Virus record (IMG/VR): IMGVR_UViG_3300036985_000932
Location: 1-34,423 of that record
Source of the DNA: a virus
Length of the DNA: 34,423 nt
Strand: one strand, 5' to 3'
Position 1 is the first letter of the stretch. Each line of letters starts with the position of its first letter. This document shows positions 1 through 34,423 of the stretch, piece by piece. The notes under the pieces were generated by a model, which worked only from the letters and a program-made list of their open reading frames with translations, made no database searches and had not been told where the DNA came from. The translations under genes and the position numbers were made by a program.

Positions 1-2
1 AA

Positions 3-158
3 ATACCTTATACAGAAATGCCGTTAAATGAATATGAAGAGTATGATCTTGATACCTTCACTGATGAACAACTTGAAGATTATTACTATGATAATCCTGA
101 TGATTCTGATGAACGTATGGCAATCTACAATAACTATGGATATGAACCTAATGAATGA
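3..158 (+). CDS. Small acidic protein, possibly truncated at window edge
   Basis: An open frame runs from the window edge to a TGA at 156-158. An ATG lies at 18, so this is either a 46-residue protein or the end of a longer one. The product is very acidic and tyrosine-rich, with many D and E residues. Its end overlaps the ATG of the next gene at 151, as in the coupled small genes that follow. I do not recognise a family. Confidence 0.5.
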   Translation: MPYTEMPLNEYEEYDLDTFTDEQLEDYYYDNPDDSDERMAIYNNYGYEPNE

Positions 159-330
159 GTTGAAAACATATAATGTGAAAGTAGTAAATAAAATGGCTGT
201 TGGTGTTTGGCCAAGAGAAGAGGTTAAATCTGAATATAAATCTCTTTCCTACAATCAAGCATTATCAATAAAAGAAATATGGTCGAATGCAAAAGATTAT
301 AATGTAGTTATCAAAGAGAATGGAGAATAA
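151..330 (+). CDS. Small hypothetical protein (59 aa)
   Basis: The open frame extends back to an ATG at 28, but everything upstream of about 136 overlaps the preceding gene in another frame and is methionine/isoleucine-rich shadow sequence. I therefore start at ATG 151 (MNELKTYNVK); ATGs at 136 and 142 are alternatives. The product contains a VGVWPREEVKSEY segment and no transmembrane helix. The start overlaps the stop of the previous gene, which suggests translational coupling. Family unknown. Confidence 0.5.
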   Translation: MNELKTYNVKVVNKMAVGVWPREEVKSEYKSLSYNQALSIKEIWSNAKDYNVVIKENGE

Positions 331-331
331 T

Positions 332-619
332 ATGATTGAGTTGACCTCTAAACAAATCAATATTGTTGTTGAAGCCCAACACCAAATGATTGACTTTCCT
401 AAGAAAGCAGTTGTCAATTCTGAATCTGCTTTTGTCAAAGATATTATCAATCAACAAGACCCTGAATTGGCTTCTGCTTATTGGTCTTGGGTATGTGCTT
501 TAGAAAGACCATCTTATCTTAAACTGTTTAATGATTCAACAATTCGTGCCAATCAAGCATTATTAGAAGCGATTGATGGTGCGATTACAATGCCAAACTG
601 GGGTTACTCAGGAACTTAA
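332..619 (+). CDS. Small hypothetical protein (95 aa)
   Basis: ATG 332 is chosen over ATG 320 because GGAG at 322-325 lies six bases before it, and the earlier start would sit deeper inside the upstream gene. The protein begins MIELTSKQ and has a tryptophan-rich middle (AYWSWVC). It looks soluble and helical. No family recognised. It starts two bases after the preceding gene ends, so it is probably co-translated with it. Confidence 0.6.
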   Translation: MIELTSKQINIVVEAQHQMIDFPKKAVVNSESAFVKDIINQQDPELASAYWSWVCALERPSYLKLFNDSTIRANQALLEAIDGAITMPNWGYSGT

Positions 620-643
620 TTTTAACTAACCGAGGAATATGAA

Positions 644-820
644 ATGGTACATGTAATGCTATATCGAAAAGAACTTTTATCAATAATTTCTATGATTGAA
701 ATTGTCTTACAGAGTGCTGGACCTAAATGGTGTGAGGCTTGGTTAACTCCTGATCAAGTAAAGTTTTTAGATGAAAATGATTTTTACCATAGACCACTAA
801 GAGATGAGGAATATAAATGA
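644..820 (+). CDS. Small hypothetical protein (58 aa)
   Basis: This short frame opens with ATG 644, about eight bases after GAGG (632-635), and ends with a TGA that overlaps the ATG of the next gene (ATGA at 817-820). It begins MVHVMLYRKELL and ends in an acidic tail. The reading frame, ribosome-binding site and ATGA coupling support a real gene. Function unknown. Confidence 0.6.
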   Translation: MVHVMLYRKELLSIISMIEIVLQSAGPKWCEAWLTPDQVKFLDENDFYHRPLRDEEYK

Positions 821-1068
821 GAAAATATAAATTTGTAGAACATACCAGTAACACCTGCCCAGTTGATCCAGAAACAATGGTTGTTTATCGCACAACCTCA
901 ACTGCAACTCCTGTTAGTCATATTCATCATCCAGTTAAGGCAGGTGAGTTGAATTGGTCTGATGAAGAGCAATATATGGGGAGTATCCTTGAATATGCAC
1001 GATATATACCTAAAGTAAGGTATATTCACGATGAATCTATTATTGATACTTTTGATGCACATAGATAA
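817..1068 (+). CDS. Small hypothetical protein (83 aa)
   Basis: The start ATG overlaps the upstream stop and follows GAGG at a normal distance. The product is histidine-rich (SHIHHP near residue 35) with a central EEQYMGSILEYARYIP segment. No signal peptide or membrane helix is visible and I do not recognise the family. The stop TAA overlaps the next ATG (TAATG). Confidence 0.6.
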   Translation: MRKYKFVEHTSNTCPVDPETMVVYRTTSTATPVSHIHHPVKAGELNWSDEEQYMGSILEYARYIPKVRYIHDESIIDTFDAHR

Positions 1069-1223
1069 TGTCTGACGAAGAAGTTATCCTAATATATACT
1101 GAAATGGAGGATATGTTTGGTGTCCTCCCATCTTATGTGCATGAACCAATACAATTTGCATATTTGGTAAAACTATATAAGTATTATAAATCTAGAACAA
1201 AGGAGGTGCAATGTCAGGAGTAA
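1068..1223 (+). CDS. Small hypothetical protein (51 aa)
   Basis: ATG 1068 overlaps the previous stop (TAATG), and the frame runs to TAA 1221-1223. The acidic N-terminus (MSDEEVILIYTEMEDMFG) is followed by a lysine/tyrosine-rich tail, which suggests a small helical protein. The 3' end contains the ribosome-binding site and start of the next gene, so the two are coupled. Family unknown. Confidence 0.55.
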   Translation: MSDEEVILIYTEMEDMFGVLPSYVHEPIQFAYLVKLYKYYKSRTKEVQCQE

Positions 1224-1357
1224 CACATGGTGGGAAGGGTGACAAACCAAGACCAGTAGACCAAAAGAAGTTTAATGATAATTGGGATTTGATATTTGGG
1301 AAGAAAGAACCTGAACCAATTTTAGAACCTAAACCAGAGGAAAAAGATGGTATATAG
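1211..1357 (+). CDS. Conserved phage microprotein with HGGKG / NWDLIFGK motifs (48 aa)
   Basis: A near-perfect ribosome-binding site (AAGGAGGTG) stands a few bases before ATG 1211. The protein starts MSGVTHGGKGDKPRP and continues with a KFNDNWDLIFGKK segment and a proline/glutamate-rich tail. From memory, short proteins with this HGGKG...RP...NWDxIFGK pattern recur in many unrelated phages, always without a known function. The resemblance rests on motif recognition, not on a search. It overlaps its neighbours at both ends. Confidence 0.7.
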   Translation: MSGVTHGGKGDKPRPVDQKKFNDNWDLIFGKKEPEPILEPKPEEKDGI

Positions 1358-1541
1358 TTTTGAGCCTATTAAATCTGAAGCATTACCCAATTCAGTTAGT
1401 ATTGATGGTTATATGAAAAAAGAGGATTTATTAGGTCCATTTAGAATGGATGGTGAGATTGTTTATTATGATCCTACAGAAGGCAAGATGTTAAACCCAA
1501 AATCAAATTCTTATGTGAGATCATATAATGCCGACCTATAA
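1347..1541 (+). CDS. Small hypothetical protein (64 aa)
   Basis: ATG 1347 follows a GAGG site inside the end of the preceding gene, and its own end overlaps the next start at 1528. The product contains GYMKKEDLLGPFRMDGEIVY and a YYDPTEGKMLNP segment that looks like a compact beta fold. No recognised family. Overlaps at both ends place it in the same coupled cluster. Confidence 0.6.
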   Translation: MVYSFEPIKSEALPNSVSIDGYMKKEDLLGPFRMDGEIVYYDPTEGKMLNPKSNSYVRSYNADL

Positions 1542-1773
1542 TTTTAAGAATAAAGAAACAGGAGAAGAAACAGAAGTTGTTATGAAGATGTCCGTGTTGA
1601 CAGAATTCAAAGAAAGCAATCCTATGTTAGAACTGGTTATATCTGGAGGTGCACTTTGTCGTTCTATTAATATCGGAAATGGTATTAACAAAGATGGAGG
1701 ATTTAAGGAAGTTTTACAAAATATACACAGAAGAACTCCTGGGTCGGTCTTAGATAAGACGACCTGTATTTAA
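1528..1773 (+). CDS. Conserved T4-like small protein, MPTYxFxNKETGEE family (81 aa)
   Basis: The N-terminus MPTYNFKNKETGEE resembles a short protein of marine T4-like phages that is sometimes labelled FmdB-like or zinc-ribbon-like. Here the paired cysteines of a zinc ribbon are not evident: only single Cys residues occur, at CRSIN and the C-terminal TTCI. The C-terminal part (DGGFKEVLQNIHRRTPGS) fits that family's pattern as I remember it. The ribosome-binding site is weak, and the start overlaps the previous gene by 14 bases. phoH follows 16 bases downstream. Function unknown. Confidence 0.6.
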   Translation: MPTYNFKNKETGEETEVVMKMSVLTEFKESNPMLELVISGGALCRSINIGNGINKDGGFKEVLQNIHRRTPGSVLDKTTCI

Positions 1774-1789
1774 TCTAACAAGGAAGAAT

Positions 1790-2563
1790 ATGGCTCGCAA
1801 ACCTAAAATAGTTGATACACACTTTGAAGATTTATCAAAATATAACCAAGCAGCTAATGATAAAGTCATTCAAGGTGTCCAATCAAATAGACTAAAAATG
1901 CGTATTGAAGACCTAAAAACATTTAAGCCATTGACTAATAATCAGAAGTTATTTTTTGATTCTTATGCCAATGGTGATGAGGCAATAATGTTATATGGGT
2001 CTGCTGGAACTGGAAAAACTTATATATCCTTATATAAGTCCCTAGAAACAGTCCTCGATAAAGGGAATCCATATAGTAAAGTTATTATTGTAAGAGCTGC
2101 TGTTCCAAGTAGAAACCAAGGATTTCTGCCTGGAGACATTACTGAAAAATTATCTGCCTTTTGCGAAGCATATATTCAAATATGTTCTGCTTTATTTAAT
2201 CGCAGTGATGCTTTTTCTAGATTGGTTGAACAAAACCATCTTGAAGTTGTCAGTTCTAGTTTTTTAAGAGGAACTACTTTTGATAATGCTATTATAATTT
2301 TTGAAGAATTTCAAAATGAAAATTGGAATAATATTCAAACTGTTATAACACGATGTGGTAAGAACACCAAACTTATACTTGCTGGTGACATTAAGCAATC
2401 AGATTTAACCCAGAGTAGGAATGACCAAACTGGGTTTAATGAGTTGCTTAGAGTTGCAAATGTTATGGATGAGTTTACTCTAATAGAATTTGATTCGTCA
2501 GATATTGTTAGATCAAAGTTCGTCAAGAATTTTATTATCGCTTGTGAGAAACTTGGAGTTTAA
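1790..2563 (+). CDS. phoH: PhoH-like P-loop ATPase
   Basis: At 257 residues this has the size and layout of PhoH-family ATPases. Walker A GSAGTGKT is at residues 70-77, a conserved VRAAVPSRNQGFLPGD segment at about 101-116, Walker B AIIIFEEFQN at 167-176, and an ILAGDIKQSDL sensor near 197. PhoH-like genes are common in marine T4-like phages. They bind ATP and probably act on RNA or in stress metabolism, but the phage role is unsettled. AAGGAAG precedes the ATG. The last 51 bases overlap the antisense endonuclease gene, an unusual tail-to-tail overlap. Confidence 0.92.
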   Translation: MARKPKIVDTHFEDLSKYNQAANDKVIQGVQSNRLKMRIEDLKTFKPLTNNQKLFFDSYANGDEAIMLYGSAGTGKTYISLYKSLETVLDKGNPYSKVIIVRAAVPSRNQGFLPGDITEKLSAFCEAYIQICSALFNRSDAFSRLVEQNHLEVVSSSFLRGTTFDNAIIIFEEFQNENWNNIQTVITRCGKNTKLILAGDIKQSDLTQSRNDQTGFNELLRVANVMDEFTLIEFDSSDIVRSKFVKNFIIACEKLGV

Positions 2564-3418
2564 TTTTCTCATATGATATAGTTCTTTTCGTGATAGTAAT
2601 ATATAATTGCCAGATAAAACTAATGGATTATTGCTGAATGTAATAATTATGTTATTACAAGAATTTTTATATTCTTTTTGTTTCTGTGTTACAGAACGCA
2701 ATAATCCATTTTTAACATCTGTATGATCTTTAGAAACTCTTAATGGAGTTCCGTCAAAATATATATAATTTCCCTTTCCTTTTAATTTTTCAGATCGTTT
2801 CTTAGTTATATGATCAGGTTCTTTTAATCCGTAGTTCCAAGGGATAGTTCCTGCTCTTGCACTTGATTTTTTTAGTTTTAGTTTAGTTTCTTCTGTCGCT
2901 GTTCTAGGATTAAGTTTTGCTTTTTCGTGTCTTTCTTCAGTCCAAGTGGTTCCAGTTAATGATTTTGATATATTATTACATCTTTCCTTGGTTATTATGA
3001 CTGGATTATCGGCAAGAGTTTTCTTTTGTTTTTCGATACTTTCTGGGGTTCTTGGTCTGCCTGTCAGTGCGTCTGATATTTTTCGTCTGCCATCTGGACC
3101 CATATCTCCTCCAGTTAATCCATCTTCTGGGATTAAATTTGCCCATACTGATGGAGAGGTATCTATTTTGTTTTCACAAGAAAAATGGAGAGCGGGTTCT
3201 CGAATAGATGTGTCGTAATATAGGTCAGAAAGCCATATTGTTTCGACAAATTGTCTTCCGTGTTTGTTTATATGCTCAGTCCAGCGAACTCCAGATCCTT
3301 TATATTTTATTGGATCAAGTCTAGTTGTTTTACAAAAATATTTTAATTTTGTAACTGAATGTTGTTTGATACAAAGATAGGTGGGTGTTATTTCTTTATA
3401 AGTAGTTATGCTGGTCAT
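2513..3418 (-). CDS. GIY-YIG-like / NUMOD homing-type endonuclease
   Basis: The 301-residue protein has an N-terminal block (YLCIKQHSVTKLKYFCKT... KYKGSG, about residues 14-40) typical of phage free-standing GIY-YIG-like nucleases. A WANLIPEDGLTGGD segment follows, then repeated NUMOD3-like DNA-binding motifs (RRKISDALTGRPRTPESIEKQ; further copies near TEERHEKAKLN and TEETKLKLKKS). The classical GIY and YIG tripeptides are degenerate, so cleavage activity is uncertain. It lies antisense to its neighbours, has its own late-type promoter (3495-3502) and a good AGGAA site, and overlaps the end of phoH. These traits fit a mobile selfish gene. Confidence 0.8.
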   Translation of the reverse strand: MTSITTYKEITPTYLCIKQHSVTKLKYFCKTTRLDPIKYKGSGVRWTEHINKHGRQFVETIWLSDLYYDTSIREPALHFSCENKIDTSPSVWANLIPEDGLTGGDMGPDGRRKISDALTGRPRTPESIEKQKKTLADNPVIITKERCNNISKSLTGTTWTEERHEKAKLNPRTATEETKLKLKKSSARAGTIPWNYGLKEPDHITKKRSEKLKGKGNYIYFDGTPLRVSKDHTDVKNGLLRSVTQKQKEYKNSCNNIIITFSNNPLVLSGNYILLSRKELYHMRKLNSKFLTSDNKILDEL

Positions 3419-3444
3419 ATTGATTCCTGAATTAATGTAAGAAT

Positions 3445-3489
3445 GATTAGAGTTAGTGGGACTGCGAATCCGCGATTAACAACTCTATC
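3445..3489 (-). promoter_or_regulatory. Hairpin at 5' end of endonuclease transcript
   Basis: Arms 3445-3454 and 3481-3489 pair over nine positions (AGAGTT with AACTCT, plus GAT with ATC) with one bulged base. A small GCG/CGC stem sits inside (3464-3466 with 3471-3473). On the minus strand it begins where a transcript from the TATAAATA at 3502-3495 would start, about 27 bases before the ATG. It may stabilise the mRNA or restrain translation; its role is inferred only. Confidence 0.4.
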
Positions 3490-3494
3490 ATACC

Positions 3495-3502
3495 TATTTA
3501 TA
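3495..3502 (-). promoter_or_regulatory. T4-type late promoter for endonuclease gene
   Basis: The minus strand reads TATAAATA, an exact match to the T4 late -10 element recognised by the gp55/gp33 sigma-like system, about 77 bases upstream of the endonuclease ATG. No -35 is required for this class. Confidence 0.55.
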
Positions 3503-3561
3503 CAAATTGAAAACTACACCTTAATCGGTGGGTTTACTTTTTTTACTTTTGAAATTAAAAC

Positions 3562-3590
3562 TTTACTTTTCTATAATTTTATAGTATAAT
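3562..3590 (+). promoter_or_regulatory. Promoter TTTACT-N17-TATAAT
   Basis: A -35-like TTTACT (3562-3567) and a perfect TATAAT (3585-3590) are 17 bases apart, 44 bases upstream of the ATG at 3634. The surrounding bases (CTTTACTTTT... TAGTATAATA) match the promoter before gene 32 almost exactly outside the spacer, which suggests a common promoter class. Confidence 0.65.
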
Positions 3591-3633
3591 ACATAATAGT
3601 GAATCAATACAATAATAATAAAAAGGTATAGTA

Positions 3634-3966
3634 ATGAATGAAAGATTTAAGTCAGCATATGAGAAAGTGTTGTTATATAGAGATGAATTAGAATTGCCCG
3701 TAGTAGTTTGTGTAGATTTTGCCATTGATGATTTGATATTTTCTCATAAATGGTTACATCATCAAATATCTCATACCATCAAATACATTGACCAGTTAGA
3801 GGAAATGGGAATTGTAGATCCTAGAAAGAAAACTGAATTAGATGTTTTCGAGTTATTCAAAGGTGTTGATAAATTAATACTTCATAGAGAAGCGATGTTG
3901 AATATCATTAAAAGATTTAAACTTGAAGAAGAATATACTAAAGAACTTAAGGATTTGTTGGGTTGA
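3634..3966 (+). CDS. Hypothetical helical protein (110 aa)
   Basis: This is the first gene after the promoter at 3562-3590, with AAGG before ATG 3634. The product is predicted mostly helical and charged, with a central HKWLHHQISHTIKYIDQL segment and a lysine/glutamate-rich C-terminus. No signal peptide, membrane segment or nucleotide-binding motif is visible. Family not recognised. Confidence 0.75.
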   Translation: MNERFKSAYEKVLLYRDELELPVVVCVDFAIDDLIFSHKWLHHQISHTIKYIDQLEEMGIVDPRKKTELDVFELFKGVDKLILHREAMLNIIKRFKLEEEYTKELKDLLG

Positions 3967-3972
3967 TAAATA
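3965..3972 (+). promoter_or_regulatory. Candidate late promoter GATAAATA
   Basis: GATAAATAC fits the NATAAATA late -10 of marine T4-like phages and lies 28 bases upstream of the ATG at 4001, just after the preceding stop codon. Position and sequence support it; the G at the first base makes it weaker than TATAAATA. Confidence 0.45.
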
Positions 3973-4000
3973 CATTAATATATGTTATTAAGGAACTCAA

Positions 4001-4699
4001 ATGTCAGATAAAATCTCAAGAATCCAGTTACAAGTAATAGAAAAATCATTAGATAAAATGTTCGCTAAACTCGGTATTGATGTTGAGTTTAGTGGTCACT
4101 TCTTAGATAGAATAAATGATCCTCGTAACGAAAAACAAATTACCATATCAGAACTTATTAACATCTACAATAGTTTGTATGATAAGTTTGGTATCAAAAT
4201 CTCGAAGACTCCAGAAGAAATTGAAGAAGTCATCAAATCATTAAGCACTGATATCAATATCCCAGTCAATATAAGTTTTGATAGAAAAACTAGCAAGATT
4301 GATATGGTTGCAAAGACTATCATGCGTAAGAAGAATTTCAAAACACCTAATCCAATACTACACGTTGAATCATTCAAAGAGTTTATATCAAGACAATTAC
4401 AAGAAGAAACAGGTTCAGAAATGGGAACTAGGTTACTTGGTGATATGGAAAAAGAATGGCCAACTCACACAACCACTTCCACTTCTGCATCACAGGCTAC
4501 GGAATACAAATCTAATCTTCTAAAATATTTTATCAAGAATTATGGCAAAGAACATAAAAAAGATATAGAAAAAGTATTGAACACAGAAATTGAACGATTG
4601 GGTGGGAATGTATTGACTGGTCCTAAAAATCTTAGAGGAGCTACAAACATGCGTATCCTCCGTAGTTTAGTAAAATTAAACATTATAAAATCGAGTTAA
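4001..4699 (+). CDS. Conserved phage protein with HFLDRxND domain (232 aa)
   Basis: Residues about 15-120 contain EFSGHFLDRINDPRNEKQITISEL and, further on, a basic-acidic segment ending in MVAKTIMRKKNFKTPN. I recall this domain from several myoviruses, without a function. Residues about 125-135 (ESFKEFISRQLQEE) resemble the SFKEF tag that starts the next gene's product, as if a capsid-targeting segment had become internal. The C-terminal part is lysine-rich. AAGGAA precedes the ATG. It ends three bases before the kinase gene, and the two may form a late unit under the GATAAATA promoter. Confidence 0.75.
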   Translation: MSDKISRIQLQVIEKSLDKMFAKLGIDVEFSGHFLDRINDPRNEKQITISELINIYNSLYDKFGIKISKTPEEIEEVIKSLSTDINIPVNISFDRKTSKIDMVAKTIMRKKNFKTPNPILHVESFKEFISRQLQEETGSEMGTRLLGDMEKEWPTHTTTSTSASQATEYKSNLLKYFIKNYGKEHKKDIEKVLNTEIERLGGNVLTGPKNLRGATNMRILRSLVKLNIIKSS

Positions 4700-4702
4700 G
4701 AG

Positions 4703-5560
4703 ATGAAATCATTTAAAGAATTTACAGAATTAGAAGAAGCACTCATTACCTTTGGCGGTAAAGCATATCCAAAGTTTGGTCAAGTTGTTATCCAAGCAGG
4801 TGGTGCAGGTTCAGGTAAAGGATTCATTCAATCTAAACTTCTAGGAATCGAAGGAAAGGTTATCAATGTTGATGATGTTAAGAAATGGGTAGGTAAATCT
4901 GTTCAATTAGTTTCATTAATCAAAGCAAAGACTGGTGTTGATATCAGTTATGCAGCACTTCCATTATCAGATCCTAAAAATACTTCTATACTCCACGATA
5001 TCATTTCTAATGTAATGGGTATTACAGATAAGGTAGAAGCAAATCTGTTTAAGTCTATTGCTACATCTGCACCTGATAGAAAACCTAATTTAATCTTTGA
5101 TGTTACATTAAAAGACCTTGATAAGTTAGATAGAATTAGTCGGAATGTAATGCCATTGGGTTATGCTAAAGATGATATACACATTGTTTGGATTGTAACT
5201 CCAGTTGAGAAAGCAAGACAACAAAATATTGCTAGAGGTGCTAGTAAACCTGAAGGTAGAATGGTAAGTGATGAAATCCTTATTGCTACTCATAAAGGTG
5301 CAGCAATGACTCTTCACAGTTTGATTTATTCAGTAGATACTAATCTATCAAAATATATGAATGGTGATATGTGGATTGCCTTCAATAATGCTGGTGTTGA
5401 TTCAACTCTAAAAACATCTAAAGCAGGTGGTTCTTTTATTGCAAAAGGTGCTCAATATATTAAAGTTAAGAAACAAGGTCAAGCAATACAAATACCTGAG
5501 AAAGAATTGGCAGCAAAGATTGCTTCTTATGTGCCAGATACTGGTTCTTGGGAAAAATAA
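4703..5560 (+). CDS. P-loop (zeta-toxin-like) kinase with capsid-targeting N-terminus
   Basis: A glycine-rich P-loop GGAGSGKG lies at residues 33-40 in a beta-strand context (GQVVIQAGG). A possible acidic partner (LIFDVTLKD) occurs near residue 136, and a basic QQNIARGASKPEGR helix further on fits a zeta-toxin/kinase-type lid. The first 13 residues (MKSFKEFTELEEA) resemble the T4 internal-protein capsid-targeting sequence (MKTYQEFIAEA in IPIII), and LEE followed by A fits the gp21 protease cut (L/I-x-E). I infer a kinase packaged in the head and injected with the DNA; the substrate is unknown. It follows its neighbour by three bases. Confidence 0.7.
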   Translation: MKSFKEFTELEEALITFGGKAYPKFGQVVIQAGGAGSGKGFIQSKLLGIEGKVINVDDVKKWVGKSVQLVSLIKAKTGVDISYAALPLSDPKNTSILHDIISNVMGITDKVEANLFKSIATSAPDRKPNLIFDVTLKDLDKLDRISRNVMPLGYAKDDIHIVWIVTPVEKARQQNIARGASKPEGRMVSDEILIATHKGAAMTLHSLIYSVDTNLSKYMNGDMWIAFNNAGVDSTLKTSKAGGSFIAKGAQYIKVKKQGQAIQIPEKELAAKIASYVPDTGSWEK

Positions 5561-5563
5561 AAC

Positions 5564-5592
5564 TTGACATCTCTTATTATATAAGTTATAAT
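5564..5592 (+). promoter_or_regulatory. Consensus sigma-70 promoter
   Basis: TTGACA (5564-5569) and TATAAT (5587-5592) are both perfect consensus and are separated by 17 bases. The ATG of the next gene is 34 bases downstream. This is the best sigma-70 promoter in the window and probably drives 5626-6713 early, using host polymerase. Confidence 0.85.
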
Positions 5593-5625
5593 AACTCATA
5601 AATTAAATAAATGAGAGATAAAAAA

Positions 5626-5787
5626 ATGAAAGAGTGGGATATTTTTAAAATCGTAAGTGAAAATGAATATAAATTCGTTAAAAGTGATACTGGTTATGAT
5701 TGGTCTCTGGAAATTGAAATGGAAGAATTAGGTGAAGGCTTCAAAGCATTCATAACCGATGAACCATTTATGAATTATACTGTTTAG
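5626..5787 (+). CDS. Small hypothetical protein (53 aa)
   Basis: This is the first gene behind the consensus promoter, with GAGAG before ATG 5626. The acidic product (MKEWDIFKIVSENEYKFVK...) has an alternating pattern that suggests a small beta fold. No family recognised. Position directly after a strong early promoter fits the small host-directed proteins of T4-like phages, but that is inference. The next gene starts three bases after its stop. Confidence 0.65.
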   Translation: MKEWDIFKIVSENEYKFVKSDTGYDWSLEIEMEELGEGFKAFITDEPFMNYTV

Positions 5788-5790
5788 ATT

Positions 5791-6066
5791 ATGAAGACAA
5801 GAAAAGTAAATAAAGATTGGTATCAAATTGATATCGAAAAAGATAAGTGGGAAATCCCTACACTTGTTGTAGCAATCTTCAGAGTGGAAGGTAATGAATG
5901 GTCTGTGAACTTTGGTGAGCCGAAGCCTGCTCGTAGAGTTGATGATTTGAGAAGATATGTTTTTATCAAATTATCATCGGCTAAAGTGTTCGCTTTAGAT
6001 TTTGCAGAAGCGATGAAGAACGAAACACCTTACCCTAGATTATCGGACGATAAGTATTCACTATGA
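5791..6066 (+). CDS. Hypothetical protein (91 aa)
   Basis: ATG 5791 follows the preceding stop by three bases. The product has a beta-rich appearance (KWEIPTLVVAIFRVEGNEWSVNFGEP) and a C-terminal helix (ALDFAEAMKNE). Its end overlaps the exonuclease start (ATGA at 6063-6066), so the two are coupled. No family recognised. Confidence 0.7.
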   Translation: MKTRKVNKDWYQIDIEKDKWEIPTLVVAIFRVEGNEWSVNFGEPKPARRVDDLRRYVFIKLSSAKVFALDFAEAMKNETPYPRLSDDKYSL

Positions 6067-6713
6067 TTACACATATACCTTTAGAATTACCGTCTTTGAA
6101 AAGAGTTACCTTAGACGGTAAACGACTCTACAAAACTCCTAACGGTAACAAGTATCCTTCTGTAACTACTATCACTTCTTTAGGTTCTGAAGATTCTATC
6201 AAAGCATGGAGAAAGAGAGTTGGTGAAGTTGAAGCTAATAAGATTTCTTCTAGAGCATCTGGTAGAGGTACAAGAATCCATTCCCTTTGTGAAGACTACA
6301 TTAACAATAAAGAACTTAATGTGGATGTATTTGATGTTGATTTGTGGAAAAAGTTTAATCCTATACTAGATGATATAGATAACGTGTATTGCCTAGAGTC
6401 TATGTTGTATTCACATAAACTAGAACTTGCTGGTACTACTGATTGTATAGCAGATTATAAAGGTACTTTATCTGTTATAGACTTCAAGACTTCTGGAAAG
6501 TTAAAGAATAAAGACTGGATTAGTAATTACTTCATTCAATGTGCTTGTTATGCAATGATGTTGGGTGAAATGGTAGGTATCTTACCTAAACAGATTGTTA
6601 TCCTTATTGCAGTTGATGATGAAGAACCTCAGATTTTTATTGAAAAGACTTCAGATTGGATGCCTTTTGCTATTGATGCAAGACAAGAATTTAGGTTGAA
6701 GAAAGGATATTAA
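6063..6713 (+). CDS. PD-(D/E)XK exonuclease (RecB/MGME1-like)
   Basis: The 216-residue protein carries the ordered motifs of the RecB/Cas4/MGME1 nuclease group: GRGTRIHSLCE (H73), LESMLYS (E112), LAGTTDCIADY (D127), VIDFKTS (D140, K142) and YFIQCACYAMM (Q159, Y163). These are the residues that hold the metal and the DNA end. It is likely a single-strand-preferring DNA exonuclease used in phage replication or recombination, or in host DNA breakdown. It is the last gene of the 5626 operon and overlaps its neighbour by four bases. Confidence 0.85.
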   Translation: MITHIPLELPSLKRVTLDGKRLYKTPNGNKYPSVTTITSLGSEDSIKAWRKRVGEVEANKISSRASGRGTRIHSLCEDYINNKELNVDVFDVDLWKKFNPILDDIDNVYCLESMLYSHKLELAGTTDCIADYKGTLSVIDFKTSGKLKNKDWISNYFIQCACYAMMLGEMVGILPKQIVILIAVDDEEPQIFIEKTSDWMPFAIDARQEFRLKKGY

Positions 6714-6719
6714 TAAATA
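6712..6719 (+). promoter_or_regulatory. Candidate late promoter AATAAATA
   Basis: AATAAATAC overlaps the exonuclease stop codon and would start a transcript near 6726, giving a leader of about 150 bases before the cell-wall hydrolase. Late timing fits a lysis-type gene. Confidence 0.5.
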
Positions 6720-6874
6720 CATAATACATTAACTAAAAGGAAAAATGCTTATAAGATAAACTGAAGTACCAATCCCGCTTTAAAAGTTCAAACAGGCAAT
6801 GAGTCTAACCGAAGAACTAGGGAAGCAATAATGGACATCTTTCATTATTGTCACTAAAAAAATAGGAGAAACAC
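6720..6874 (+). ncRNA. Structured 5' leader of cell-wall hydrolase (candidate RNA element)
   Basis: This stretch has no convincing ORF. A two-part stem can form from GCTTT (6777-6781) with GGAAGC (6821-6826) and AGTTC (6785-6789) with GAACT (6814-6818), enclosing a 24-base loop. A hairpin follows directly, with CAATAATG (6826-6833) pairing to CATTATTG (6843-6850). CCC (6774-6776) could instead pair with GGG (6820-6822), giving an alternative fold. AGGAG lies just before the ATG. It could be a riboswitch-like element, translation control or a metagenomic phage RNA motif. I do not recognise a named class. Confidence 0.4.
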
Positions 6875-7348
6875 ATGCAAATCAAAGTATTAATGATTGT
6901 ATGTTTGAGTTTTATGTCTGCACAATTATGTGCTCAGACAATTACTCAAGATAAAAATATTATATCAAAATCGAAGACCTTTATTATTAATGGTCATATA
7001 TCAAAGAAAGATATACAATGTGTCGCAGAAACATTATATTCTGAGGCGAGAGGTGAATCTCTGATTGGACAACTTGCAGTGGGCGCAACAATTGTCAATC
7101 GGTCTAAAAAAATATTCCACAAACCAGCGTGTAAAGTAGTAAAACAACAGTATACCCAGAAACGTATTCCAAAAGAAGATCGTGAAGAGTATATAAAACT
7201 AGCCACAAATATCTTATATGGGAACGCAAAGAACCCTGTAGGTAATTTGGATAGTTTTGATTCTTTTAAACATAGGTACAACAAACGACCTAAAAGAACT
7301 GTAAAGATTGGTAATCACTTTTTTTACAAGGCATTAAAAGAAGTATAA
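6875..7348 (+). CDS. Secreted SleB/CwlJ-like cell-wall hydrolase
   Basis: An N-terminal Sec signal peptide (residues 1 to about 20, hydrophobic core VLMIVCLSFMSA, cleavage probably after LCA) precedes a hydrolase-2/SleB-type domain beginning DIQCVAETLYSEARGE. The glutamate at residue 57 in the SEARGE motif is the expected catalytic acid. This family cuts peptidoglycan. The signal peptide suggests export by the host Sec system and action in the periplasm, either as a lysin that needs no separate holin or in resealing or superinfection control. The 157-residue length is usual for the domain. It is monocistronic, with a long structured leader and a strong terminator. Confidence 0.85.
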   Translation: MQIKVLMIVCLSFMSAQLCAQTITQDKNIISKSKTFIINGHISKKDIQCVAETLYSEARGESLIGQLAVGATIVNRSKKIFHKPACKVVKQQYTQKRIPKEDREEYIKLATNILYGNAKNPVGNLDSFDSFKHRYNKRPKRTVKIGNHFFYKALKEV

Positions 7349-7357
7349 TTAAACTAT

Positions 7358-7383
7358 AGCCTTCTTAATTGAAGGCTTTTTTA
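7358..7383 (+). terminator. Rho-independent terminator after hydrolase gene
   Basis: AGCCTTC (7358-7364) pairs with GAAGGCT (7371-7377) around a TTAATT loop and runs into a T tract. It lies ten bases after the hydrolase stop and closes the transcript. Confidence 0.92.
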
Positions 7384-7668
7384 TGTCTAGAATATCTGTT
7401 TTTCCTTCATTTTTCTATTTTATTCCTCTATCTTTTCAATAAGTTACAACACTGTTTTTTTCACTAATTTCTGTAATTCATACAAATGTACTAGTTAAAT
7501 TCCTTAAATGCGTTTAAATCTACTTTAAATATTTTACTGTATTATAAAACAATGAGTTATGAATTATCTTTACTTTTACTGATTTTGATGTTATACTTTA
7601 TCTGTAGTTGGGTTAAGTAGATTTATAGATAACATATATAAGTCATTCAATAATGAAATGGAGTTAAT
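7384..7668 (+). other. AT-rich spacer with one possible 22-aa membrane microprotein
   Basis: No normal-sized gene is visible between the terminator and the ClpP-like gene. A short frame at 7552-7620 could encode 22 residues (MSYELSLLLLILMLYF..., ending SWVK), a pattern typical of a single membrane helix. It has no clear ribosome-binding site. T-rich stretches at 7394-7470 suggest regulatory or replication-related DNA, but I see no clean repeat or iteron. GGAG just before 7669 serves the next gene. Confidence 0.3.
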
Positions 7669-8238
7669 ATGGCTAATAATATGTTTAGTAAGATCAATAA
7701 GAACTTTACTGGAAACAAAGAGTCGCAATCATTCTACCTTTTGATGGATGATATTGATAATGAATCTATCAGACCTTGTATAGAATGGATTATTGAGGCA
7801 AACTTTGCTGAAACAAGACCTGAAATGTTAAACATAATGATATGTTCGGGTGGTGGTTCGTTATCCGCTGGATTCTCTTTAATAGATGTTATGAGAGGTT
7901 CTGGTATTCCTGTTAGGACAATCGGTATAGGTGAGATTGCTTCTGCTGGATTAATGATCTTTATGGCAGGTAAGAAAGGTGAACGAGTATTGACTCCTAA
8001 TACTGCTATTCTGAGTCATCAATACAGTTGGGGTTCAAGTGGAAAGCATCATGAACTTATTAGTGCTGCTAAAGCCTTTGATCTTACTAGCATCATGTTG
8101 GTAAATCATTACAAGAAATGTTCTAATCTATCTGAAGATAAAATTAAAAAAATCTTGTTGCCACCTCATGATGTTTGGTTAAGTCCAGTAGAAGCGTTGC
8201 AGTATGGACTTTGTGATATTATAAAGGAATTAAATTAA
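7669..8238 (+). CDS. ClpP-like serine protease
   Basis: The 189-residue protein has the ClpP/crotonase fold signature (NIMICSGGGSLSAGFSLIDVM near 55-75) and an apparently intact triad: Ser92 in GEIASAGL, His117 in ILSHQ, Asp168 in PHDVWLS. Family S14 proteases work as barrel-shaped oligomers with an ATPase. Phage versions are thought to process capsid proteins or modify host proteolysis. No ClpX-like partner is in the window, so a host partner is possible. A GGAG site precedes the start. It ends just before the promoter for the small-gene/gp33-59 operon. Confidence 0.85.
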   Translation: MANNMFSKINKNFTGNKESQSFYLLMDDIDNESIRPCIEWIIEANFAETRPEMLNIMICSGGGSLSAGFSLIDVMRGSGIPVRTIGIGEIASAGLMIFMAGKKGERVLTPNTAILSHQYSWGSSGKHHELISAAKAFDLTSIMLVNHYKKCSNLSEDKIKKILLPPHDVWLSPVEALQYGLCDIIKELN

Positions 8239-8241
8239 AGG

Positions 8242-8269
8242 TTGACAGATTCTATATTTGTGTTATAAT
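8242..8269 (+). promoter_or_regulatory. Sigma-70 promoter TTGACA-N16-TATAAT
   Basis: Perfect -35 (8242-8247) and -10 (8264-8269) hexamers with a 16-base spacer lie 30 bases upstream of the ATG at 8299. It probably drives the coupled genes 8299-9592, including gp33 and gp59. Confidence 0.8.
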
Positions 8270-8298
8270 AAGTTATTATTAATTGATGGAGTAAGTGA

Positions 8299-8523
8299 AT
8301 GAGTTTAAAAATGACACCAATAGCTGTTTCTATTCATAGAGAAAAAGAACACCCTTTATATGGAGAAGGAGTTATCCATCTTAAATTAGAAGATGAGGCT
8401 GGTGGTTTCTTCTTCACAATTAGTCAGGAAGAGGGTTCCATGAGGATTGACTGCGATGAAATTAAACAATTAGTAATTGCAGCTAAGTTTCTATTAGATG
8501 GTGCAGGTGGTTTGAATGATTGA
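8299..8523 (+). CDS. Small hypothetical protein (74 aa)
   Basis: This is the first gene after a strong promoter. The product appears to be a beta sheet plus one helix: a HPLYGEGVIHLKLEDEAGGFFFTISQ strand region, then a DEIKQLVIAAKFLL helix. The C-terminus overlaps the next start (8516). I do not recognise the family. Co-transcription with gp33 and gp59 suggests, but does not show, a role in replication or transcription. Confidence 0.7.
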   Translation: MSLKMTPIAVSIHREKEHPLYGEGVIHLKLEDEAGGFFFTISQEEGSMRIDCDEIKQLVIAAKFLLDGAGGLND

Positions 8524-8779
8524 AGGATACTCAATTCTGTATGCTCTGAAAGAAAAAGAGAAACTAAAAGAAATATTCAAAAGTCTTTCTGAACAAAAGA
8601 AAGTTATTGATGATTGGTTTACTGATTTTGGTAACAAGTATAGCAATTCTGTTCTTTCTAAAGCACCATATTATAGTGATATAAGAAAACCTTACAATGA
8701 AAAATTCGACGAATATGAGGATTTAATGTTGAAATATAGATCAGTAAGTTATTACCTGGAGTTACTAAATGAGCGATGA
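8516..8779 (+). CDS. Small coiled-coil-like hypothetical protein (87 aa)
   Basis: The product is almost entirely charged helix (KEKEKLKEIFKSLSEQKKVIDDW, and a C-terminal YYLELLNER). It overlaps the gene before it by eight bases and gp33 after it by eleven, so all three are coupled. Its position just before gp33-gp59-gp32 might tempt one to call it UvsY, but I see no convincing UvsY features and leave it unassigned. Confidence 0.65.
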   Translation: MIEGYSILYALKEKEKLKEIFKSLSEQKKVIDDWFTDFGNKYSNSVLSKAPYYSDIRKPYNEKFDEYEDLMLKYRSVSYYLELLNER

Positions 8780-8984
8780 AATAGACTTCTCTTTGTTTAT
8801 CGAAAACCTTGCAAATGATAAAAGGTTATCTAGAATGGATGCAATTCTTCTATACTGTTCTGAGAACTTCATAGATCCAATTGATGTTGTTCCAAATATC
8901 AGCAAATCATTAAAAGATAAGATAGAAATGGAAATGATCGAGGAAGGAAAGTTACCGAAGTTTACAACATCTGAAGTCGTATGA
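8769..8984 (+). CDS. 33: gp33-like late transcription co-activator
   Basis: The 71-residue product aligns by eye with the centre of T4 gp33. The pattern LSRMDAILLYCSENFIDPIDV...ISKSLKDKIEMEMIEEGKLP corresponds to gp33's MSYLEATTAFLEEN...IPSGIIEKIQSEAIDENLL. gp33 binds the RNA polymerase beta flap and links gp55-bound polymerase to the sliding clamp, which turns on late promoters. Gene order 33-59-32 is the same as in T4. The protein is shorter than T4 gp33 (112 residues), as in marine relatives, lacking the N-terminal extension. Presence of gp33 supports reading the NATAAATA motifs as late promoters. Confidence 0.8.
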   Translation: MSDEIDFSLFIENLANDKRLSRMDAILLYCSENFIDPIDVVPNISKSLKDKIEMEMIEEGKLPKFTTSEVV

Positions 8985-9592
8985 TTACAGGATTTACTCT
9001 ATTCAAATATGATAAAGCAGTTAAATTACATTTCACTAACAAGAAATACAATCTGTTCGATTACAAAGGTAAAACGAATGGTGTGTCTTTCGAGAACTTC
9101 CTAGCAAGAAGAGATTACAATATCTATAATGCCATCGCTAGGAAATTTGAAACTGATACACAATCTATACAATTTTTGGTAGCAAACTACGCTTACAAAA
9201 ATGATCCTATCTATAACATTGCTTCAAGTGATAATAACTTCATTACTTGGACTAAACGTAAGCAAAGTATTACCAATACCTTTAAGAATGATATTGATAA
9301 TGTAATCCTTGTTATGGAAAAGAAGTCAATGTCTTGTATGGATATGATAGATAATAGAAAAGATATACCAGAGTTGTTTAAAATGTATCTGCAAAACAAT
9401 ATTACCGTAGAATCTCTGTTTATCCTTAACAAGTTTTTGCCGTTCATTGATAACTGGGAATCTACATTAGAAACTGTATGGGGTACTGACTTATTGATAA
9501 TCAAGAAGTTGGAACGATTTGTTAAATATAATGAGGATACAATCAAAGAAATATTAAATAATACTTTACTTTTAGATGAAATTGTAGTATAA
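8981..9592 (+). CDS. 59: gp59-like replicative helicase loader
   Basis: At 203 residues it is close to T4 gp59 (217). It begins FTLFKYDKAVKLHFTNKKYNL, continues with a basic segment (ARRDYNIYNAIARKF) and has a C-terminal helical part with FILNKFLPFIDNWE, corresponding to gp59's FILLDSFLNIIDK. gp59 binds forked DNA and gp32 and loads the gp41 helicase. Its start overlaps the gp33 stop (ATGA), and gene 32 follows after a promoter located inside its own 3' end. Name based on motif similarity and T4 gene order. Confidence 0.85.
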   Translation: MITGFTLFKYDKAVKLHFTNKKYNLFDYKGKTNGVSFENFLARRDYNIYNAIARKFETDTQSIQFLVANYAYKNDPIYNIASSDNNFITWTKRKQSITNTFKNDIDNVILVMEKKSMSCMDMIDNRKDIPELFKMYLQNNITVESLFILNKFLPFIDNWESTLETVWGTDLLIIKKLERFVKYNEDTIKEILNNTLLLDEIVV

Positions 9593-9593
9593 T
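9565..9593 (+). promoter_or_regulatory. Promoter TTTACT-N17-TATAAT before gene 32
   Basis: TTTACT (9565-9570) and TATAAT (9588-9593), spaced by 17, lie in the last codons of gene 59. Flanks CTTTACTTTT and TAGTATAATA match the promoter at 3562-3590. The leader to gene 32 is about 85 bases, long enough for autogenous control of the kind known for T4 gp32, but I see no clear pseudoknot. Confidence 0.65.
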
Positions 9594-9685
9594 ATATTAA
9601 TTGAGATACAACTATATTTTATAATGAGGAAATTGAAAATGACATACAACGGAAAATACTTCGCAACTAAAAATAGGAAAATAAA

Positions 9686-10597
9686 ATGGATATTCAAGCA
9701 CTTCGTAAACTTCGCAACAATGACTTCTCTAAAATTACGCAAGAATTCGAGAAGATTACCAATCCAGGTACATCTACCAAATCTTTTGATGATGACAGAT
9801 TCTGGAAACTTGAAAGAGATAAAGCAGGTAATGGTTCTGCTGTAATTAGATTTCTACCTCAACTTGAAGGCGATGATCTTCCTTGGGTACGAATCTTCAA
9901 CCACGGTTTCCAAGGACCAACAGGTCGTTGGTATATCGAAAATTCATTATCAACAATTGGTGAGAAAGATCCATTAGGTGATCTTAATGCAAAACTTTGG
10001 AACTCTGGTTCTGAAGCAGATAAAGAAATCGCAAGAAAACAAAAAAGACGTTTGAATTATACCTGTAACATATTAGTAATCAGTGATCCTAAACATCCTG
10101 AGAATGAAGGTCAAGTCAAACTGTTTAAGTTTGGTAAGAAAATCTTTGATATGATCATGGATAAAGCCAAACCAACTTTTGAAGATGAAACACCAGTAAA
10201 TGTATTTGATCTTTGGGAAGGTGCAAACTTCAGACTTAGAATTAGACAAGTTGAAGGTTGGCCATCTTATGACAAATCAGAATTTGATTCTCCATCTGAG
10301 TTGTTCAATGGTGATGAAGAGAAACTGGTTGCATTAGTAAACAAACAATTTCCTTTAAGAGAATTCCTCGATAAGAAGAACTTCAAGACTTTTGAGGAAT
10401 TGAGTCGTAAATTGGCTGATGTATTGAACTTAGATGCTGCACCGATTACTACTGCTTCTGCTGTAGCTGAAAGAGCAACAGTAGCAGAGACACCTCAACC
10501 AAGATCGGCACCAGCACCGCAACCTAAAGCAGTTGCAGCATCTGATGACGATGAGGATATCCTTAATTACTTCAAATCTATTGCAGATTCTGATTAA
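9686..10597 (+). CDS. 32: gp32-like single-stranded DNA-binding protein
   Basis: The N-terminal basic LAST-type segment is followed by a core with AVIRFLPQLEGDDLPWVRIFNHGF, RWYIENSLSTIGEKDPLGD, RRLNYTCNILVISDPKHPENEG and KLFKFGKKIFDMIMDK, all typical of T4-like gp32. The zinc-binding Cys/His set of T4 gp32 is absent, as in cyanophage versions. A proline/alanine linker (about 265-290) leads to an acidic tail DDDEDILNYFKSIADSD, used to contact other replication proteins. Length 303 matches T4 (301). AGGAAA precedes ATG 9686. It coats ssDNA in replication, recombination and repair. It has its own promoter and ends at a UUCG terminator. Confidence 0.95.
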   Translation: MDIQALRKLRNNDFSKITQEFEKITNPGTSTKSFDDDRFWKLERDKAGNGSAVIRFLPQLEGDDLPWVRIFNHGFQGPTGRWYIENSLSTIGEKDPLGDLNAKLWNSGSEADKEIARKQKRRLNYTCNILVISDPKHPENEGQVKLFKFGKKIFDMIMDKAKPTFEDETPVNVFDLWEGANFRLRIRQVEGWPSYDKSEFDSPSELFNGDEEKLVALVNKQFPLREFLDKKNFKTFEELSRKLADVLNLDAAPITTASAVAERATVAETPQPRSAPAPQPKAVAASDDDEDILNYFKSIADSD

Positions 10598-10630
10598 GAT
10601 TAATATTTATCTCTAAAGGAAAACCATTCA

Positions 10631-10654
10631 AAGGAGTCTTCGGACTCCTTTTTT
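10631..10654 (+). terminator. Strong UUCG rho-independent terminator after gene 32
   Basis: AAGGAGTC (10631-10638), a TTCG tetraloop and GACTCCTT (10643-10650) form an eight-pair stem followed by a T run. It also lies at the end of the convergent tape-measure gene, whose stop begins at 10655. On that strand only three Ts follow the stem, so it would be a weaker terminator there. Confidence 0.93.
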
Positions 10655-13265
10655 ATGAGAACCTTTGTCTACTTGCGAACATATTATTAACAGATGATTC
10701 AGGATTCTTTACATCTATTTTCATAGGTGATTTACTTGAACTATTGTTAACAGTATTATTAGGTGCTGATATATTATTAATAACAGGAGCTGCAGCAGGA
10801 GTTGAAGAAGATGTAGTTTCTGCTGATTGATTATAGATTGAATCTGCTGTTCTAGGCACAACTGTTAAAGGATTTGCTTTAGTAGGTTGTTCAGGAGTAA
10901 CTTGTTGTGCATCTAGATTGTTTAATTGTTGTTCAATTGATGGTCTAGGTGTATATTCTTGGTATCCTTGAGATTCTGGTGTTACTTGTTCAGGTTTAGT
11001 TCCTTCTGGTGTTGCAGGTTTAGCAGTTCCTTCTGGTGTTGCAGGTTTAGCAGTTCCTTCTGGTGTTGCAGGTTTAGCAGTTCCTTCTGGTGTTGCAGGT
11101 TTAGCAGTTCCTTCTGGTGTTGCAGGTTTAGCAGTTCCAGCATCTTTTCCACCAGTAATTACACTTTGTTCATAAATCTTCTTTATTTTATCAGTATCTT
11201 CTGGACTAAATTCTACACCAGAATCTAATAACTTCTTGATATCTTCAGGTGGAACTTTTTGTAATTTTTCCCAATCCAATACCTCAGATGGATTGAACCC
11301 TGCTATTGTAGCATTGTAATCTATTATCTTTTCATCGTGTAATTTCTTAACAACATCAAATCCACCTTCACCGAAAGAATCTGAATATACCTCAGCACCA
11401 GCTCGAGCAATACCAGCACCGATAACACCAACTGCTAATGGAGCAGCAAGAACACCTAATGCTCTCGAAGCAATACCACCTGCTTTCTTTAGGAATCCAC
11501 CTGCCTTCTTTAATACACCACCTGTTTCTGGTAATCCAATTCCAGACCCACCAGAAACAGGAGCAACGCCAGTTCCAGATTCTTTGAGTATGTCTAATAT
11601 TTCTTTTTGGGTATCTAGTTGTTCTGTTAAGGTTTCGTTTTGTAATTTACTATGATCTAATTGAGTATCCTGATATAACTTAGTTGAACGATTTGCTTCT
11701 ATCTCATCTTCATTAGAAGAACTTCCTTTTGATATCTCATCTTCATTAGAAGAACTTCCTTTTGATATCTCAGAAGAATTAATTGATACAGGTATAGTTT
11801 TACCATCGGGTAATGGGACAAAAGCCTCATTTCCACTCGACTCTCCAAAAATAGCAATTTGAGGAGAACTAGCAATACCACCAGTAGCATATTTCGTAGT
11901 AGGGAGTTTGGCACCTATATCTTCAACTGCAGTTAATATTTTTTTGTTTGATTCTATTAAAACAGGTATAGAATCAGATAAAGTTTTCAATACCTCAGTG
12001 AGATTTGTTAATGTCGAACCTAAACCTGCAGTATCCTCCTTATCTTTAGGTTTATCCTCCTTATCTTTAGGTTTATCCTCCTTATCTTTAGGTTTATCCT
12101 CCTTATCTTTAGGTTTATCCTCCTTATCTTTAGGTTTATCTTCTTTATCTTTAGGTTTATCTTCCTTATCAGATCTATCACCTAATGTATATCTAGAATC
12201 AACTTTTTCTAATCCTTTACCTATATTAGTTTTTTCCTCAAGATATTTTTTAGAACCTTTACTTTTTCCTGCTAAATATTCTTCTTCTGTTAATGAACCT
12301 CTTTCTTTTTCTAAGAATTTTTGATTTTCTTCATTTCTGTTTGTTAATTCAGTTCGTTTTAGAAAATCAGATTCTAAAGTTTTATCTTTTTTTCTATTAC
12401 CTAAATTTCGTTCATTCTTTTTATAATCGTCTAGCTCATTAACTGTAGTTTTTTCATCATCTGTTTGAAATCTAGAGTCAACTTCTTTAAGACTTTTACC
12501 TATGTCTATTTTAGTTTGAGTATATTCCTGTGCTGATTTACTATTCTTTTTTAAGAAATCAGATTCAGATTGACCACCTCTAAGTTTTTTTAATCTTCCT
12601 TCATTTTTCTCATTAGATAATAGAAGTTTTCTTCTTTTTTCAAAATCACCTTTTAAATCAGTATCAGATTTTTCATTTCCTCTATTTTTCTCCTCTCTTA
12701 TATAATCATATTCATCTCTGGCTCTTTCTTTGAATGGATTTAGATCCAACAATCCTCTCTTTACCCCAGACATAAAACTTTTTCCTGTTACTTTATCAGG
12801 ACCAGTTCCGGCTTCGCCATAGGTACTCATGAAATTAGATTTGATATCACCTAAAGATTCTTTAAAAGTTTTAGTTACCTTAGTTCCTTTTACGTTATCA
12901 GAAATACCTTTATATTCTTCATTTTTATCTAATTTAGAAGACATCACATCTTGTAGTTTTTTTAGTGATTCTAAATGAGCCTTATCAGCAGTATTTCTAT
13001 ATCGATTACCTTTTTCAATACTATTCTTAATATCTCTTAATTCATCAAGATGTTTATCTTCACGTTCAGTATCATATTCTTCTTTAATATCTATTTCTTT
13101 CTTATGTTCTTTCTTATTTTCTTTTTCTTGTTCAATAATAATTTTTACATATTTAGAGATTTCATCCAATGTTTTAGATGAATCATACTGCATCAATCTA
13201 TCGGTCTTCATTAGATTAACGATAGAAAGCAAATGTTCGTTTTGTTTGGCGAGTAAATCTATCAT
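10653..13265 (-). CDS. Tail tape measure protein (870 aa)
   Basis: Position directly after gp26 and the frameshift ORF, large size and composition all point to the tape measure (T4 gp29 role). Residues 1-365 are charged and helical and contain two ungapped 80-residue repeats (187-266, 280-359). A six-fold heptad KDKEDKP follows. At about 455-485 is the typical tape-measure box with GGIASSPQIAIFGE and EAFVPLPDG. A glycine/alanine hydrophobic stretch follows (ALGVLAAPLAVGVIGAGIARAG), then five copies of GTAKPATPE. The end (NNISAPNNTVNNSSSKSP... SSVNNMFASRQRF) is like other tape-measure C-termini. The ribosome-binding site lies in the end of the frameshift ORF. Confidence 0.75.
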   Translation of the reverse strand: MIDLLAKQNEHLLSIVNLMKTDRLMQYDSSKTLDEISKYVKIIIEQEKENKKEHKKEIDIKEEYDTEREDKHLDELRDIKNSIEKGNRYRNTADKAHLESLKKLQDVMSSKLDKNEEYKGISDNVKGTKVTKTFKESLGDIKSNFMSTYGEAGTGPDKVTGKSFMSGVKRGLLDLNPFKERARDEYDYIREEKNRGNEKSDTDLKGDFEKRRKLLLSNEKNEGRLKKLRGGQSESDFLKKNSKSAQEYTQTKIDIGKSLKEVDSRFQTDDEKTTVNELDDYKKNERNLGNRKKDKTLESDFLKRTELTNRNEENQKFLEKERGSLTEEEYLAGKSKGSKKYLEEKTNIGKGLEKVDSRYTLGDRSDKEDKPKDKEDKPKDKEDKPKDKEDKPKDKEDKPKDKEDKPKDKEDTAGLGSTLTNLTEVLKTLSDSIPVLIESNKKILTAVEDIGAKLPTTKYATGGIASSPQIAIFGESSGNEAFVPLPDGKTIPVSINSSEISKGSSSNEDEISKGSSSNEDEIEANRSTKLYQDTQLDHSKLQNETLTEQLDTQKEILDILKESGTGVAPVSGGSGIGLPETGGVLKKAGGFLKKAGGIASRALGVLAAPLAVGVIGAGIARAGAEVYSDSFGEGGFDVVKKLHDEKIIDYNATIAGFNPSEVLDWEKLQKVPPEDIKKLLDSGVEFSPEDTDKIKKIYEQSVITGGKDAGTAKPATPEGTAKPATPEGTAKPATPEGTAKPATPEGTAKPATPEGTKPEQVTPESQGYQEYTPRPSIEQQLNNLDAQQVTPEQPTKANPLTVVPRTADSIYNQSAETTSSSTPAAAPVINNISAPNNTVNNSSSKSPMKIDVKNPESSVNNMFASRQRFS
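11004..11138 (-). repeat. Five perfect 27-bp tandem repeats in tape measure gene
   Basis: Five contiguous, identical 27-base units encode GTAKPATPE repeated five times. Perfect identity at all codon positions indicates recent expansion by slippage or recombination. Confidence 0.97.
11701..11766 (-). repeat. Two perfect 33-bp tandem repeats in tape measure gene
   Basis: Two identical 33-base units encode two copies of an 11-residue stretch (EISKGSSSNED), just upstream in the protein from the hydrophobic part. Confidence 0.95.
12034..12159 (-). repeat. Six 21-bp tandem repeats (KDKEDKP heptads)
   Basis: Six 21-base units, five identical and the last with two changes, are followed by a partial seventh. 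They encode a highly charged heptad linker between the duplicated N-terminal domain and the rest of the tape measure. Confidence 0.95.
12189..12707 (-). repeat. Ancient 80-residue domain duplication in tape measure
   Basis: Residues 187-266 (12468-12707) and 280-359 (12189-12428) align without gaps. Shared landmarks in both copies include DY, N.GN, L..DF.KR, NE.N, IGK.L..VDSR and a final aromatic. The DNA has diverged, unlike the small tandem repeats. Confidence 0.8.
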
Positions 13266-13271
13266 CTTATC

Positions 13272-13451
13272 TTACCTTTGGGTTTGTCGTTCTTTCTCTT
13301 CTTGTAAAAAATTAGTAAGCATTGAAATATAGATCTCACGTTCAAAAGGAATCATTTGCTCTATGTCGGATAATGAATATTTATGATATTGCAATAATGC
13401 AAAGTTCATTTTGTAATAATTCGCCAAACTATCGTGACATAGAGCTACTAA
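13272..13451 (-). CDS. Frameshift-expressed C-terminal part of gp26 chaperone (gp26-T-like)
   Basis: In the -1 frame relative to gp26 an open frame runs from the T run at 13450-13457 to TAA at 13272-13274. A -1 slip at the gp26 stop would add 59 residues (LVALCHDSLANYYK, then MNFALLQYHKYSLSDIEQMI... ending EEKERQTQR), giving a fusion of about 296 residues. The only ATG (13409) has no ribosome-binding site, which favours frameshifting. The segment FALLQYHKYSLSDIEQM..FEREIY recurs in T4-like phages as I recall it. The tape measure gene starts six bases after the stop, as in the lambda G/GT arrangement. Probably a tail-assembly chaperone part. Confidence 0.65.
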   Translation of the reverse strand, partial: LVALCHDSLANYYKMNFALLQYHKYSLSDIEQMIPFEREIYISMLTNFLQEEKERQTQR

Positions 13452-14161
13452 AAAAAAGATTCAATACCTTCGATGTATTTGTTATGAACTTTAGCACAAA
13501 TAGGACAAGTGTATTTGACATCCTGTCTTAGTTTAGGCATAGTCTCAAAAAAGTTTTCAATTAACTTAAATTGTTGCTGTGTCAAGTTATTAATAAATTC
13601 CTCGACTTCAGACTTCGGTTGTTCCTTGGTATGATAAATCTCATTACCATCATAAATGTATTCAATAGAATTAATAATCAAATCGAATACAGAATCAATA
13701 CTATCCAAATCAATAGATGTAAAAGAATTAATCTCATCTATGTTAGGGTATTGCATAACAATCCCAACATTATCGAACAAGTTTATCTTCTTCGTATGAT
13801 TAGGATCTTTAACTACTTTGATTTGAGTTAGATCAAATGCAATTTTAACCTTGGCTTTGGGATCTTCGCATACATCACAAGAGAAAATTAACTCGGCAAT
13901 TTCACCAATAGATTTTGCTCTAATTTGTAATAACAAATATTCAAGGTCGAACATTGCTAAGGAATCAATGTCAATCTTATCCACAACACAATCTTTGATA
14001 ATTGCTTTAAGAGTGTCAACCATTACATTTTTGTCTTCACTTTGTTGAGCAATCAATAATGCCTTTTCTTCTTTAACAAGGAAAGGACGGAACTTTACTT
14101 TTTGTTCAGTAGATGGTAAAGTTGTTGTATAGATTGCTGTGCTTTGTTTTGGTAATGCCAT
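13448..14161 (-). CDS. 26: gp26-like baseplate hub / tail assembly chaperone
   Basis: The 237-residue protein begins MALPKQSTAIYTTTLPSTEQKVKFRPFLVKEEKALLIA, a pattern typical of T4-like gp26, followed by DSLAMFDLEYLLLQIRAKSIGE. It contains two CxxC pairs (CDVC in mid-protein, CPIC near the end) that could bind zinc. T4 gp26 (208 residues) is required for baseplate hub assembly. A clean AAGGTG site precedes the ATG. The last codons form a slippery T run, so part of the product is probably extended into the -1 frame, which would fit a chaperone for the adjacent tape measure. Confidence 0.85.
   Translation of the reverse strand: MALPKQSTAIYTTTLPSTEQKVKFRPFLVKEEKALLIAQQSEDKNVMVDTLKAIIKDCVVDKIDIDSLAMFDLEYLLLQIRAKSIGEIAELIFSCDVCEDPKAKVKIAFDLTQIKVVKDPNHTKKINLFDNVGIVMQYPNIDEINSFTSIDLDSIDSVFDLIINSIEYIYDGNEIYHTKEQPKSEVEEFINNLTQQQFKLIENFFETMPKLRQDVKYTCPICAKVHNKYIEGIESFF
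13451..13471 (-). promoter_or_regulatory. Predicted -1 frameshift signal: SD-like GAAGG and slippery T run
   Basis: On the minus strand gp26 ends GAA TCT TTT TTT TAG. The heptamer T TTT TTT (13457-13451) is a permitted X XXY YYZ slip site directly before the stop. GAAGG (13471-13467) lies nine bases upstream of the heptamer, close to the spacing of the stimulatory Shine-Dalgarno in E. coli dnaX. Downstream only a weak CTAT/ATAG hairpin is visible. Confidence 0.6.
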
Positions 14162-14163
14162 TA

Positions 14164-14571
14164 TTATTCACCTTTTTTCATGTTATCTAAAAATTTATTA
14201 AGTTCCGAAGTTGAACCAACGAATATAGAATTATTCGTAACAGACGTTGCTTTCTCAGGTTCTTTTGTTGTCATCTTTTGTTTTTTGATATGAACATCTA
14301 GCAATTGATGATTTATATCAGCAAGTTGTTTTATCAAATTACCAACTACCTCAAAGGCTCTTGGATGCTCAGATTGTTTGGCTATTTCTAATGCTGATTC
14401 TAGAGCATCTTGTCCACTTTGTAATAATCCATACAGATTGTTTCTTGTGTTATCACAATCGTTTTCTACTGCATTATCGGTTGGAACAATCACTATACCT
14501 TTCTTCGATATAAAATCTCCATCAATTGGCTCAAGATTAAATATTTCATTTAACTTATCATCTATATTCAT
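14164..14571 (-). CDS. gp16-like small terminase subunit (tentative)
   Basis: The 135-residue protein has a central helical core (NNLYGLLQSGQDALESALEIAKQSEHPRAFEVVGNLIKQLADINHQL) and a C-terminal VTNNSIFVGSTSELNKF motif. I associate this combination with the protein called gp16, small terminase subunit, in marine T4-like phages. It would recognise DNA for packaging as an oligomeric ring. Its position between tail genes, with no large terminase in view, is unusual for gp16, so the name is provisional. Its stop lies two bases before the gp26 start. Confidence 0.5.
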   Translation of the reverse strand: MNIDDKLNEIFNLEPIDGDFISKKGIVIVPTDNAVENDCDNTRNNLYGLLQSGQDALESALEIAKQSEHPRAFEVVGNLIKQLADINHQLLDVHIKKQKMTTKEPEKATSVTNNSIFVGSTSELNKFLDNMKKGE

Positions 14572-14579
14572 ATTATAAT

Positions 14580-15305
14580 TTATTTTTTGTAAGGAATGAC
14601 TGTGTAATTGGCAGTTACTGGAGGTGTAGGATCTGGTGAAACATTATTTACACCTGTGAATTTTGCAACTTTAATAGAAGAACCAACATCTGAATTCACA
14701 CTATTATTGATAATGGCTTGGAGTTTTTCTTGTTCAACAACATTACCTTCGATAGTATAATACTTATACATCATAGAAACTCTTAACTTCATAGGTGCAA
14801 CATCACCATAATCCAAAGGAATATCTTGAATAGATTTAGGATAACATTCAAATAAATTAACTTTGTATCTAATATTAAGATTCTTATCGTGAACGATAAC
14901 TTCCATTCTAGTGACATAATCATCATAATATCTACAAGTTCTAGTATTAGGATTTATAATAAAGTCCATCCAAGAATCGAAGAATTTCTTAACATTAAGA
15001 TCTATATCTGCATAGAATGATAACGACAACTCAGAAAACAATCTTTGAGTTGGCATTTGTCTTGCTTCACCATATACAGCAACATCATTTGTTATCAAAC
15101 TTAGACCAGGAATAACTGCACTATCGCATTGTAATGAGAAATTAGGTTGTGATATAGGCAAAGTAAAATTTGATGACGACATTGCCCGTGGAAATGTTAT
15201 AATTGCACTAAAGTAATTAGATTTAGATATTCCTTTCTTTGTTACATTAGAAATAAAACTATTTAATCCTAAACTTCCATAACTCGGATCTTTAATAATA
15301 GCCAT
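14580..15305 (-). CDS. 54: Tail-tube-fold protein (gp54/gp19-like, probable tube initiator)
   Basis: I start at ATG 15305 (MAIIKDPSYG) rather than the upstream ATG at 15341. AGGAG lies seven bases before it, and it overlaps the preceding stop as TAATG. The 241-residue product has tube-protein features: LGLNSFISNVTKKGISKSNYF, a LQCDSAVIPGLSL strand, an RLFSELSLSFYAD strand, a KKFFDSWMDFIINP helix and a final MYKYYTIEGN. The T4 gp19/gp54 family forms the tail tube and its first ring. Nearness to gp48-type genes favours gp54, but a major tube protein cannot be excluded. The last 26 residues match the gp48 N-terminus on the opposite strand. Confidence 0.7.
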   Translation of the reverse strand: MAIIKDPSYGSLGLNSFISNVTKKGISKSNYFSAIITFPRAMSSSNFTLPISQPNFSLQCDSAVIPGLSLITNDVAVYGEARQMPTQRLFSELSLSFYADIDLNVKKFFDSWMDFIINPNTRTCRYYDDYVTRMEVIVHDKNLNIRYKVNLFECYPKSIQDIPLDYGDVAPMKLRVSMMYKYYTIEGNVVEQEKLQAIINNSVNSDVGSSIKVAKFTGVNNVSPDPTPPVTANYTVIPYKK

Positions 15306-15913
15306 TACATTGCTCCTGCTTTTCTCATTGTGTCTTTCCAAACTTGTGAACTATTTGCACCAATAAATTGTTGTGAGGGTAACATCATTGCTGTTGCCCA
15401 ATCTATTCTTTCTACTTCACGGAATTGTGTAACTACATGGTCACTAAGATATCTATGAACACAAGGTTCCAACATCTTCAATTTAGATGAACCTGATATC
15501 ATTTCCCAAGACAACTGCAACTTCACTCTCTTTGTATATTTCTTGCTACCGTCTATTTCTGTTAATCTATCAAGTAATCTTATTCTAAATGCAACAGGTA
15601 GATAATGCATATTCAATCCAAGGAATCCACCAGGAACTACCTTGAATGGAAACACCATAGGAAACATATCCCAATGTGGTAATGTATCTTTGTATTTTGC
15701 ATCATACCCAAACATATACAATTTTCCAGGAATAACTTTAGCAGTTTTAATTGCACTAGGATTGTTGATAACTCTTTTGGCAGTAAATCCCTGTCTTTTA
15801 AGCAATAAAGATTGTTGCGTATACCAAGAATATGACTTCTTTGTGATGTCTGCTAAATTGTATTTGTTTACAGAGAACACATCATAATACGATGCAACTT
15901 TTTTATCTGGCAT
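15305..15913 (-). CDS. Conserved T4-like structural protein of unknown role (202 aa)
   Basis: Features include KSYSWYTQQSLLL, IVPGKLYMFGYDAK-like (here VIPGKLYMFGYDAKYKD), LPHWDMFPMVFPF, GFLGLNMHYLPVAFR and a late WATAMMLPSQQFIGANSSQVW. I recall this protein as widely conserved in marine and other T4-like phages next to gp4, without a function. A role in DNA ends or head completion (gp2-like) has been suggested in my memory for neighbours, but nothing here proves it. It has its own TATAAATA promoter in the gap after gp4 and a GAGGA site. Its stop overlaps the next start. Confidence 0.75.
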   Translation of the reverse strand: MPDKKVASYYDVFSVNKYNLADITKKSYSWYTQQSLLLKRQGFTAKRVINNPSAIKTAKVIPGKLYMFGYDAKYKDTLPHWDMFPMVFPFKVVPGGFLGLNMHYLPVAFRIRLLDRLTEIDGSKKYTKRVKLQLSWEMISGSSKLKMLEPCVHRYLSDHVVTQFREVERIDWATAMMLPSQQFIGANSSQVWKDTMRKAGAM

Positions 15914-15941
15914 TTAATTAATCCTCAATTTGTCTTATAAC

Positions 15942-15949
15942 TATTTATA
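15942..15949 (-). promoter_or_regulatory. T4-type late promoter TATAAATA (minus)
   Basis: An exact TATAAATA on the minus strand lies immediately after the gp4 stop codon and about 29 bases before the ATG at 15913. It probably drives the minus-strand tail block separately from gp4. Confidence 0.65.
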
Positions 15950-16390
15950 TCAGAATAAATGTTTCTCGGTTAAGACTATAAATTCCCAACCTCTATCTTT
16001 TGCCCATCTATCTGATGCAGCCCATTTTGCTTGATTAACCATAAAGGTAGAACATTCAATTAGATATCTTTTAGAATTTCTGGTAGGTGCTTTCGGAGGT
16101 CGAGTTTGAATTTCTGGTTTAATTTCCACCAAGTAAGTCTTTATTCCAGTATTAGATTTAACTTTAATTTTGAAATCTAAGAAATATCTGTGGGGTTTCA
16201 TATCTACTGGAGATCTATATGGAACAACAGTTTCTTCAGAAGACCATAACAAAACTGCTGAGTTATTATCACACCAGTTCATAAATTTAAGTTCCCAACT
16301 AGAACGATAGAAGATAGTAGTATGATCGCCATCATATTTGTTGGTAAATTTTGGAGTCCAAGATCCTTGATGATATTTTTGTTTTTTCAT
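15950..16390 (-). CDS. 4: gp4-like head completion protein (TnsA-like nuclease fold)
   Basis: The 146-residue protein matches T4 gp4 through FYRSSWELKFMNWCD, LLWSSEETVVPYRSP, HRYFLDFKIKVK, YLVEIKPEIQTRPP and a C-terminal DRGWEFIVLTE. T4 gp4 (also called gp50/65) completes the head before tail joining. Its fold is that of a TnsA-type PD-(D/E)XK nuclease, and the residues E33, D72, E89 and K91 fit that site. The ATG has no ribosome-binding site, and a TATAAATA box ends six bases upstream, so the mRNA may be leaderless. It diverges from gp48. Confidence 0.88.
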   Translation of the reverse strand: MKKQKYHQGSWTPKFTNKYDGDHTTIFYRSSWELKFMNWCDNNSAVLLWSSEETVVPYRSPVDMKPHRYFLDFKIKVKSNTGIKTYLVEIKPEIQTRPPKAPTRNSKRYLIECSTFMVNQAKWAASDRWAKDRGWEFIVLTEKHLF

Positions 16391-16396
16391 ATAGAA

Positions 16397-16410
16397 TATT
16401 TATATAAATA
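16397..16410. promoter_or_regulatory. Palindromic divergent late promoter
   Basis: TATTTATATAAATA is a perfect 14-base palindrome that holds TATAAATA on both strands: 16403-16410 plus, 16404-16397 minus. Plus-strand transcription would reach gp48 (ATG 16441), minus-strand transcription gp4 (ATG 16390). It sits exactly at the point where the two late blocks diverge. Confidence 0.7.
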
Positions 16411-16440
16411 AGTGATAATAGTAATATAAAGAGAAATGTT

Positions 16441-17577
16441 ATGGCAACACTAAATGGAGCAAACGATGTATCACCTGAACCAACACCTGCGGTAACTAGT
16501 AATTACAAGTATAATCCTTATGATCCAAATAAACCACCACAAACTTTATCGTTAGATGGAACACAATATCAGATAGGTTCGTTTTCGTATCCTGTAGATA
16601 TAATGTCTGCTCAATATGGTGGCAACTATGCTATGTTCTTTATTAATGTCCAATCAGAATCTAAGTTACAAGAAATATCTGGAAGTAATGGATTAGCTAC
16701 TAATTTATTAACTGGATTAGCCACTGCAACAGGTTTGAATAAAGCGTCGGCACAAGACATCAGTGCTAAAGCAGTAGGTTTCATTCAAGCAGGTATTGGT
16801 GCTACTCAAGGTGCTATTGTAAGAAATGCTTTTGATTCAATAGGTAAAGAAATTGGTAATTTAGGTGCTGCATTAATTGGAGGCACAGTAAGAGCAGGCG
16901 CAGTTGGTGTTATTGCATATGAAACTGGAGGTTTCAATCAACCTGTAAAACGTCTTAAAACTGCTATTGCACTTCATATGCCTATAGCATTATCAGTAAA
17001 TTATACTGTTAATTATGAAGAAGCAGATGTTGGTCTTGAATACAGAGGTGCTCAAGCATTAGGAAATAATATAACAAGTTTATCAGGTATTGGTTCTGCT
17101 GCTCTTGAGGGTGGTTCTGCTGTTGCAATGTCTGCTGCTGGTGATGCTTCTGGTATGATTTCAAAACTAACTAAAAATGCTGTCAATCCTGTAAAAGAAC
17201 AAGTATTCAAAAGTGTTGATTTTAGAACCTTTACATTCAATTATACATTCGCACCTAGAAGTTCTACTGAATCACAGAACTGTTTGAATATTATTCAACA
17301 ATTTAAGTTTCATATGCATCCAGAATTCAAATCTGAAGACCAATTCTTATATATTTATCCTTCTGAATTTGATATATCTTATTACAATAATAATAAACAA
17401 AATGATAAAATTCATCATCATACATCTTGTGTGTTAACAAATCTATCATTGAACTATGCACCCCAAGGAACTTATTCTACATTTGCTGATGGAACTCCAA
17501 CTCAAATAGATATGACACTTACATTTAGAGAACTTGGTAAATTGGATAAGGCGAATATTCAAAAGGAAAAATTCTAA
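16441..17577 (+). CDS. 48: gp48-like baseplate tail tube cap
   Basis: The 378-residue protein (T4 gp48 has 364) has a SFSYPVDIMSAQYGGNYAMFFINVQ block near residue 38 that I know from gp48 of T4-like phages. An alanine/glycine-rich middle follows (about 75-240), then a C-terminal FRTFTFNYTFAPRSSTESQNCL segment leading into tube-like beta strands. gp48 forms the ring on which the tail tube starts. Its N-terminus (DVSPEPTPAVTSNYKYNPYDP) matches the end of the tube-fold protein at 14580. It overlaps gp53 by one base. Confidence 0.82.
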   Translation: MATLNGANDVSPEPTPAVTSNYKYNPYDPNKPPQTLSLDGTQYQIGSFSYPVDIMSAQYGGNYAMFFINVQSESKLQEISGSNGLATNLLTGLATATGLNKASAQDISAKAVGFIQAGIGATQGAIVRNAFDSIGKEIGNLGAALIGGTVRAGAVGVIAYETGGFNQPVKRLKTAIALHMPIALSVNYTVNYEEADVGLEYRGAQALGNNITSLSGIGSAALEGGSAVAMSAAGDASGMISKLTKNAVNPVKEQVFKSVDFRTFTFNYTFAPRSSTESQNCLNIIQQFKFHMHPEFKSEDQFLYIYPSEFDISYYNNNKQNDKIHHHTSCVLTNLSLNYAPQGTYSTFADGTPTQIDMTLTFRELGKLDKANIQKEKF

Positions 17578-18077
17578 TGTACTTTAATGATTTTGATAAA
17601 ATAATTTATAACTTCTTTATCAATGGTAAAGAAGAACTAAAGGTAATGACCGATATTACTAGGAATGTTCGTGTTAGGAAAGAACTTCTTTCTAATATTA
17701 CACTGTTTGATATGTACACTATTCAAGATGGTGAAACACCTGAAATAATTGCTGAAAAGATATATGGTAGAGCAGATTATCATTGGGCTATTCTATTAGC
17801 AAATGATAGGTACGATTACTTAAATGATTTTCCATTACGTCAAATTACTATGGATAAGGTTATAACTGACAAATATGGTGAAGAACATATCCACGATGTT
17901 CATCATTATGAGGCAGTTATCAATGGTAAAACATTTGTAGTAGATAGTACTGTTGTTGGTTCATCCCCAATCACAAATTCTGATTATGAGATAACTGTCA
18001 ATGATAGTAAACGATTAATCAAAATTATTAGTCCAAGTTTAATCAGTAAAGTTGCTAAAGAGTTGAGTGAGTTATAA
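17577..18077 (+). CDS. 53: gp53-like baseplate wedge protein
   Basis: Landmarks of gp53 are an MYFNDFDKIIYN start, an LFDMYTIQDGETPEIIAEKIYGRADYHWAILLANDRYDYLNDFPL segment (LysM-like), and a C-terminal IKIISPSLISKVAKEL. In T4, gp53 clamps wedges to the central hub at baseplate assembly. At 166 residues it is somewhat shorter than T4's 196. It is coupled by one-base overlaps to gp48 before it and gp27 after it. The T4 53-5 order is interrupted here by gp27. Confidence 0.87.
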   Translation: MYFNDFDKIIYNFFINGKEELKVMTDITRNVRVRKELLSNITLFDMYTIQDGETPEIIAEKIYGRADYHWAILLANDRYDYLNDFPLRQITMDKVITDKYGEEHIHDVHHYEAVINGKTFVVDSTVVGSSPITNSDYEITVNDSKRLIKIISPSLISKVAKELSEL

Positions 18078-19342
18078 TGGAATTAAAAAGTGCAGGTGAG
18101 ATAGACATTCAGAAATTACAAATAGTATCCTCTAAAGGAATTGCTATTGATGTTAGGCATATGATATTGTCTCTTAATATTTTTGAAGATATATTCTCGC
18201 CATTTATAACTGGTTCTATTGTTATAAAAGATGCTTTAGATTTAGTAAATTATTTCCCATTGGTTGGAGACGAAACTCTCAACATCACCTTGGCAACTCC
18301 AGGATTTACCAACAAGGGTACGTTCATTGATAATGTATTTAGAATCTATAAATTAGCAGATAGAGAAATGGCTGGTGATAGAGTTGTAAGTTATACATTA
18401 CATTTTATATCAGTAGAAGCGTTATTAGATCTTAATATCAAAATTAGTAGATCTTATAACGATAACATTGGAAAATTAGCAGAAAAGGTTCTTGAACAAT
18501 ACAGTCTTAAGCCAGATTCTAATAGATTTCAAATAGAACCGACCACCAATGGATTGGCTTATGTGTCTAATTTTTGGTCTCCTGTAAAGAATCTAAATTA
18601 TCTAGCAGATCACGCAGTTAATGCAAATGGTTCTCCTACATTTTTGTTCTTTGAAAATAGAAATGGATTAAACTTCATATCTTTAGAATCGTTATATAAT
18701 ATGGAATCTGTTAGAGAATTTGTTAAAGATGATTATTCGAGGGATATACATTCTAATGGAAGTATTAGAAACATAGAAATGGATTATAGTCGTATCCTTA
18801 ATTTATCTATACCAACTTCTTTCGATTATATCCAAAATATCCAGAATGGAACTTATTCTTCTACATTAATAACACACGATATCACTACCAAGAATTATAT
18901 GGTTCATCCATTTGATATTTTAGAACACTATTCCAAAGATAAAAGGTTAAATAAATATCCGTTAATAACAAAGACATTAAATCATACACCAGTTTCTGCT
19001 ATGGCAACGATACATAAAGCCAATGCTATTATGACTGGTAATCACGATATAACTAATTCTAAATACTTCCAAAGAAGACGGTCACTGTTACAGTTAGCAG
19101 AAAGTTGTAAGATTGAAATAACAGTATTAGGAAGAACAGATTATACAGTAGGACAAAAGGTCAAGTTGAAACTTTATAAAAATGCACCTGTTGAAAAGAA
19201 AGATACTGAAAAAGATACAATAGATGATATGTTTTCTGGATTTTATATCATATCATCTATAAGACATAATATAGGAACATCGTTACACGAATGCACAATG
19301 GAGTTGATCAAGGACTCTTTTGATATAGATTTAAACAAGTGA
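18077..19342 (+). CDS. 27: gp27-like baseplate hub protein
   Basis: This 421-residue protein sits directly before the gp5 OB-fold gene, where a hub is expected. It shows the two tube-like barrel domains of gp27/VgrG-N: VRHMILSLNIFEDIFSPFITGSIVIKDALDLV..., a TLHFISVEALLDL strand, a FWSPVKNLNYLADHAV helix (like gp27's TFENYLSYVREVA) and a late VGQKVKLKLYKNAP barrel. gp27 trimers form the hub that holds the gp5 spike. The T4 version has 391 residues. Assignment rests on fold pattern and position. Confidence 0.75.
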   Translation: MELKSAGEIDIQKLQIVSSKGIAIDVRHMILSLNIFEDIFSPFITGSIVIKDALDLVNYFPLVGDETLNITLATPGFTNKGTFIDNVFRIYKLADREMAGDRVVSYTLHFISVEALLDLNIKISRSYNDNIGKLAEKVLEQYSLKPDSNRFQIEPTTNGLAYVSNFWSPVKNLNYLADHAVNANGSPTFLFFENRNGLNFISLESLYNMESVREFVKDDYSRDIHSNGSIRNIEMDYSRILNLSIPTSFDYIQNIQNGTYSSTLITHDITTKNYMVHPFDILEHYSKDKRLNKYPLITKTLNHTPVSAMATIHKANAIMTGNHDITNSKYFQRRRSLLQLAESCKIEITVLGRTDYTVGQKVKLKLYKNAPVEKKDTEKDTIDDMFSGFYIISSIRHNIGTSLHECTMELIKDSFDIDLNK

Positions 19343-19349
19343 GGAAAAT

Positions 19350-20036
19350 ATGAATCAGGTGTTTTATACTGGGGTAGTTGAGAATAGATTAGATCCACTT
19401 AAACTTGGTAGATGTCAAGTTAGAGTTGTTGGGTTACATACAGAAAATAAAATAGAATTACCCACATTTGATTTACCTTGGGCACATCCAATGATGCCGA
19501 TTAATTCAGCATCTATGAATGGTTTAGGTTGGAGTCCAACTGGAGTAGTTCAAGGGAGTTGGGTTATTGTAGTTTTTATGGATGAGTTTCAACAACAACC
19601 AGTTATGCTTGGAACTATTGGTGGTATACCTCAAACAAGATCTGCTGCATATGTTTCAGAAGTTACTAATGGAGTTGTATCTACTAGTGATGATGGAGAA
19701 TTAGTAAGTTCAACTGGTGATGATGTGACTGATTTAATTGATTCACTTGCTGAAGATGCACCTGAAGGTGTTACTCAAGAAACTGCCAAGAAATATCATA
19801 TTAATGCTATAACTGTTCAATTGACAGATGGAACATATATTACTTATGATGTTAAGTCTAATGATGAAGATACAACAATAGCAACTGTTGCTTATGACGA
19901 AACTACTAAGAAATATAATGCAACATTATCAAAACCTGAACAATGGGAAGATTTCCAATATCTACCATTTAAGGGAACCAGTATGCCGTTTGATACAAAA
20001 GAACAAGTATTAAACTATTTCGAAACTAATTTTTAA
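19350..20036 (+). CDS. 5: gp5 OB-fold domain protein (spike base, separate gene)
   Basis: The N-terminus FYTGVVENRLDPLKLGRCQVRVVGLH is the signature of the gp5 OB-fold, followed by PWAHPMMPINSASMNGLG, PTGVVQGSWVIVVFMD and QPVMLGTIGG. In T4 this domain is fused to lysozyme and the beta-helix; here the gene ends after 228 residues with an acidic beta-rich extension. It probably forms the trimer ring between gp27 and the spike in the next gene. AGGAAA precedes the ATG and the spacing to the spike gene is eight bases, which suggests 1:1 production. Confidence 0.85.
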   Translation: MNQVFYTGVVENRLDPLKLGRCQVRVVGLHTENKIELPTFDLPWAHPMMPINSASMNGLGWSPTGVVQGSWVIVVFMDEFQQQPVMLGTIGGIPQTRSAAYVSEVTNGVVSTSDDGELVSSTGDDVTDLIDSLAEDAPEGVTQETAKKYHINAITVQLTDGTYITYDVKSNDEDTTIATVAYDETTKKYNATLSKPEQWEDFQYLPFKGTSMPFDTKEQVLNYFETNF

Positions 20037-20044
20037 GGTATATT

Positions 20045-23014
20045 ATGGCTGACACATTAGAGAAAGGACCAATTCCAGATACTCCACCTGCTGAATCTGG
20101 AGCAACACAAGGTGCTATTGCAGGTATTGCTGCAATAAAAAAAGCGTGTGCATCAGAAGGAATTGATTCTAATTATGCCATTTGTGCATTGTTAGGTATA
20201 GCTGGGGTAGAGAGTAAGTGGTTATATACTGCCGAAGAAATATATGGGTATTCTAAAAAAGGATTAATGAATGGTCCATTCAAACCTATGCCAGAAGCAG
20301 AAGCAGAAAAATGGTGTAATCCAGTTTCAAAAGGATACACCAGAGTTCAATTTTTTGGGTGGTTATATGGAACAAGAAAACCAAACGGAACACCTGCTGA
20401 TGGTAATTATTTTGGTCGAGGATTCATACAAATAACCACTAAGGCAAATTATAAAGCAGTAGGAAAAATTCTAGGGTTAGACCTAGTAAACGAACCTGCA
20501 AAAGTTACTTCTGACATAGATACAGGTGCTAGAATAGCAGTTGCTTTCTTGAAGATGAACATCCCTAATTGGAAGCAAGATCAGTACCTCCCTTCATTCT
20601 TCGAAAAGTTAAAGAGAGTTGTTAAAGGTGATCCTGCTGGTTGGGATCTAAAGAGACAATATTATGAATATTTCTTGGGTGGGAAATCTGCGGCACCTCC
20701 AACTAATAAAGATCCAAGCACTACCACTGTTAATAAATCTCCTAAAGAAATAGAAGCAGCTCCTCCTAGCAAAAGAGAAGCATACACCGAAGATAGAACT
20801 GCTAATTTTAATACAGAGGGATTCACTGATCCAGAAGGGAAATATCCTCTTAGAGATTTTATGAACGAGCCAGATACCAATAGACTCGCTCGTGGTATTA
20901 TAGATGGAACTCATGTAAATTTTAAAGATTCTTCTAGAATGACTGGTATACCTGTTGCTAATGGTGGATCGTATGACCAACCTCAGTCTGCTTATAATAC
21001 AGTCTATCCATTTAATAAAGTATTTGAATCTGAAGCTGGTCATGTATTAGAATTTGATGATAGTCCAGATGGTGAACGTGTAAATCTATATCATAAGAAA
21101 GGAACATTTATTGAAATAGATCCTAACGGTTCTCAAATCAATTATATCGTTGGTGATGGGTTTTATCTTACAGAAAACAATGGAAACATCTTTATAAATG
21201 GGACTTGTAACATAACTTCAGCAGGACCAATGAACATCCTATGTCAAGGAGATGCAAATATCGAAGTTGATGGTCAAGTAGATGCAGTATTCCATAATAA
21301 TGTTAATATGGGAGTTGCTAATGATTTGTGCCTTGCTGTTGGTGGAGATTACAATGTTCTAGTTGAAGGAAACTACAATGTTGAGGTAGGTAAAACTTCT
21401 AACACCAGATCTATTGGATCAATGGCGATTGAATCTACTGATATCTTAAAATTGAAGACTGCTAAGACAATAAGTATGGAGGGTGGCGACACTGCTTCTA
21501 CTGCTGAAACATTAATGAAAATGTCAAGTAGTTTCAAACTAGAAACACCTGCCGATTTTCAAATTAAAGCAAATACCTTTACATTAGATATTGCAACAGA
21601 TACTAAAATAAGAACAAAGACCTTGTTAGTTGAAGTTGAAGAAACAACTAAAATTAAAACAGATAAATTCCAATTAGATACAAAAACAGATACTAAGATT
21701 AAAACAGATAAGTTTCAATTGGATGGGACAACATCTACAAATATTCTTACTGGAATGTTTAATACTACTACAACTATGGGTGTTCTTCAACTTAATTCTG
21801 TTGGAACTGCTGTTATAAATGCTGGTGGATTAATATCTAATACTGCCCCAATAATAAACCTTAACAGTGGTGCAATACCACCAGTAGTAATTCCTCCTAT
21901 AACTAAAATATCAGATAAGGTTGAACCATTAGCATTATTGGGTGCTCCAAAAGTTCCTGTTGATTTTGGTGGAGATGCTGTTAAGGATAGAAAAGAAGAA
22001 CAAGTTCTTGTTGATACTATATTAAATCCTGCTGGTGAATATAATCCTTTGACAATTTCTATGAGTGTATTACAACCTTTCTTAGGTGGTGTAGATAGTG
22101 TATTACAGAGTTTTGGTATCAATATAGGCACAGCTACTGCTACTAACATATATGAACCAAAATATTCAAATGTTCCTATCGAAACTAAAACTTCCCTGTC
22201 TGCTGCAGGTAAAGCAAGTTCTCATAGATTAGTTGTTCCTCCAGAGGATACCGCTCATAAGTATGGAAGTGAAAATTTAATTCCTCCAGAAAGACATTCT
22301 GAAGCAACATCTAAATACGAAACTGAAGAAGATTGGGCTAGTGTTGGTGGACAGAAATTAGAACATAAAATATCATCGACTAGTGACTATGAACATAATC
22401 ACGTTGAACCTACTGCCGAAGAATCATCTGCTCCTTCAGGTGGGGTTTCTGGTGGAACTGATATTTCTCAAGATAAACTTACTGATATAAATGGAAGAGA
22501 TGATTTTCCTCTAAGTTATCCTTTATCTAAACATTTCACTTTAGGTATGTTATGTAAGGATGGCAATTTACAGGAACAAACTATAGCTGGTACATTATAT
22601 ACAAAAGCCAATATAGTTGCTAATTTATCTGAATTATGTGAAAATATATTAGAAAAAATATATGATGAACTTGGTCCTTGTCAAGGGGGCGGAAGTGGTG
22701 CTACTTGGAGAATTTCTGATGGATTTAGACCTAATAATAGAGCAAATTCTAAAGGGTCTAAAACTTCACACCATCTAAAAGGCAGAGCTGCAGATATTCA
22801 ATTGGTAACACCAAATAAGATAGCTGACTTATATGATTTGTGTGTTAAATTAGAAAAGATATTACCATATCAAGAATGTTTTATGGAATATGCTAAAGGT
22901 GGAAAATCTAGATGGATACATTTGGCTTATGATAAAAACAATTCTGCTAAAGAAGTTACTACTCAGGTCGAGTGGAAAAAGAAATCTAATAAAATAGAAA
23001 AACTTTATTCATAA
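20045..23014 (+). CDS. Tail spike with GH19-like muramidase, beta-helix and M15 peptidase
   Basis: Residues about 25-215 resemble GH19 chitinase-like lysozymes: GVESKW with Glu56, EEIYGYS (Glu65) and GRGFIQITTKANY at 124-136. Residues about 290-620 form a gp5-type beta-helix with short repeating strands (GNYNVEVG, TKIKTDKFQLD twice). A linker leads to a C-terminal peptidase M15-type domain (about 800-985) with SHHLKGRAADI (His910, Asp917) and WIHLAYD (His959) as zinc ligands. The protein should pierce and digest the host envelope: one domain cuts glycan, the other peptide cross-links. At 989 residues it is far larger than the equivalent part of T4 gp5 (575 in total). Confidence 0.82.
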   Translation: MADTLEKGPIPDTPPAESGATQGAIAGIAAIKKACASEGIDSNYAICALLGIAGVESKWLYTAEEIYGYSKKGLMNGPFKPMPEAEAEKWCNPVSKGYTRVQFFGWLYGTRKPNGTPADGNYFGRGFIQITTKANYKAVGKILGLDLVNEPAKVTSDIDTGARIAVAFLKMNIPNWKQDQYLPSFFEKLKRVVKGDPAGWDLKRQYYEYFLGGKSAAPPTNKDPSTTTVNKSPKEIEAAPPSKREAYTEDRTANFNTEGFTDPEGKYPLRDFMNEPDTNRLARGIIDGTHVNFKDSSRMTGIPVANGGSYDQPQSAYNTVYPFNKVFESEAGHVLEFDDSPDGERVNLYHKKGTFIEIDPNGSQINYIVGDGFYLTENNGNIFINGTCNITSAGPMNILCQGDANIEVDGQVDAVFHNNVNMGVANDLCLAVGGDYNVLVEGNYNVEVGKTSNTRSIGSMAIESTDILKLKTAKTISMEGGDTASTAETLMKMSSSFKLETPADFQIKANTFTLDIATDTKIRTKTLLVEVEETTKIKTDKFQLDTKTDTKIKTDKFQLDGTTSTNILTGMFNTTTTMGVLQLNSVGTAVINAGGLISNTAPIINLNSGAIPPVVIPPITKISDKVEPLALLGAPKVPVDFGGDAVKDRKEEQVLVDTILNPAGEYNPLTISMSVLQPFLGGVDSVLQSFGINIGTATATNIYEPKYSNVPIETKTSLSAAGKASSHRLVVPPEDTAHKYGSENLIPPERHSEATSKYETEEDWASVGGQKLEHKISSTSDYEHNHVEPTAEESSAPSGGVSGGTDISQDKLTDINGRDDFPLSYPLSKHFTLGMLCKDGNLQEQTIAGTLYTKANIVANLSELCENILEKIYDELGPCQGGGSGATWRISDGFRPNNRANSKGSKTSHHLKGRAADIQLVTPNKIADLYDLCVKLEKILPYQECFMEYAKGGKSRWIHLAYDKNNSAKEVTTQVEWKKKSNKIEKLYS

Positions 23015-23023
23015 GGAATTGAT

Positions 23024-23326
23024 ATGCCAGGAGTAGCAAGAAAATCAGGAACAGATACAGTAAGCACAGGTCATGGTTGTACCAGTACAACAGCAACTAA
23101 TGCTGGTTCTTCTACTGTATTTGTTGATGGTATAGGTGCTTGTAGATTAGGAGATACCATTCAAATTCATACAACACCTGCAGGTCAATACTGTGTCCCA
23201 CATTCAGCATCAATAAACGCTGGTTCTTCTACTGTATATGTTGATGGTATTGCTATTGCTAGACAAGGAGATTCTGCGGATGCAGGAAACATAACATCAG
23301 GTTCTTCTACAGTTTTTGCTGGTTAA
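23024..23326 (+). CDS. 5.4: PAAR-repeat spike tip protein (gp5.4-like)
   Basis: This 100-residue protein starts MPGVARKSGTD and has three GSSTVxVDG-type repeats, two of them with the following GD (ACRLGD, IARQGD). Its histidines and cysteines (GHGC, CVPHS) fit the PAAR metal site. PAAR proteins sharpen the spike tip in T4 (gp5.4) and type VI secretion. Position directly after the spike gene agrees. Ten bases separate the genes. Confidence 0.92.
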   Translation: MPGVARKSGTDTVSTGHGCTSTTATNAGSSTVFVDGIGACRLGDTIQIHTTPAGQYCVPHSASINAGSSTVYVDGIAIARQGDSADAGNITSGSSTVFAG

Positions 23327-23333
23327 AAGGGGA

Positions 23334-23341
23334 AATAAATA
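23334..23341 (+). promoter_or_regulatory. Candidate late promoter AATAAATA before gp25
   Basis: AATAAATA ends five bases before the gp25 ATG (23347). The stretch from box to start (ACTATATGAAAAA) closely resembles that of gp4 (TTCTATATGAAAAA). AAGGGG lies 14 or more bases from the ATG, too far for an ideal ribosome-binding site. Confidence 0.4.
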
Positions 23342-23346
23342 ACTAT

Positions 23347-23964
23347 ATGAAAAACACAAGAACATTCACAGACTTAGATCTAAACTTCCTTCCAGCACCA
23401 TCATCGCAAGATAGATATGCTGGTATAGGAACAATTGCATTTACTAATCTGAATACTATAGTAACAGGAACAAATACTATTTTCCTAACATTCTTAGATA
23501 TCAATAATAATCTTTATGTCAATAATGTATTTTTAGGAAAGATTAAATCTATTATTTCGGATACATCCATAGAACTTTATGAGGTTGTGCCTCTTCCCAG
23601 TGAAATAGATATTGAATATACATATTCTTTACCTGCAGATATATCAGTGAAGACTGATGCTAATGCAATAAAAGCAGCAGTGAAACATTTAGTTCTTACT
23701 TCAAATTATGAAAGACATTTTCATAGTGATATAGGTTCTCAAGTTAGAGCAATTATGTTTGAACCTGCAACTCCTATGACACAAATACTATTGCAAAGAT
23801 CTATTGTAGATGTTATAAATTCATATGAACCCAGAGTCCAATTAATAGAAGTAATAGTTAGTTTAGATAATCCATCATACTCTGCTAATGTTACTATCTA
23901 TTTCCAGATTATAAATACTACACAACCACTAAGAATTGACTTAGTATTAGAAAGAGCACGTTAA
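23347..23964 (+). CDS. 25: gp25-like baseplate wedge / inner-ring protein with inserted domain
   Basis: The gp25 signature is present in two parts: FTDLDLNFLPAP at residues 7-18 and, after an insertion, DISVKTDANAIKAAVKHLVLTSNYERHFHSDIGSQVRAIMFEP, the conserved core of gp25/TssE. gp25 starts sheath assembly on the baseplate. At 205 residues it exceeds T4's 132 because about 70 residues (24-95) with a VTGTNTIFLTFL...VNNVFLGKIKSIISDTSIEL pattern are inserted in the N-terminal region; such small beta domains occur in other phage tail proteins. Confidence 0.9.
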   Translation: MKNTRTFTDLDLNFLPAPSSQDRYAGIGTIAFTNLNTIVTGTNTIFLTFLDINNNLYVNNVFLGKIKSIISDTSIELYEVVPLPSEIDIEYTYSLPADISVKTDANAIKAAVKHLVLTSNYERHFHSDIGSQVRAIMFEPATPMTQILLQRSIVDVINSYEPRVQLIEVIVSLDNPSYSANVTIYFQIINTTQPLRIDLVLERAR

Positions 23965-23979
23965 AAGGGATATACTATA

Positions 23980-25779
23980 GTGGCTACCAATAATAAGATA
24001 ACAACTACAGAATTAGATTTTGACAATATCAAATCTAATATCAAGTCATTTCTTCGAGGGCAATCAGACCTTAGTGATTACGATTTTGAGGGTTCTGGTC
24101 TTTCAGTTCTATTAGATGTATTAGCATATAATACACATTACAATGCACTGTATACTAATCTTGCGGTTAATGAATCATTCCTAGATTCTGCTGTTAAAAG
24201 AGAAAGTGTTGTATCTAGAGCATTTGAATTAGGTTATCTACCTAGATCTGCTTCCACATCTATAGCAAAAGTTAATATTAAACTGACCAATGTTAGTGGT
24301 GCTCCAGATACAATAGTGTTGAATGCATTAACTCCTTTTACTACCACAGTTAATGGTTCTCCTTATGTTTTTTATAACGATGTTCCTTATATTGCTGTTA
24401 ATACTTCTGGAACATATACCTTTAGTAATGTAAAATTGCTTGAAGGAACTCCTTTAACACAATCTTATGTGGTATCTGATAGTTCTAGATATATCATTTC
24501 AAATACAAATTGTGATATCTCTACATTAACTGTTGGTATATTCAATAACATCAATTCTAGTATTGTAACCAATTTCAGAAAAGTAGATGACATCTTATCG
24601 ATAACTGCAACTGATAATGTTTACTTCATCAAAGAAATAGAAAATGGTTTATATGAAATACAGTTTGGTAATGATAGAATAGGTAAATCTGTTAGTGCTG
24701 GTAATGTTGTTACTTTATCTTATTTTGTCACCAATAAAGCAGTTGCCAATGGTGCTAAAGTATTCAGCAGTGGTTCACTTAGTAATTATACTATTTCTAC
24801 TGTGTCGTCTTCTAGAGGTGGTGCCGAAGCAGAAACTATTGAAGAAATTAAACATAATTCTCCAAGATTCTATAGTGCTTCAAACAGAGCTGTAACCAAC
24901 GAGGATTATAGAGCAATTATAATAAATAATTTCCCAAATGTTAAAGCTATTCAAGTTTGGGGGGGTGATGAAGATATCCCTCCAGTATATGGTAAGGTAT
25001 TCATTTCTATTGCTCCAAAAGATAATGTAGTTCTAACAGATGCTGAAAAGGTTATTATCAAAGAAGATATATTAAGATCTAAAAAGGTCGTTACTATTAC
25101 ACCAGAATTTGTTGATCCAACCTATCTCAATATAGCATTGAAAACAACAATATATTACGATCCTAATGTTACTACTCAAACTGCAAATACTTTGGTTACG
25201 CAAGTCAAAAATAACATTTTGAAATATAACGATACAGACCTTAGATTATTCGATTCTATCTTTAGATTTTCGAAACTGATGAATATTATTGATTCTACTG
25301 ACCAATCTATTACCAGTAATATTTCTAGTTTTACAATATCTAGAAGGTTGTTGCCTAAGTTTAATATTATTGCCAATTATAATTTCCATATTGAAAATCC
25401 AATCTATAATGCTGGGGTTCCAGAAAACGCAGTAACAAGCAATGGATTTTATGTTTTTAATGATTCTAAAATACAATATATCAGAGATGATGGTTTTGGT
25501 AACCTACAAAGATATTATTTAGATTCTAATAATAATATAGTAGTCGTTAATAGTAAACAAGGCACTGTTACATATAGTACTGGAGAAATTAACTTAGTCG
25601 CATTGAACATTACTAGGTTAGTCCAAGCAGAACTTATTTTTACATTGAAGTTACAATCTAATGATATTATTTCAATTAGAGAACATATTGTTCGAATAGA
25701 ACCATTACAGTTAGTTGTAAGTGCAATAGCAGAAACAAAGGTGGTTGGTTCTCAATATATATTTACACCAAGTAGATAA
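23980..25779 (+). CDS. 6: gp6-like baseplate wedge protein
   Basis: The start is GTG at 23980, preceded by AAAGGGA; no ATG lies nearby. The 599-residue product (T4 gp6: 660) shows FLRGQSDLSDYDFEGSGLSVLLDVLAYNTHYNALYTNLAVNESFLDSA and VSRAFELGYLPRSASTS at the N-terminus. A later NEDYRAIIINNFPNVKAIQVWGGDED and PPVYGKVFISI are typical of gp6/TssF-type proteins. gp6 joins the wedges into the ring around the hub and triggers sheath contraction. It follows gp25 as in gene clusters of related phages. Confidence 0.92.
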   Translation: MATNNKITTTELDFDNIKSNIKSFLRGQSDLSDYDFEGSGLSVLLDVLAYNTHYNALYTNLAVNESFLDSAVKRESVVSRAFELGYLPRSASTSIAKVNIKLTNVSGAPDTIVLNALTPFTTTVNGSPYVFYNDVPYIAVNTSGTYTFSNVKLLEGTPLTQSYVVSDSSRYIISNTNCDISTLTVGIFNNINSSIVTNFRKVDDILSITATDNVYFIKEIENGLYEIQFGNDRIGKSVSAGNVVTLSYFVTNKAVANGAKVFSSGSLSNYTISTVSSSRGGAEAETIEEIKHNSPRFYSASNRAVTNEDYRAIIINNFPNVKAIQVWGGDEDIPPVYGKVFISIAPKDNVVLTDAEKVIIKEDILRSKKVVTITPEFVDPTYLNIALKTTIYYDPNVTTQTANTLVTQVKNNILKYNDTDLRLFDSIFRFSKLMNIIDSTDQSITSNISSFTISRRLLPKFNIIANYNFHIENPIYNAGVPENAVTSNGFYVFNDSKIQYIRDDGFGNLQRYYLDSNNNIVVVNSKQGTVTYSTGEINLVALNITRLVQAELIFTLKLQSNDIISIREHIVRIEPLQLVVSAIAETKVVGSQYIFTPSR

Positions 25780-25781
25780 CG

Positions 25782-27422
25782 ATGGCATATAAAATACCAG
25801 CAGTATCGGCAATATCAAATCAGTTTCCTGAGTTTGTTAAGGAAGATTACCCACGTTTCATTAGATTTGTTGAATTATATTACGAGTTTCTAAAGAATTC
25901 AGATATCGAAGCTATTGGTGAAAGTTTCGATTCTATTCGTGATGTTGATACAACAATGGATAAGTTTATCGATTCTCTTTGGAAAGAGTTTGGTATAAAT
26001 GTTCCAAGAACAAACATAGCGAATGATAAACATTTTCTAAAACATATTAAAGATTTCTATTCTACGAAAGGTAGTGAGGAATCGTTTAGGATTCTATTCA
26101 GACATTTATTCAATGAAGAAATAGAAATAAAATATCCTCAAGAGTATATGTTAAGAACATCTGATGGAGAATGGATTCAAGATGTATCTTTTTTGGTGTC
26201 TGTTTCTGAAGGCGATATCTATGATATAGTTGGACAACAGATAACTATATCTACTTCTCTTCAAAATATTCCATTACAAGTTACTAGAGTTAGAGCATTA
26301 AATGATTTATATGAGGTTTTTATAACTAAAACTGATTATGGCGTTATTTCATACGGGGATATCATATCTTTTAATGGGTGTGTTGCTACTATTGAAAAAA
26401 CAATTTCAAAGGTTCCAGTTATTACAACAGGAACTGGTTTCTATTTGGGTCAATTGTTTAATATATCCTCTGTAACAGGTTCTAATGCTAAAATAAAAGT
26501 TACTAGTATAGATTCTAATGGGAATCTAAAAAATGTTGAAGTTATAAATTTTGGTTCTGGGTTTCAATCTTCTTTTTATGCTACTATAACATCAAAGACA
26601 ACAGAAAGTACAGTAAGCGAATTTCCTACAATACGAGATCAAACTCTAGGGTTTATAGATAGTGGATTTATTACAATGGATTCTTATTTTGAAAACAACA
26701 TTGTAAATCCTACATATTCTGGTCAAATCATCACTGAGTTTTATAATGATTATAGTGTATCAGAAAACAGTAATATACAAGATGAAAATACTGCTGTTAT
26801 ACTAGTAGACATAGGAACGATAAGGAAATACCAAGGGTATTATAAAAATGATAAAGGATTCCTTTCTAATGAATATAAACTTCAAGATAGTTATTATTAT
26901 CAGATTTATTCTTATGTAATCTGTTGCACAGAATCTATAAATAAATATAAGGATATAGTAAAGAACCTTATTCATCCAACTGGAACAAAGTTGTTTGGAC
27001 AACAAATCTTAATTAATGAAATTTCTTTAATATCAACATTAGAAATATTAAATAGATTTATACAAATTTCTGCTCAAGATGAGGGGTTTGTTACTGATTC
27101 TAATATCTATACTTTAAACAAACCAGCATCAGATTCTTTCTCTGTAACTGAAATTGAAACACTTAGATTCGGTAAATCAGTTTCAGACTCATTATCAGCA
27201 TCTGAAACAGAAATACTGCGTTTCAATAAATTAGTCTCAGAATCTTTAGATATCGCTGAAGAAGAAACAATATCATTAACTAAATATTTAACAGACGCAT
27301 TTTCTGTATTAGGATTTCTTTATTGGGAGACTGATTATGGAGCATCTGAATATGTAACTACAGAAACACCTGCTATGATTAGTTATACCGATTCCACTTA
27401 TAATATAACACTAACCAATTAA
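25782..27422 (+). CDS. 7: gp7-like wedge protein, C-terminal part only, with repeats
   Basis: Residues 1-300 match the C-terminal third of T4 gp7: FPEFVKEDYPRFIRFVELYYEFL, a DFYSTKGSEESFRILFRHLFNEEIEI block (T4 FYSTKGIEASYKFLFKVLYNEEVEI), and later VKNLIHPTGTKLFG. The large N-terminal half of T4 gp7 (1032 residues) is missing, so this 546-residue version is a minimal form. The end carries three to four repeats of about 19-22 residues (SDSFSVTEIETLRFGK, SDSLSASETEILRFNK, SESLDIAEEETISLTK). Begins three bases after gp6. Confidence 0.82.
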   Translation: MAYKIPAVSAISNQFPEFVKEDYPRFIRFVELYYEFLKNSDIEAIGESFDSIRDVDTTMDKFIDSLWKEFGINVPRTNIANDKHFLKHIKDFYSTKGSEESFRILFRHLFNEEIEIKYPQEYMLRTSDGEWIQDVSFLVSVSEGDIYDIVGQQITISTSLQNIPLQVTRVRALNDLYEVFITKTDYGVISYGDIISFNGCVATIEKTISKVPVITTGTGFYLGQLFNISSVTGSNAKIKVTSIDSNGNLKNVEVINFGSGFQSSFYATITSKTTESTVSEFPTIRDQTLGFIDSGFITMDSYFENNIVNPTYSGQIITEFYNDYSVSENSNIQDENTAVILVDIGTIRKYQGYYKNDKGFLSNEYKLQDSYYYQIYSYVICCTESINKYKDIVKNLIHPTGTKLFGQQILINEISLISTLEILNRFIQISAQDEGFVTDSNIYTLNKPASDSFSVTEIETLRFGKSVSDSLSASETEILRFNKLVSESLDIAEEETISLTKYLTDAFSVLGFLYWETDYGASEYVTTETPAMISYTDSTYNITLTN

Positions 27423-27431
27423 GGAACCAAA

Positions 27432-27878
27432 ATGGACGTAAAAGAACAATTAAAAATGACTGGTGCATTAACTATCGTTAAAACTAATGCAGATGGTATA
27501 ATAGTAGACAAAAGACATATACCTAATTTGGTAGTAACTACAGGTAAAAATCATATCATATCTAGAATGATTGGAACCACCGATGGTGTTATGACTCATA
27601 TGGGTGTAGGTACTGGTATAGTTTCTCCAGTTGCTGGTGATACTGCTTTAGGAACTGCTTTAGGTGCAAGAATTGCTTTAACTTCTGCAACACAAGCTGC
27701 TAATGTTGTGACTTATGTTACTTCATTTATTGCAGGTGTTTCTACAGGTGCAATCACAGAAGCTGGTATATTTAATGCTTCTACTTCTGGAACAATGTTA
27801 TGTAGAACTATTTTTCCAGTAGTCAATAAAGAACCAGGCGATAGTATAGTAATTACTTGGGTTGTAACAATTTCTTAA
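27432..27878 (+). CDS. Virion structural protein (tail/baseplate, 148 aa)
   Basis: The glycine/alanine/threonine-rich protein has a MTHMGVGTGIVSPVAGDTALGTALGARIAL segment and an end pattern GAITEAGIFNASTSGTMLCRT...SIVITWVVTIS. I recall the latter from tail proteins of many myoviruses and siphoviruses, where it forms a beta-sandwich. It lies between gp7 and gp8, where T4 has no gene. AAGGAA precedes the ATG. It may decorate the baseplate or carry a fibre. Confidence 0.65.
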   Translation: MDVKEQLKMTGALTIVKTNADGIIVDKRHIPNLVVTTGKNHIISRMIGTTDGVMTHMGVGTGIVSPVAGDTALGTALGARIALTSATQAANVVTYVTSFIAGVSTGAITEAGIFNASTSGTMLCRTIFPVVNKEPGDSIVITWVVTIS

Positions 27879-27888
27879 CGGAATACAG

Positions 27889-29937
27889 ATGACTATTTCA
27901 ATCACACCATTAATGCATAATACTATTGCTAGTTCAATCTATAGCAATATTTTATCTAAATCTTCTAAGTATTATTATTATTTAGGTAAAACAGTTCCTT
28001 ATATACTCGTTAATGGGATTGAACAAGTAGAAACACCATTGCCAAATTATAGTTATGAATTGTCTACTAGAAAGGATATTATTTCAATAAAAGAAATAAC
28101 TGAAAATGATGTCAGTTTTGTTATTCCTAGAATAAATTGGGAAACAGGTACGATTTATGATCACTATGATGATAAATTTGTTGAATATAATACACAAAAT
28201 GTTTTAGTAAGTACCGCACATTCTGGAGCAACTAGTATTACTGATGCAGTATTTTATGTGTTAACAGATGAGTATAACTTGTATATCTGTTTAGATAACA
28301 ATAACAACGCTATATCTACTGTTAAACCAACTGGATATGATACGTTACCAATTTCGACTGAAGATGGTTATATTTGGAAGTTTGTTATGAACATTCCATC
28401 TGCATTGAGAGTGAAATTTCTAACATCATTTTATATTCCAGTTACTACAGCAATTAACAATATATTTTATAATAATGGTGCAATTGATAAGATTACTATA
28501 GATGATTCAGGTTCTGGATATCCATCTAATACTGAAGCGTCTATTACCATCACCAGTGCAACTGCTTCTGTTTCATCGTTAGTTATTGGTAGAATTTATG
28601 GTATTGCAACATTAGGAACTACTACTAATACTCAATGGAACACTATTGCAGGAACAACAGGTGTTACCTATTCTGTTGGTGATATATTTACATCAGCAGT
28701 AACTTCTGGAACTGGAACTGGAACTACTAAAGGAACTGGTGCTGTATTAAAACCTAGAGTTTCAACAGTCGATGGTCATATCGAAAGAATAGATATAATT
28801 ACTGCAGGTTCAGGATATCCAGCAGGAACAACTTTAACAGTAGTTGGAGTGGGAACTGGAAAGGCTGGTATTGAAGACACTACTGCATTATTGACTCCTT
28901 CTATTATTAATGGTGTTATAGATTTTGTTTCTATCGATGATCCTGGAGTAGACTACAACCAAAATAATACTGTTTTGACTATTCAAAGTGATAGTGGTGT
29001 TGATGCTCATTTATCTGCTATTGTTACTGATGGTCAAATTGTGGATGTAATTATAGATAACCCAGGAAATAGTTATAAATCTGCAAATGTTACTGCTTTC
29101 GGTGCTGGTGGTTCTGGTGCAAAATTTACAGTTTCGACTTCTGGTGGACAATTGAATACAATCCAAGCAAATGTTGAATTATTAACAGTAAATGGTTCAA
29201 TCGATTGTATTCGTGTTGTTAATCAAGGCGTGGGTTATGATGGTATTTCTATTGTTATAGATGGTGATGGAACTGGTGCAACCGCAGAAGCTGTTATTCT
29301 AAATAGAAAATTAATAAAAATCAATATAACAAACAGAGGTCAAAACTATACCTTTGCTACTGTTAATATAATTGCATTAGGTTCTGCTCCAACAACTGTA
29401 GCAGTTGCTAGGGCGATTATGTCTCCAAAATATGGACACGGTAAAAATGCTATAAAACAATTGGTCTCAACCACTTTGATGTTTTATACAACAATTAGTA
29501 ATACAAACGCTTCTGGGTTTATTTTCAATAACGATTATCGTCAATTTGGAATTATAAAGAATCCTACTAAATTTGACTCATTGTTATTATACAATGATTT
29601 ATTAGGAACTGCTTGTTATACTGTAGAAGGTGATGTTAGTAATGGTCCTGTCGTTGATGATATGATTCTAACAGATTCTAATGGAAAGAGGTTTGTTGTA
29701 GTGTCTATGGTTGTCCTATCTGGATCAAAAATAAAAATATTATTGCAACCAATAGATAATGCAGTGCCAGTTATTGGATTAAATTTATCAAATAATCTGT
29801 TATCTGTAAATTTAACTAGTGTAGTTAATCCTAGCCTTGATAAGTATAGTGGAGATATGTTGTATATTGATAATCGAGCAGCTTTCTTTCAAACAGAAGA
29901 TCAAACAGTTACTTTACAAACTGTTTTAAGATTCTAA
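27889..29937 (+). CDS. 8: gp8-like baseplate wedge protein with large insertion
   Basis: The N-terminal 190 residues carry KYYYYLGKT, FVIPRINWETGTIYDHYDD, FYVLTDEYNLYICLDNNN and EDGYIWKFVMNIP. The last 30 residues (KYSGDMLYIDNRAAFFQTEDQTVTLQTVLRF) match T4 gp8's end (HSGEMIYMENRPPIIMAMDQTE). Between them (about 199-520) lie repeated glycine-rich beta units (DSGSGY, TAGSGYP, DPGVDY, NPGNSY, NQGVGY) and a small TLGTTxxTxWNTIAG domain at about 229-288. The protein has 682 residues against T4's 334. gp8 is a wedge dimer in the outer baseplate; the insert probably projects outward. Confidence 0.87.
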   Translation: MTISITPLMHNTIASSIYSNILSKSSKYYYYLGKTVPYILVNGIEQVETPLPNYSYELSTRKDIISIKEITENDVSFVIPRINWETGTIYDHYDDKFVEYNTQNVLVSTAHSGATSITDAVFYVLTDEYNLYICLDNNNNAISTVKPTGYDTLPISTEDGYIWKFVMNIPSALRVKFLTSFYIPVTTAINNIFYNNGAIDKITIDDSGSGYPSNTEASITITSATASVSSLVIGRIYGIATLGTTTNTQWNTIAGTTGVTYSVGDIFTSAVTSGTGTGTTKGTGAVLKPRVSTVDGHIERIDIITAGSGYPAGTTLTVVGVGTGKAGIEDTTALLTPSIINGVIDFVSIDDPGVDYNQNNTVLTIQSDSGVDAHLSAIVTDGQIVDVIIDNPGNSYKSANVTAFGAGGSGAKFTVSTSGGQLNTIQANVELLTVNGSIDCIRVVNQGVGYDGISIVIDGDGTGATAEAVILNRKLIKINITNRGQNYTFATVNIIALGSAPTTVAVARAIMSPKYGHGKNAIKQLVSTTLMFYTTISNTNASGFIFNNDYRQFGIIKNPTKFDSLLLYNDLLGTACYTVEGDVSNGPVVDDMILTDSNGKRFVVVSMVVLSGSKIKILLQPIDNAVPVIGLNLSNNLLSVNLTSVVNPSLDKYSGDMLYIDNRAAFFQTEDQTVTLQTVLRF

Positions 29938-29943
29938 TAAATA
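29936..29943 (+). promoter_or_regulatory. Candidate late promoter AATAAATA
   Basis: AATAAATAC overlaps the gp8 stop codon and lies 35 bases before the ATG at 29978. An AAGAG ribosome-binding site sits in the leader. Confidence 0.5.
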
Positions 29944-29977
29944 CAATTAACGATAATGATAAAAAGAGTATAATCAT

Positions 29978-32900
29978 ATGGCAATGAATTTTAACGTAGA
30001 ACCTTATTACGATGATTTTGATGAAACTAAGAACTTCCATCAAATATTATTTAAGCCTGGATTTGCTGTTCAAACGAGGGAATTAAATCAGTTACAGTCT
30101 ATATTAAAAAGCCAAATAGAAAAATTTGGTAATCATGTATTTCAACAAGGTAGCGTAGTAATTCCTGGAAATTCTTTAAGTGATTTAGCTGTTCCATATA
30201 TTAAAGTAGAATCTACTTATCTTTCTGCTTCTATAGACATTAATAATTTTATAGACAAAGTTATAGTTGGTGCAACATCAGGTTTAGAAGCAGTTGTAAA
30301 AAAAGTTGTTGCTGCCAATTTAACAGATAAAATAACTTTCTATTTAAGTTATACAATGGGATCATCAACGGGAGCTGTTAATTTTACCAATGGCGAAAAT
30401 GTAACTCTTAAAGATAATAGTTCTATTGGTGCTACTTTAATTTCAAGCAGTGCAACTGGAGTAGGTTCTTTAGCATATATTAATGCTGGTGTATATTACG
30501 TTAATGGAACATTTGTTTCAGTATTACCTCAAAGTATCATAATATCAAAATATGATTCTGTTCCATCTTGTAAAGTATCTCTAAAAATTATTGAGGAATT
30601 TTTAACATATGCAGATGATGAATCTTTATTAGATAATGCAACTGGTGCGTATAATTATGCTGCTCCAGGTGCTGATAGATATAAAATTTCATTAGAATTA
30701 GTATCATTAAGTTTGACCGAACTTGTTACAGATAATTATGTAGATTTAATGCAATTTGTTGACGGTGAACTGGTTGAATTTTCACGGAATCCTAAGTATT
30801 CAGAACTAGAAAAATCATTAGCAAGAAGAACATTTGACGAATCGGGCAACTATGTTGTTAATGGATTATCGCCTGTAATTAAAGAACACCTAAAATCTGG
30901 TAGCAATGGTGGGGTTTATTCTGATGGTGATATTTCTAAATTAGTTGTAGATGTTTCTGCTGGAAAATCATATATCAATGGATTTGAAGTTGAACATATA
31001 AGTTCAACAAAAGTTGTTATAGATAAAGCCAGAACTATTGATCATATTAAAGATACCAACATTGTTTTACGTCCTAGTTTTGGAGAATATTTGATTATTT
31101 CAAATATTGTAGGTTACTTTTCTGTTTATAATCACGACACAATAACTCTATATAATGATAATGATCCAGCAAATGGTTCTGCTACTATTATTGGTACAGC
31201 TAAAGTTTCTGGGATAGATTATTTGATAGGTGATATTACTTCAAGTGCTATTTACAAATTATGGGTAACTGACATAACATTAGTTAATGGATATACATTA
31301 AACTCTGTTGGTGGTATTCGATATGGTTCTTATTCTGCGTATGCATTAACAAAATATTCCGCACCAGTTACATCAAAAGCATATACTGTTGGTGAAGTTG
31401 TAAATAATTCAGGATCAACTAGAACTGCTACTGTTAAATATTGGGATGCAACATCAGGCACTTTGTATGCTTACAAACATGACCATACAAAAGATACTCC
31501 AAATGTAGGTGAATTATTAACAGGTGCTTCTTCTACAACATCAAGTGCAGTTCTATCTAAAACTACTTTAGTTTCTGTTGGACAAACAGGATTAATTTTT
31601 AGATTACCTAGTTCTGTTCCATATTCATTAAAAGATCCAGATACTTCAGCTTGGAATCTGAGTTATACTGTACAAAAAGAACTATCAATTACAACCAATG
31701 GAAGTGGTGGTGGTTCAGTTTCTGTTGGTTCTGGAGAAACAATAAGTCCAATTGAGGCTGGAACATTTCAGGCTATAGGAACATCTGGTATAGTTCAAAA
31801 TGCTCTATTTTCTCTTAATATTGCAGGAACTACATTAACCATAACTGGTGGACCAGTAAGTTCTGTTGTTAAGGTTTATACTAATGTTTTAAAAACTAAT
31901 GTAGCATCAAAAACTAAAACATTAACAACTTATTCTCAAGTAATATCTTCGCCCACTTCTTCAATGACATTAGATAAAACTGATATTATCAGTATAACAT
32001 CTATAGTAGATTCAGTTGGAGATATAACAGCAAATTATACGTTATGGAATGGTCAATCAGATTATTCCTATAATAGAGGAACAATAACTTTAAATTCTGG
32101 AAAATCTGCGCCAAGTGGAAGTATAACAGTTACATATAAATATTACGAACAAAGTATCGCAGGTGATTTTTTCTGTGTTGATTCTTATCCAACCGGGATT
32201 TTAGATACATATACTTATTATAACTCATATTCAACTGGTCAATTATACGACTTACCAACTTGCTTAGACTTTAGACCTTCTGTTGGTGCAGATGGTACAT
32301 ATACTGGAACCAATTCAAGAAGAAATGATTTAGTTGTTGCTGATACTACATTTAATAGTACGTTTCAATATTACGTTCCTAGAATTGATTTGTTGGTAAT
32401 GTCGAAAACAGGAAAGATTTCAATTATTACTGGAATCCCAAGCAATAGACCAGTTAGTCCAGTTGAAACAGAAGGATTGTTTTCTATAAACTCAATGTTT
32501 ATACCTGCATATACTAAAAGTTCTGTTGATGTTAGTGTCAAAAGATTAGCAGTTGAACGGTTTACTATGAGCGATATTCAAAAATTATCTAATCAGGTAA
32601 CTAGAGTTGAAAACTTTGCAGTTCTTAATGCTTCAGAATTATATGTAACCACTCAAAATATTAAAGATGCTGCTACTGGTTTAGATATGTTTAAAACTGG
32701 ATATTTGGTAGAACAGTTTAATCAACCATTAACTGTTGCAAGAACAACAGCATCAGATTATGCCGCAACTTTTGTAGGAAATGTAGTTACATGCAGTATG
32801 GAATCATTAATGTGCAATTTGACTTATTTGGGTTCATCATCCAACGTTGTTAATAAGTCTGGTTACTTGATGCTTCCATATACAGAAACAGTGTTTGCGT

Positions 32901-33478
32901 CTCAAACTTTAAGTTCTAGAACAACAAATTTAAATCCATTTTTGATGATTTCTTGGAGTGGTATTTTGGATATTAATCCAAAATCAGATGATTGGACAGA
33001 AATTAGAGATTTGCCTGTTATATTTGAATCAACAACAGAAACAAATATAGTATATAATTATATTTCCTGCCCTCCTGTTCCGGAAGAGGAGGGCAGCCCT
33101 CCTCTGCCACCATTACCACAAACAACTTATGGTGGATTATATGGCACAGTTATAGGTAGAGCTGGAGAAGAAGCTGGTATTGAATTTTGGGTAGCCGCAG
33201 GACCAACGGCTACAAAGGCTGCTTTTAATGGTTCAGCAGCAGCAACATATACTGATTATGGAACTGGGGCATATGTTAATTCTGATGGTTCTAAATCTGC
33301 TACACCTACATCACATCAAATAACAAAAAATAATCCGTTATCTGCTGATGAATTAGCCAAGGAAACAGTTTTGTCGTCTACCACTACATATGCTTATGGT
33401 ACTGGTAATTCTATTGTAGCTACTACAACCGGAACTAATTTAGATGGTACTACTTTCACACAAACCCGTATAATATAA
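29978..33478 (+). CDS. DUF4815-type baseplate/tail fibre structural protein (1166 aa)
   Basis: The N-terminus (YYDDFDETKNFHQILFKPGFAVQTRELNQLQSILKSQIEKFG) is the signature of DUF4815 proteins, which follow gp8 in marine T4-like phages and are thought to form the outer baseplate or fibre attachment. A long beta-rich middle follows, then a conserved YYVPRIDLLVMSKTGKISIITGIP block and a helical part (RFTMSDIQKLSNQVTRVEN). Near residue 1030 a proline-rich stretch (CPPVPEEEG, SPPLPPLP) is encoded by a GC-rich inverted repeat. It separates the body from a C-terminal module starting TYGGLYGTVIGRAGEEAGIEFWV, possibly DUF4214-like. Confidence 0.78.
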   Translation: MAMNFNVEPYYDDFDETKNFHQILFKPGFAVQTRELNQLQSILKSQIEKFGNHVFQQGSVVIPGNSLSDLAVPYIKVESTYLSASIDINNFIDKVIVGATSGLEAVVKKVVAANLTDKITFYLSYTMGSSTGAVNFTNGENVTLKDNSSIGATLISSSATGVGSLAYINAGVYYVNGTFVSVLPQSIIISKYDSVPSCKVSLKIIEEFLTYADDESLLDNATGAYNYAAPGADRYKISLELVSLSLTELVTDNYVDLMQFVDGELVEFSRNPKYSELEKSLARRTFDESGNYVVNGLSPVIKEHLKSGSNGGVYSDGDISKLVVDVSAGKSYINGFEVEHISSTKVVIDKARTIDHIKDTNIVLRPSFGEYLIISNIVGYFSVYNHDTITLYNDNDPANGSATIIGTAKVSGIDYLIGDITSSAIYKLWVTDITLVNGYTLNSVGGIRYGSYSAYALTKYSAPVTSKAYTVGEVVNNSGSTRTATVKYWDATSGTLYAYKHDHTKDTPNVGELLTGASSTTSSAVLSKTTLVSVGQTGLIFRLPSSVPYSLKDPDTSAWNLSYTVQKELSITTNGSGGGSVSVGSGETISPIEAGTFQAIGTSGIVQNALFSLNIAGTTLTITGGPVSSVVKVYTNVLKTNVASKTKTLTTYSQVISSPTSSMTLDKTDIISITSIVDSVGDITANYTLWNGQSDYSYNRGTITLNSGKSAPSGSITVTYKYYEQSIAGDFFCVDSYPTGILDTYTYYNSYSTGQLYDLPTCLDFRPSVGADGTYTGTNSRRNDLVVADTTFNSTFQYYVPRIDLLVMSKTGKISIITGIPSNRPVSPVETEGLFSINSMFIPAYTKSSVDVSVKRLAVERFTMSDIQKLSNQVTRVENFAVLNASELYVTTQNIKDAATGLDMFKTGYLVEQFNQPLTVARTTASDYAATFVGNVVTCSMESLMCNLTYLGSSSNVVNKSGYLMLPYTETVFASQTLSSRTTNLNPFLMISWSGILDINPKSDDWTEIRDLPVIFESTTETNIVYNYISCPPVPEEEGSPPLPPLPQTTYGGLYGTVIGRAGEEAGIEFWVAAGPTATKAAFNGSAAATYTDYGTGAYVNSDGSKSATPTSHQITKNNPLSADELAKETVLSSTTTYAYGTGNSIVATTTGTNLDGTTFTQTRII
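33067..33103 (+). repeat. GC-rich inverted repeat inside coding sequence
   Basis: CTGCCCTCCT (33067-33076) and AGGAGGGCAG (33087-33096) are perfect inverted arms. The loop continues as TTCC/GGAA after one G-G mismatch. AGGAGGGC (33087-33094) can also pair with GCCCTCCT (33096-33103). The segment is GC-rich in an AT-rich gene and encodes the proline-rich linker. Confidence 0.9.
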
Positions 33479-33492
33479 TTGAGACTTAATCA

Positions 33493-34423
33493 ATGGCAAC
33501 TACTAGAATTGTAGCATCAACTGAACTTGTTAGACAAGATTCAATCCAATATATAAGAGCACAAACTCTTACTTTAACCTTAGTTGAAGCAAGACCAAAT
33601 ACAAAAATGTACGTCTTTATAGGTGATAAAGATGTTACAGACAAATGTAATTTAGTTGGTAATAGTATAGGAACTTCTATAGTTACTGATACAGTTGGGC
33701 AAGCATCTATACAGTTATATATTCCAGGTGGAGCGTTTAATATTGGTAATCAATCTATAACTGTATCTGACACAAAAACTCTTTCTAATTTAACCACTAC
33801 GGGTTCTGTTTTTGGTTCAGCATCTGCAGTATTTGAATCTAATGGACTATTAAAAATATTTCAAGAAATAGATACTACAATAACAACAGTTACAAGAACA
33901 GTTAATGTACAACAAGATCCTTTAGCCCAGTCATTTTTTACATATGGTGTAAAAGGTGGTTTGTTTATATCATCTATTGAGGCATATTTTCAAACCAAAG
34001 ATGATACAATACCAGTTAGATGTGAAATTCGTCCTATGGTAAATGGGTATCCTGCGCCAATAGATGCTAATAATGTTAACTTGGTATCAATAGTAAATCC
34101 TGCTAATGTTAATATATCATCTGATGCATCTCTTTCCACTAAATTTACATTTGATCCACCAATATATTTAAAAGAAGATTCTGATTATTGTTTTGTTTTA
34201 AGAAGTAATTCAAATAATTACAACGCATTTACTTCAAGAATGGGAGAAAAATCTTTAGAAGATGGTGTTAAAATTTATGACAACCCTTATATTGGTTCAT
34301 TATTTAAATCTGAAAATAATATTACTTGGACTGCTGAACAATTTGAAGATATAAAATTTAAAATCAATAAAGCAGTATTTGATACAGTAAGTGCTTCAAG
34401 TGTTGAATATGCAGTTACCGTTC
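33493..34423 (+). CDS. Virion structural protein, truncated by window edge
   Basis: ATG 33493 opens a frame with no stop to the window end (310 codons). A beta-rich N-terminal domain is followed by NVQQDPLAQSFFTYGVKGGLFISSIEAYFQTKDDTIPVRCEIRPMVNGYP and DPPIYLKEDSDYCFVLRSNSNNY. From memory this pattern belongs to large tail structural proteins that accompany DUF4815 proteins in cyanophages (sometimes called gp10-like). It likely binds receptors or holds fibres. It lies 15 bases after the DUF4815 gene, and the ribosome-binding site is poor (TTGAGAC). Confidence 0.7.
   Translation, partial: MATTRIVASTELVRQDSIQYIRAQTLTLTLVEARPNTKMYVFIGDKDVTDKCNLVGNSIGTSIVTDTVGQASIQLYIPGGAFNIGNQSITVSDTKTLSNLTTTGSVFGSASAVFESNGLLKIFQEIDTTITTVTRTVNVQQDPLAQSFFTYGVKGGLFISSIEAYFQTKDDTIPVRCEIRPMVNGYPAPIDANNVNLVSIVNPANVNISSDASLSTKFTFDPPIYLKEDSDYCFVLRSNSNNYNAFTSRMGEKSLEDGVKIYDNPYIGSLFKSENNITWTAEQFEDIKFKINKAVFDTVSASSVEYAVTV

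Follow-up and report, generated by a model that had tools for sequence, protein, structure and literature searches.

A predicted -1 ribosomal frameshift at the gp26 locus of an uncultivated T4-like marine phage would yield a tail assembly chaperone in two forms

The tail assembly chaperones (TACs) of T4-like phages reportedly depend on frameshifting that is conserved in several groups, and T4 itself is said to have separate genes, 26 and 51, for the two forms. These chaperones are the subject of a recent study (Vladimirov, Gautam and Davidson, 2022, Virology 566:9-15), and a passage in a paper citing that work describes poly-T -1 slippery sequences as known in the TAC-N genes of T4-like phages (PMC12846349). 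In lambda, a short form, gpG, and a -1 frameshifted long form, gpGT, act on the tape measure protein (PMC5009743), and the contractile-tail phage P2 makes gpE and gpE+E' by a -1 shift on TTTTTTG between its tail tube and tape measure genes (PMC3091744). An old puzzle is that, relative to T4 gp51, the cyanophage protein is missing its first ~200 residues, as noted by Sullivan et al. (2010, PMC3037559). Here we describe a locus in an uncultivated T4-like phage that, judged mainly by comparison with its relatives, very probably encodes a TAC in two forms by -1 ribosomal frameshifting on the heptamer T_TTT_TTT.

The stretch of DNA analyzed (the window) is an IMG/VR virus record of 34,423 bases, an uncultivated contig from a T4-like marine myophage. 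Its minus strand carries, in order, genes for a gp4-type head closure protein, a DNA end protector, the tail tube, the small terminase, gp26, a short ORF and the tape measure, placing the chaperone locus directly 5' of the tape measure gene, with the tail tube protein two genes upstream. The gp26 homologue (13448..14161, minus strand; 237 aa), the predicted short chaperone form or TAC-N, matches PF12322 (E 1.8e-60) and phrog_150 (E 5.7e-67). The upstream tail tube-type protein (14580..15305, minus strand) matches phrog_45, tail tube (E 2.2e-38), and the tape measure protein (TMP; 10653..13265, minus strand; 870 aa) was assigned from its position and from a match of residues 454-512 to phrog_1292, tail length tape measure (E 2.3e-17). 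Near-perfect or perfect in-frame tandem repeats are present inside the TMP gene at 10998..11138, 11700..11772 and 12032..12170, with units of 27, 33 and 21 bases that encode TAKPATPEG, a serine/glutamate-rich unit and KPKDKED, respectively. Elsewhere in the window, the gp5 hub/tail lysozyme is apparently divided between two plus-strand genes (19350..20036 and 20045..23014), corresponding to phrog_430 positions 17-186 and 315-561; the second of these contains two endolysin-type segments, and AAGG lies a few bases before its ATG.

The gp26 coding sequence ends GAA GGT ATT GAA TCT TTT TTT TAG, so that T_TTT_TTT (13451..13457, minus strand) is in phase and adjoins the 0-frame stop TAG (13448..13450, minus strand), base for base as the initial annotation had it. 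Three-frame translation reveals a TGA in the -1 frame three codons 5' of the slip site (13461..13463, minus strand), which rules out a start codon upstream in this frame of the window. Beyond the slip site the -1 frame is open for 59 codons (13272..13451 including the stop, minus strand) and closes at a TAA (13272-13274) that is separated by 6 nt from the TMP ATG at 13265, a geometry that had also been recognized at the outset. The earliest in-frame start codon of this extension is a TTG at codon 9 and the earliest ATG is at codon 15; no Shine-Dalgarno (SD) sequence was found before either one, in line with the earlier remark that the extension's own ATG lacks a ribosome-binding site. The predicted fusion has 296 aa and the junction SFFLVALCHD. 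In-frame T_TTT_TTN occurs four times among the 9,841 codons of the window's 29 ORFs, and only the gp26 copy is located at a gene end. On comparative evidence, the heptamer and its extension are not a product of chance, because both recur in essentially all relatives.

Among the matches listed from IMG/VR, T_TTT_TTC or T_TTT_TTT was found in phase beside the gp26 stop in 80 of 80 relatives as well as in the window, and the relatives whose contigs extend far enough have ~60 open -1 codons of conserved sequence. A set of 17 diverse annotated phage records, with hosts including Synechococcus, Prochlorococcus, Pelagibacter, Pseudomonas, Rhizobium, Agrobacterium, Sinorhizobium, Delftia, Vibrio and Aeromonas, gave 15 with an in-frame T_TTT_TTN at the gp26 end and the extension in the -1 frame. 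When the sequences were dereplicated at 90% identity, T_TTT_TT[C/T/G] was present at the same place in 49 of the 51 intact representatives; a 52nd (L106) was left out as its gp26 is truncated. This last, an HTVC008M-like contig, has an in-frame stop at gp26 codon 163, two thirds of the way through, and probably reflects a broken gene or a mistake in assembly. Given x-F-F at the junction, synonymous codon use predicts 18.4 heptamers in 49 sequences, compared with 49 observed and with 1 at the 46 remaining xFF sites of the same genes, these counts and their expectation being taken without regard to the relatedness of the sequences. The codon preceding FF is AGT, TCT, GAT, AAT or GCT, with T at the third position every time, and common descent alone seems an unlikely explanation of heptamer conservation, because the codon family changes while the T stays fixed. 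Relatives with a well-initiated ORF in place of a slippery run, which the initial annotation had named as evidence against its proposal, were sought and none was found, a result qualified by seven Ackermannviridae-type records (L090, L092 and L115-L119) that retain the -1-frame extension but have no T_TTT_TTN. Most of these are without a well-initiated ORF too, a TAATG overlap being present in some of the seven only; the junction is an invariant ATT TTC ATT TAA in five Ackermannviridae records and CTT TTY in two Vibrio phages.

As a coding sequence, the extension has a pN/pS of 0.22 in the -1 frame, a conservative value since pS is near saturation, the other two frames giving 1.06 and 2.13. 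It might be proposed that the ORF is a separate gene 51 which begins independently or by coupled initiation after gp26 termination, since it is annotated as a short gp51 in GenBank records (S-PM2, HTVC008M and others), and since the gp26 stop of many cyanophages lies only a few bases from an ATG, a setting that would permit coupled re-initiation. In many relatives the extension has an ATG a few codons in, and there re-initiation keeps a small probability. For S-PM2, the two alternatives predict distinguishable peptides, the junction peptide ...EGLQSFFRISMFYNNLENYYR for the fusion and MFYNNLENYYR for the Met-started product. We regard a separate gene as very unlikely. In ten lineages, codons 1-8 of the extension include no ATG, GTG or TTG and still keep the L..LsH..L..YY pattern; several lineages are startless for at least 12 codons with their upstream residues still conserved; and a first ATG preceded by an SD-like word, however weak, was seen in only 2 of 49 representatives. 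Independent initiation therefore does not explain the conservation of the extension. Furthermore, the TTG and ATG of the window are the SD-less codons noted above, the first ATG of the clade with a stem-loop is buried in its stem (see below), and a free-standing gene accounts neither for the near-universal heptamer nor for the way T4 gp51 aligns colinearly with the fusion.

That colinearity was evaluated by profile alignment. The extension matches phrog_634, 'baseplate hub assembly catalyst' (E 1.1e-25), and its sequence homology identifies it as the gp51 C-terminal domain (TAC-C). When compared using hhalign, the predicted fusion was colinear with T4 gp51 from end to end (242 columns, E 3.6e-20), gapless across the junction, confirming the kinship to T4 gp51 that had been raised at the start, and the alignment of the gp26 family with T4 gp26 extended as far as the slip site (E 1.4e-19). 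The two T4 proteins are also paralogous to each other (hhalign E 1e-14; L082 7803..8429 and 8480..9229). Genes 26 and 51 of T4 are separate and divergently transcribed, and this split layout is also present in Aeromonas 31 and Acj61, whereas the window has one putatively frameshifted locus instead. Because the fusion corresponds to T4 gp51 and the short form to T4 gp26, and these are paralogous, T4 uses two genes for what the window phage appears to make by frameshifting. The ~200 residues missing from cyanophage gp51 (Sullivan et al., 2010) would be explained in the same way, because the cyanophage 'gp51' is, on this evidence, the frameshifted tail of gp26. Together, the heptamer in 49 of 51 representatives, whose conservation across T4-like phages had been singled out for comparison, the pN/pS of 0.22 and the gp51 colinearity support the 296-residue -1 fusion predicted in the initial annotation.

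The eight consecutive Ts in the window raise the possibility of transcriptional slippage, in which RNA polymerase stutters and the fusion is translated from mRNA of altered length, and slippage in bacteria is known at runs of nine As or Ts (PMC5009743). This model was rejected, as the run is just T6, with C next, in most relatives, L002 at 92% identity among them; moreover, the conserved feature is the codon phase of the ribosomal heptamer, and the SD and stem elements of cyanophages are of the kind that accompanies ribosomal frameshifting, leaving a stuttering polymerase extremely improbable. An assembly or sequencing error, with gp26 and the extension truly in one frame or the run length wrong, might be suspected at a homopolymer junction of an uncultivated IMG/VR contig, but it is refuted almost beyond doubt by the same frame relation in independent contigs and isolate genomes of many phage groups.

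The sequences flanking the heptamer were examined for frameshift stimulators. An SD-like GAAGG (13467..13471, minus strand) stands 9 nt 5' of the heptamer in the window, where the initial annotation had placed it, but as a signal it is weak, with a duplex of -4.0 kcal/mol that is equaled or exceeded by 97% of synonymous shuffles, no better than synonymous codon choice. Relatives have a corresponding SD-like word ~9 nt 5' of the heptamer, and 27 of 38 use GAG for the Glu that precedes Gly there, where 12.1 are expected; this enrichment of GAG GGN yields GGAGG-like sequences. A strong GGAGG of this type, together with a covarying stem-loop, is present in many of the cyanophage relatives. The region downstream of the heptamer folds better than 95% of protein-preserving shuffles in 27 of 49 representatives, and one clade of ~16 representatives (L044, L009, L022, L065, L080 and relatives) has an 11-bp stem with a 9-nt loop, 5 nt after the heptamer. 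This stem is supported by protein-preserving shuffles and by covariation, one pair, at which an Ala third base varies jointly with another codon's second base, being U-A, A-U or G-C, and the annotated gp51 start codon lies buried within it. Outside the clade, the register of the 11-bp stem is not kept, and stems are differently placed or absent; in the window, no conserved 3' stem was found downstream of the heptamer (z -0.11 against shuffles). Because the SD-like element is weak and the downstream stem absent, the efficiency of frameshifting in the window may be low. We tentatively suggest, as an idea whose chances are somewhat short of even, that the marine T4-like clade carries a dnaX-like tripartite cassette, consisting of GGAGG, T_TTT_TTC and the covarying 11-bp stem that buries the gp51 start, which would drive frameshifting at high efficiency and set TAC-N:TAC-NC far from the 30:1 of lambda, with the window branch relying on its U8 run and the adjacent stop. 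A description of this cassette was not found in a literature search that misses most subscription journals, and the cassette of some cyanophages may be an undescribed detail.

Structure prediction was applied to gp26 and the extension as two separate chains. The AlphaFold model of gp26 (pLDDT 86) gave its best PDB matches with the HK97 TAC 2OB9 (Z 7.7), 3FGX (Z 7.6) and YqbN 3KLU (Z 7.3), values to be read with the tool's own note that Z < 8 may arise without kinship. The fourth match was 5IR0 (Z 5.4), followed by one of Z 2.4 and others of 2.4 or less. The matched part is the N-terminal ~85-90 residues of the model, with sequence identities of 7-14%. E-values were not significant in a Foldseek search of the gp26 model, and the gp26 profile, when compared with PDB sequences, gave weak MtrB matches only (E 0.0035 and 0.0087). 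With Z below 8, the gp26 model supports a TAC-N-like fold but is not conclusive. The extension model is all helical. Along with the comparative evidence and the position before the TMP gene, the TAC-like fold lends support to the G/GT-like chaperone layout suggested in the initial annotation.

From the signals, conservation, coding selection, homology and fold, we infer that slippage takes place in vivo, along with its efficiency and the binding roles of the products. The majority of ribosomes would terminate at the gp26 TAG and release the 237-aa TAC-N. A fraction, delayed by the adjoining stop while tRNA-Phe occupies the P and A sites over T_TTT_TTT, would slip one base back, re-pair on UUU UUU and translate 59 further codons, producing the 296-aa long form (TAC-NC), with the gp51-like helical domain at its C-terminus. 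If lambda gpG/gpGT is taken as a guide, the N domain would coat the TMP encoded just downstream, and the C domain would recruit tail-tube subunits.

These results suggest that annotating 'gp51' as a short gene of its own is an error in the genomes of cyanophages and other T4-like phages, and they point to an evolutionary switch between recoding in most of the superfamily and two paralogous genes in T4's own group. In practice, they benefit annotation and offer stimulators of differing strength that can be put to the test.

Compared with described systems, the locus shares some features with each. HK97 gp13 (2OB9), YqbN (3KLU) and 3FGX have a fold in common with the N-terminal ~85-90 residues of gp26, with a further ~150 gp26 residues unmatched in these chains. 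The TTTTTTG of P2 is also present in Rhizobium phage RL2RES of the gp26 family, although P2 gpE belongs to a different protein family and has no 3' structure, unlike the stem-loop cyanophage clade. In that clade an upstream SD-like sequence, heptamer and downstream stem are combined as in E. coli dnaX; in contrast, the window has a weak SD and no stem-loop at the dnaX distance of 5-9 nt after the heptamer (z -0.11), its slip is U-based, and the shifted product is longer rather than shorter. The likeness to lambda gpG/gpGT lies in a short form and a -1 frameshifted long form, and we claim no sequence similarity. The lambda slip site differs from the T_TTT_TTT of the window. T4 gp26 and gp51 are homologous to the window's products, gp51 joining an N domain that resembles gp26 to the extension domain, but T4, with two divergent genes, needs no frameshift. 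The initial annotation was not aware of such an arrangement for gp26 of T4-like phages; it was, however, published in 2022 (Vladimirov et al., 2022), and the same picture was reached independently here. The frameshifted TAC arrangement is therefore already known for T4-like phages, and the window is a further member rather than the first case, its lineage (the window and L002-L004) being an uncultivated branch.
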